A stretch of 53,328 nucleotides of DNA from a virus. Shown one piece after another: positions 1 through 53,328 of this stretch; positions within the stretch are counted from its first letter, which is position 1; each line of letters opens with the position of its first letter. The position numbers were made by a program, and so were the translations under genes. The stretch spans positions 1 to 53,328 of IMG/VR virus record IMGVR_UViG_3300047480_000319, one strand, 5' to 3'. Under the pieces are notes generated by a model. That model did no database searches, had not been told where the DNA came from, and worked only from the letters and a program-made list of their open reading frames with translations.

Positions 1-183
1 GAAGAAATCTTGACCAAACTCTTTAGTCAAGTCTTCTTTTTTGTTAAACATGATCTCTCCAGTTCTACTACTCAAAATAAACTTATTATTTTCTTTTTTC
101 TGCAAAGTAGCAATTTTAGATCCATCTTGTTCGACAATCCAATATTTTCCTTCGATAACAGGTTTGGCATGAATTTCGGTCAT
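1..183 (-). CDS. Conserved-type hypothetical protein, C-terminus cut by window edge
   Basis: An open minus-strand frame starts at an ATG at 183, one base after the rnh stop codon, and runs off the left edge (61 codons visible). The peptide begins MTEIHAKPVIEGKYWIVEQD and continues with alternating short hydrophobic and charged stretches. There is no signal peptide or membrane segment. It follows rnh in the same direction and is probably co-transcribed with it. I do not recognise a family with confidence. The plus-strand ORF over the same bases is its shadow. Confidence 0.6.
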   Translation of the reverse strand, partial: MTEIHAKPVIEGKYWIVEQDGSKIATLQKKENNKFILSSRTGEIMFNKKEDLTKEFGQDFF

Positions 184-184
184 A

Positions 185-1168
185 TTATTCTGGATATTTT
201 GCTTGAAATGGTTCTGCATACTGCTGTATAGATTCAGCAATTTTATTCATATCATATGAATTGCAGAATTTTAGCATACGAATACCTACTTGTGTAATAT
301 CTTTTGGCTTACACAACTCTTTAATTGTGGTGTTGATAATTTCTCTTATATGGTCTGGTTGATAAGACAAATCGATTAATCGACGATTGCGTTCGTAGTC
401 GTCACGAACTCGATGTTCGATACCGTTGTGATCGGACCATCTTTGTAACATTAAGTTGTTCCAGTTATAGCCTTTACCATTACGATCTTCAAATGCTTCA
501 GTTAATCCTACTTTGTTCTTAGAACCTTTTACTCTTACACCTGGAAAGGCACTGAATACGTTATCTGACGAATCGCCCCTAATACACTTTTCAAAGAGGA
601 GCCATTCAGGGTTAGGAATTTTCTTAGGTTCCTTAGTTTTTTTATCAATAACAGGATTTCCTTTCTTATCGAAAATACCTTCGATAGTGTGTAGTTCTTC
701 GGATATACCGTTATATTGTTTTACATTCGATGCTAACAATTGATAAAAATCGGAATCGCTACTAATGATAACATGTTGATCATTAGGGTGACTTTGAATA
801 AATCCTGCAATTAAGTCGTCAGCTTCAAGTTGAGGATGATGCAAAATAGTACAGTTAGTTTTATCAGTTACAAACTTTTTAAATTCATCAAAAGTTTCCC
901 AGAACAGCTTATCTTCTTCTTGTTCTTTAGGAGACATTGCGGCTCTTGTTTCTGCACGATTTCTTTTATAAGGTTCATAAAAGTCTTTACGCCAGCTACG
1001 ACCTTCTAAACAAAAGACTACATGATCACCGTCAAAATCTTGCCATGCCTTTTTAATGCTGTTAAACATAATATGTAAAGCCATGCCGAGTTTAATACTA
1101 GCATCACCTCGTACTACATGTCTAGAACGAAAAAATGTATTTGCTGTATCGACAATAATATATGTCAT
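185..1168 (-). CDS. rnh: RNase H / FEN-like 5'-3' exonuclease (T4 Rnh type)
   Basis: A 327-residue 5'-nuclease of the T4 RNase H family, expected to remove RNA primers and short adjoining DNA from Okazaki fragments. Visible metal-site motifs are IIVDTAN (D7), LEADDL (E115, D117, D118) and SSDSD (about 136-140), followed by the helix-hairpin-helix region with GDSSDN. SWRKDFYEPYKRNR (about 58-71) matches the conserved arginine/lysine-rich segment of the family. The length is close to T4 Rnh (about 305). The start overlaps the upstream stop as ATGA, with an AGAGG ribosome site. It is the second-last gene seen in the folE-queE transcription direction, so replication and base modification genes are linked here. 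Confidence 0.9.
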   Translation of the reverse strand: MTYIIVDTANTFFRSRHVVRGDASIKLGMALHIMFNSIKKAWQDFDGDHVVFCLEGRSWRKDFYEPYKRNRAETRAAMSPKEQEEDKLFWETFDEFKKFVTDKTNCTILHHPQLEADDLIAGFIQSHPNDQHVIISSDSDFYQLLASNVKQYNGISEELHTIEGIFDKKGNPVIDKKTKEPKKIPNPEWLLFEKCIRGDSSDNVFSAFPGVRVKGSKNKVGLTEAFEDRNGKGYNWNNLMLQRWSDHNGIEHRVRDDYERNRRLIDLSYQPDHIREIINTTIKELCKPKDITQVGIRMLKFCNSYDMNKIAESIQQYAEPFQAKYPE

Positions 1169-1653
1169 GAAACCTCTGATTTACCGTCATCACGTTTAAC
1201 AATATTAATATATCCCATATCTCTTTCGGACATATCAATTCCTTCTTCTGCAGCAACCGATGCACTGATATCGCGTAACCATCGATCTATGATTGCTTCA
1301 TCTGGATCTCCGTCTACACCGTATCCTTCTTGCTTTAATTGTAAAATCCAATACTCGTTCCAGTCGATATCATAAAAGCCGTATCTGACACTATTCTTAG
1401 TAACATTTAAGCGTGCGTCAACCCAAGGTTCTTTACGCTTTGTAGCAAGTTCCTTTGGTGTAAGTTTTGCATCTTCTTCTGCTTGTTTACGAAGTTTTTC
1501 TTCTTTTGCCTTTTTTCGAAGTTCTGCTTTTTCTTTCTTTAACGACTCGTTTGCTCTTTTAACAAGCTCTAGTCTTTTTAGTTCTTCTGCCTTTGCTTGT
1601 TCTTCTCGAGCAGTAATACCTGTAATATCTCTAATAAACTTTTTAATTTTCAT
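1165..1653 (-). CDS. Hypothetical protein with long charged coiled coil
   Basis: A 162-residue protein. The N-terminal half (about 15-75) is a lysine/glutamate-rich helix likely to form a coiled coil (repeats such as EEQAKAEELKRLELVK). The C-terminal half is a compact acidic domain with WNEYWILQLKQEGYGV. The ATG at 1653 shares its A with the queE TGA stop and sits behind GGGGAAC, so I prefer it to the TTG three bases upstream. It lies between queE and rnh in the same operon. I do not recognise a function; scaffold or DNA-associated roles would be guesses. Confidence 0.7.
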   Translation of the reverse strand: MKIKKFIRDITGITAREEQAKAEELKRLELVKRANESLKKEKAELRKKAKEEKLRKQAEEDAKLTPKELATKRKEPWVDARLNVTKNSVRYGFYDIDWNEYWILQLKQEGYGVDGDPDEAIIDRWLRDISASVAAEEGIDMSERDMGYINIVKRDDGKSEVS

Positions 1654-2504
1654 CAAGTTCCCCAGCTATTTCCGAATAACGGTAAGTGAAGCCTGTCACT
1701 ATATCTAAGTCCATTTTTTAATGCAAGTTCAGCAACCCTCTTTGCATTGAGGTTGTATACTTCGTTAACACCGCCGACTGGCATTAAGTATACCGGGCCT
1801 TCGAATCCTTCTGCTCGATAAACATCGACAGTTTCTAATGCTTCTTCTACGTCATCTTCGGTAGCTACAACAAACTTAAGGTATGTATAACCAACTTCTT
1901 CGTATTCACAGACTACTGATGGCCGGATAGCATTTTCTCTTGCTTCTCCGGAACAACTTAATTTAGCACTCACACTAAAAGTAATATTATTAGTGTTTGT
2001 TTCGCGTTCTTCTATCCAACTTAATAAGTATGACTTAAAATTTGTATCAAGTGTTTGTGTACCATTCGTTTCGAATGTAATATTTTTAAGTTCTACCATT
2101 TTAGGATGTCCTAACAATGCAGGATATGCTTTTTGCCAACCTAACAATGGTTCACCTCCGGTTATTACAAGATGTTCATCCATCCATTTTTTATAAGGAA
2201 GTAGGTCGAGAATTTCTTCAACTAAATCGTCAATTTTTTTAAACGGACTAAGATCTTTAAATTTAGGATGCCAACTTGCATAACTGTCGCATCCAGTATC
2301 GGCTAACGGTAAAGACTCATAATTTCTATATGGCCCCGATTCTGCAATAATATCTGCTTCTTCGCTTAGTTTACCTTTCGGCATTCCAAAGCCCCGACAT
2401 TGAAAGTTACATCCAAATGTTCTTAAAAACACAGAAGGGACACCCATGTATCTTCCTTCTCCTTGTAAACTATAAAATAGTTCTGATACTTTTATCTGAT
2501 TCAT
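1653..2504 (-). CDS. queE: 7-carboxy-7-deazaguanine synthase, radical SAM
   Basis: QueE converts 6-carboxytetrahydropterin to 7-carboxy-7-deazaguanine, third step of the preQ0 pathway. This 283-residue protein opens with VSELFYSLQGEGRYMGVPS, the usual QueE start. The cluster cysteines are spaced as in a phage-type subfamily: C32 and C36 (GCNFQC), and the third ligand displaced to about C72 (TGCDSYASW) by an insertion. GGEPLLG is the SAM-binding GGE motif. The predicted promoter (2510-2538) leaves only 5 nt between the -10 box and the ATG and no Shine-Dalgarno is present, so its own transcript may be leaderless. It belongs with folE, queD and dpdA in this window. Confidence 0.93.
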   Translation of the reverse strand: MNQIKVSELFYSLQGEGRYMGVPSVFLRTFGCNFQCRGFGMPKGKLSEEADIIAESGPYRNYESLPLADTGCDSYASWHPKFKDLSPFKKIDDLVEEILDLLPYKKWMDEHLVITGGEPLLGWQKAYPALLGHPKMVELKNITFETNGTQTLDTNFKSYLLSWIEERETNTNNITFSVSAKLSCSGEARENAIRPSVVCEYEEVGYTYLKFVVATEDDVEEALETVDVYRAEGFEGPVYLMPVGGVNEVYNLNAKRVAELALKNGLRYSDRLHLPLFGNSWGT

Positions 2505-2509
2505 AATAT

Positions 2510-2538
2510 ATTGTATAATAATTAGTTTGTATTGTCAA
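2510..2538 (-). promoter_or_regulatory. Sigma70-type promoter of queE
   Basis: On the minus strand: TTGACA, 17 bp, TACAAT, then ATATT and the queE ATG. The -35 matches consensus fully and the -10 five of six. The -35 lies inside the 3' end of the upstream radical SAM gene. The predicted transcription start falls on or next to the start codon. Confidence 0.75.
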
Positions 2539-4318
2539 CGATTGAAATGATATTTTTTGATGTGCCTGTTCTTCTATCACGCGCACCACTTGTAATAATT
2601 AAATCTTTCGGTTGTACAGAATAAGTTACAGATTCGTCTACTTCGTTAATAATATCGCAGGTTCCATTTATTAAAATTGGATATGTCGATTCGGAGTTAT
2701 ATAAGAATTCTTTTTGCAATTCGTGTACCCATATAGGAATATCCTTCAATTTTTTTCCTACATCGTAAACAAAATTAAAAATTTCAAACCGATTTTCTGA
2801 CATCCATGCCTTAGTTGAAGTGTGCAAGGCATGTCCCCCGACTGACGAATCTAGTGAACCCGTAGTTAGGTATGTATAGATTGTATTATATAACGATTGA
2901 TATTTTTTAGACATAACTTCGTCGGTTATAATATTTTCTAGCAAAAAGTCATAGAACGTCCTAAACGGAACATTATGCACAAATCGTAGATATCTTGAAA
3001 TAATTTGCGAGTACCCTTGCATATGCCATTGTATAATCATCCATCCATATAAATAGGATTCGGTCATTTCGTGAGTATTCATAGTGCTTGTTGAAATTAC
3101 AAGTTCAATCTTTTCATTAATTCCGTCGTGATTGTGTTTTTTATATTCGTTAAAATTGTAGTAATTAACGTAAATCGCACTTTTGAGCTGATACATTTCT
3201 CGTGATTCGGGTTTTGACAATTCGCTATTTTCGAGTAGCTGTGTAAACCAAATTTCTAAAGCATTATGCTGTCCCATCTCGAGTAATTCACAAAGACCTC
3301 GACACCACGTTTCTTTAGTTTCTAAAGGAAGGCCTAATAATAATTCCGAGTATGACGGTACATTATATTTTTTTGACAATCGAATTAATTCTTTTACATC
3401 GTTAATAGGCAAATTTTTTCTATGAATAGCATCTAATGTATCAGGATTCATACTTTGCAATGCAATAGTAACTCCGATAGCCTTATCGCCTAAAATTTGT
3501 TCAATCTCAAATGCTAGCTCGGTGCTATTTTTTGCTCCTTGTACATTAACAACATCGACTGAAGAATCGTCGGCTGCTGCCTTAATTAACTTAGCGAGTT
3601 CTAAATCTCGTTCTTTAAAAATACCAAAATTTGCATCTGCAATCATCAGGTATCCGATAGGTTTTCCTCGAATCCAATCTAATTCTTGTTGTACATTTTC
3701 GAGTGCAAACTTTTTAACTTTAGAATAGGTAAGACTCCCCCAGTCGCAAAAACTACAGGAATAAGGACATCCTCTATTAGTTTCGATAGTTACATTCCAT
3801 GTAATGTCCGGATTTTCTTCGAGAAGACGATCGAACACTCCGCTAACGTATGGCCCGGAATGGGATAAATCTTGTAGTCGAGTTTTTGGAACAATTGAAT
3901 CTAACTTATTTCCTTTATGTATATCTGTTAAAATTTTAACAAATGCTTCTTCACCTTCTCCTAGAACTATGCAATCTATAAAAGAATAAGAAAGATATCT
4001 TTTGCTAATTTGAGGTCCGCCGAATAATATTACACATTCGGGCCATTTTCTTTTTATTTCTTCTGCCGCAACTAGACAGTATTCAATATTCCAAATATAG
4101 CAACTAAACCCACATATAGTTGGATTTTCAATTTTATCAAGAAGTTCGGGGATCGGATTTCTTTTAAAAAATAGATCTTTTAATACAAAGTTATCTGTTA
4201 CATCCTTAAAGTTTGAGGCATAGTTCCAGAGGACCCCAACAGAATATGGGATCCAATTACTTAATTTTCCATTAAAGAAAATGGTATATTGAGGCTGAAA
4301 CAGATAAACGTTTTTCAC
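2522..4318 (-). CDS. Radical SAM protein with cobalamin-binding-type N-terminal domain
   Basis: A 598-residue radical SAM enzyme. Residues 1 to about 140 look like the B12-binding domain that precedes many radical SAM cores (ILFGGPQISKR, then CIVLGEGEEAF), but I see no DxHxxG lower-ligand motif. The core carries the 4Fe-4S motif C184-x3-C188-x2-C191 (RGCPYSCSFCDWG) and a long TIM-barrel region to about 400. A roughly 200-residue C-terminal extension is unassigned. It starts at GTG, overlapping the folE stop as GTGA, behind AAAGGA. It is sandwiched between folE and queE. Its substrate cannot be read from sequence; a tailoring role on the deazaguanine base is inferred from position only. Methyltransferases, ring-forming enzymes and P-methylases share this architecture. 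Confidence 0.82.
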   Translation of the reverse strand: MKNVYLFQPQYTIFFNGKLSNWIPYSVGVLWNYASNFKDVTDNFVLKDLFFKRNPIPELLDKIENPTICGFSCYIWNIEYCLVAAEEIKRKWPECVILFGGPQISKRYLSYSFIDCIVLGEGEEAFVKILTDIHKGNKLDSIVPKTRLQDLSHSGPYVSGVFDRLLEENPDITWNVTIETNRGCPYSCSFCDWGSLTYSKVKKFALENVQQELDWIRGKPIGYLMIADANFGIFKERDLELAKLIKAAADDSSVDVVNVQGAKNSTELAFEIEQILGDKAIGVTIALQSMNPDTLDAIHRKNLPINDVKELIRLSKKYNVPSYSELLLGLPLETKETWCRGLCELLEMGQHNALEIWFTQLLENSELSKPESREMYQLKSAIYVNYYNFNEYKKHNHDGINEKIELVISTSTMNTHEMTESYLYGWMIIQWHMQGYSQIISRYLRFVHNVPFRTFYDFLLENIITDEVMSKKYQSLYNTIYTYLTTGSLDSSVGGHALHTSTKAWMSENRFEIFNFVYDVGKKLKDIPIWVHELQKEFLYNSESTYPILINGTCDIINEVDESVTYSVQPKDLIITSGARDRRTGTSKNIISIVDNTN

Positions 4319-5004
4319 TTATGTCCTTTCATCGACAAACAGATATCGTAAAATTCTTGTTTTAACGCCGAGTCTGATTGGAAAGCACCGAGCATGATAG
4401 CAGTAGTCATATCACTTTCGTGTTCTCTAACTCCTCGCATAGTCATACAATGATGTTCTGCTTTAACAACAACTGCAATATGCTGTGTCTTTGCATATTC
4501 TTGTAAAGCATCTGCAATCTGTGTAGTCATTTCTTCTTGAATCTGCGGACGTTCACAAATATGATGCACTAATCGATTAAATTTACTAAGGCCGATGACT
4601 TCCTCATCAGGAACGATGCCGACCCAACATTTTCCTACAATATTTTGAAAATGGTGTGCGCAAGTCGATCTAATTGAAATAGGCCCAGTAGTGTATAAAC
4701 TTTTGTAACCCATATTTGGAAATGCAGTAACTTTTGGTACAGGACGATATCTGCCGCTAAATGTTTCAAGAATCATCATTTTAGCAACACGTCTTGCAGT
4801 ATCGTGTGTATTATGATCGTTGTCAAGATCTATTACTAACGAATCGAGGACATCTTCGAACTTGTCTGCTACTTCGTCGACTAATAGATCTAACTCTCCT
4901 TCTCGAATGTAGTCTGCAATGTTGTCGTTACAGTGAAATCTTTTATTTGCTTGATAAATTCTTGTACGAATAATGTCGCTTATTGGTGTGTTTTTTATTT
5001 CCAT
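4315..5004 (-). CDS. folE: GTP cyclohydrolase I
   Basis: FolE converts GTP to dihydroneopterin triphosphate, the entry step to folate and 7-deazaguanine synthesis. The 229-residue protein has the family signatures: STCAHHFQNIVGK with zinc ligands C115 and H118, VIGLSKFNRLV, ERPQIQEEMT, and HHCMTMRGV supplying the third zinc cysteine C186. The length matches bacterial FolE. It starts at ATG behind CGGAG with a 35-nt leader from a sigma70-type promoter at 5046-5075. It is followed by an overlapping radical SAM gene, then queE. In this company the product is more likely to feed base modification than folate. Confidence 0.95.
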   Translation of the reverse strand: MEIKNTPISDIIRTRIYQANKRFHCNDNIADYIREGELDLLVDEVADKFEDVLDSLVIDLDNDHNTHDTARRVAKMMILETFSGRYRPVPKVTAFPNMGYKSLYTTGPISIRSTCAHHFQNIVGKCWVGIVPDEEVIGLSKFNRLVHHICERPQIQEEMTTQIADALQEYAKTQHIAVVVKAEHHCMTMRGVREHESDMTTAIMLGAFQSDSALKQEFYDICLSMKGHK

Positions 5005-5045
5005 AGTTTCTCCGATGATAACGCAGTGGATTGCGATATATCATT

Positions 5046-5075
5046 AATATACATTCTTATTTAGATCTTTGTCAA
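5046..5075 (-). promoter_or_regulatory. Sigma70-type promoter of folE operon
   Basis: Minus strand TTGACA, 18 bp, TATATT, about 35 nt before the folE ATG. The spacer also contains TCTAAATA, resembling the variant late boxes seen elsewhere in this window. The -35 overlaps the end of the upstream 54-residue gene. Confidence 0.7.
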
Positions 5076-5236
5076 TGATTACGTTTAATATTATGAAGTT
5101 CATCTTCGAGATATTTTTTATATTCGTTCAAAACTTCAAACTTTCTACCACTTTCGCCAGCCTGATTTAAATTCTCAAGATCCTTTACAACTTGATTAAT
5201 CTTTTCTTGTAATTCTTCTATAGTCAAATCACTCAC
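5072..5236 (-). CDS. Small helical hypothetical protein
   Basis: A 54-residue acidic, helix-rich protein. A GTG at 5236 overlaps the phosphoribosyltransferase stop (GTGA) and has GGAGAG upstream, giving MSDLTIEELQEKINQ; the longer GTG start at 5254 would lie inside the upstream gene without benefit. The MSDLTIEEL-type start and heptad pattern recall small conserved proteins of marine myoviruses. No function is assigned. It ends against the folE promoter. Confidence 0.65.
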   Translation of the reverse strand: MSDLTIEELQEKINQVVKDLENLNQAGESGRKFEVLNEYKKYLEDELHNIKRNH

Positions 5237-5730
5237 TTTGAAAATCTCTCCCACGGAAATTCAATCCAAACATCTTCGTTTGCTTTGTTAATTTCCATTC
5301 CACAAAAATCCATTTTTGCATTACACTTACTAGATAGATTGTCAACTAATACTGCAAATTTAACATTGTGATTCCAGACCTTTGTATTCCAGTGATCTTC
5401 TTTAGGGCGGCAAGTAGATTTCCAATCGTCCATTATCCAATTAAGAGTTGCCCCGGTATCGTTAATATCGTCAACAATTAATATATTCTTACCGTCAAAT
5501 GCATCTTCTGACATCCAGCAATTACTTTCCATATCTTCATGATCCCTTAATGAAATTTTTAGGGTATTCATAGGAATATTAAAGTAATGGCTAAGATATA
5601 CGGCAGGAACTAAACCTCCTCGAGTAAGCCCTACGATATAATCCGGCTTCCAACCGCTTCCTTCAATTTGTCGGCAGATATCTAATGCCATTTTTTTAAA
5701 AGTCTTGTTTTTAAGTTTTTCGATCTTCAT
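5233..5730 (-). CDS. Phosphoribosyltransferase, xanthine-guanine (Gpt)-like
   Basis: A 165-residue type I phosphoribosyltransferase. The PRPP-binding loop is ILIVDDINDTGAT (83-95), and VGLTRGGLVPAVYL (about 33-46) is the conserved upstream strand-loop. The C-terminal DVWIEFPWE (about 153-161) resembles the WIEQPWD segment of E. coli Gpt, favouring a purine base (guanine/xanthine/hypoxanthine) substrate over pyrimidines. Gpt-type enzymes convert a free base plus PRPP to the nucleoside monophosphate. Its place among folE, queD, queE and dpdA suggests recovery of guanine released when DpdA exchanges bases; that role is inference. The start overlaps the upstream gene by 20 nt with AAAGG before the ATG. 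Confidence 0.85.
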   Translation of the reverse strand: MKIEKLKNKTFKKMALDICRQIEGSGWKPDYIVGLTRGGLVPAVYLSHYFNIPMNTLKISLRDHEDMESNCWMSEDAFDGKNILIVDDINDTGATLNWIMDDWKSTCRPKEDHWNTKVWNHNVKFAVLVDNLSSKCNAKMDFCGMEINKANEDVWIEFPWERFSK

Positions 5731-6124
5731 TCTTTAGCCTTTTCCAAGTTTTATATTTTTCTAGTTCTGAGTTGTATTCTTCCCACAGGTGTTTTAATTT
5801 AGGAAATTCTTTTTCCATTTCTACATCTCGGGAAGGAATGTTTAAAAGCGTTTCAATCCTTTCTAATCTTTTGCTTAAATCTTCACCGTTCATCACAATG
5901 GTTCCTTTAACATTTAATGCTGCTGATGGTTCTACAATAACCTCATTACCATTTGATGGTATGCTCATTACTGGATTACTATTAGCATGAAATACAGTAC
6001 TTGGAGTAGTCCAACTTACTGTATTGTTTGCACTTGTTATATAACTTCCATTATTTCCTATAATGTTACTGCATACTAGACTAGTGATATCGTTAGGATC
6101 ACATGTTTGTGACTTAGTTGCCAT
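5711..6124 (-). CDS. Hypothetical protein, beta-rich N-terminus and helical C-terminus
   Basis: A 137-residue protein. The first roughly 80 residues are Ser/Thr/Asn/Val-rich, like phage structural beta domains. From about 83 it becomes helical and charged (LSKRLERIETLLNIPSRDVE), ending in Lys/Glu-rich helices. This C-terminal type recurs in marine T4-like phage proteins as far as I recall, but no role is known to me. It overlaps the glycosyltransferase stop by 11 nt and the phosphoribosyltransferase start by 20 nt, so all three are translationally coupled. Confidence 0.65.
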   Translation of the reverse strand: MATKSQTCDPNDITSLVCSNIIGNNGSYITSANNTVSWTTPSTVFHANSNPVMSIPSNGNEVIVEPSAALNVKGTIVMNGEDLSKRLERIETLLNIPSRDVEMEKEFPKLKHLWEEYNSELEKYKTWKRLKNEDRKT

Positions 6125-7199
6125 TCTTTTTAGATGCTAACTCTTTATATAACTCGTCTGCCGAAAAGAAGTCATAGGTTAGCGATTTTGCTTGCTTTTT
6201 TAACCATGGTAGACGAGTTGTGTAGAAGTTCATATGATCCATAATTGTTTTACATAGATCAACACGATAGATTTCGTATAGTTCAAATGATTCAGTCCAT
6301 TCGCTTGGGTATTTAAAGATTGGTTCGTACATTTCCGAGTAGCTTAACCGATCCGGAACCATAGGAATTGCATCAAGTAAACAGCCTTCATACATACTAA
6401 TTCCAAGAGTTTCTTGTAAATTAGCACTAAAGACCATCTTAGCCTCACCTAATAATTTATGATATTCGTCCTTAGTAAGTTTCTGTTCTTGACATACAAC
6501 CCATTCATATTGCGGAAGATGTTTTTCCAAGTCTTTAAAAATTTCGATCTGCTTTTCTGGAGCAATACGATGTGGAAATAAAATTAAGTCTCTTTTTTGT
6601 AGACTAGTAAATGGAAGTAAAGTGTCCTGCATGTACTCCATAGGCCATCCGGATCTAACAATTTTGTTATTGTCGTGATTTTCACGAAGCCCTACAATGC
6701 TTTCTAATAACTCGTTGCAAAATAGTTCTATATGAAAATTAGTGGCAAAATAGTTATGATCGATTGCGTGAAAAAAACTTTTTTCTGCGTGTCTGACCCA
6801 AGGTGTATTTCCGATAAGTCGTCCTAAAAAGTCTTGCGGGTCATAACTGCCGGCATGCCATAATGCGTGAATTGTTACAGGAATTTGTAGCAACTCGCTC
6901 ATATACTTTAAGTTGATAATGCCAGGATGCCAAGCATCTGTAAAGACAAAATGATCGCCAGCAACAATCTTGCCTGCCGTGAAGAGTCTAGATATACTTT
7001 CCACTTGTGCAGCCTTGTATATGTTGGTGCCGCCAAAATTAAGAAAAGCGCCGGGAGTAGTAGCAGCTGGGATGTCAGCAGGGCCTGATATAATGTATAC
7101 TTCATGTCCTTTTTCTTTAAGCATGGAAGGTACATGGGTCTTCCACTGACCCGTGTACCTTGTATCAACTGCTTCTAGATCAACTAGAAAAATTGTCAT
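6114..7199 (-). CDS. GT4-like glycosyltransferase (GT-B fold)
   Basis: A 361-residue retaining-type glycosyltransferase. The C-terminal nucleotide-sugar half contains LILFPHRIAPEKQIEIF (about 205-221) and the E-x7-E motif E263-TLGISMY-E271, typical of the GT4 family. The N-terminal half has DAWHPG and ALWHAGSYD loops of the acceptor side. No signal peptide or membrane segment is present, so it should act in the cytoplasm. Phage enzymes of this kind glycosylate modified DNA bases or virion proteins. Its place in the deazaguanine block makes DNA an attractive acceptor, but that is inference; lipopolysaccharide alteration is another option. Confidence 0.8.
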   Translation of the reverse strand: MTIFLVDLEAVDTRYTGQWKTHVPSMLKEKGHEVYIISGPADIPAATTPGAFLNFGGTNIYKAAQVESISRLFTAGKIVAGDHFVFTDAWHPGIINLKYMSELLQIPVTIHALWHAGSYDPQDFLGRLIGNTPWVRHAEKSFFHAIDHNYFATNFHIELFCNELLESIVGLRENHDNNKIVRSGWPMEYMQDTLLPFTSLQKRDLILFPHRIAPEKQIEIFKDLEKHLPQYEWVVCQEQKLTKDEYHKLLGEAKMVFSANLQETLGISMYEGCLLDAIPMVPDRLSYSEMYEPIFKYPSEWTESFELYEIYRVDLCKTIMDHMNFYTTRLPWLKKQAKSLTYDFFSADELYKELASKKNGN

Positions 7200-7483
7200 T
7201 AGTGAGACCTTGGTTTATTGACTCTTGCGCCCTGAGACTGTTTATTTTGATTCCAAGGCTTTTTCTCCCCATTCCAAGGCTTACGTGGCCTTGTACTCTT
7301 TTCATAAGATTGCCAAACCCTTGAATGTTTATTATAAAGGTCTGCTGGGTTAAATGGAAGTAATTCGATACGACAAAAATTAAGGAACAAGTCTAGATCA
7401 TCAAAAATCTTAACAATATCAGGGCGACGATCAAAATAACGTTGCTTAGATTGTTTGTTTGAGTATCTTTCGTTAGTAGCCAT
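7199..7483 (-). CDS. Small basic hypothetical protein
   Basis: A 94-residue protein. The N-terminal part (RRPDIVKIFDDLDLFLNFCR) is a compact helical segment. The C-terminal part is disordered and rich in Arg, Lys, Pro, Asn and Trp (RPRKPWNGEKKPWNQNKQ). This layout matches small uncharacterised proteins I associate with marine T4-like phages. The basic tail suggests nucleic acid binding, but nothing proves it. It lies just after queD and overlaps the glycosyltransferase start. Confidence 0.7.
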   Translation of the reverse strand: MATNERYSNKQSKQRYFDRRPDIVKIFDDLDLFLNFCRIELLPFNPADLYNKHSRVWQSYEKSTRPRKPWNGEKKPWNQNKQSQGARVNKPRSH

Positions 7484-7501
7484 TTTTATATTTCTCTTTT
7501 A

Positions 7502-7870
7502 TTAATGGTTTAAAAATTTTAGAAGACAGCCGTTTTCGCCATCTTCGCTTACTTCAATCCAAGTCTCACGAGTTGGATACCTGTAACTAATTTGCTCGTA
7601 AAGTTCACGTGCAAGCATTTCACAGGATTTGTGATTCAGTTCAAGTGTGCTAGTGCCATATAGTCCTTCAAGCCATCTCTTAAACTGAATAAATTCGATT
7701 TCACGATCGTCGTGTTGTACTTCAATCCATACTTTAAAATGGAACATGTGACGATGCGGATGTGATAAAAATGCAACATCATTTAAATTAGGATTAGTTG
7801 CTGCCTCTGGATAACAATGAATTCCTTCACGGCTAAATGTTACCCAAATCATTGATGTTTCTTTATTCAT
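7502..7870 (-). CDS. queD: 6-carboxytetrahydropterin synthase-like protein
   Basis: QueD turns dihydroneopterin triphosphate into 6-carboxytetrahydropterin, second step of deazaguanine synthesis. The 122-residue protein has the tetrahydropterin-synthase fold signatures: GIHCYP with a likely catalytic C19, the metal-binding H-x-H in SHPHRHMFHFKV (H39, H41), LELNHKSCEMLA, and a C-terminal EVSEDGENG. The length is typical of QueD. A sigma70-type promoter at 7877-7905 places the transcription start at the ATG and there is no ribosome site, so this message may be leaderless; an internal ATG at 7852 is the alternative start. Confidence 0.88.
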   Translation of the reverse strand: MNKETSMIWVTFSREGIHCYPEAATNPNLNDVAFLSHPHRHMFHFKVWIEVQHDDREIEFIQFKRWLEGLYGTSTLELNHKSCEMLARELYEQISYRYPTRETWIEVSEDGENGCLLKFLNH

Positions 7871-7876
7871 ATTATT

Positions 7877-7905
7877 ATTGTATAAAAAATAGAGTAGTAT
7901 GTCAA
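7877..7905 (-). promoter_or_regulatory. Sigma70-type promoter of queD
   Basis: Minus strand TTGACA, 17 bp, TACAAT, then six bases (AATAAT) and the queD ATG. The hexamers are the same as at queE. The predicted start of transcription coincides with the start codon. Confidence 0.78.
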
Positions 7906-7921
7906 CAAATAAGAATAAATC

Positions 7922-8446
7922 TTATTTAATAATATTATCGTTTTTGTAAGCAGTCCAGGACGTAAATGCATTTTTGTCCATTAACGTGTGCAAACTATGA
8001 GACCATACACCTGGATTAGTTGCATTAAAATCTTTATCATCAATTTTAATAGTAGTGTTGTAGTTCCATAGTTTAGTATACGGAATCGGAACGCGAATTT
8101 GTGGAATAAAGTTATTATATTCACATAAACAGCTTTCGTTAAATTCTTCAACTTGACTCATTGGAATATCTAACGAGCACAAGTAATCTTTATCTAAGAA
8201 ATACTTTATCATAGATTCCCATTCTTCATGTTGCTCATATCCGTACGGATCGTAGCTGTGATTCGCACCAAAAAAGATATGGCTAGTTTCATAGGTTGAA
8301 ATTGCTAAACAATCTTCGATGTCTTTAACTAATTGTACCCCTACTACAAATAACGTGTGCATTCCATATGCAGGAGTGTGTTCGACTTCATATCCGGTAA
8401 AAAACTTAATGTTTTCTGCAGAGCCGTCTGTATAATTACGTTTCAT
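7922..8446 (-). CDS. Conserved hypothetical protein paired with dpdA
   Basis: A 174-residue soluble protein with no motif I can assign. It begins MKRNYTDGSAENIKFFTGYE and contains EHTPAYGMHTLFVVG, ISTYETSHIFFGANH and KIDDKDFNATNPGVWSH. The strong, even conservation-like character (many Gly, His, Trp, Asp) suggests an enzyme rather than a structural protein. The ATG at 8446 lies inside the last codons of dpdA behind AGAGG, so it is translationally coupled to dpdA; the TTG three bases earlier is less likely. I recall relatives in marine myoviruses, which makes a role in the deazaguanine pathway worth testing. Confidence 0.75.
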   Translation of the reverse strand: MKRNYTDGSAENIKFFTGYEVEHTPAYGMHTLFVVGVQLVKDIEDCLAISTYETSHIFFGANHSYDPYGYEQHEEWESMIKYFLDKDYLCSLDIPMSQVEEFNESCLCEYNNFIPQIRVPIPYTKLWNYNTTIKIDDKDFNATNPGVWSHSLHTLMDKNAFTSWTAYKNDNIIK

Positions 8447-10049
8447 CAATATTGTCCTCTAATTCTTCTAACTTATCTACAGCCGCAGGGGTAAACTCCC
8501 CATCTTTATCAAATATTTCAATTTCCTTTTCAAAGTCAGGATCTTCTTGAACAAAGTGCTCTCCAAATTTATGTCTAGCACTAATAGTTTTAGAACCAAC
8601 AGCACCTCTTGTTCCGGGTATATCCAACCAATATCTTTTACATTCTTCAATTATCCCTTCGGCAACACCTCGATCGCTAGTAGCAAAAATAGCATCAACA
8701 ATATTTTTAAAGAAATGTCCGTATGGGTATTCTTTATGAACTTTTTTATTCGAATCTACAACAGATAGCATTGCAGGAATACAATGTGCATCATATTGTC
8801 GATTTGCCTCTTGAACAGCGTTAATATGATGCCAAACATTGTGCCCCATTTGAATAGCATAACTAAAACTATCCCAACTAGTCTTTCCTTCTTTGCCTAT
8901 TTTGTTTAAATCGCCGGGTGCGTAAATACAAATGTCTTTAATAGGTACCTGATCGATCAATGGACTAGGTTCAAATCCGTATGCACTTTTTTTACCTTTT
9001 TTAAATATTTTGTCCTGTACAACCGCATCTTTAAATAGTCGAATATCATTTGCATACTTTTTATCATCGGCACTTTTCATCATGCGATAAACCCACTTTT
9101 CTCTATCATTAGTTTCAGTAACAATATAAATTTGTCCGTTTGCAGTTGCCAAGAACGGACTTGCACAATCGAAACTAATAGTGAAATTTGGATTATGATA
9201 TTTTCGAACAGCTCGTTGAATATCAGTAAGTAAACACGCCCATTCTAATTTACTAGTTCCTAAGAAGTGCATCCAATCGTGCAATCCTTGTTCTAAAAGA
9301 CCGTCAAATCTTAAAGCTACTAATCTTTTAAGAACTAGATGAACATCACACATGTTTTGTCCACCCATTGCCCATCCGTTAAATGCACGATCTCCGTATA
9401 CTTTCGGATCGCAATACTTCTTCATGCGATCATACCAGTCGTCTGCTTCGTTAAAACTTTCTCCTTGCAGAACATTTAAAAATTTGCAATTACCGTTACG
9501 ATTATTAATAAACCAGTCGTTATTAATATAAGTTCCTTGTACAGCTTCTGCATAACTTGTAATGCCAGTAGCAGCTCGACCGGTAGGACTTCTTTCAACC
9601 CATGCAGGAATATCTAAGCACATACCGTAATCCATTAAAGAATCCATCCATGTAAGTACTTGTTCCCTCTTTTTTTGAGCCTTTGGGCAATTAGGATCCT
9701 TCCAATCGGCTGCCCATACTCCTTTACCTATCTGGAATCCGCCCGAGTCTCCTAATACCCAACTAGTGGTTCGATCTCGGTTACGAAACATGTCTTCTTT
9801 TTCGTCATGCTTTGTAAGATCTAAGTTAGCATGTCCTGCAGAGTATAAGCACCAGTTATAGTAAAATGATCCTTTAACGGGATCTAAGTAGTTTAAACTT
9901 TCGATCCCATTAGCAAAAGATGCAGGAATACGAGCAGGATCTACATAATTACCGTATCGCTGTTTCCCAATAAAAGTAGAATAGAATCCCGACGTTGCTG
10001 GCAAGAATACAGCATAGTCTTTTTGTGTTGTGGTTAAATCTTTATTCAT
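8436..10049 (-). CDS. dpdA: DpdA-type DNA guanine transglycosylase (TGT-like)
   Basis: A 537-residue protein related to tRNA-guanine transglycosylase. TGT-like marks in order: LGDSGGFQIG with the base-binding aspartate D101, LNVLQGE (about 191-197), WAMGGQ (about 226-231), HFLGTSKLEW (about 261-270) and SFDCASPF with the likely nucleophile D294. TGTs exchange guanine for a deazaguanine in tRNA; phage DpdA enzymes do so in DNA. With folE, queD and queE nearby and no tRNA-modification context, DNA is the likely substrate. It is longer than bacterial TGT (about 375), with an acidic C-terminal extension. The start overlaps the upstream stop (ATGA). Confidence 0.85.
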   Translation of the reverse strand: MNKDLTTTQKDYAVFLPATSGFYSTFIGKQRYGNYVDPARIPASFANGIESLNYLDPVKGSFYYNWCLYSAGHANLDLTKHDEKEDMFRNRDRTTSWVLGDSGGFQIGKGVWAADWKDPNCPKAQKKREQVLTWMDSLMDYGMCLDIPAWVERSPTGRAATGITSYAEAVQGTYINNDWFINNRNGNCKFLNVLQGESFNEADDWYDRMKKYCDPKVYGDRAFNGWAMGGQNMCDVHLVLKRLVALRFDGLLEQGLHDWMHFLGTSKLEWACLLTDIQRAVRKYHNPNFTISFDCASPFLATANGQIYIVTETNDREKWVYRMMKSADDKKYANDIRLFKDAVVQDKIFKKGKKSAYGFEPSPLIDQVPIKDICIYAPGDLNKIGKEGKTSWDSFSYAIQMGHNVWHHINAVQEANRQYDAHCIPAMLSVVDSNKKVHKEYPYGHFFKNIVDAIFATSDRGVAEGIIEECKRYWLDIPGTRGAVGSKTISARHKFGEHFVQEDPDFEKEIEIFDKDGEFTPAAVDKLEELEDNIDET

Positions 10050-10468
10050 TTACCATCCAATTTGTTATATACATTGTCTAATGAATAGCTAAGATTAGAT
10101 GTTAATGGAGAAGAAGTATATGTCGGAGCAATCCCTACCGTGGATATAGTTTGATTATATGTCTGAGGTGATCCAACTGTAGGAGTCGGAACTATCCAGG
10201 TCGGAGGCTGGGTCGATGTTGCTGGCATAGTAACAGGTCCGTAAGTGCTGTACTTATTTGCTTCGAGTACTCTTACTCTTTGTTGTAAATCTTCAATAGT
10301 TTTAACCATTTCTCTTAATGGTCCTATTTTAGGATCATTTTCTGAATTAACAAGTGTCGCAACTAACATTAGATTTTTAAAAGCCTTTTTAACTGTAGGA
10401 TTGTCCGACATCATTGCTGTGTCGAACAAATCTACAAATGTTTCTAAATTAAAGTCGTCTTCGATCAT
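10046..10468 (-). CDS. Hypothetical protein with short coiled coil and Pro/Thr-rich tail
   Basis: A 140-residue protein. Residues 1 to about 75 are helical (NLETFVDLFDTAMMSDNPTV, then REMVKTIEDLQQRVRVLEAN as a coiled coil). The remainder is low-complexity Pro/Thr/Ser-rich and probably disordered. It overlaps both the clamp stop and the dpdA start by 4 nt, so it is part of a clamp-to-dpdA operon. No family is recognised. Confidence 0.65.
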   Translation of the reverse strand: MIEDDFNLETFVDLFDTAMMSDNPTVKKAFKNLMLVATLVNSENDPKIGPLREMVKTIEDLQQRVRVLEANKYSTYGPVTMPATSTQPPTWIVPTPTVGSPQTYNQTISTVGIAPTYTSSPLTSNLSYSLDNVYNKLDGK

Positions 10469-11196
10469 TTTGTATTTGCCGGTAAGAAATAGTTGTATTC
10501 GGCAATTCCGCTATCGATTGTAATTTGCATAACGCCCGCATTAGAAATCTTCATGGTCTTATCTCCAGATAGACCTAAGATGCTTAATGTTTCTTTTACA
10601 GGATATTCCCATGTGCGTTTTAGCGGTGATGACACATTATGTTCAAAAATAAATGATCCTGCGTGTGTACTAGAGTCACCAAAACTAAAAATTAAGTTGT
10701 TATTGTTAGTGCTAACTTCGAATACAGTTTCTTCGGAATGTGCATTTGCTTGAAATTTTAGCTTTTGTATACTTAATACAGAAGGACTAATATCAATATC
10801 CCACACTGCGCCTTTAAATGTAGTTTGTGGTAATTTATTTTTAACTAATTCAGAACTCATAAATCTATATGAGTTATTGAAGTCGTTAGTTTCGTTTGAG
10901 AAAAGTAAGCTCGATGGAACCTTCTCGTCATTTTTAACAGAATATTCAACTTCGATAGTTGCATTTTCTTTGTACATCGGGCACTTTAAATGAATGTCCA
11001 ATTTGTTTAAGTTAGGCATTCCGAATACTCCTTCAAATTCAGACATCGGAACCTTTGTAGTAGCACTAAGAATTGCCGACTTAGTAGCCGATAATGATTC
11101 AATTAATGTTTCGTCTTGAGATGCTGTAATTTTAAGTAATTCGATCCCATCTAGCGGTAATGTATGTGCAACTAAATCTTGTAAAAAATCTTTCAT
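10465..11196 (-). CDS. 45: Sliding clamp, T4 gp45-like
   Basis: A 243-residue protein best read as the DNA polymerase processivity clamp. Evidence: length close to T4 gp45 (228), all-beta repetitive character, the C-terminal GVMQITIDSGIAEYNYFLPA strand typical of clamp ends, and position directly downstream of the polymerase gene. The ATG at 11196 follows GGAG; the TTG at 11244 that extends the frame is actually the -35 box of a near-perfect promoter, so the longer start is wrong. Sequence similarity to T4 gp45 is weak by eye, so the call rests partly on context. Confidence 0.72.
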   Translation of the reverse strand: MKDFLQDLVAHTLPLDGIELLKITASQDETLIESLSATKSAILSATTKVPMSEFEGVFGMPNLNKLDIHLKCPMYKENATIEVEYSVKNDEKVPSSLLFSNETNDFNNSYRFMSSELVKNKLPQTTFKGAVWDIDISPSVLSIQKLKFQANAHSEETVFEVSTNNNNLIFSFGDSSTHAGSFIFEHNVSSPLKRTWEYPVKETLSILGLSGDKTMKISNAGVMQITIDSGIAEYNYFLPANTK

Positions 11197-11215
11197 ATTG
11201 TTCTCCGTATTCGTT

Positions 11216-11244
11216 ATTATATTTAGGTTACTAAGTGTAGTCAA
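11216..11244 (-). promoter_or_regulatory. Strong sigma70-type promoter of the clamp-dpdA operon
   Basis: Minus strand TTGACT, 17 bp, TATAAT, with a 13-nt leader containing GGAG before the clamp ATG. Eleven of twelve hexamer bases match consensus at ideal spacing. It probably drives the clamp, the 140-residue gene, dpdA and the 174-residue partner. Confidence 0.85.
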
Positions 11245-11253
11245 GAATTATTC

Positions 11254-13923
11254 TTATCGAAAATCAAATAAACTACTAAATGTATTCTTTTCGTTTGTAC
11301 TAGATATATCCCACTCGAGTACACCGATCAAGTTATCTAGCTTCTTATCTATAATGGTTGCTTCCATCTCGGCATGATCAAAAGGAAGTTCTTTGAACCA
11401 CTGCGGTAATCTTAGTTCATCTACAGGGTATGCAACACTAGTAAAGCCTAACGGATTATTTTTTAATTTACAAATAATAACCTTTCCTCCGTCGGTAATA
11501 CTCATTGAATACTTGTCGTCATATAACTTCTTCAAAGTATTCCAGTTGATACTTGCCCTTACATGCCCGGGCATATTAACTTTACCTTGTTTCTTTTCCT
11601 TATTTTCGTAATCGGTAATATTGTTAGCTCTCTTTGGGCTACCTTTTTCCCAACCTGGTCTAGATTTGAATAAAGTTCTAAATTGACTGATATGATCTAA
11701 TACTTCTTGTTCGACTGATCCTGTTAGAACCATTTCTAATATTTCACTTAAGAAGTCTTGGATAAACTCCGGAGTATCTGATCTTTTCAAATCTAGTCCC
11801 ATAGCTTTAATTTCGCCGGGTCTTCCGTCTTTATCCTTCCGTTTTCCTTCCTTATCGTAAACTAGCACAGCATATCTCTTTTTAGTAATAAACAATGCTT
11901 TTGAACCGACAATTTCTCGACCAGCTTTAATTACTTCACCTCTTGATTTAGGGCAGTGAAACTGATCAAGCATAAATTGCTGGAATGTACCGTTTACTTC
12001 AACAGCTATTTGATCATATAAGTTTGCAATAGCTTCTTTACTCCAAGGTATTAGTCCTTTTTCGATATCATCTATAAGAGTAGTATATGCTGAAAAGTAA
12101 CAAGAGTCTGTATCACCATAAATTACAGCCTTGCCTACGTGATCATATTTGCCTGTAATAATCTCATTAACCTTAGCCGCCATATGTTTAGCAATTTGTC
12201 TACCAGTTAATGTTGTTGATTGTCCGATGCGTTTATCGAAGAATCTGCATCCTGGGTTAAGAATAGCACCGTATAAGCTATTTAGGTTAATCTTCTTAAC
12301 AAGCTGACGTTTATCCCAGTATTCCTCTTCAATCTTATTGCCTGCATTGATGCATTCTTTAAGTTTTGCCTGCATTTCTTTACGTTCAGCATACCAGCGT
12401 TTTAACAATCCAGGGATAATACCTTCTTTTTCCCATGTAAAGATCGTACCATTTGCACTAAGCATCCACGGTTGATTGCTTTCGTAAATTAATCGATATA
12501 CTTCGGCAGCACTTACTACATCACTATCTCCATTCTCCCAGTCGATAGTAATATTCGATCCTATTTCATTATTCATAACAGAATCATATTCGAATGTTGC
12601 AAATAATCCTTCCCATGCTGCTGCAAATGATTTTCCTTTAGCAACTTGAGCAGATATATAAGAGTCTGTTCGTTCAGGGCGCAATTGTCCGATAATAGTT
12701 TCTGGACCCATATTTAATGCACGAATTACAGACGGATACAGTGAGTTAATATCTAAAGATCCAATCCAATCATGTAGTCCTTCTTTCGGATATGCAACAT
12801 ATGCTCCTGCTGCTCTTGTATCAACATTTTCGTCTCTTTTAGCACGATTAGGTACAATAAATCCTCTTCTATGTGCTTCATTAATAATAGCCTGTTCGGT
12901 TACTGCTACAGCTCCCATAGTAGTTTGTAGAAGTACAGTATTTTCGTGTGCAAGAGTATTAGCTAGATCAATAAATTTAAGTTTTCGATCTAACTTTTCT
13001 AAGAGCATGGTATCTTGTCTATTATATTCGATAAAGGTCTTAAAATCATTATTATATAATTGATCTAACGTACCTTCATATGCAGTTTTACGTTCACCTA
13101 ACTCATATTCTGCAATAGCATCGAGTCGGTAACTATGTCGTTCTTCATATGTGTATTTTCGATATAGTTCTAAGCTATCAAGATGAACTCTGCCTACAAA
13201 GTCGTATGTATTTGCAGTCTTTCCATACTTTTCGTATTCTCTCTTTTTAGGATACTGATTAAATAGACAAAATCTTCTAGTATCGTCTTTTGATAAACTT
13301 TTAGTTACTCTGTTTACAGTATACGGTACGTCATATCCTTCACTGTTCCAGCCACTTAAAACATCGGCATCTTTGATTAAGTCTAAGAATGCATCCAGTA
13401 AGTGAGATTCTTTTTCAAATAAAAGAGTATTTGGAAAATCTTTCACAAGTTCAGTTGCTTCCTCCATCGTTAAAGTTTTTGGAGGAACAGCAAAACATAC
13501 TAGAGTGTCTAGCCACTGTAAATATACTGAGATAGCAGTAATCGGCATAAATGCGTCGTCTGTACTTGCATAGCCTCTTTCTGGATCAAAATCTACCTCG
13601 ATGTCGAAAAACGCAATGTTAAGTTTTGGAGCATCTTGATTTAAGTAGTTTTCACTTAAACAAACGAATATAGGATTAATATCAGATTCAAATATCTTTT
13701 TATTACTAGCAATTGCAAGCTCTTTTCTCAGATCTTTTGTATTTTTACAAACAACCTTTGATACAGGATCTCCGTAAATGCTTTGATATTTTCCTTTAGG
13801 GTCAGAGTAATAAAATGTATGCTTTACAGGAACATCTCGGAACTCTCGATCACCTTTTTTATTTCTTTCAACGATTTTAATAATGTCGTTGTCTCTATCG
13901 TAGTATGCATCAACGTAGCTCAT
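11254..13923 (-). CDS. 43: Family B DNA polymerase, T4 gp43-like
   Basis: The 889-residue replicative polymerase. Exonuclease motifs: FFDIEV (D107, E109), LSGWNSEGYDVPY (about 189-201) and YNRQD (about 300-304). Polymerase motifs: SLDINSLYPS (D391), KKINLNSLYG (about 543-551) and YGDTDS (602-607). The C-terminus ends in a short aromatic peptide (TFSSLFDFR) of the kind that binds the sliding clamp. Both active sites look intact. It starts at ATG behind AAGGAG. It is followed by the clamp gene with its own promoter. No intron or homing endonuclease interrupts it. Confidence 0.97.
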   Translation of the reverse strand: MSYVDAYYDRDNDIIKIVERNKKGDREFRDVPVKHTFYYSDPKGKYQSIYGDPVSKVVCKNTKDLRKELAIASNKKIFESDINPIFVCLSENYLNQDAPKLNIAFFDIEVDFDPERGYASTDDAFMPITAISVYLQWLDTLVCFAVPPKTLTMEEATELVKDFPNTLLFEKESHLLDAFLDLIKDADVLSGWNSEGYDVPYTVNRVTKSLSKDDTRRFCLFNQYPKKREYEKYGKTANTYDFVGRVHLDSLELYRKYTYEERHSYRLDAIAEYELGERKTAYEGTLDQLYNNDFKTFIEYNRQDTMLLEKLDRKLKFIDLANTLAHENTVLLQTTMGAVAVTEQAIINEAHRRGFIVPNRAKRDENVDTRAAGAYVAYPKEGLHDWIGSLDINSLYPSVIRALNMGPETIIGQLRPERTDSYISAQVAKGKSFAAAWEGLFATFEYDSVMNNEIGSNITIDWENGDSDVVSAAEVYRLIYESNQPWMLSANGTIFTWEKEGIIPGLLKRWYAERKEMQAKLKECINAGNKIEEEYWDKRQLVKKINLNSLYGAILNPGCRFFDKRIGQSTTLTGRQIAKHMAAKVNEIITGKYDHVGKAVIYGDTDSCYFSAYTTLIDDIEKGLIPWSKEAIANLYDQIAVEVNGTFQQFMLDQFHCPKSRGEVIKAGREIVGSKALFITKKRYAVLVYDKEGKRKDKDGRPGEIKAMGLDLKRSDTPEFIQDFLSEILEMVLTGSVEQEVLDHISQFRTLFKSRPGWEKGSPKRANNITDYENKEKKQGKVNMPGHVRASINWNTLKKLYDDKYSMSITDGGKVIICKLKNNPLGFTSVAYPVDELRLPQWFKELPFDHAEMEATIIDKKLDNLIGVLEWDISSTNEKNTFSSLFDFR

Positions 13924-14032
13924 AATTACTCCTTGCTAAAGAAGTATTTTTGATTTGTAATTCTACAATATCTTTATTTTGAATAGATAAGCATGGTTCA
14001 CATGCTTCAAATTTGAAGTGTTGAATAGTCAT
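13910..14032 (-). CDS. Possible small CxxC protein overlapping the polymerase start
   Basis: A 40-codon frame starting at ATG 14032 behind an excellent AAAGGAAAC site and ending in TGA inside the first codons of gp43. The peptide MTIQHFKFEACEPCLSIQNK carries one CxxC pair. It fills the gap between dsbA and gp43. Either it is a real small gene coupled to the polymerase or a leader whose translation opens the gp43 ribosome site. It was too short for ordinary gene calling, so confidence is moderate. Confidence 0.45.
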   Translation of the reverse strand: MTIQHFKFEACEPCLSIQNKDIVELQIKNTSLARSNYELR

Positions 14033-14042
14033 GTTGTTTCCT

Positions 14043-14062
14043 TTGCGACTTCCGGTTCGCAA
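14043..14062 (-). promoter_or_regulatory. Hairpin in the gp43 leader
   Basis: In the minus-strand transcript, TTGCGA and TCGCAA form a 6-bp stem around an 8-nt loop (ACCGGAAG), directly before the AAAGGAAAC ribosome site of the small ORF that leads into gp43. T4-family polymerases are known to repress their own translation through a leader hairpin; whether this one does so is inference. Confidence 0.4.
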
Positions 14063-14109
14063 CACCAATAATGCGGATTATGGCCCGCCTGCCTTTCCCT
14101 TATACGTAT

Positions 14110-14367
14110 TTAGATACGTTTTGTAACATCGAGGATAGCTTCGATTTCTTCCCAATCGGAGTTATGATCCTGCCAGTTACCTTTGTGTGCAATTTTGATT
14201 GCTTTGTTAATTACACTAGCTTTTACTTGTAGTTCTTCAGCTACAGATTTTACTGTGTCTCTTAAACCTTCTTGTAAATCTTCAATCTCACGAAGAACCG
14301 TTGATCCTTCGACAATTAGTCTTTCAAGTTTTGCCTTTTCTTCTGGGCCATATGCTCTATTTGCCAT
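14110..14367 (-). CDS. dsbA: DsbA-like double-stranded DNA-binding protein
   Basis: An 85-residue, mostly helical protein resembling the small T4 DsbA that binds DNA near late promoters. Features: helical N-terminal half with YGPEEKAKLERLI, a central DTVKSVAEELQVKASVINKA segment of helix-turn-helix-like character and a basic HKGNW turn. The length equals the T4 protein (89). It has its own sigma70-type promoter (14389-14417) and an AAAGGAG site. Its TAA stop sits inside TCTAAATA, similar to a late promoter box. The identification is by size, pattern and memory of cyanophage relatives, not strong identity. Confidence 0.65.
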   Translation of the reverse strand: MANRAYGPEEKAKLERLIVEGSTVLREIEDLQEGLRDTVKSVAEELQVKASVINKAIKIAHKGNWQDHNSDWEEIEAILDVTKRI

Positions 14368-14388
14368 TATTTTCTCCTTTGTGCCTTA

Positions 14389-14417
14389 ATGATACGTTAT
14401 ATATTAGATATGTTCAA
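14389..14417 (-). promoter_or_regulatory. Putative sigma70-type promoter of dsbA
   Basis: Minus strand TTGAAC, 17 bp, TATCAT, 22 nt before the dsbA ATG, with AAAGGAG in the leader. Hexamer matches are only four and five of six. Confidence 0.5.
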
Positions 14418-14435
14418 GTTAATTGATGATATTGA

Positions 14436-15776
14436 TTACATGCCAGGAGCATACATTTTTAATGTTTGTTCTGCATGTGCAATTGCTTTTTGTGCGTCGG
14501 CCTTAATTTCAGGATTTGTAATTCTCTTTAAATCAGTAATATCAACTTTAATATCGCTGATTAACTTTGCTAGCGTAGTATCAATTGAGGTAGTACTAGC
14601 TGCTGTACCTGGAGCCGGTGCGTTCGATACAGTAGGAGTAGCAGGTTCCTCGGGTTTAGGTTCAGAAACTATACCAGGAGCATATTCATGTGCTTTCGAT
14701 TGAATTACGTTTCCGTAATTGTCCCATACATATCCTCCCGCCGCAATAGTTGCTATTGTTGTTAGTAAACGATTGTTACTAACAAAATTTGATACTTTTC
14801 CTTTTACAGCATTGATGACATTTTTTGCGTATTGTAAAAATCTAGAAGGAACTTTAGCCTCGTCAATTTTATCTAATGTTGATCTCAACTCCGAAATTTG
14901 ATTAGTGTTAGCCGGTGCTGTAACATTTAAAAGTTTGTATATTGCATCTAAATCACTAGGTAAATTATTTGCAGAGGTATATTGCTTTAAAGCTGCAAGT
15001 GTATCAGGACCAAAAATACCGTCTTTTCCGTGAGAACCCACACTAAATCCTAACTTTTCTAATGCACTTTGTAAGTCTTTTATGACCGGAGCAGTTTCGT
15101 TATTTGAAGCACTTGCTGTTGTAGGTTGTTGTGGAGAGGTAGTTTGTTGTGGTGCCGAGTCTGGAGAATAAAAGTAATCTACAATATAGCTCACTAACTG
15201 ATTCACATCATCTCCAAATGCCCATTGTGCAGCAACTCCGCCAGCAATACCTGATACTAATGCTCCCGGTCCTGATGCTCCTCCTAACGCAGCGCCAATT
15301 CCGGCACCTACTGCAAAAACTCCGTATTCCCCGACTACATTTCCAATAATTTTAGCCACTTCTTTTTCGAAAGTTTCTTGAGGAACGTTTCTTGGCAGTT
15401 GTGTAATTTGTTCGTAAGCATCCCATATAGCAGCCGCAGCAGTTACAGGCCATGCAATCTTTTTACCGATAGTCTTTAATATTCCATCTCCTGATACAGG
15501 TGCAGATGTTGCATTAGAAGCAGATGCAGTTGCAAGACGGTCCATATCCATCTCGTTGACTTGATATCCAAAACTTTGAACTAATGCTTCTTCGAGAGAT
15601 GTTGGATTCGACTGCTTGTTTATTAAAGCACGTAGCTGTTGAAGTAAGCCGTATAAGTGTTTTTGTTTTTCAGCAAATTTCCACTTATCTTGGTTTAATT
15701 TTTTACCGGCTTCGATATCATATTCTTCTTGTTCAGAAATAGAATCTAGCTTACTTATTAAGTCTCTCAAATCCAT
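14436..15776 (-). CDS. Virion-type protein with glycine-rich membrane segment and peptidoglycan-binding domain
   Basis: A 446-residue protein. It starts MDLRDLISKLDSISEQEE; the ATG at 15776 follows AAGGAAAAT and lies just past the previous stop, unlike the ATG at 15800. Residues about 150-190 form a Gly/Ala-rich hydrophobic stretch (VGAGIGAALGGASGPGALVS) able to enter membranes. About 231-267 match the PG_binding_1 repeat (LQSALEKLGF, DGIFGPDTLAALKQY). Another hydrophobic segment follows near 335-345. The C-terminal part is Pro/Thr-rich linker plus helix. The combination suggests an internal virion protein that crosses the envelope during DNA entry. That role is inferred. Confidence 0.7.
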   Translation of the reverse strand: MDLRDLISKLDSISEQEEYDIEAGKKLNQDKWKFAEKQKHLYGLLQQLRALINKQSNPTSLEEALVQSFGYQVNEMDMDRLATASASNATSAPVSGDGILKTIGKKIAWPVTAAAAIWDAYEQITQLPRNVPQETFEKEVAKIIGNVVGEYGVFAVGAGIGAALGGASGPGALVSGIAGGVAAQWAFGDDVNQLVSYIVDYFYSPDSAPQQTTSPQQPTTASASNNETAPVIKDLQSALEKLGFSVGSHGKDGIFGPDTLAALKQYTSANNLPSDLDAIYKLLNVTAPANTNQISELRSTLDKIDEAKVPSRFLQYAKNVINAVKGKVSNFVSNNRLLTTIATIAAGGYVWDNYGNVIQSKAHEYAPGIVSEPKPEEPATPTVSNAPAPGTAASTTSIDTTLAKLISDIKVDITDLKRITNPEIKADAQKAIAHAEQTLKMYAPGM

Positions 15777-15777
15777 A

Positions 15778-16758
15778 TTATTTTCCTTTTTTCGGAACAC
15801 AATTTGGAACCATTCTCTTACCTTTCTTTTTCATTCCAATTTGTTTGTAATTTTTCCAACATGCTTCGTTTGTTGGTTCGGGTAATAATTTTTGATCTCC
15901 TACTATTTGATCATAATTATTCATGTTTAATATATCGCCTTCTTTGCTTAAATTTATAAGCATAGTAGTTACATTATGAAGATCCATATCAGTTTTAGCA
16001 TCTTCTTTTGCATATTCTAATAATCGTAGTAATAAGGGAACATCGAGCTTGATAATATCCGGTGGATTAAAATCGGTGCCTTCGTTAAGATCGATAGGTT
16101 TGCCTTGTTGCAAATCTTCTAGATCATATCCTAAATTTTCGATTCGATCTTCGATTTCGGAAATAAGATACGTAAATGGTTCTTCTAATTCAAGTATTGC
16201 TGATTCAACACCATTATATGCTTCTGCAATAGTACTTTCTGCATACTGGAAATGAGAACGTTGAATACCGACAGATTCTCCAACTTCGATTATTTGAAGA
16301 ATGATATTTGTAACTGTATCGTCGTATCGAATACTTCTATTGATTTCTTTTGCTTTTGCTAGTGCGTGTTGTGCTTCTTCAAGGGATTGAGTTAAATCTT
16401 TAATTTCTTTTTGAATAGCACTTTGAGCAAAACGTGGATCTTGTTCCGGTCGTTTTGACTCCATTACACGATTTGCAATTTTTCTAGAATACATTAATAT
16501 ACGTTGCTGTTCTAATGCTTTTTGTGCATTAAAGTCTTCCTCGGCTTCTGCAACATATTGTTTAAACAATGAATTTTTAGTTTCTTTTATAGGTTCTGAT
16601 TTTTGATAATGACTCATAGCCATTTGAACAGGAAGGCTAACCTTGTGTGGATTAGCCCCTTCTTTAATAATTTCTAATGACTTTTTAATATCGTCAGATC
16701 CTCCTACAGGCTTAGATGCAGTATTATCTAAAGCCTGTAGAATTTTCTTCATATCCAT
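15778..16758 (-). CDS. Probable virion-associated protein, helical, Cys/Lys-rich C-terminus
   Basis: A 326-residue protein. It begins MDMKKILQALDNTASKPVGG, echoing the start of the downstream 446-residue protein. The middle is long amphipathic helices with coiled-coil character (about 115-145 and 195-225). The end is WKNYKQIGMKKKGKRMVPNC followed by VPKKGK, a basic tail with one Cys on each side that I associate with marine phage structural or prohead-related proteins. It starts at ATG behind ACGGAT and is 4 nt from the preceding gene. No enzymatic motif is visible. Confidence 0.65.
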   Translation of the reverse strand: MDMKKILQALDNTASKPVGGSDDIKKSLEIIKEGANPHKVSLPVQMAMSHYQKSEPIKETKNSLFKQYVAEAEEDFNAQKALEQQRILMYSRKIANRVMESKRPEQDPRFAQSAIQKEIKDLTQSLEEAQHALAKAKEINRSIRYDDTVTNIILQIIEVGESVGIQRSHFQYAESTIAEAYNGVESAILELEEPFTYLISEIEDRIENLGYDLEDLQQGKPIDLNEGTDFNPPDIIKLDVPLLLRLLEYAKEDAKTDMDLHNVTTMLINLSKEGDILNMNNYDQIVGDQKLLPEPTNEACWKNYKQIGMKKKGKRMVPNCVPKKGK

Positions 16759-16762
16759 AATA

Positions 16763-18373
16763 TTATCCGTTTAATCGAGTTAAGAACTCTTTTAGACGAT
16801 TAAGATCTGTACTTTCGTTTACTTGTTCTGCGCCTTCTTGGCTCTTTTTGCCCATTGCTTTCTTAATTGCTTTGTCTTTAGAACCTAAGTACTCGTCCTT
16901 ACCTGACTCAACTTTACCGTCGCCGTCATAGTCCTTTTGAGCTTTAACAGCTTCTTTAACACAATCCTTTTTGCCCATTGCTTTCTTAATTGCTTTGTCT
17001 TTAGAACCTAAGTACTCGTCCTTACCTGACTCAACCTTACCGTCGCCATCGTAATCTTTTTTAGCTTTTTTAACAGCTTCTTTAACTACTGCGTCATCTT
17101 TCTTATGCATCTTTTCAATAGCATTACGATAGTTTGTAAGATCCTTTCCGCTTGCTGGCTTCTTGTCTTTAAACATTTGATCGCCTTTTTTATCAGCATA
17201 GCTTTTTAAAGTTTCTTTACTTAATTCATTTAGTTGTACATCTTCTTTCTTAATGTTCTTCCACATAGCAGCCGCAGCAACTTTTTCGCCTTTTTCTTTG
17301 CTACCATACTTCTTTGCAGCCTTATCAGAGACCTTTTTAAAGTTCTTACCTGGCTTACCGATATCTCCGCCTGCCTTTGCTTTCTTTACAGTTGCAGATT
17401 TCTTCTTAGCTGAAAGTCCTGCACTTGGCTTAGAAGATTCATACATTCCTTCGTTTTCGTCAGACGAGGTTGAATCGTATACAGCATTTGCAATCTCATC
17501 AACTAAATTGTCTTTTTCATCTTCACTTAGTGCGTTCCAATGTAAAAGTGTTCTGCGATTTTCTTTAATATAAAATGCAATATCTTCTGAACTAGTAATA
17601 TCTTCGCTAGATATTCCTTTAGAAATTAGTTCGTTGGAGATCTCATGTACTAAATGATTAGCAGCCATTGATTCTTGAACTTGTTGCTTACTTTTTGGTG
17701 AATCTTTAAGACTATTGCTAAGACCCTTTAAATGCTTCGAAACTTTTGCTTTATCCCCGGCCTTTGCAGCATCTTGCATCTTTTTACCGAGTTCTTCATG
17801 TTTGCCACGATATGCCTTCTTAGTTTCGTCGGAGATTTCGTCAAGTTTCTTTTCTTTAGACGCTTTTTTCATTGGCTCTTTCTTATCACCGTCTTTATCT
17901 AAATCAAGAAAATCCGGTTTTGACTTCTTTCCTTCTTCTAATTTCTGTGCTTGAAGTTTTTTAAGTTCTGCAATCTTGGTACGTGCTTCGATTAACTTGC
18001 TACGTAATTCAGCCTTTTGATCTTCATTCATCATTTCAGCATTGTCTAGCTTATGACCGTAGTTACTAAAATCCATTTCATATTCTAGATAATGATAAAC
18101 AGATGCAATATAGTCTGCTGCCTTAGTAATCTTTGCTTGAACCCATGCTTCCATCTGAGTTTCATCTTCAAGTTTATTGTATAATTTTGTAGCATATTTG
18201 GCTAGCTTGCTTAGATCAGCTTTGGCCATTGCTCCTTCTCTGTCTACTTCTCCGTCTGGAAGAAAATCGGTAGATGATGTATCTGTTTGTGGTGGTGGTG
18301 TAAATTTTTCGACAGGTGCTGTTGATGCACTAAAATTTGTGTCGAGAAGTTCGTCAAGTTGTTTCCTACTCAT
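16763..18373 (-). CDS. Lysine-rich protein with EF-hand-like DYDGDG repeats
   Basis: A 536-residue, highly charged Lys/Glu/Asp/Ala-rich protein. An N-terminal helical region (about 45-155) is followed by DFLDLDKDGDKKEP and, near the C-terminus, two nearly identical 41-residue repeats with DYDGDGKVESGKDEYLGSKD. DxDxDG loops are calcium-binding in EF-hand and dockerin families; here the loop is followed by a lysine-rich helix. The end (LNRLKEFLTRLNG) is a short amphipathic helix. A late promoter box GATAAATA precedes it and TTGGAG is the ribosome site, so late, virion-related expression is likely. Function unknown. Confidence 0.7.
   Translation of the reverse strand: MSRKQLDELLDTNFSASTAPVEKFTPPPQTDTSSTDFLPDGEVDREGAMAKADLSKLAKYATKLYNKLEDETQMEAWVQAKITKAADYIASVYHYLEYEMDFSNYGHKLDNAEMMNEDQKAELRSKLIEARTKIAELKKLQAQKLEEGKKSKPDFLDLDKDGDKKEPMKKASKEKKLDEISDETKKAYRGKHEELGKKMQDAAKAGDKAKVSKHLKGLSNSLKDSPKSKQQVQESMAANHLVHEISNELISKGISSEDITSSEDIAFYIKENRRTLLHWNALSEDEKDNLVDEIANAVYDSTSSDENEGMYESSKPSAGLSAKKKSATVKKAKAGGDIGKPGKNFKKVSDKAAKKYGSKEKGEKVAAAAMWKNIKKEDVQLNELSKETLKSYADKKGDQMFKDKKPASGKDLTNYRNAIEKMHKKDDAVVKEAVKKAKKDYDGDGKVESGKDEYLGSKDKAIKKAMGKKDCVKEAVKAQKDYDGDGKVESGKDEYLGSKDKAIKKAMGKKSQEGAEQVNESTDLNRLKEFLTRLNG
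16845..16924 (-). repeat. Direct repeat copy 1 (DYDGDG module)
   Basis: An 80-bp segment repeated at 16968-17047 (offset 123 bp, 41 codons) with a single C/T difference. It encodes the GKVESGKDEYLGSKDKAIKK region of the EF-hand-like module. Similarity continues at lower identity for another 35-40 bp. Near-identity at the DNA level indicates recent duplication or gene conversion. Confidence 0.85.
16968..17047 (-). repeat. Direct repeat copy 2 (DYDGDG module)
   Basis: Second copy of the 80-bp repeat, nearer the start of the gene. It is preceded in the protein by VKKAKKDYDGDG; copy 1 is preceded by VKAQKDYDGDG. Confidence 0.85.
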
Positions 18374-18397
18374 GGGTTAACTCCAATGTTTATATTA

Positions 18398-18405
18398 TAT
18401 TTATC
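18398..18405 (-). promoter_or_regulatory. Late promoter box GATAAATA
   Basis: Minus-strand GATAAATA, 25 nt before the EF-hand-repeat gene's ATG, fits the NATAAATA late promoter of T4-like marine phages. The TAA within it is the stop codon of the upstream 60-residue gene. Confidence 0.6.
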
Positions 18406-18583
18406 GTTTGATGCTTCCGCCCGTTAACAGATTAGCCTTCATATCTAGAGCATTCTTAGCAGTACCGTCTTTGTTTTTAGGTTGTTTTACTGGTTTATTC
18501 TTATATGCAGGACCGATTGATACGTTAGCAGCCATAGTTGCGCCCATTGTAGCATTTTCACCCAACAATTCACTAATCTTCAT
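18401..18583 (-). CDS. Small protein with capsid-targeting-like N-terminus
   Basis: A 60-residue basic protein starting MKISELLGENATMGATM. The ATG at 18583 overlaps the previous stop (ATGA) and follows GGAGA; the longer start in the upstream gene is rejected. The first nine residues resemble T4 capsid-targeting sequences, which begin MK, are short and amphipathic, and end at an (I/L)xE site cut by the prohead protease; here LGE at 7-9. The remainder is Lys/Asn/Gly-rich. Packaging into the head is inferred. Confidence 0.6.
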   Translation of the reverse strand: MKISELLGENATMGATMAANVSIGPAYKNKPVKQPKNKDGTAKNALDMKANLLTGGSIKR

Positions 18584-18840
18584 CTTTTGTCTCCGTACCA
18601 TAACTCGAACCATGCCGGAGTTCCTGGTTTAATATTAGTTTCTCTTTGATATCGTCCTTTATCACATTCTACTTTGTTAGAAGATTGTTTTGCACGATAT
18701 TCGTCTAATCGAGCTTGTGCACCTAGTCCGTCCATTATTTGAGTAGCAATTAATTCATGTACAGGATCGTCAGGGGCAAGATAACAATCTTCTTCAGATT
18801 TTACAGGAATGTTCTGTGATGTAATTTTGTATTGTTTCAT
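18580..18840 (-). CDS. Small hypothetical protein
   Basis: An 86-residue soluble protein with no recognised motif. It starts MKQYKITSQNIPVKSEEDCY, has a central helix (HELIATQIMDGLGAQARLDE) and ends TPAWFELWYGDKR. It overlaps both neighbours by 4 nt within a run of small genes upstream of the EF-hand-repeat gene. Confidence 0.6.
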   Translation of the reverse strand: MKQYKITSQNIPVKSEEDCYLAPDDPVHELIATQIMDGLGAQARLDEYRAKQSSNKVECDKGRYQRETNIKPGTPAWFELWYGDKR

Positions 18841-19205
18841 ATACCGTATTTGTTTTTCTTAGGTTTAGAAATTGGACTAGTTTTATATGTATCTGATAGT
18901 TCTTCGCTTCTATTTGATGAGATACGTTTTAACGGACCGACACCGGATTGCTTCCCTGCATATTGTATCATTTGCCATTCTTCATCAGTGTATGTAGTAA
19001 GCAAAGGATCCCCCCCGATATCGTTAGTAGCCTTTGTTGGATAATCTGGCGCACCTGCTAGTGCTAACCCAAAGCGATAATTTTTATATGAATCGCCTGC
19101 ATTGTTGTTAGCATCGGGTGTAGTAACTGCCCCTTTAATGCTCGACTTTGCTACTTTTGACAACGGCTTATTTCCGCCTTCTGTAATAATTTCCGATATT
19201 TTCAT
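18837..19205 (-). CDS. Small protein with capsid-targeting-like N-terminus
   Basis: A 122-residue protein beginning MKISEIITEGGNKPLSK. The first nine residues parallel the 60-residue neighbour (MKISELLGE) and end in ITE, a possible (I/L)xE prohead-protease site. The remainder is Asn/Ser/Gly/Lys-rich with little predicted structure, apart from YTDEEWQMIQYAGKQ. It overlaps neighbours by 4 nt. Likely a head-associated or internal protein; function not recognised. Confidence 0.6.
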   Translation of the reverse strand: MKISEIITEGGNKPLSKVAKSSIKGAVTTPDANNNAGDSYKNYRFGLALAGAPDYPTKATNDIGGDPLLTTYTDEEWQMIQYAGKQSGVGPLKRISSNRSEELSDTYKTSPISKPKKNKYGI

Positions 19206-19561
19206 TCGTATCTTCCTTCTTCTTTATGTTTACAAATTTCTTCATAAAACTTATCACAGACTTCTTTAAGGGTTTCTTCGTCTAAATCTCGGGGAAGTCC
19301 TTTTACAGGATAACTTTGGCAATAGTTTTTGTAACTGTTTATTGCAGTTTCTTTAAACATTCCCGAATCGACTTTTGAGTTTTTGCCCATCTTATGTAAA
19401 CATTTTACAAGAGATGGATAGACATGAGTTCTGTAAGTATCGTCGTCGTGGTTCATGTAATAGATCAAATCTTCGGCGAGATCGTACATTAATCCTTTTT
19501 CGGGATCGACGAACTCGTCAAAGTTTTGATGCTTATTTTCAAACAGATCTTTAATTCGCAT
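19202..19561 (-). CDS. Small acidic helical protein, possible head-targeted
   Basis: A 119-residue protein starting MRIKDLFENKHQNFDEF, again a short amphipathic start with an LFE site at 6-8. The body contains YDLAEDLIYYMNHDDDTYRT and paired cysteines spread through helices (about 54, 80, 106 and 114). I associate similar sequences with conserved unknowns of marine T4-like phages. It is preceded by CATAAATA (19584-19591), so late expression is likely. No conserved Shine-Dalgarno beyond TTGGAT is visible. Confidence 0.62.
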   Translation of the reverse strand: MRIKDLFENKHQNFDEFVDPEKGLMYDLAEDLIYYMNHDDDTYRTHVYPSLVKCLHKMGKNSKVDSGMFKETAINSYKNYCQSYPVKGLPRDLDEETLKEVCDKFYEEICKHKEEGRYE

Positions 19562-19583
19562 AATAAATCCAAAATATATATGG

Positions 19584-19591
19584 TATTTATG
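19584..19591 (-). promoter_or_regulatory. Late promoter box CATAAATA
   Basis: Minus-strand CATAAATA, 22 nt before the 119-residue gene. Its TAA is the stop codon of the upstream 211-residue gene, in the same phase as at 18398 and 26809. Confidence 0.55.
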
Positions 19592-20222
19592 CTGCGGGAC
19601 GTACTATTTTTTCAACTCGAGTGATGATAGAGCCAAGATGCATCTTAGCCATAGTGAGATTTTTATCCCCAGTAATATAGAAATATAAACTAGGAGGATA
19701 CTTGATAGCGTGACTTAACGCATTAATAGTGCTTTTTGGCAAACGAATATTTTTATTATCAGTTGCCCATAAAAGAAAACTTTCTTGCTTACTAGCAGTA
19801 TTTTTAAAATGTACCTTGTAATCAAAAGGTAATGTTGATACAATTTCTCCTTCGGATAAAATAGCTGATGGTTGATAGATATATTTTACTCGAGCTTCGT
19901 TAATATTTTTTAAAGTATTAACATCAGCTTCTGACGAAAAATAAATCGATAACCAAGGACTTTCTACCCGAATTGAGAAGTCGTTAATTGATAACAGAGC
20001 TTGATAAACATCAAATAGATAATCTAAATCTTCCTGACTTTTGACTAGAGTGTAGGTATAAAATTTATCATCTAATTTTGGTTCAATAACGATTTCAGAT
20101 AAATTCTTAAAAATTTTATCTAAGTCGCCACTCCTAAATAGAGATACTCCGGAAGATACCAACACAATTTTGTATTGATATCTTCCTTTGTATAATTTCT
20201 TAAGAGGCCTATAAAATATCAT
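19587..20222 (-). CDS. Hypothetical protein downstream of clpA
   Basis: A 211-residue mixed alpha/beta protein beginning MIFYRPLKKLYKGRYQYKIV. The ATG at 20222 is inside the end of clpA; the TTG two codons earlier is less likely. Segments such as DLDYLFDVYQALLSINDFSI and INEARVKYIYQPSAI suggest a globular fold. The end is KMHLGSIITRVEKIVRPA. Its 14-nt overlap with the ClpA-like gene implies coupled translation, so it could be an adaptor or partner of the unfoldase. That is inference; no family is recognised. Confidence 0.62.
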   Translation of the reverse strand: MIFYRPLKKLYKGRYQYKIVLVSSGVSLFRSGDLDKIFKNLSEIVIEPKLDDKFYTYTLVKSQEDLDYLFDVYQALLSINDFSIRVESPWLSIYFSSEADVNTLKNINEARVKYIYQPSAILSEGEIVSTLPFDYKVHFKNTASKQESFLLWATDNKNIRLPKSTINALSHAIKYPPSLYFYITGDKNLTMAKMHLGSIITRVEKIVRPAA

Positions 20223-22479
20223 TAACAAGTTCGGTTGTTAATAACTGTACCTTAGGCAACTTTGGCTTTGTAACAAGTACAAGTTTATTGTCGGCTACAC
20301 TAATTGACAATGTGCCTCCGTTCTTCAAGTCTCCGAATAACATTAATTTAGCAAGATCGCGTTTAATTTCTTTGTCGATTACCCGTTGTAGTGGTCTTGC
20401 ACCCATCTTGTCGTCAAATCCTCGTTCAAGTAACCAGTTAACGGCATCCTTATTAACTTTAATCTTAATACCTTTATCCTTAACTTGCAATCTAAGTTCG
20501 TCAATAAATTTATTTACAATCTTAATAGAAGTTGACTTATCAAGTTTGTTAAATGTTACAATACCGTCGAGCCTGTTGCGAAACTCTGGAGTAAAGAATT
20601 TATTTAATTCGGCATCACTATATTCTTTTCTTTGAGCTCCAAAACCGATTGCATTCTTTTCAGCTTCTCGTGCACCGGCATTTGTAGTTAGAATAAGGAT
20701 GATATTACGACAGTCTGCCTTTTTACCATTGCTACCTGTAACAAATCCGTTATCCATTAGCTGAAGCAAAATAGTAGTTACATCAGGATGTGACTTTTCT
20801 ACTTCGTCTAATAACAATACAGCATTTGGATGCTCTTGAATTTGTGTTATAAGCTGCCCGGCATTTTCTTCAAATCCTACATACCCCGGAGGACTTCCGA
20901 TGAGCTTACTAATGCTATGTTGCTCTTGATATTCACTCATATCAAATCTGAGCAGGTTAACTCCTAAATGCTTTGCTAAGGATTTAGCAGTTTCAGTCTT
21001 ACCACATCCTGTTGGCCCCATAAATACAAACGAACCAATTGGCTTATTTTCTGCCTTAAGTCCGGCTTGTGCAACAATAATCTTATCTACTACTTCTTCA
21101 ATTGCAAGGTCTTGTCCGTAGACATCATTTTCTAATCCTTCTTGCAACTTTGCCAAGCATACACTTTCAGTTTCCATAACTTGTTCGGCAGGCAAATTAA
21201 CCATCTTACTTAATTCAAATTGAATCTCAGATTCAGATACAATTCTGTCTTCGGCTAACTTTAAGTTAAATCTAGAACATGCACAGTCAATAAGATCAAT
21301 AGCCTTATCGGGCAACTTCTTGTCTGCTTGATATTTTACTGACAACTTAATTGCAGCCTGAAGTGCATCGTCTTTAATTTTTACCTTATGATGTCCTTCG
21401 TAGTATTTCTTAATACCCTTCAAGATTTGCAAGGTGACTTCTTGAGTTGGCTCGTCGACTGTGATACGTTGGAATCGACGCATAAGTGCTCGATCTTTTT
21501 CGAAATGCTTGCGGAATTCTTCCCAAGTAGTTGATGCAACAACTTTAATGTTTCCTTTGCTAAGAGCAGGCTTCATCATATTGGCAAGGTCGTTTGCATT
21601 GCTTCCGGATGATCCTGCACCGCTAATCATATGTGCTTCGTCGATGAACAGCACACACTTTCCTTTCTTTTGAAGAGCTTTAATAACATTTTTAAATCTT
21701 TCTTCAAAATCTCCTCGATACTTGCTTCCTGCAAGCATTGCACTAATGTCGAGATTATAAACTGTATAATCTTTCAAAAAGTCGGGGACTGCCTCCTTAA
21801 CAATGTTATATGCCAAACCTTCCGCAATTGCAGTTTTACCTACACCGGGATCGCCGACTAGAATAACATTATTTTTGCTGCGACGACCTAATGCTAGTGC
21901 AATATTTTCAAGTTCGTCTACACGACCAATAACAGGGTCGATTTTATTTTTAGCAACTTGCTCATTTAGATTTGTAGTAAACGATGCTAGTGCCTTATTG
22001 CTGGCTGGATCCATGCTTGGTTGTTCTCCTTCGTCCTCATCCTCGTCGAAGGAATTATGTAAGTAATCTGAGAACTTATCTTTTTCAATTTCTGATTGTT
22101 GTAGATAAAAGAATGCCCAGCTATGTTTTTCAGTCATTAATGCTACAAAAACATCAGTCGGTTCAATCTTTTGTCGACCGTTAAACAATACTTGTGTAAA
22201 TGCTTTATTTAATACCCTTTCAACTGCCTGGGTTTTCTTGGGCTTTACTACCACGTCGGGTACAGTAATTTGTGCGCATTTAGTGTTTAAGTGGTCCGTT
22301 AGCAATTTCCTCATATTATCAGGATTTGCGCCGTACCCTTGTAAACATTTTACGAACGAGTCGTCCATGAGGATTGCATAAAGCAAATGTTCTATGGTGA
22401 TATATTCGTGATGTAATTTCTTAGCAGCTTCGATAGCTTTTTCGAAAACTGCTTGTAAATTATCGCTAGGTTCAACCAT
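20209..22479 (-). CDS. clpA: ClpA-like AAA+ unfoldase with ClpP-docking loop
   Basis: A 756-residue HSP100 protein matching ClpA in length and order. N-terminal substrate/adaptor domain about 1-145, an acidic linker, then AAA-1 with Walker A GDPGVGKT (209-216) and Walker B VLFIDEAH (276-283), AAA-2 with GPTGCGKT (488-495) and LLLDEVEK (555-562), and a ClpA-type C-terminal domain. There is no ClpB middle coiled coil. NAIGFG (IGF at 611-613) occupies the position of the ClpP-binding loop, followed by FFTPEFRNRLD. It should therefore feed substrates to host ClpP. It has its own promoter with a palindrome and an AAAGGAG site, downstream of dnaJ. Confidence 0.93.
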   Translation of the reverse strand: MVEPSDNLQAVFEKAIEAAKKLHHEYITIEHLLYAILMDDSFVKCLQGYGANPDNMRKLLTDHLNTKCAQITVPDVVVKPKKTQAVERVLNKAFTQVLFNGRQKIEPTDVFVALMTEKHSWAFFYLQQSEIEKDKFSDYLHNSFDEDEDEGEQPSMDPASNKALASFTTNLNEQVAKNKIDPVIGRVDELENIALALGRRSKNNVILVGDPGVGKTAIAEGLAYNIVKEAVPDFLKDYTVYNLDISAMLAGSKYRGDFEERFKNVIKALQKKGKCVLFIDEAHMISGAGSSGSNANDLANMMKPALSKGNIKVVASTTWEEFRKHFEKDRALMRRFQRITVDEPTQEVTLQILKGIKKYYEGHHKVKIKDDALQAAIKLSVKYQADKKLPDKAIDLIDCACSRFNLKLAEDRIVSESEIQFELSKMVNLPAEQVMETESVCLAKLQEGLENDVYGQDLAIEEVVDKIIVAQAGLKAENKPIGSFVFMGPTGCGKTETAKSLAKHLGVNLLRFDMSEYQEQHSISKLIGSPPGYVGFEENAGQLITQIQEHPNAVLLLDEVEKSHPDVTTILLQLMDNGFVTGSNGKKADCRNIILILTTNAGAREAEKNAIGFGAQRKEYSDAELNKFFTPEFRNRLDGIVTFNKLDKSTSIKIVNKFIDELRLQVKDKGIKIKVNKDAVNWLLERGFDDKMGARPLQRVIDKEIKRDLAKLMLFGDLKNGGTLSISVADNKLVLVTKPKLPKVQLLTTELVNDIL

Positions 22480-22509
22480 GTGATTCTCCTTTAAAAAAAC
22501 TAATTAACG

Positions 22510-22538
22510 ACTTTAACACAGATCGGTATGTGAGTCAA
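22510..22538 (-). promoter_or_regulatory. Sigma70-type promoter of clpA
   Basis: Minus strand TTGACT, 17 bp, TAAAGT, with TGTGT just upstream of the -10, about 24 nt before the start of translation. The -35 lies within a perfect palindrome (22530-22545). Confidence 0.6.
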
Positions 22539-22545
22539 GACTCAC
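22530..22545. promoter_or_regulatory. Perfect 16-bp palindrome over the clpA -35 box
   Basis: GTGAGTC and GACTCAC are perfect inverted 7-bp arms separated by two bases. The -35 hexamer TTGACT and the dnaJ stop codon (TGA) both lie inside it. It could be a repressor or activator operator, or a weak transcript hairpin at the dnaJ end. Confidence 0.55.
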
Positions 22546-23395
22546 CGTTTATCTCTTTATTAATGTTTCTCAACTTTGATACAATCGCAGGATCGGTAAT
22601 TGATGTAGGTTCAATTTCTACAACAGTTACAAATCTTCCCTTAATATGTGTACGATGCGGATCGGAAAATCCTGCACCGGCCATTGCAAATTCTGTGCCA
22701 TGCTTTATGCCTGGATTTAAATTGAGCTCCTTTTCAGCCCCTGTTATATTTTTTACTTTCTTTTTACAACCGATCATAGCCTCAATAGGGTTAATTTTTA
22801 CGGTAGTATAAAGATCGTTTCCTTGTCGCACAAAGGTCAAATCTGGTTGTACGATAACAGTAACATTTAAACTACCTCTAGGAACTCCGGGAATACTATC
22901 GTCTCCGAGTCCCTGATACTTAATAACATCTCCGTGTGCTATACCAGGTGGTAAATTAATAATTACATTCTGACTTTTACCACTCGGCAATGTAAAGTTT
23001 GCTTCTAACTGTTTGCCAAGGAATGAGTCAAGTAAAGTAATATTACATTGTATATTCAAATCACGATTTTTTCTAAATTGTCTTTGCCGTCCAAAGACAT
23101 CATGAAAGTGAGCACCAAACGGAGTACCAGCAAACATGTCTTGCAGATCGTCGTAGTTATTGAATCCGCTAGATCTAAAATTCATCTGCGGATTTCTTTT
23201 CATATGATCGTATTCTGATCTTTTTTGAGAATCACTTAATGTATCGTATGCTGCCGAAATATCTTTAAACTTTGCTTGATCTCCTCCTCTATCAGGATGA
23301 TGTTTCATAGCAAGACTGCGATATGCTTTTTTAATTTCATCTGCTGAGGCAGTTTCAGCTACACCTAAAATTTTATAATAGTCGTCCATAGTCAT
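22535..23395 (-). CDS. dnaJ: DnaJ/CbpA-like J-domain co-chaperone (type II)
   Basis: A 286-residue Hsp40. The J domain (about 3-70) has DYYKILGV, HHPDRGG with HPD at 33-35 and FKDISAAYDTLSD. A short Gly/Phe region (about 72-105) follows, then two C-terminal beta-sandwich domains (LPSGKSQNVIINLPPGIAHG; KELNLNPGIKHGTEF). The zinc-finger CxxCxGxG repeats of full DnaJ are absent, so it resembles CbpA. It would stimulate host DnaK. The upstream promoter is a perfect sigma70 consensus flanked by a dyad, and there is no clear ribosome site before ATG (23395, or 23389). Confidence 0.93.
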   Translation of the reverse strand: MTMDDYYKILGVAETASADEIKKAYRSLAMKHHPDRGGDQAKFKDISAAYDTLSDSQKRSEYDHMKRNPQMNFRSSGFNNYDDLQDMFAGTPFGAHFHDVFGRQRQFRKNRDLNIQCNITLLDSFLGKQLEANFTLPSGKSQNVIINLPPGIAHGDVIKYQGLGDDSIPGVPRGSLNVTVIVQPDLTFVRQGNDLYTTVKINPIEAMIGCKKKVKNITGAEKELNLNPGIKHGTEFAMAGAGFSDPHRTHIKGRFVTVVEIEPTSITDPAIVSKLRNINKEINGES

Positions 23396-23400
23396 AAGAA

Positions 23401-23438
23401 AAGGTCAAGTTGTAAAGTAATTATACAATCTTGACCTT
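23401..23438. promoter_or_regulatory. Inverted repeat flanking the dnaJ -10 box
   Basis: Perfect 9-bp arms AAGGTCAAG (23401-23409) and CTTGACCTT (23430-23438), 20 bp apart, bracket TATAAT. One arm lies in the -35/-10 spacer and the other just after the predicted transcription start, as in many repressor operators. Confidence 0.6.
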
Positions 23439-23448
23439 ATGTTGTCAA
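23420..23448 (-). promoter_or_regulatory. Consensus sigma70 promoter of dnaJ
   Basis: Minus strand TTGACA, 17 bp, TATAAT: both hexamers match consensus perfectly at ideal spacing. It lies about 25 nt upstream of the dnaJ ATG. Confidence 0.85.
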
Positions 23449-23457
23449 TAGAATGAC

Positions 23458-23694
23458 TTATTTTTTCTTTTTAGCAGGTGCCTTTGGCTTCGGAGCAGGT
23501 GTGGGAACCTTTGTGCCTTCGAACTTCTTATGCATCTTAACGTTCTTACATTGCTTTTGAACTTTACCTTTAATTTTAAATTCGTTACAGATCTTCTTAA
23601 CTTCAGGCTTTGCAGGTGCCGCTTCGTGAGAGTTAGCAAATGCAAGCGATGATGCTAAGAGACTTGATAAAAGAATTGACAGTAACTTTTTCAT
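23458..23694 (-). CDS. Small secreted cationic protein
   Basis: A 78-residue protein with a textbook signal peptide: MKK, a leucine/serine-rich core and ASSLAFANS, giving a likely signal peptidase I cut after AFA (about residue 20). The mature part is about 58 residues, has two cysteines (C36, C49) and ends in a Pro/Lys/Ala tail (PAPKPKAPAKKKK). It should be periplasmic or bound to the envelope. AGGAGA precedes the ATG. It sits beside the holin, so it may act in lysis or in altering the infected cell envelope. No family is recognised. Confidence 0.75.
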   Translation of the reverse strand: MKKLLSILLSSLLASSLAFANSHEAAPAKPEVKKICNEFKIKGKVQKQCKNVKMHKKFEGTKVPTPAPKPKAPAKKKK

Positions 23695-23702
23695 AATATC
23701 TC

Positions 23703-24119
23703 CTATAGTGGTTCGTCAATTTGTGGCGCCGGAGCCGAAGGTGCAAATGACTTTCTAACCGGAGCAGGTGCTGCTACAGGCATTGGTGCTGCTACAGGTG
23801 CAGGTGCAGGTGCTGAGATTGCAACAGGTTGTGGTCCCGGACGCGGTTGTTGTGGCGGTAACGGAGCATCCGCACCACTAATTTTTTCTTTAGTATTACC
23901 GTATGCACTGATACCTAAAATAGCACCCATTGCAATATGATAAAGACCACCACCTTGTAATGTGATTGCATGCCACATATCTAAGTGTTGACCTGGGTTA
24001 TAAAACTGTAATACATTATATAAAATTGGGCCAACGATAAAATCAAACACACATGTTGCCATGTATGTCCACCCCATCATTGGTCTCCATAGTCTTGTTA
24101 GTACACTATTATCTTCCAT
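23703..24119 (-). CDS. Holin-like membrane protein with Pro/Ala-rich tail
   Basis: A 138-residue inner-membrane protein. WRPMMGWTYMATCVFDFIVG begins the first membrane segment (about 16-38) and LTLQGGGLYHIAMGAILGIS the second (about 53-72). This arrangement resembles the holin family related to GTA_holin_3TM. The last 60 residues are a disordered Pro/Ala repeat (APAPAPVAAPMPVAAPAP). It would open the inner membrane for the GH19 endolysin encoded 1.3 kb away. AAAGGAG precedes the ATG. The holin call rests on pattern and context. Confidence 0.75.
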   Translation of the reverse strand: MEDNSVLTRLWRPMMGWTYMATCVFDFIVGPILYNVLQFYNPGQHLDMWHAITLQGGGLYHIAMGAILGISAYGNTKEKISGADAPLPPQQPRPGPQPVAISAPAPAPVAAPMPVAAPAPVRKSFAPSAPAPQIDEPL

Positions 24120-24137
24120 TTTCGCTCCTTTTTAAAA

Positions 24138-24407
24138 TTAAATTGCTTTTGCGGCTGTTGCTGCAATAGTAATCGCTGTGTCGATAATTAACTTTAATTG
24201 TCGTTGTTCATTAAGAGCAGCAGCATCATTAACAATAGATGTTTCGCTCGCAATGTCTTCTAACAATTCTTTATATTCCGATGCACTTAAATCACCCGAG
24301 TTATATTGTTCGGTAATTTCTTTTAACTGGCTAGCAATTTCTGCTAACCTTGCATTTTGTACATCATTATATCCGTTTAAACTATTTAAAATGCTATCTG
24401 CGCTCAT
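24138..24407 (-). CDS. Small helical protein in lysis cassette
   Basis: An 89-residue protein, mostly amphipathic helix (ARLAEIASQLKEITEQYNSG), with an Ala/Ile/Thr-rich hydrophobic end (LIIDTAITIAATAAKAI) that could insert in a membrane. It lies between the holin-like gene and a lipoprotein and overlaps the latter by 4 nt. It could be a lysis regulator or second small membrane protein; nothing in the sequence decides. Confidence 0.6.
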   Translation of the reverse strand: MSADSILNSLNGYNDVQNARLAEIASQLKEITEQYNSGDLSASEYKELLEDIASETSIVNDAAALNEQRQLKLIIDTAITIAATAAKAI

Positions 24408-24808
24408 CGTGGTTTACTCCCTAATACTTCTTGAATTGTTTCGGCTGACTTTTCAATAATGTTAAGTTTCATCTTACAATACGCTTTACCTATCTTTTCT
24501 GGACTTTGATAACGTGTTTGTAATTTGTAAACTTCGTCGTATAATGATTCTGCCAACGGAATCGTTTTTTCATTATGCGGAATGAACTGGGCATAATTTT
24601 TAAGTTTAGTTGCTGTTAAGTACATGCTATTAACAATGATATTCATCTGATCTCGATTTTCACACTGATTAACACTTACTTGAGCTGTACTTCTAACATC
24701 GTCAACAAGTAAATATTCATTAGGATCAAATCCTGCCATAAAATATGCATCGACCATAGCACAACCACTTAACAAAAGCAACAAGGCACCTACAATTAAG
24801 TTTTTCAT
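24404..24808 (-). CDS. Lipoprotein
   Basis: A 134-residue predicted lipoprotein. The signal MKNLIVGALLLLLSGC carries a lipobox LSGC with the lipidated cysteine at 16. The mature part is helical with three further cysteines (at about 49, 112) and no large domain I recognise. It overlaps its neighbours by 4 nt within the spanin/holin group. It is longer than a typical o-spanin, so an additional envelope role (for example superinfection exclusion or a second spanin-like factor) is possible. Confidence 0.75.
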   Translation of the reverse strand: MKNLIVGALLLLLSGCAMVDAYFMAGFDPNEYLLVDDVRSTAQVSVNQCENRDQMNIIVNSMYLTATKLKNYAQFIPHNEKTIPLAESLYDEVYKLQTRYQSPEKIGKAYCKMKLNIIEKSAETIQEVLGSKPR

Positions 24809-25104
24809 TTGACTTCCTCGTAAATTTCTCTTTGCTCACGATACCACTCTTGCCAACCGAGATACTTTTCACGTAACTCGTGATACTTTCCGTAGTTTTC
24901 GTTTGCGTTTTGTATTAGATCGCTAAGATCTGTATCAGTTGGCCCCAAGGGGCTTAACTTCGGTGGATCTCTCATTAAGCTCGGCGGTGCTTCCGGAAAT
25001 TTCATGGTCAATGGCACGGTTGTAGAGCACCCTTGCAATATCAGGAATAACACACTCGGCATTAATAGAGTCTTTATTTTCGTGAATGGCTTGTTTATTT
25101 TCAT
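24805..25104 (-). CDS. Outer-membrane spanin lipoprotein (Rz1-like)
   Basis: A 99-residue lipoprotein with lipobox LQGC (Cys at 26) followed by a Pro-rich mature start (FPEAPPSLMRDPPKLSPLG) and a helical end (ENYGKYHELREKYLGWQEWY). It starts inside the 166-residue i-spanin gene in another frame behind AAGGAG and extends 130 nt past its end, the overlapping Rz/Rz1 layout. Spanins fuse inner and outer membranes in the last step of Gram-negative lysis. Confidence 0.8.
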   Translation of the reverse strand: MKINKPFTKIKTLLMPSVLFLILQGCSTTVPLTMKFPEAPPSLMRDPPKLSPLGPTDTDLSDLIQNANENYGKYHELREKYLGWQEWYREQREIYEEVK

Positions 25105-25435
25105 TAACCCGCTCCTTAATGATTTTTACTTTTTCAACTATTTGTGTTTCAATTCTCACATTTGCCTCATGTGATTTTGCTTCAGCTTCTGCGATCTTTT
25201 GTTTCATTTCTTCAACTTTTGATCTCCATTCAGCTTCAACACCATAGCCGCCCTTAAAATACATTCCGCTTGCTAGTAAAATCGTCGCAATTAAATTAGC
25301 AAGATATTTGTACGGAAGCAATCCGGGGACAAAGTTTGTTAGTAACCCTAGTAGAAAAAGACCAGCTCCTCCTACTAGGATACCGTTTATAGCTAATAGC
25401 AAATAACTATCAGGTATAAAATTTAGATAAAACAT
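24935..25435 (-). CDS. Inner-membrane spanin (Rz-like)
   Basis: A 166-residue protein with two predicted membrane segments (about 11-32 and 44-60) and then a long coiled coil (about 66-125, EEMKQKIAEAEAKSHEANVR). The periplasmic coiled coil and the overlapping o-spanin frame identify it as the i-spanin. Most i-spanins have one membrane segment, so the N-terminal hairpin is unusual. It follows the endolysin by 2 nt. Confidence 0.78.
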   Translation of the reverse strand: MFYLNFIPDSYLLLAINGILVGGAGLFLLGLLTNFVPGLLPYKYLANLIATILLASGMYFKGGYGVEAEWRSKVEEMKQKIAEAEAKSHEANVRIETQIVEKVKIIKERVNENKQAIHENKDSINAECVIPDIARVLYNRAIDHEISGSTAELNERSTEVKPLGAN

Positions 25436-25437
25436 TT

Positions 25438-26070
25438 TTATCCTTGCAATACATGCATAGCATGTGCATAATGTTTCTTACGATCTTCAAGACCGATTGT
25501 ACCACCATTGATACGTTTAGTCATAGTAAGAATATCGTTACTATCGGCATATTGATTTAAGTTATTAGTTTCCCAGAACCAACATGCAGATTGAACAGCA
25601 CCTTCGAATGTACCTAAGTATTCAGAAACTTCTTCGGGCTCCATACCGATACTTTCAGCAAACCAGGTATAGTTTTCCTTACCAGTTAACTGAATAAGTC
25701 CGCGACCGCAATAACGGAAACCATCACCGGATGCTTCGTCACCGTTGCCCATACGTCCGCCGTAAACTTTATTTGCAATCTTTTCAGGGTGTCCAGCATA
25801 AGATTCTGCTAATGCATCAGTTGGAAAGTATTTAGGAAACACTTTTCTTAATGTTGCTGCACGATAGTTTAAATTTTCTTTTAATAATTTAAAATTGCCC
25901 GATTCGTGGGAGCATTGTGCAATAAATGCTGCTACTCGAGGTGCTGTGTTAATTCCGTATTCTGGTAAAATTTGAACTAATGCATTATACCAGTTTTCTA
26001 AATATGGATTTCCCGGAATAAGCTGTGCTAACTTATCCTGAGTAAATTCAAAATCAAATCCTTCAGTCAT
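25438..26070 (-). CDS. GH19-type endolysin
   Basis: A 210-residue muramidase/chitinase-fold endolysin. FIAQCSHESGNF (about 49-60) carries the first catalytic glutamate E56; GNGDEASGDGFRYCGRGLIQ (108-127) holds the second acidic site and the GH19 core, with LTGKENY after it. There is no signal peptide or membrane segment, so it needs a holin. The stop of the upstream 243-residue gene overlaps its start. With holin and spanins downstream it completes a lysis cassette. Confidence 0.9.
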   Translation of the reverse strand: MTEGFDFEFTQDKLAQLIPGNPYLENWYNALVQILPEYGINTAPRVAAFIAQCSHESGNFKLLKENLNYRAATLRKVFPKYFPTDALAESYAGHPEKIANKVYGGRMGNGDEASGDGFRYCGRGLIQLTGKENYTWFAESIGMEPEEVSEYLGTFEGAVQSACWFWETNNLNQYADSNDILTMTKRINGGTIGLEDRKKHYAHAMHVLQG

Positions 26071-26801
26071 TATTTTTTCTCCAATGCTACGGCCCAGCCG
26101 TTATTTTCAAATATAAATGTATTCTTAATTTTAGTAATGTTGTAATTTCCGATTGACTTAGTAAGATATAGTACTTCTGCAATATCTTTACTTTCTATCA
26201 TTATCGGACCTTTAATAGATTCGTATACTTTGTTCTTTGGACCACTACATACAATATTAAAAGTTTGCGGCTCCATACGAACACGTGTAAATCGAATAGA
26301 TTCACTTAACAGTTGAATATTATCAGTATAGCTATTAGAAAAGAAATTAGTAAAATTCTCCATATAGAATCTTTCAGTTGCATCGTCATACGAATCAACA
26401 TCTATAGGAATAATCTTTTCTAAATTTTCAATAGTTGCATCGTAACTAGTAAATCCTTTAAAGTATCTGAATCTAAAATTATCAATTCCGGTAATAACTT
26501 CTAAACCGTTTAGTACTTCTCTAATTTGATCCGGAGCATGTCTTGATCGTTCTAATTCAACGTATACTTTGTACACGCTATCATCAGTTTCTCCCGGACT
26601 TACATCTGCATCTAACACAAAGTTATAACCCATTTCGATAAAATGTTCCATATCTTTTGCAGGGTCTTCTTCTTTTACAGTAAAGCTAAGTGTGATAATG
26701 TCCTTGTCATCGCCGATCTTACTTTTATATGAATCAACTTCAAACACTTTATCAACAAAGTGACGTAAATCTTTAGCTTTTAAATTTTCTTTAATGATCA
26801 T
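26070..26801 (-). CDS. Conserved virion-type protein
   Basis: A 243-residue alpha/beta protein starting MIIKENLKAKDLRHFVDKVF. It contains PAKDMEHFIEMGYNFVLDAD and FRFRYFKGFTSYDATIENL. I recall close relatives as uncharacterised conserved proteins of marine T4-like phages. A perfect late box TATAAATA ends 7 nt before the ATG and there is no Shine-Dalgarno, so a late transcript would be nearly leaderless. Virion association is inferred from the late promoter. Confidence 0.68.
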   Translation of the reverse strand: MIIKENLKAKDLRHFVDKVFEVDSYKSKIGDDKDIITLSFTVKEEDPAKDMEHFIEMGYNFVLDADVSPGETDDSVYKVYVELERSRHAPDQIREVLNGLEVITGIDNFRFRYFKGFTSYDATIENLEKIIPIDVDSYDDATERFYMENFTNFFSNSYTDNIQLLSESIRFTRVRMEPQTFNIVCSGPKNKVYESIKGPIMIESKDIAEVLYLTKSIGNYNITKIKNTFIFENNGWAVALEKK

Positions 26802-26808
26802 ACTTTTT

Positions 26809-26816
26809 TATTTATA
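26809..26816 (-). promoter_or_regulatory. Late promoter box TATAAATA
   Basis: Minus-strand TATAAATA, identical to the T4 late consensus, directly before the 243-residue gene. The TAA inside is the stop codon of the upstream 199-residue gene. Confidence 0.7.
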
Positions 26817-27411
26817 CCGATGGTGCAATGCCGCCTGGTGCAGCCATTCCGCCCCCTGCCGGAGCCATTCCGCCTGGTGCAGCAGAAGGCATTCCTCCCG
26901 GAGCCATAGGTGCAGCTTGTTGAGGCATCGCTGCTTGTGGCAATGTTGCGGGTGCCGAATCTTCGAGATCTTCTCTCTGCTCGCTCTTTAGCTTGTTCAT
27001 ATATCCTCTAAAGATATCGAACGCTACTTTTTTAGGCATTTGAATCTCAACAATCCAAATTGGATGTCTATCAAGTTTTCCTTTCTTAGTTCCAGGTCGA
27101 TAGTCAGATGCACTTTCGATCTTTCTTGGTTCGACTAGATTTGATTTTTCGTATATAACCCGACAACCTAAATCAGTTAATCTTTTTGCAGCAGTAGGAT
27201 TAGGCATCTTATCTCTAGGCCACATAAATCCTGCGGTAATCCAATGTCTATCTACTTGAGGACCATATGCTAGTTCACCGTCATACCAGTTTTCGTATGC
27301 ATACATATCCAATACATCTAAAACTCTCTCAAAGTCCTTTAACACTGAAAGATTAGTATTGTTTTCGTAGATTCCTTCGATGTTTCTAATAACTTCTAAA
27401 ATATCATACAT
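26812..27411 (-). CDS. Conserved virion-type protein with Gly/Pro/Ala/Met tail
   Basis: A 199-residue protein. The globular part (about 1-145) has YENWYDGELAYGPQVDRHW, MWPRDKMPNPTAAKRL and PIWIVEIQMPKKVAFDIF. The tail is a low-complexity Gly-Met-Ala-Pro repeat (MAPGGMPSAAPGGMAPAGGG). The ATG at 27411 follows GGAATC; the TTG four codons upstream is not used. A CTAAATA box lies 25 nt upstream. I recall relatives in marine T4-like phages without a known role. Confidence 0.68.
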   Translation of the reverse strand: MYDILEVIRNIEGIYENNTNLSVLKDFERVLDVLDMYAYENWYDGELAYGPQVDRHWITAGFMWPRDKMPNPTAAKRLTDLGCRVIYEKSNLVEPRKIESASDYRPGTKKGKLDRHPIWIVEIQMPKKVAFDIFRGYMNKLKSEQREDLEDSAPATLPQAAMPQQAAPMAPGGMPSAAPGGMAPAGGGMAAPGGIAPSV

Positions 27412-27435
27412 AATTGATTCCAATTTACTTATACT

Positions 27436-27443
27436 TATTTAGC
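27436..27443 (-). promoter_or_regulatory. Possible late promoter GCTAAATA
   Basis: Minus-strand GCTAAATA followed by AGTATAAG, one mismatch from NATAAATA, 25 nt before the 199-residue gene. The same CTAAATA-x-GTATAAG string occurs at the end of dsbA (14099-14113). Confidence 0.45.
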
Positions 27444-27498
27444 TGGTTTAAAAACATAACATAGCAGTTTACTTTTTAAATTATCGCTTAAATACTTT

Positions 27499-27558
27499 GT
27501 AGGACCTCTGTAGTTATCGGGCGGTCACTACATGTCCTACTTTACTATTAGAGTAGGA
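27499..27558 (+). promoter_or_regulatory. phoH leader with mutually exclusive hairpins
   Basis: GTAGGAC (27499-27505) pairs with GTCCTAC (27534-27540), extended inside by TGTAGT (27509-27514) with ACTACA (27527-27532) around a GC-rich loop. The same downstream arm, TCCTACT (27535-27541), can instead pair with AGTAGGA (27552-27558), which covers the AGGAG ribosome site of phoH. The two folds exclude each other, the layout of a translational switch. No known riboswitch class is recognised. Confidence 0.6.
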
Positions 27559-27570
27559 GATATAAACTAC

Positions 27571-28290
27571 ATGAGTAAAAGAGTAAAAAAGCGTTTTACA
27601 TCAGAAGTTCAAGTAATTGATTTTAATCAGCCTTACATTCCTCAAAAGAAACACCGTGTTGTTCTTACACCACGCGGTTCTAATCAAAAAGCATATTTAA
27701 ATTTGTTAAAAGATGACACAAAGAATATTGTATTTGCGATCGGTCCTGCTGGTACAGGTAAAACACTTTTAGCCGTATTACACGGAATCAAATTGTTCCA
27801 AGAAGGGATTGTGGACAAGATTGTAGTTACAAGACCCGCCGTATCCGTAGATGAAGATTTAGGATTTTTGCCAGGTACCTTAAATGAAAAAATGGCACCG
27901 TGGACAAGACCTATATTTGATGTTTTTGCGGAGTATTACCACAAGAAAGAAATCGATAAGATGTTAGAAGAGGGAGTTATTGAAATAAGCCCGTTAGCAT
28001 ATATGAGAGGACGTACCTTTAAAAATGCATATATTGTTGCGGATGAGATGCAAAATGCAACAATTAATCAAATGAAAATGCTATTGACCCGATTAGGAGA
28101 AAATAGTAAGATGGTTGTTACAGGAGATTTAGCACAAGCAGATAGACTTAATGATAATGGTCTAATTAATTTCTGTGGCCTACTCGCAGAAAATCCTGCA
28201 CTAAAACATATTGATCTAGTGCAGTTTGATCATAAAGATATTGAACGACATGAAGCAGTTAAGGAGGTGCTTTCGATCTACGGAGACTAA
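27571..28290 (+). CDS. phoH: PhoH-like ATPase
   Basis: A 239-residue P-loop ATPase of the PhoH family, common in marine phages. Walker A is GPAGTGKT (58-65), TRPAVSVDEDLGFLPG is the family signature, and YIVADEMQNA is Walker B. I use the ATG at 27571 (MSKRVKKRF) because AGGAG lies upstream and the earlier ATG at 27532 sits inside a strong hairpin. It is the only plus-strand gene between 1 and 51363. Its cellular role is not established; RNA helicase-like or nuclease-coupled functions are proposed for the family. Confidence 0.93.
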   Translation: MSKRVKKRFTSEVQVIDFNQPYIPQKKHRVVLTPRGSNQKAYLNLLKDDTKNIVFAIGPAGTGKTLLAVLHGIKLFQEGIVDKIVVTRPAVSVDEDLGFLPGTLNEKMAPWTRPIFDVFAEYYHKKEIDKMLEEGVIEISPLAYMRGRTFKNAYIVADEMQNATINQMKMLLTRLGENSKMVVTGDLAQADRLNDNGLINFCGLLAENPALKHIDLVQFDHKDIERHEAVKEVLSIYGD

Positions 28291-28297
28291 TAGTACT

Positions 28298-28325
28298 AAC
28301 TTGAGGGGTTAATTCCCCTCAAGTT
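28298..28325. terminator. Bidirectional intrinsic terminator between phoH and cd
   Basis: AACTTGAGGGG and CCCCTCAAGTT form a perfect 11-bp stem around TTAATT. It stops plus-strand phoH transcripts and minus-strand cd transcripts. The cd stop codon lies in the loop. U-tracts are short on both sides. Confidence 0.75.
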
Positions 28326-28809
28326 TCTCTACAGTCACTCCTGATAGTCTTAGGAATTGTATTCCTGCTTCTGAACGATAAGAAGTGCGATAGAACACAC
28401 TAGTAATACCAGACTGGTATATAAGTTTGGCACAATCCAAGCAAGGACCATGAGTAATAAACATAGTAGCGTCAACACCAGATTCAGTACTTTTAGCTAA
28501 TTTAGCGATCGCATTGGTTTCAGCATGTAATACCTCTGGTTTTGATTTAAGATGATATCGACCTTTATCATCTTCTAACGGCCATCTAGTCATAATTTCA
28601 TCGATGTCCAGCCATCCTCCTGCATCAAAATCCATATATACTTTGTTTTCGCAGTTGTTATCCCATCCAGACGGCATTCCATTATATCCGATAGAAATGA
28701 TTCTATCGTCTTTTACAATGATAGCGCCGACATGCAATCGTTGAGCATAGCTTAGATCCGCAAATGTTTCTGCGGTTTTCATGTAAGCTTCTTTCAGTCG
28801 TTGTTTCAT
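28309..28809 (-). CDS. cd: dCMP deaminase
   Basis: A 166-residue deoxycytidylate deaminase that makes dUMP for dTMP synthesis. Zinc/catalytic motifs are HAETNAI (H95, E97) and HGPCLDCAKL (C123, C126). The N-terminal YMKTAETFADLSYAQR helix and GYNGMPSGWDN loop are typical of phage dCMP deaminases. The length matches the family. It overlaps gp44 by 4 nt, linking nucleotide supply to replication. Confidence 0.93.
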   Translation of the reverse strand: MKQRLKEAYMKTAETFADLSYAQRLHVGAIIVKDDRIISIGYNGMPSGWDNNCENKVYMDFDAGGWLDIDEIMTRWPLEDDKGRYHLKSKPEVLHAETNAIAKLAKSTESGVDATMFITHGPCLDCAKLIYQSGITSVFYRTSYRSEAGIQFLRLSGVTVEKLEGN

Positions 28810-29729
28810 AGTCTAGCCAGTCTAACTAAAGTTGCTGCAAGGTTAATTTCCGGGTCTGCAATAAAGTTATGATCAACTAACCCATCTTTTATAATCAAAA
28901 TCGCTTTATCTTGAGCTTCTTCGTTGCCAAATATTTCAAGATTATTGTACAGCCATACATAGATATCTTCCATTTCTTCCGGAAGTGCTTGACTACAAAT
29001 TAATTTCCTTGCTTCGGATATCTTACCTTTTTGAAACAAATCTACCATTTGAACTCTGTAATCTGCGCTATCGTCATTAGTAGCCGGTACAATTAGTTGT
29101 CCATTCCTACAATTTGATTCTAAATTATTGATACATTTTCTTAGATCCGGATATGTTCCTTTAACAAATGTGTCTAACGTTTCTAAGTCAAAGTTAATTC
29201 CTTCGTTAATAAGAATTGTTGCTGCTCGTTCGGTAAAATTATTTAAATCTGATTTTTCGAAATGAAAGGTTTGAAATCGACTATGCAACGGCGGAATAAT
29301 CTTATTGCCATAATTGCAAGTAAGAATAAATCGAACCGCACTTCCAAAATCTTCAATTAAATTTCTTAACGACGGTTGTACAGATTGCCCGTTCATGTAA
29401 TCTGCTTCGTCAATTAATACAACTTTAAAATCTCCGAATGGCATTGTAGAACAAAACGAAATTAGTTTATCAACCCATTCGATTTTCCTACATTCTTTAC
29501 TACCGTTAGCAAATAATACATCGGCACTTTGTACACCGAGTTCATTTAGTATAATTTTTGCTAAAGTAGTTTTACCAGTACCCGGACCTCCTCTAAATAA
29601 CAAATGAGGGATACTTTTGCTTTCAATCCATTCTTTTATTTGATACTTTAAGTGTTCATCCTGAAATACATAATCATCTATAGACGACGGACGATACTTA
29701 TCAACCCAAATTTGTTTCAAACCTGACAT
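28806..29729 (-). CDS. 44: Clamp loader large subunit, gp44-like
   Basis: A 307-residue AAA+ ATPase that loads the sliding clamp. IWVDKYRPSSIDDYVFQ opens the family N-terminus, Walker A is GGPGTGKT (47-54), Walker B VVLIDEAD (103-110), sensor 1 FILTCNY, and HSRFQ (149-153) replaces the usual SRC motif. The length matches T4 gp44 (319). The small subunit gp62 is not seen in this window. The gene follows the GroES-like gene by 9 nt. Confidence 0.93.
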   Translation of the reverse strand: MSGLKQIWVDKYRPSSIDDYVFQDEHLKYQIKEWIESKSIPHLLFRGGPGTGKTTLAKIILNELGVQSADVLFANGSKECRKIEWVDKLISFCSTMPFGDFKVVLIDEADYMNGQSVQPSLRNLIEDFGSAVRFILTCNYGNKIIPPLHSRFQTFHFEKSDLNNFTERAATILINEGINFDLETLDTFVKGTYPDLRKCINNLESNCRNGQLIVPATNDDSADYRVQMVDLFQKGKISEARKLICSQALPEEMEDIYVWLYNNLEIFGNEEAQDKAILIIKDGLVDHNFIADPEINLAATLVRLARL

Positions 29730-29738
29730 ATATTACCT

Positions 29739-30116
29739 TTAAAATTGAAAATCGGAAAGACCGGGTCTAGTTGGAGTTGCGTGTTGTCCAAATTCTAAAT
29801 CGGAAGGTCTCTCATCTGCAACAATAAGTATACCTTCTGGATCAATACGAAACAACTCTGTTTTATCCTCAGTATCGCCAATTTCTAGTTCAACACCTCT
29901 AGTCCATCTTCCATGTTCAACAAGTAACCAGTCTCCCACTTTTACATCCTTTTGATCCGGGCCCACAGCATATACTTTGCTCCATCTCGGCTTAACTCCT
30001 TCGCTTTTTCCATTATCGCTTCGAAGCACGATTCCACTAGAAGTTACTTGTTCACCAAAATTCATATCAGTAACTAAAATATGGTCTAAAATAGGATTAA
30101 TCTTATTAATTTTCAT
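29739..30116 (-). CDS. GroES-like co-chaperonin (gp31-type)
   Basis: A 125-residue protein with the Cpn10 pattern: ILDHILVTDMNFGEQ, the mobile-loop region QVTSSGIVLRSDNG, then WSKVYAVGPDQKDVKVGDWL and VEHGRWTRG. GIVL (28-31) matches the GroEL-contacting tripeptide of GroES mobile loops. T4 gp31 substitutes for GroES in folding the major capsid protein; the same job is likely here. A C-terminal extension (about 100-125) is phage-type. It overlaps the preceding gene by 4 nt. Confidence 0.82.
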   Translation of the reverse strand: MKINKINPILDHILVTDMNFGEQVTSSGIVLRSDNGKSEGVKPRWSKVYAVGPDQKDVKVGDWLLVEHGRWTRGVELEIGDTEDKTELFRIDPEGILIVADERPSDLEFGQHATPTRPGLSDFQF

Positions 30117-30394
30117 TCATCACCTTCTGGGTCCATGTCTTCGATGTCTTTTATAATAGATTCATCGACGGGCTTTGATACAGGTGCAGATTCATTTGGT
30201 CGTCTAGTTGCTGCGGCTCTTAGTACTTCTTCACGTTTTCGGATAATCTTACCACCTGGACCTAATTCATCGCCTCGTGCATTAACTTTTGCATTTCCGA
30301 TAGCAACAGTCATTTCATTTTGCATTGAAAGTTTATGCATATCAACTTCTTTTCCTAGCATCGACTTGTGTATTGTTCTTTGTTTCTCTTTCAT
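30113..30394 (-). CDS. Small conserved hypothetical protein
   Basis: A 93-residue protein with a conserved-looking core VAIGNAKVNARGDELGPGGK followed by IIRKREEVL and an acidic tail. I recall this core in many T4-like marine phages but no function is known to me. AAAGGAG precedes its ATG. It overlaps the GroES-like gene by 4 nt and may be its partner. Confidence 0.75.
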   Translation of the reverse strand: MKEKQRTIHKSMLGKEVDMHKLSMQNEMTVAIGNAKVNARGDELGPGGKIIRKREEVLRAAATRRPNESAPVSKPVDESIIKDIEDMDPEGDE

Positions 30395-30421
30395 TTTAAT
30401 CTCCTTTAAGAGTTATTCTAC

Positions 30422-30913
30422 TTATCTTAAGAATTCTCTCCAATCTAAATTATATTTGATGCTGTCAATGTGATGCACTCCTAATAAGTATAACACATAA
30501 CTAGCAACACTTGAGCCTCGACCTACTCCGGATACAATGTTATTTTGATCACAGACGTCAACAAAATATTTTAACCATCTTAATAAATCCAACATTTTTC
30601 TATTTTTATATTCATCCATTTCTTCATATACTCGAGTATCGGATGATAGGGAATATACATATTGTTCAATGTCTAAATTTTTATATTCGTCGGGTATAAA
30701 CCAGACACTTTGCGATAATGCATCAAACTCCTCTATTGAGACAATATTCGGAATCGGATCGCAGAGTTTGATGTCTGCAACATTTTCTAAAGATAGCAGA
30801 TCGTCGTCTTTATCGACAGTGATCGATGACAAGGTGTTTAATTTACCGTAATATAGTAAATTAAACACATCTTGTGAATTGTATATTGGGAGTCCGTACT
30901 GATCTAGGCGCAT
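30422..30913 (-). CDS. DnaE-like fragment (DNA polymerase III alpha palm motif)
   Basis: A 163-residue protein whose C-terminal third matches the start of the bacterial PolIII alpha catalytic region: NNIVSGVGRGSSVASYVLYL then LGVHHIDSIKYNL and WREFLR, ending where the full enzyme would continue. The catalytic aspartates of the palm are not present, so it cannot polymerise by itself. The N-terminal two thirds are unassigned. It is a free-standing gene with its own promoter and a possibly leaderless start, so it is probably functional rather than decayed; it might bind primer termini or interfere with the host replicase. Confidence 0.78.
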   Translation of the reverse strand: MRLDQYGLPIYNSQDVFNLLYYGKLNTLSSITVDKDDDLLSLENVADIKLCDPIPNIVSIEEFDALSQSVWFIPDEYKNLDIEQYVYSLSSDTRVYEEMDEYKNRKMLDLLRWLKYFVDVCDQNNIVSGVGRGSSVASYVLYLLGVHHIDSIKYNLDWREFLR

Positions 30914-30919
30914 GCCTAT

Positions 30920-30948
30920 ATATTAGTTAATGTTAATCAACTTGTCAA
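30920..30948 (-). promoter_or_regulatory. Sigma70-type promoter of the DnaE-like gene
   Basis: Minus strand TTGACA, 17 bp, TAATAT, then ATAGGC and the ATG. The -35 is in the 3' end of the preceding gene. The predicted transcription start falls on the A of the start codon. Confidence 0.6.
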
Positions 30949-31153
30949 GATCTTTATTTCTTTCATTTGCCATTCGATCGAGTTCTTTTTGTCGACGAAC
31001 AGACAATTCTTCTTTGTAAGTTTCTAAAATAACACTAATTTGACTTCGAACTTCATAATTTGAAGTCATAAAATACTTTCTTGTTAAATCGTTAACTTTA
31101 AATTCAATTTCTGAATCTTTTAACGATGACAAATTTTGAACTAATGGATGCAT
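30923..31153 (-). CDS. Small conserved hypothetical protein
   Basis: A 76-residue helical protein beginning MHPLVQNLSSLKDSEIEFKV, with KYFMTSNYEVRSQISVILET and ending NKDLDKLININ. The pattern recalls a conserved unknown of marine T4-like phages. It follows the 277-residue structural gene by 1 nt and carries the promoter of the DnaE-like gene in its last codons. Confidence 0.72.
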   Translation of the reverse strand: MHPLVQNLSSLKDSEIEFKVNDLTRKYFMTSNYEVRSQISVILETYKEELSVRRQKELDRMANERNKDLDKLININ

Positions 31154-31154
31154 A

Positions 31155-31988
31155 TTAATTCAATTCTACCCAAGTTGCAGATCCAGGAGCTCCGCTTATT
31201 GTACACAATTCTAGTTTTACCGTTGTTGTATTAAATATCATCATACCTGCAACACCGGTTAAACTTGATCTCTGTGCAGTAGTCATTGGCGGAAATCTCG
31301 GGACACCGGCAAACGAAATATTATCTGTAATTGCATCACCTAGAGTAGAAGAACCATTAACAGATAGTGATCCTGTAATTGTTCTATTGTTACTTCTTGT
31401 TGAAACATACTTTCCTAAGTATTTCATATAAACAGTTGCACCGTTATTATATGACCATGCTTCAACTATATCAACTGTTCCGGCGGAAAACGCATCAACT
31501 GTGAAAGGATTTGGAAAATTATCACTATACTTTATAGTACCTGCAGACTGTTGAAAGTTAACTTGGAATGAATTAGTACTACTGGAAAGATGAATAATTA
31601 CTTTCCCGCATGATGCAGCACCTACAGTTGAATGCCAGTCATCAAAGTTTATTGTTACGTTTCCTGTTAATAATAAAGTTCTAACTGGAAACTGAGATAC
31701 AACAAGGTCAAATGTATCGACAGCAACTGTCTCTGATTGGAAAAGAGGATTGAAGTTAGAATGTTTACCATTATTAATTGTTGAATTTTGTAAATCATTA
31801 TCGACAATTTCATTAGCATCAAGACTTGCTGTTAGTACTGAATTAGTTTGTAACTCAGTAATTTCCGACTTTGTTACTTGTAATGCAGTTTTAATAGTTT
31901 CGAAGTTATCTCGAAATCCTTGACTATCGTTATCTTGGCCTGCTACTGGATATAGTTCGTCGATGTTGGTGTAATTAATATTACTCAT
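31155..31988 (-). CDS. Tail fibre/baseplate-associated structural protein
   Basis: A 277-residue protein. The N-terminus NIDELYPVAGQDNDSQGFRD then NFETIKTAL is a module seen in marine myovirus fibre or baseplate proteins. The rest is beta-rich and Ser/Thr/Asn-rich, ending in a small domain (FPPMTTAQRSSLTG, MIFNTTTVKLELC) often found at fibre C-termini. It overlaps the 980-residue gene by 4 nt and a late box GATAAATA lies upstream. Confidence 0.72.
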   Translation of the reverse strand: MSNINYTNIDELYPVAGQDNDSQGFRDNFETIKTALQVTKSEITELQTNSVLTASLDANEIVDNDLQNSTINNGKHSNFNPLFQSETVAVDTFDLVVSQFPVRTLLLTGNVTINFDDWHSTVGAASCGKVIIHLSSSTNSFQVNFQQSAGTIKYSDNFPNPFTVDAFSAGTVDIVEAWSYNNGATVYMKYLGKYVSTRSNNRTITGSLSVNGSSTLGDAITDNISFAGVPRFPPMTTAQRSSLTGVAGMMIFNTTTVKLELCTISGAPGSATWVELN

Positions 31989-34927
31989 ATTGTTATCCTA
32001 TCGTTTCTAAATACAAGATATTTATCCTCACTAGAACCTTGTATAGCATCGATTATGTAACGATCAACTGTGTAATCTAATAATTTGAAGTCAAACTCAC
32101 TAAACTTAATGTTTAAAAGAATATCGTCACCGGTACCGACTTTACAATAACATAACGGTATGCATAAGACAAAATCTAATTCTTGTTTGCTATTTGGTTG
32201 AATACTTCTCATCCATAACGGCAAATAATTTCTTTCAGTTTGACCTATTTTAGATTTTATATTTTCTCTCCAAATGCTAACACTACTTGGATAATATGTT
32301 GTTGAATTTGTATTAGATGCTTGATAACCTGTGCTATCGACAGTCATAAAAGGATCCGGTCTGACAGAAACAGGAGCAGGATCGTTTAACAAATCAATTT
32401 GTGCTTGTTCGTCGGAGGTGAGCGGATCAGACTTTGTAAATCCTTTTTGCCAAATAACATTACTGTTATCAACAGTTATTGAAGGTTGTGACCTACTTAA
32501 ATGTTCTAATCTGGCATTAAGATGTTTTTTATTTACTTCTAACGGATCAATCATTTCGATATAAATTACTTCGTATACTTCTTGATTAGTTCCTGGTAGT
32601 TTTGCAACTGCTTTTTTTACTGAACCGAATTGGAATCGTTTCTTCTTATGATTCAGTCCTATTGCACCTACATATGCAGCGGCTTCTTTAGTTTCGATAC
32701 CGGCATAGATGAGCATAGATAAATCGGTTTGTATTCCAAAATTAGAATCATTAGGTCTATAGATACTTGTAGAATCAAAAATAGTAGAGTCATTAATAAA
32801 CTCGTTCCACAAGTCTCTTTGTTCAAACTTTAAATAAGGTTTAACTTTAATGTTACTGAAGATTAACTGATTAGGTGTCTCGACTGTAATATAAAAATCT
32901 TTCTTCGATGCGCTATAGTTGTATTGATCAAGTGCTTCTGCTGTAAAATGAAAGACACGATCGATAGTAGTATCCCCATTATCGAAAGATTGATTTGTAT
33001 AAGTTGTAGGAGTTGATACATCTGAGAATGTAATGAATCCTTCGTAAAATTCTTCCCAGTTATCTAAATTAAAAGTATCTTCCGGTAATTCTAATGTATA
33101 AGGTCTTATTCTTTTGTAGAATGTTGTGTTATATAAAACAATATCGTTAAGCGAATATCTAGTTAACGGCAACCATGTTGATTTGTATGCATATTTAAAT
33201 GAATATGTTTCCCATTTTGTAGTATTAAATGATAGTTCAGCACTTGTATATTGTGCGATTCTTTTATAGAAACTACCTTGATAAAGCACTACTGAGTTAA
33301 TAGGATAAGATCGATTAGCTCTCCATCTAGATCGGTATACAATTGAATCTCCGTACTGTTGAATCTTTCCGATAATTTCTCCGTCGATATTTAATCTTAG
33401 TCCCGGAGGTAATTTCCCAGAAGTCTTTCGATAAATGACAACAGCATCTTTGATCGAACTTGATGCATTAATCTTTAAAGTTGAAACAAAGTTAGCATTT
33501 GCAGTTCCTAAGTTTGAATCACTAGTCCAAGTTATAACACTATCAACTTCGCCGATAATCTGTACAGTGAATTTTCTAGATGATCGTGCTTCTTCATTTT
33601 TATCGCTTATACGTCTTGCTGTAATAGTAAAACTATACGTTTTTGTCACGGCAGGTTGATACGGAACTCTTCCAAACACTTCTGCATTTCCGACATCAAC
33701 TACCATTCCCGGAGGTAACTGACTTCTTGACCCAATAAGAAATCTTACTTCGTTAGGAATAGTTACATCTAAAGCCGGTTCTATTTGTAATCGAAAACTA
33801 CCGCTAGTTGCTAAAGTAGATACATTTACAATTTGATGTATAGTCGATGTAGCACCTGTTACTAGACCGGTAAAAGACATAAACTGACCGATAAGAGGAG
33901 TAGAAGATGATTTTTCAATAGTAAGATATTCGCTTCCTACTACGTTATCAGTTTCTAAATATTTTTTAGAAAGAGCAGATACATCGGCATTTACTAATTC
34001 GTCAATATATATAATGTTATCGGTATCATATGTATCAAGTTTAAATGTTAAGTAGTTATTTGCACGATAGGTTCCTAAGTTACTAGGAGTTAACCATATC
34101 GGTGCTCTCATATATGTAACGTCTGCTGTAAATAATCCAGTACCATCAGTTAAGATATTATTATCTGCACGGAAATAATCATCACCGACTACAAATATTT
34201 TAAATCTTCTTTTTACTACTGTATCACCGTCGGTTACAGAGATAATGAATTCATAGTTACGATTAAGTTTGCGAGGTGCTAAAGATTTTAGGCTAAAATC
34301 ATAAAAGACACTATCGTAGATATAAGTGTCAAAACCATTTGTTGATCTCTCGCCAAAATCAAATGCTACTCCGTCATATGGTCCAACGTCATAGAATCCA
34401 TTACCGTCGCTAGGTTTAATAGAAAATACAGGCTTTACAAATCCAACAATTCTTCCATCTTCGGTTAACATTAATCCTGGCGGCAATGCACCGTCGTCAT
34501 CTTCGATAAAGAAACTTAATTTTTGTCCTGCTGCGGTGTCAAAATCATATGCTTCGACTTGGAAATCAACATAAGTGTTATCTATCACAAACAGTTGGTC
34601 ATTTGGTCCAATTGGCAAATCACCTTCCGGGGTTAAGAATATAGGAGGATCCTCTCCTTCGATAAACATCCTTAATGTGCGATCTGATATTTCGTTGTTC
34701 TTACTTGCTCGAATACAAAATTTAAATTCAGTTACACGAGGAACTTCATAAGGAGTACCGACTATGCGATTTCCTAATAACTTTAATCCTCCGGGTAATT
34801 TTCCTGAAATAACAGAATACGAAACTCCTTGATCGTTCGAAACAGGTAAAGGAATATCAGTTCTTACTCTTTCAGGGTATGTTCCAAATGAATAGTTAGT
34901 TGATTTTGTCCATACACTTAATGTCAT
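31985..34927 (-). CDS. Large virion protein with Ig-like (He_PIG) and carbohydrate-binding-like repeats
   Basis: A 980-residue structural protein. Several He_PIG-type Ig repeats carry the LPPGL...G signature: GKLPGGLKLLGNRIVGTPYE (about 40-60), ALPPGLMLTEDGRIVGFV, QLPPGMVVDVGNAEVFGRVP and GKLPPGLRLNIDGEIIGKI. Between about 525 and 640 are two aromatic repeats of the W...Y...D.V.Y.G..Y type (YPINSVVLYQGSFYKRI; YSLNDIVLYNTTFYKRI) like chitin-binding modules. The C-terminal 250 residues are a distinct domain. Probably part of the baseplate or fibres with glycan-binding surfaces. Confidence 0.75.
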   Translation of the reverse strand: MTLSVWTKSTNYSFGTYPERVRTDIPLPVSNDQGVSYSVISGKLPGGLKLLGNRIVGTPYEVPRVTEFKFCIRASKNNEISDRTLRMFIEGEDPPIFLTPEGDLPIGPNDQLFVIDNTYVDFQVEAYDFDTAAGQKLSFFIEDDDGALPPGLMLTEDGRIVGFVKPVFSIKPSDGNGFYDVGPYDGVAFDFGERSTNGFDTYIYDSVFYDFSLKSLAPRKLNRNYEFIISVTDGDTVVKRRFKIFVVGDDYFRADNNILTDGTGLFTADVTYMRAPIWLTPSNLGTYRANNYLTFKLDTYDTDNIIYIDELVNADVSALSKKYLETDNVVGSEYLTIEKSSSTPLIGQFMSFTGLVTGATSTIHQIVNVSTLATSGSFRLQIEPALDVTIPNEVRFLIGSRSQLPPGMVVDVGNAEVFGRVPYQPAVTKTYSFTITARRISDKNEEARSSRKFTVQIIGEVDSVITWTSDSNLGTANANFVSTLKINASSSIKDAVVIYRKTSGKLPPGLRLNIDGEIIGKIQQYGDSIVYRSRWRANRSYPINSVVLYQGSFYKRIAQYTSAELSFNTTKWETYSFKYAYKSTWLPLTRYSLNDIVLYNTTFYKRIRPYTLELPEDTFNLDNWEEFYEGFITFSDVSTPTTYTNQSFDNGDTTIDRVFHFTAEALDQYNYSASKKDFYITVETPNQLIFSNIKVKPYLKFEQRDLWNEFINDSTIFDSTSIYRPNDSNFGIQTDLSMLIYAGIETKEAAAYVGAIGLNHKKKRFQFGSVKKAVAKLPGTNQEVYEVIYIEMIDPLEVNKKHLNARLEHLSRSQPSITVDNSNVIWQKGFTKSDPLTSDEQAQIDLLNDPAPVSVRPDPFMTVDSTGYQASNTNSTTYYPSSVSIWRENIKSKIGQTERNYLPLWMRSIQPNSKQELDFVLCIPLCYCKVGTGDDILLNIKFSEFDFKLLDYTVDRYIIDAIQGSSEDKYLVFRNDRITI
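32019..32026 (-). promoter_or_regulatory. Late promoter box GATAAATA
   Basis: Minus-strand GATAAATA in the last codons of the 980-residue gene, 30 nt before the 277-residue gene, which has an AGGA ribosome site. Confidence 0.45.
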
Positions 34928-34941
34928 ATTATTTCTCGATC

Positions 34942-35481
34942 TTAGAATGTTCCAAAATCAATAATGTTATTTGGAGGGTCTATAAAGCTGCCGAAGTCTA
35001 ATGTGATACCACTATTTGGAGATCCATTGCCTCCTGCAGGATCATTAAAGCTCCCAAAATCGATTGTGAATTGATTTGAAGAAATTAATAGTTCTAACAT
35101 TCCCGCAATAATTGGAACATTATATCCGTAAATAGGAGCTAACACATCACCGTTAGTAATATAATGTCCATCTAAATCTAAATTCGCACCAAGTTTAGGA
35201 GCAGGGTCACTTTCTAATTTTGCTTGAGACTTAAGATCTATCGAAGTAGAGTTAGCACTAATATCTACAGTTGAATCGCTACTAACTAATGATTTAAATT
35301 CTAAGTTACTAATATTGAGTTGTGCAAAGATACCAACCCCAGATCCAAGATTAGTTCCGTTAGCAACACTTCCGGTCATATCTGCAAAGTTTTTATTAAC
35401 TTTATCAAATGCTGTTCTTAAATCATCCCCGGTTCCGTCATTAGCATATACACCGAGATTAATTGTTCTAAATTGTGGCAT
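34942..35481 (-). CDS. Fibre-type structural protein with NDGTGD docking module
   Basis: A 179-residue protein. RTINLGVYANDGTGDDLRTA then FDKVNKNFADM is the N-terminal module shared with the proteins at 39903-40391 and 40391-51277. The C-terminus holds three short repeats IDFGSFNDP, LDFGSFIDP, IDFGTF. The middle is Ser/Asp-rich beta structure. AAGGAG precedes the ATG. It is likely an attachment or adaptor protein of the tail. Confidence 0.72.
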   Translation of the reverse strand: MPQFRTINLGVYANDGTGDDLRTAFDKVNKNFADMTGSVANGTNLGSGVGIFAQLNISNLEFKSLVSSDSTVDISANSTSIDLKSQAKLESDPAPKLGANLDLDGHYITNGDVLAPIYGYNVPIIAGMLELLISSNQFTIDFGSFNDPAGGNGSPNSGITLDFGSFIDPPNNIIDFGTF

Positions 35482-35490
35482 TTTAACTCC

Positions 35491-36231
35491 TTATTGTATA
35501 TTTAACCTTTTTATAATCCAACCGCTCATATCGAATTCCCACCATTTTCTACCAAGATACGGATTAGATGGTTCAGCATGATGGTTATTGTGCCATCCTT
35601 CGCCCCACATTAGATAACCTAAAATAATATTATTTTTGCTAAAATCGGTAGTTTCGTAGTTTCTATATCCCCAAGTATGACCTATTATATTTACAGAACC
35701 GCCTATTAGTAATACTAATGCCGCAGGTGCTAGATATAGAGATACTGCTATCATAGGACTTATTAATAATAAAATAGTTAATAATATAAAATGTAGTTTA
35801 AAATAATGTCTGTGTAAAAATACATGTAACGAATCACGCCACAAATGTGGTACTCTTCGTATATTAGTTTCTGCAAACATTCCTCCTAGGTAAGAAATTA
35901 ATAAATTTTGTTTAGGATCGTGCGGGTCAGACTTTTGATCGGTAAATCGATGATGATCGTGATGCAAAGACACCCAAGCAATACTGCTACCGATCATAGA
36001 TAACGTTCCTGCTAATGTTCCAAAAATATGAAACCATCGAGGGCTAGACCAAGATCGATGCGATAAAAGTCTATGGAAAGTTATATTTGCTCCTAAACAA
36101 CTGAATATAAAAAATATTAAAAAGGCTAATATCCAGTTTACTAACGTACCGTAAACGATTAAGAATATTAGCCCTAAATAAGCTAGCAGATGTAAAAATA
36201 ATAATAGATAAGCATCGCGATGATTTTTCAT
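35491..36231 (-). CDS. Fatty acid (acyl-CoA delta-9 type) desaturase
   Basis: A 246-residue integral membrane di-iron desaturase. All three histidine boxes are present: HRLLSH (53-58), HHDHH (90-94) and HNNHH (214-218) in GEGWHNNHH. Four to five hydrophobic segments surround them (about 8-30, 33-50, 66-88, 147-180). It would insert a double bond in host fatty acids, changing membrane fluidity. It is an auxiliary metabolic gene placed among fibre genes, with its own sigma70-like promoter and no ribosome site. Desaturases are known from some cyanophages. Confidence 0.92.
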   Translation of the reverse strand: MKNHRDAYLLLFLHLLAYLGLIFLIVYGTLVNWILAFLIFFIFSCLGANITFHRLLSHRSWSSPRWFHIFGTLAGTLSMIGSSIAWVSLHHDHHRFTDQKSDPHDPKQNLLISYLGGMFAETNIRRVPHLWRDSLHVFLHRHYFKLHFILLTILLLISPMIAVSLYLAPAALVLLIGGSVNIIGHTWGYRNYETTDFSKNNIILGYLMWGEGWHNNHHAEPSNPYLGRKWWEFDMSGWIIKRLNIQ

Positions 36232-36252
36232 TTTAGATTAAAAAAGGTACTA

Positions 36253-36282
36253 ATTCTATCATCATAATCTGCAAAATATCAA
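36253..36282 (-). promoter_or_regulatory. Putative sigma70-type promoter of the desaturase
   Basis: Minus strand TTGATA, 18 bp, TAGAAT, about 22 nt before the desaturase ATG. Each hexamer has five of six matches. It suggests expression independent of the late fibre genes on either side. Confidence 0.55.
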
Positions 36283-36294
36283 GTTATTTCTATA

Positions 36295-39200
36295 TTAGTC
36301 CCAACCTGAGTTACTTTGCCAATGACCGTCTGTAAAGATCAGTGTACACATACCGCCGTTGCTAGCAGCATTATAATCTAAAAACGGATATAATGCAGTA
36401 TCGGTATATGTACCACCGTTAATTCTAGCATTAGACACTATAACGGTGACGGCAGACATAGTTGTTCCTGTCTGTGCTACTAGATACATGATTTGTCCTT
36501 CGACCCCATTAGCTAAGGTATAACTACCATCTTCTAGTTTGTTAACAGATTTTGTGATATCTATTTCTGTTGAATCATTAACAGATGCAACTTGAACATT
36601 TGATGTATTACCAGGTGTTCCACCTAACTCGCCGGCATCTAACTGAACAATAACAGTATTAACAGCAATAGGTCCACTATTAGCAGTGATTGTATAAATA
36701 GGCATACCGCTAGTTACTTGTACAGTAAATGTAATACCATTATAGGTAAACGGACCGTAACTACCGTCCGTTAATGAAACAGGCCATGTTGAATCTGATA
36801 AAGTTAAAGGAATACCAAGTCCTGCTGTAAAATCTTTAGTAGCTGTACTGTTAACTAACACACCCGGTAATCCGATACTACCGGTGGAACTAAATGTCCA
36901 AACATTGCCACCGTTAGCTGTGTTGATAGTTATATCTCCACCGCTTTCTGTATATAATGCAAGGGCTCCGCCGTTGTTAGCGGTAATTGTTACATTTCCA
37001 CCGACACCGTTAGTTGAACTGCCGCTTTCAATGTTAATATATCCGCCTGTGCCGTCCACAGTATTACCTGCCTGGAAGTTTAAGTAACCCCCGGATCCTG
37101 TACCATATGCTCTACCGGCACGAATCTTGATGTCACCACCACTACCATTAACATCTCCGCCTGGGCCTGCCCATAAGTAAACATCTCCACCTTCACCGCC
37201 TGTGCCGGCAAGTCCCGGAGCACCTTGTATAATAATACGTTCAGCATTAGAGTTGGTTTCTGTGCTAGGAGGTCCAAAAATAATTGCCTGCTGTGTTGGA
37301 TCAGAAAATTTAATAGTCTGTCCAATGCCACTAGGAGTAGCATTGTCGCTGATAGGTACAGTTAATGTTGGGAAGGTAGTTTCGCCATTATTTTTAAATG
37401 TCCAAACATGAGTACTAGTTCCGATGCTGATAGGACCTTCCTTAGTAAGTTTTAGATATTTGTTATCGTCACCAAAATATTGATCAAACAAAGTATCGTC
37501 ACTAGTATCTAAATGTAAATGAGTAGGATTATCGCCACCGCGGAATCTCCAATATTGATTGTTTGCAAACAGATCTGGGCCCGGTGCAATATATAAACCG
37601 CCAAGACCGCTGTCGTCGCCGGTGCCTATTAGTGTCACATCGTCAACTGTAATATTCCCTAAACCTATACCTTGTCTATATCTTGTGCCAATTAAGAAGT
37701 TACTGCTTTCTGGCGTAACAGATACGCTAGTAACTAATACTGTTTGAGAAGAATCAGTTTTATTAGCAGATGAGACTGTGATATCGCTAGCAGTGCCGTT
37801 TAATATTCCGCTAAAACTAGAACCTTTAAAATCCCAATTGCCTACAGAGAAAAGAGAACCACTACTAGAAACTTGGGCCACCACTGCATATGGCTGTGTG
37901 CCAGGATCACCAAATGTGCCAGACACGACTAAGTATCCGGTTCTAACAGCAAGATTACTGCCTCCTCGACCGCTAAACCAAGCAGTACCACCAAACGACC
38001 ATGTTGTGGTGTTATCCAGCAATCGCTGCCATACTACTAGTCCGCTAGTATCATATTTGGCTAACACTAGACTATAATCTGATGTTGCATTAGTTCCTGT
38101 TACTGCACTAAGGTATACGCAATCATCCGGACCTACAACGATGCTAGTAGCAAAATCGTCACAATCGCCTACCACTCTACGTGTCCACTGTTTAGCACCA
38201 TTGCTATCTAATTTAAATATAGCCATAGCACTAGTAGTTCCGCCATTATAATCTCTTTGATAACTACCGCAAACATAAATGTTACCGAGACTGTCGATGT
38301 CTGCATCTGCGCCTTTACAATCGTAGCCACTATCAAACTGTATAGCTTTTTGCCACTGTATTGATCCGTCACTGCCATACTTAACTACTAGCATTTGATC
38401 ATAGATGTCACCTAATGTAACAGTTGCTACTTTAACTGACAAATTGTCTACGCCACTAGCACCTCCTAGTGTTGATCCATCTATTTGACCTATTGTATCA
38501 TTTTGTGACCAGTTACCTCGAGTATCGCTTATCACAGTAAAACTAGGAACACCGTCTGTAAAAGAAACATCGAATGTTACACCATCTATGAACACCCCCG
38601 TATAAGTACCGGACCAGTTAACATTACTGACAGGATCACTAGTTAGAGTAGCTACAGTATTGATCAACCCAATATTATCCATGAATCCAACAGCGACAAT
38701 TTCACCGTTAGGACCGACAGCCATACCTAAGGCCTGCTCGTCATTCTGTCCGTTGAGTTTTCTACTCCATATCACAGTACCGTCTGTAGCGTCGACTTTA
38801 GTAGTAGTAATCCAACCATCACCGTCGTCAACATAACCGACCATTACAGGATTACCGTCGCTAGCTATATCAACTACAGCACTATTGCTTGCGAAATTAA
38901 AATCGTAATATTTCATCCATATTAAATTACCATTAACTGAATTTAATTTTGTTAAAGTTGATGTTTGATACGACTCGGGTGAACCTGTACCTTCAGATTC
39001 TCCTGCTATATAGACATAACCGTTGACATTATCAATAGCAAGTCCCCATCCGTCTGTGTATTGTGATTCTTGAAATCTCACAGACCAAAGTTTAGTACCA
39101 GCAGAATCAAACTTCGCCACACTAAAATAATTGGCCGGATTTATTGGATCAATATGCGAAAACAATGCAACTATGTTTCCGTCTGCATCATATTCTACGC

Positions 39201-39888
39201 TAGATGCTGCTTGAGGAATATCTGTTGGATCATTATCTGTGATAAATGTCTGTACCCAAATGTTATTATCTACGCTGTTAGTTCCAGGATTGGCTGCATA
39301 AGTAAATTCACCGCTAGTCGGATTGTAGTATGCAATATAATCGTCAAATTGTTCTTCGCGAACAGGTTTGACAAAGAATCCTGCTTCGTCTGGATCTAAA
39401 TTTTGCCCTGTAGCATTTAGTGTGATACTGTTAGCAGGAGCAGAGGTATATGCTGCTCTATGTCCAATAGCAATCGCATCGGCACCTATGCCATCATCGT
39501 CGCCCCAGCCTGCTTGGTAGCCTATGGCAATACTATTAGCACCTTGGTCCCAACCTACGTCATCATTACCGATAGCAATGGCGTTGTCACCGTGCGAGCC
39601 TTCTCCATCTACCCCTGTTCCGATACCCAGAGCAGGACCGTAGTTATCGCCTTGACCTTCAACACTTGGAGTTTTTTTGAAAACTACTATCTGAACTTTT
39701 TGTTCTTCACTTTCTGTATTCAAAGTTAAAATGAATTCTTCAAATCCTACACTAGGATTTACTGGGGTTGATGTTGATACTCCATCTAACCCTGATCCGC
39801 CGAGTAACGAATCGCCGTTTTCGTCTACAATATCATCTCCTGTTAGAATTTTAATACCGTCTTGAGTTTCAAATGGTTTGTTTGCCAT
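36295..39888 (-). CDS. Tail fibre with YadA-like head repeats and beta-propeller-like domain
   Basis: A 1,197-residue fibre protein. After an N-terminal segment, residues about 100-145 hold repeats NAIAIGNDD, NSIAIGYQAG and DAIAIGHRA, the trimeric autotransporter (YadA/Hia) head motif. About 210-680 contain propeller-like repeats with YDADGNIVALFS, NVNGYVYIAGES and DSLGNIYVCGSYQRD, as in SBBP proteins. The rest includes Gly-rich beta-helix-like repeats (GSGGDIKIRAGRAYGTGSGG). It probably forms a trimeric receptor-binding fibre. No catalytic site is seen. Confidence 0.78.
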   Translation of the reverse strand: MANKPFETQDGIKILTGDDIVDENGDSLLGGSGLDGVSTSTPVNPSVGFEEFILTLNTESEEQKVQIVVFKKTPSVEGQGDNYGPALGIGTGVDGEGSHGDNAIAIGNDDVGWDQGANSIAIGYQAGWGDDDGIGADAIAIGHRAAYTSAPANSITLNATGQNLDPDEAGFFVKPVREEQFDDYIAYYNPTSGEFTYAANPGTNSVDNNIWVQTFITDNDPTDIPQAASSVEYDADGNIVALFSHIDPINPANYFSVAKFDSAGTKLWSVRFQESQYTDGWGLAIDNVNGYVYIAGESEGTGSPESYQTSTLTKLNSVNGNLIWMKYYDFNFASNSAVVDIASDGNPVMVGYVDDGDGWITTTKVDATDGTVIWSRKLNGQNDEQALGMAVGPNGEIVAVGFMDNIGLINTVATLTSDPVSNVNWSGTYTGVFIDGVTFDVSFTDGVPSFTVISDTRGNWSQNDTIGQIDGSTLGGASGVDNLSVKVATVTLGDIYDQMLVVKYGSDGSIQWQKAIQFDSGYDCKGADADIDSLGNIYVCGSYQRDYNGGTTSAMAIFKLDSNGAKQWTRRVVGDCDDFATSIVVGPDDCVYLSAVTGTNATSDYSLVLAKYDTSGLVVWQRLLDNTTTWSFGGTAWFSGRGGSNLAVRTGYLVVSGTFGDPGTQPYAVVAQVSSSGSLFSVGNWDFKGSSFSGILNGTASDITVSSANKTDSSQTVLVTSVSVTPESSNFLIGTRYRQGIGLGNITVDDVTLIGTGDDSGLGGLYIAPGPDLFANNQYWRFRGGDNPTHLHLDTSDDTLFDQYFGDDNKYLKLTKEGPISIGTSTHVWTFKNNGETTFPTLTVPISDNATPSGIGQTIKFSDPTQQAIIFGPPSTETNSNAERIIIQGAPGLAGTGGEGGDVYLWAGPGGDVNGSGGDIKIRAGRAYGTGSGGYLNFQAGNTVDGTGGYINIESGSSTNGVGGNVTITANNGGALALYTESGGDITINTANGGNVWTFSSTGSIGLPGVLVNSTATKDFTAGLGIPLTLSDSTWPVSLTDGSYGPFTYNGITFTVQVTSGMPIYTITANSGPIAVNTVIVQLDAGELGGTPGNTSNVQVASVNDSTEIDITKSVNKLEDGSYTLANGVEGQIMYLVAQTGTTMSAVTVIVSNARINGGTYTDTALYPFLDYNAASNGGMCTLIFTDGHWQSNSGWD

Positions 39889-39902
39889 GTTAATTCTTCC
39901 TA

Positions 39903-40390
39903 TTAATCTCTTGTACTTATCTCAATCGAATGTATACGTAAACTGACGCTAGAATTGCAAGCAGCAGTTTTTGTTCCAATAATTTCGATTAAGTTAGTAG
40001 TAATATTTCTTTGTGCTGTAAAAGTGACTAGTGGTTGTGTACTAGTATAAACATTTCCGTATACGGTCATTGCAGGAGCTCCAGATCCGAGTCCGCCTCG
40101 ACATGCAAGTATTGCTTCGCATGACTGACTATGCCATCCGGAACTATCTGCTACTTCAGATGCTTCTGCTTGAATTACCAATTTAGCACTGCTAATGTTT
40201 ATTGCCGAGCTAGTCCAAACTACATTAGATGAGCTTACTATATCACCGGTTTGTATTAGTGCAGGTACATTTAATCCTGTAGAGGAATATAGTTCGGTAA
40301 AGTTTTGATTAACTTTATCAAACGCAGTTCGGATTAAATCTCCACTTCGATCATTTGGATTTAATCCGATATTAATAAGTTGTTGCGACA

Positions 40391-40391
<1 letters not shown>
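39903..40391 (-). CDS. Small fibre-type structural protein
   Basis: A 162-residue protein with the shared N-terminal module MSQQLINIGLNPNDRSGDLI then RTAFDKVNQNF (about 1-36) and a beta-rich C-terminal domain (about 60-160) with two cysteine pairs. The start overlaps the stop of the giant fibre gene as TAATG, so the two are translated together. It may cap or attach the giant fibre. Confidence 0.7.
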
Positions 40392-51280
<10,889 letters not shown>

Positions 51281-51322
51281 TTATTAAACTCCAAAAATTT
51301 AACCATAATTAGTTGTATAGGG

Positions 51323-51330
51323 TATTTATC
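51323..51330 (-). promoter_or_regulatory. Late promoter box GATAAATA
   Basis: Minus-strand GATAAATA about 45 nt before the giant fibre gene, in the divergent gap 51278-51363. The leader contains TTTGGAG. Confidence 0.6.
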
Positions 51331-51363
51331 AGAAAATTTTTATAATCTTAACGTAAATAAATT

Positions 51364-51651
51364 ATGATAATTAGAACAGAGTATCTCAAGAAAGAATATC
51401 AAAGACCTAGTAAGTTAGGAAAGACGCATTCTTACTACCGTCATCAAACAATTTTAATCATTCGATGCGACAAATGCGGAATAGAATTTAAACGAGAAAG
51501 AGGATCAATGAATCCAAAAAGAATAAACAACAATGTTTATCATGTATGCAATTGTTGCGATTCAAAAAGATTTGCACAAGAGAAGGGAGTTGAACGCAGA
51601 CATATTTGGGACATGCCAGTTTCGAGCCTTAAAACACTAGACCAACTATAA
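51364..51651 (+). CDS. Small zinc-ribbon protein
   Basis: A 95-residue basic protein with two cysteine pairs, CDKC (C35, C38) and CNCC (C62, C65), flanked by Arg/Lys-rich segments, which should bind one zinc ion. The basic N-terminus YLKKEYQRPSKLGKTHSYYR suggests nucleic acid binding. It is transcribed away from the giant fibre gene. The start ATG at 51364 has no strong ribosome site. A regulatory or recombination role is possible; no specific family is recognised. Confidence 0.72.
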   Translation: MIIRTEYLKKEYQRPSKLGKTHSYYRHQTILIIRCDKCGIEFKRERGSMNPKRINNNVYHVCNCCDSKRFAQEKGVERRHIWDMPVSSLKTLDQL

Positions 51652-51654
51652 ATA
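51647..51654 (+). promoter_or_regulatory. Late promoter box TATAAATA
   Basis: Plus-strand TATAAATA, the exact T4 late consensus, 21 nt before the 77-residue gene, which has TGGAGA. Its TAA is the stop codon of the zinc-ribbon gene. Confidence 0.7.
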
Positions 51655-51675
51655 ACCTACAATGGAGAATAACAT

Positions 51676-51909
51676 ATGTTAGCATTCTTAAAAAAATTGT
51701 TAGGTCTAGATAATAAAGATGTATGGGCACCGTCACCGGAGTTAGTGACAGAAGCCGAAAAAGTTCAAGTAGTTGAAAAGAAAGCGCCAAAATCTTCTTT
51801 ACCTAAAAAGACTGTAGCAAAGAAAACAACAACAAAAAGAGAAAAACCTTCACTTAAAGTTGTAAAGACGGAACCGAAGAAACGCGGACGTCCTGCTAAA
51901 TCAAAGTAA
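51676..51909 (+). CDS. Lysine-rich AT-hook-like protein
   Basis: A 77-residue protein. The first 12 residues (MLAFLKKLLGLD) are a short amphipathic helix. From about 32 it is almost all Lys, Thr, Pro and Ala, ending KKRGRPAKSK, a match to the AT-hook core RGRP that binds the minor groove of AT-rich DNA. It resembles histone H1-like tails. Late expression from TATAAATA suggests it could be packaged or used to compact DNA; that is inference. Confidence 0.72.
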   Translation: MLAFLKKLLGLDNKDVWAPSPELVTEAEKVQVVEKKAPKSSLPKKTVAKKTTTKREKPSLKVVKTEPKKRGRPAKSK

Positions 51910-51939
51910 AATAAAAGGGCTTAATTGCCCTTTTATTTT
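51908..51939. terminator. Bidirectional intrinsic terminator
   Basis: A perfect 13-bp stem: AAAATAAAAGGGC, loop TTAATT, GCCCTTTTATTTT. The A/T-rich base provides a U-rich tract in both directions, ending the 77-residue gene on the plus strand and the 79-residue gene on the minus strand. It has the same TTAATT loop as the phoH/cd terminator. Confidence 0.9.
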
Positions 51940-52172
51940 GATAATACATGAATGAGAAATTGATGTTTTTCAACATATACAGTAGTTGTTAAAAGATCAT
52001 CTGCATATCTTACAAACATTGTACCGGTATAACATTTCTTAAACCATAAGAGTTTATGACTGAAAAAACATCTTCTTGGCCTTAAACAAAAATGTAAAGT
52101 CTTCTCCCACCATATCCTATCAATCTCATAGGGGAAGAAATAGTTTGCCATTGCAGTTACTTTTGCGCCCAT
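51933..52172 (-). CDS. Small aromatic/basic hypothetical protein
   Basis: A 79-residue protein with YFFPYEIDRIWWEKTLHFCL then RPRRCFFSHKLLWFKKCYTG and three cysteines. The ATG at 52172 overlaps the end of uvsE by 16 nt; an ATG at 52151 giving 72 residues is also possible, and neither has a clear ribosome site. I recall similar small proteins in marine myoviruses. The function is unknown. Confidence 0.6.
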   Translation of the reverse strand: MGAKVTAMANYFFPYEIDRIWWEKTLHFCLRPRRCFFSHKLLWFKKCYTGTMFVRYADDLLTTTVYVEKHQFLIHVLSK

Positions 52173-53176
52173 TGCTCGTATAGTTTTTTACTTGCTAGAT
52201 TCTTAGCCTTTGCTTCGCACATGATATCGAACTGATCGATAAAGCTCAAAGCCCACTGGTTGACAGCATTGTTCCAATAGAAGTCTGAATGTGCGCGAAG
52301 GTGTTGCTTCTTATGTCCGGTCTCTAAAAGTTGAGTAAAGTTTGGAAGAGTGTTTGGGCAATGGGCAACCACCACATTCTCACGGCTAACACTATAATGA
52401 CAAGTTGGCCGATTACCGCGCCAAGAGTCAATAACCCGTGCAACTCGGTCGTCGTTGGGTTGTATATACTCTCCAGAATGAATCCAATGGTGATGTATAT
52501 CGAGCACAATAGGCAAAATGTCAGCAAGCTGAAGACAAGTATCGAGTCCATGTGAGTTCTCCTCGTTTTCGATAGTTAAGCAGTTGCGTGCTTCGGGTGT
52601 AAGTTTCTTGTAGGCAGCACGAATACCGTTAGGGCCTTGTCTACCGGAGATATGAACATTAATCTTCATATCTTGAAATTGTCGACCAAAGCCCATCCAG
52701 CGAGCCATGTCTACATGATACTCAAATTCCTCAATAGAGCGATTAACAATGTCCGGATTATCACTTGCCATAACACAAAACTGCCCAGGATGAAAAGACA
52801 ACCGTACATTACGATCGCGGGCAATACGTCCGACTTCCGCAAAAGTCCTTGCTGCATAATCTTTAACATCTGCTTGATGCCAAAAATACTTGTAGTTATC
52901 ATGTGTATAGACAGGAAGAATATCGCTGCTAATACGCACCATTCTAAGATGCTCATCTAACTCTCCTACTCGTTGCACGAGTCGACGAGTTGCTTCAATA
53001 TTCTGTTTCATCAAAGACCACAGTTTATCTTCGGCAATCGATCGTGACTGTCTATTTAACCAAGCGACTGTAGTAGTACCAGTATTGTACTTTTTACAGT
53101 CGTCGGTTGATTTGATACCATCGACCTGTCCGGCATGATCGATCCATTTACAAGCAAAGCCAATTTTATTAGTCAT
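52157..53176 (-). CDS. uvsE: UV damage endonuclease (UvdE/UvsE)
   Basis: A roughly 339-residue TIM-barrel endonuclease that nicks 5' to UV photoproducts. Family marks, numbered from ATG 53182: GFACKW at the start, RISSDILP (about 83-90), LSFHPGQFCVMAS with a metal-ligand histidine (H131), INVHISG (174-180), CLTIENEE (201-208, metal-binding Glu) and VLDIHHHWIHSGE (226-238). The length matches bacterial UvsE. I favour ATG 53176 because the -10 box ends at 53183, which would make the message leaderless. Useful to a phage of sunlit surface water. Confidence 0.92.
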   Translation of the reverse strand: MTNKIGFACKWIDHAGQVDGIKSTDDCKKYNTGTTTVAWLNRQSRSIAEDKLWSLMKQNIEATRRLVQRVGELDEHLRMVRISSDILPVYTHDNYKYFWHQADVKDYAARTFAEVGRIARDRNVRLSFHPGQFCVMASDNPDIVNRSIEEFEYHVDMARWMGFGRQFQDMKINVHISGRQGPNGIRAAYKKLTPEARNCLTIENEENSHGLDTCLQLADILPIVLDIHHHWIHSGEYIQPNDDRVARVIDSWRGNRPTCHYSVSRENVVVAHCPNTLPNFTQLLETGHKKQHLRAHSDFYWNNAVNQWALSFIDQFDIMCEAKAKNLASKKLYEQWAQK

Positions 53177-53182
53177 ATACAT

Positions 53183-53210
53183 AGTTTAACACAGATAAAT
53201 AAAAAGTCAA
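53183..53210 (-). promoter_or_regulatory. Sigma70-type promoter of uvsE
   Basis: Minus strand TTGACT, 16 bp, TAAACT, with TGTGT before the -10, then ATGTAT and ATG. The -10 and its upstream TGTGT resemble the clpA promoter. Confidence 0.55.
53194..53201 (+). promoter_or_regulatory. Possible late promoter GATAAATA for the HNH gene
   Basis: Plus-strand GATAAATA about 73 nt before the final partial gene. It lies within the uvsE promoter spacer on the other strand. The leader contains the hairpin at 53218-53247. Confidence 0.4.
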
Positions 53211-53217
53211 TAAAAAT

Positions 53218-53247
53218 GTCTATCGCGGTATTGGCGTACCCATAGAC
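53218..53247 (+). promoter_or_regulatory. Hairpin in leader of the final gene
   Basis: GTCTAT (53218-53223) pairs with ATAGAC (53242-53247); inside, GGTA (53227-53230) pairs with TACC (53237-53240) around TTGGCG, leaving a 3/1 internal loop. It ends 12 nt before the AAGGAG site at 53260-53265. The asymmetric 3/1 loop is also seen in the first phoH leader hairpin. Confidence 0.5.
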
Positions 53248-53273
53248 TCTAACGCTTACAAGGAGCATCAGCA

Positions 53274-53328
53274 ATGTACTTATCTAACAAATATACAGTA
53301 TGGTATTTTAATATCATTAATCGAGCAC
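53274..53328 (+). CDS. Probable HNH homing endonuclease, N-terminus only
   Basis: An ATG at 53274 behind a strong AAGGAG (8-nt spacing) opens a frame that runs off the window. The 18 visible residues, MYLSNKYTVWYFNIINRA, match the start of phage HNH endonucleases (NKYT.WYFNII.RAK...). The catalytic HNH region lies outside. The call depends on this short similarity. Confidence 0.55.
   Translation, partial: MYLSNKYTVWYFNIINRA

Follow-up and report, generated by a model that had tools for sequence, protein, structure and literature searches.

The phage 7-deazaguanine pathway engages FolE, QueD, QueE, QueC and DpdA, and its description (PMC6884629) does not contain the term "radical SAM". Among cobalamin-dependent radical SAM (rSAM) enzymes, TokK, the carbapenem C6 methylase (PDB 7kdx/7kdy), is built of a B12 Rossmann domain, a radical SAM core and a C-terminal helical domain, while CysS (PDB 9n1b-d) is the iterative methylase of cystobactamid. 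TokK Trp76 and CysS Trp75 lie under the cobalt of a cobalamin that is held base-off (PMC13331322, PMC12846815). A literature search found no description of cobalamin rSAM enzymes in phages.

The stretch of DNA analysed here, called the window, covers positions 1 to 53,328 of virus record IMGVR_UViG_3300047480_000319 (53,328 bases). It codes an rSAM protein between folE and queE, whose products belong to the 7-deazaguanine pathway. The features of the region are:

1653..2504, minus strand, queE-like gene for 7-carboxy-7-deazaguanine synthase (PHROG QueE-like, E 1.6e-54)
2510..2538, minus strand, promoter-like site ahead of queE, within and just past the rSAM 3' end
2522..4318, minus strand, cobalamin-dependent radical SAM enzyme, TokK/CysS-like (ORF, profile matches, predicted fold)
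3746..3769, minus strand, CPYSCSFC, the [4Fe-4S] cluster motif C184-x3-C188-x2-C191
4091..4093, minus strand, Trp76 codon in FSCYIWN, counterpart of TokK Trp76 at the lower face of cobalt (PMC13331322)
4315..5004, minus strand, folE, GTP cyclohydrolase I (Pfam GTP_cyclohydroI, E 4e-47)
5233..5730, minus strand, phosphoribosyltransferase, frequent in the DpdA cassette
6114..7199, minus strand, glycosyltransferase-like protein of 361 aa that tracks DpdA (weak Pfam glycosyltransferase scores)
8436..10049, minus strand, DpdA-type transglycosylase (TGT fold) for deazaguanine insertion, context rather than rSAM partner

The rSAM ORF codes 598 residues and starts with a GTG codon (4318-4316) that overlaps the folE TGA (4317-4315) and has AAAGGA upstream (4329-4324). 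This start is supported because homologues open with the same MKNxYLFQPQ sequence, there with ATG. The final rSAM codons are overlapped by TTGACA-17-TACAAT (2538-2510, minus strand), a sigma70-like site with 11/12 matches that precedes queE. Such sites are not commoner across the region than in shuffles (14 versus 15.9), so that its reading as a promoter rests on strength and placement. The GC content of the rSAM gene (33.8%; 36.3% overall) is not unusual. Five features of the first-pass annotation are present in the sequence, namely the ORF, its overlap with folE, the cysteine motif, a B12-type domain and the promoter-like site that precedes queE.

Searches of Pfam and PHROG gave no match for the protein coded by 8436-10049, and sequence searches of the PDB gave none of note. 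Its AF2 model (pLDDT 85.9) matches tRNA-guanine transglycosylases among the forty best structure hits, with E values of about 1e-6 to 4e-4 and target-normalised TM scores mostly of 0.4-0.5. It has therefore a TGT fold and the deazaguanine setting of the phage is sound. A phage DNA polymerase gene is found near dpdA. Neither a QueC match nor a Pfam PTPS match, which would identify QueD at the Pfam level, was found in the window record, which may be a fragment. The 122-residue phrog_17812 protein coded at 7502-7870 (minus strand) has motifs that resemble QueD by eye and occurs in phages that also have a true QueD. Positions 7922-8449 (minus strand) code a 175-residue companion found after dpdA in 70/80 loci, without Pfam, PHROG or PDB match. 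Note also a giant ORF of 3628 residues (40391-51277, minus strand) without Pfam match or tandem repeats.

The rSAM protein features a Pfam B12-binding domain (PF02310) at residues 64-129 (E 4.6e-10; 39.8 bits for a cut-off of 32.1) and a Pfam Radical_SAM domain at residues 179-337 (E 4.9e-11). Searches of the PDB matched it to TokK by sequence (E 2.6e-66) and by profile (E 2.1e-138), and to CysS by profile (E 2.6e-83). Its AF2 model (pLDDT 90.7, pTM 0.89) has the three-domain organization of TokK, to which it compares with a TM score of 0.85-0.88 that includes the C-terminal helical domain, while the score with CysS is about 0.75. Identity in the structural alignment is 23% with TokK and 19% with CysS, and the window enzyme differs from the former in being phage-encoded and without beta-lactam context; the CysS substrate gate Trp271 aligns with Asn258. 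The cysteines C184, C188 and C191 are invariant in 63/63 rSAM relatives, as is W76, the counterpart of the tryptophan placed under cobalt in both described enzymes; Asn77, Glu179, Arg182, Lys263 and others are likewise invariant. The MetH-type B12-binding motif DxHxxG is absent from the translation, as expected because a tryptophan fills that place in TokK and CysS. Its absence does not imply, as had been proposed, that cobalamin is bound base-on or not at all; the conserved residues indicate that cobalamin binding is likely. The assignment to the B12-dependent rSAM enzymes made in the first-pass annotation is strongly supported, and the protein is most likely a C-methylase. A comparison of pocket residues among rSAM proteins revealed no signature specific to a genomic context and none that names the substrate.

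The same annotation saw the enzyme as locked inside the pathway and suggested the deazaguanine base or an intermediate as its substrate, a part that is not supported. Most homologues lie away from deazaguanine genes, an outcome that the annotation itself had named as speaking against this part. A scan of viral contigs yielded at least 349 confirmed rSAM stretches, of which 78 loci were kept, and 83 viral rSAM loci including the window were compared. A deazaguanine gene is in range at 20/83 of them and none is at 63/83, these loci reaching at most 10 kb per side on contigs that are often short, so that gene absence is soft evidence. None of 80 bacterial rSAM loci has folE, queE or dpdA. When 19 rSAM records that lack a deazaguanine gene within the surveyed range were searched over their whole length, a single one proved to code QueE and DpdA, at a distance of about 70 kb from its rSAM gene. 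The reverse survey found an rSAM gene at 0/80 of the nearest DpdA loci. Among 19 longer records with DpdA relatives, 16 have no rSAM match, two have weak partial ones and a single one has a full-length match (E 1.7e-102), separated from dpdA by over 60 kb. Both systems are present in two phages, 60-70 kb apart.

About a dozen distinct viral rSAM relatives are also found in deazaguanine regions. Their position and the gene order of the cassettes change between phages, and the folE-queE interval of 32 DpdA relatives varies from 220 to 3,077 bases, with differing, unrelated small genes. The rSAM proteins found at deazaguanine loci do not group together in any (0%) of 200 bootstrap trees, although the AU test does not reject their being a single clade (p 0.129). 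The window rSAM paired as sister of a sugar-cluster homologue (L011) in a quick tree (SH-aLRT 96), a pairing that a careful tree did not resolve and that is therefore set aside.

A different set of genes accompanies the rSAM gene. At the 19 loci where it is found with folE, queE or dpdA, a DegT-like gene is present in 16, an SDR of NDP-sugar epimerase/dehydratase type in 13 and a SpoChoClust_2+SpoChoClust_1 fusion (sporadic-carbohydrate-cluster) in 10, while each is at 0/80 in DpdA loci without rSAM; these neighbourhood statistics, including Fisher p-values for the sugar genes, ignore relatedness. Only three of these loci lack the sugar module: the window itself and L002 and L003, which are copies of it at 100% identity. 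Searches for the SDR, DegT, 2OG and SpoChoClust families found none of them in the window record or in the records that are its siblings. In the DpdA phage G009 the rSAM homologue, more than 60 kb from dpdA, lies beside a StrB-like amidinotransferase gene (E 3.7e-60) and genes for a UDP-sugar dehydrogenase, an epimerase/SDR, a DegT-like protein, a TauD/oxygenase and a SPASM radical SAM protein, and the surroundings of the rSAM gene in phage L011/L012 resemble it, as read by eye from the ORFs. Bacterial rSAM neighbours include epimerases, GT2 proteins, aldo-keto reductases, DegT proteins and nucleotidyltransferases. A second group with many relatives is made of tandem rSAM pairs among structural genes, with weak carbohydrate hints.

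Some arrangements seen in the survey are worth recording. The large phage clusters of L246 (G009:84000-100000) and L012 resemble a secondary-metabolite or rare-sugar pathway; they combine genes for StrB-like amidinotransferases, a sugar dehydrogenase, DegT, SPASM radical SAM proteins and 2OG oxygenases. Tandem pairs of TokK-like rSAM genes in opposite orientation are found amid myovirus-like structural genes in L019, L022, L055 and others, and tandem arrays of at least three in Clostridia genomes (L164, L165, L167, L168, L169, L172, L191).

From the fold, motifs, cofactor-site residues and gene neighbourhoods observed here, the window enzyme is somewhat more probably than otherwise a B12 radical C-methylase of a sugar-like substrate, whose gene occupies the variable space between folE and queE in a DpdA phage as cargo. 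SAM would methylate cob(I)alamin held base-off over Trp76, and a second SAM would be cleaved at the C184/C188/C191 [4Fe-4S] cluster to give a 5'-deoxyadenosyl radical. This radical would abstract hydrogen from an unreactive carbon, to which methylcobalamin would then donate the methyl group. The substrate may be a nucleotide sugar or an amino/guanidino sugar from a mobile sugar-modification module, and cobalamin would presumably be supplied by the host. The main weakness of the sugar-cargo reading is that the partner genes were not found in the records of the window phage.

The gene whose distribution follows dpdA is that of the glycosyltransferase (GT)-like protein (6114-7199). Of 46 loci with enough room for it, 44 have it at most 6.5 kb downstream of dpdA, and in the other two it directly abuts dpdA. 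Deazaguanine genes are present at 71/71 loci with the GT-like gene, in a set of loci gathered through DpdA or rSAM. The homologue of Pseudomonas phage Paride overlaps the dpdA end, that of Sinorhizobium phage Phosso neighbours folE and queE, and that of Acidovorax phage ACP17 comes immediately after a TGT-like gene, close to queE, folE and queD. In ACP17, a DSGG motif and a weak hhalign match (probability 5.6, E 0.0068) are the basis of the TGT-like reading. Sequence scores support the GT assignment weakly, and some homologue records are annotated as glycosyltransferase. The GT-like protein is a better candidate for base tailoring than the rSAM protein, and its presence beside dpdA may point to glycosylated 7-deazaguanine DNA. 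It is also conserved beside dpdA in the cultured phage PA5oct.

Other substrates of the rSAM enzyme have to be weighed against the sugar-cargo reading. The enzyme could tailor a sugar that the DpdA-linked GT-like protein puts on DNA 7-deazaguanine, so that hypermodification would proceed via the sugar and not the base. The tight association of the GT-like gene with dpdA speaks for it, as do four loci (L007-L010) with the order GT - SDR - DegT - SDR - 2OG - rSAM - SpoChoClust - folE; however, most DpdA phages with the GT-like gene are devoid of rSAM and sugar genes, these are also found at a distance from dpdA or in records that lack it, and the GT assignment is itself weak, which makes this alternative unlikely. 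The fuller scheme, in which DpdA phages glycosylate 7-deazaguanine through the GT-like protein and, in some of them, rSAM together with SDR, DegT-like protein and oxygenase makes its C-methylated rare sugar, is slightly less probable still.

An action on some other small molecule, peptide or lipid, as known for KedN5, TokK, CysS and RiPP methylases, or a non-methylating reaction such as the AprD4-type dehydration, is likewise improbable. The best NCBIfam match of the window rSAM is the KedN5 family (NF033712; residues 64-379, E 3.9e-45), to which it does not belong by score (154 bits for a cut-off of 700), and AprD4, whose substrate is the aminoglycoside paromamine, matches the fold less well; the association with sugar genes argues against such substrates and the intact cobalamin site disfavours AprD4-type chemistry. 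The original proposal that the enzyme C-methylates or otherwise alters the deazaguanine base or an intermediate draws on its position between folE and queE and on its relatives in deazaguanine regions, but the shifting position of the gene, the variable folE-queE gap, its absence from the nearest DpdA loci and the occurrence of most relatives elsewhere make it very improbable; the base as direct rSAM substrate was rejected on this neighbourhood evidence.

The window illustrates that a gene can be cargo even when it lies within a pathway cluster. It gives access to a large family of phage TokK-like cobalamin rSAM enzymes, whose genes frequently come in pairs and frequently lie in sugar modules. 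With the GT-like gene in focus, glycosylated deazaguanine DNA can be tested for in cultured phages, for instance Paride and ACP17. If the scheme joining both enzymes were true, a C-methylated rare sugar on DNA 7-deazaguanine would be an undescribed hypermodified base.
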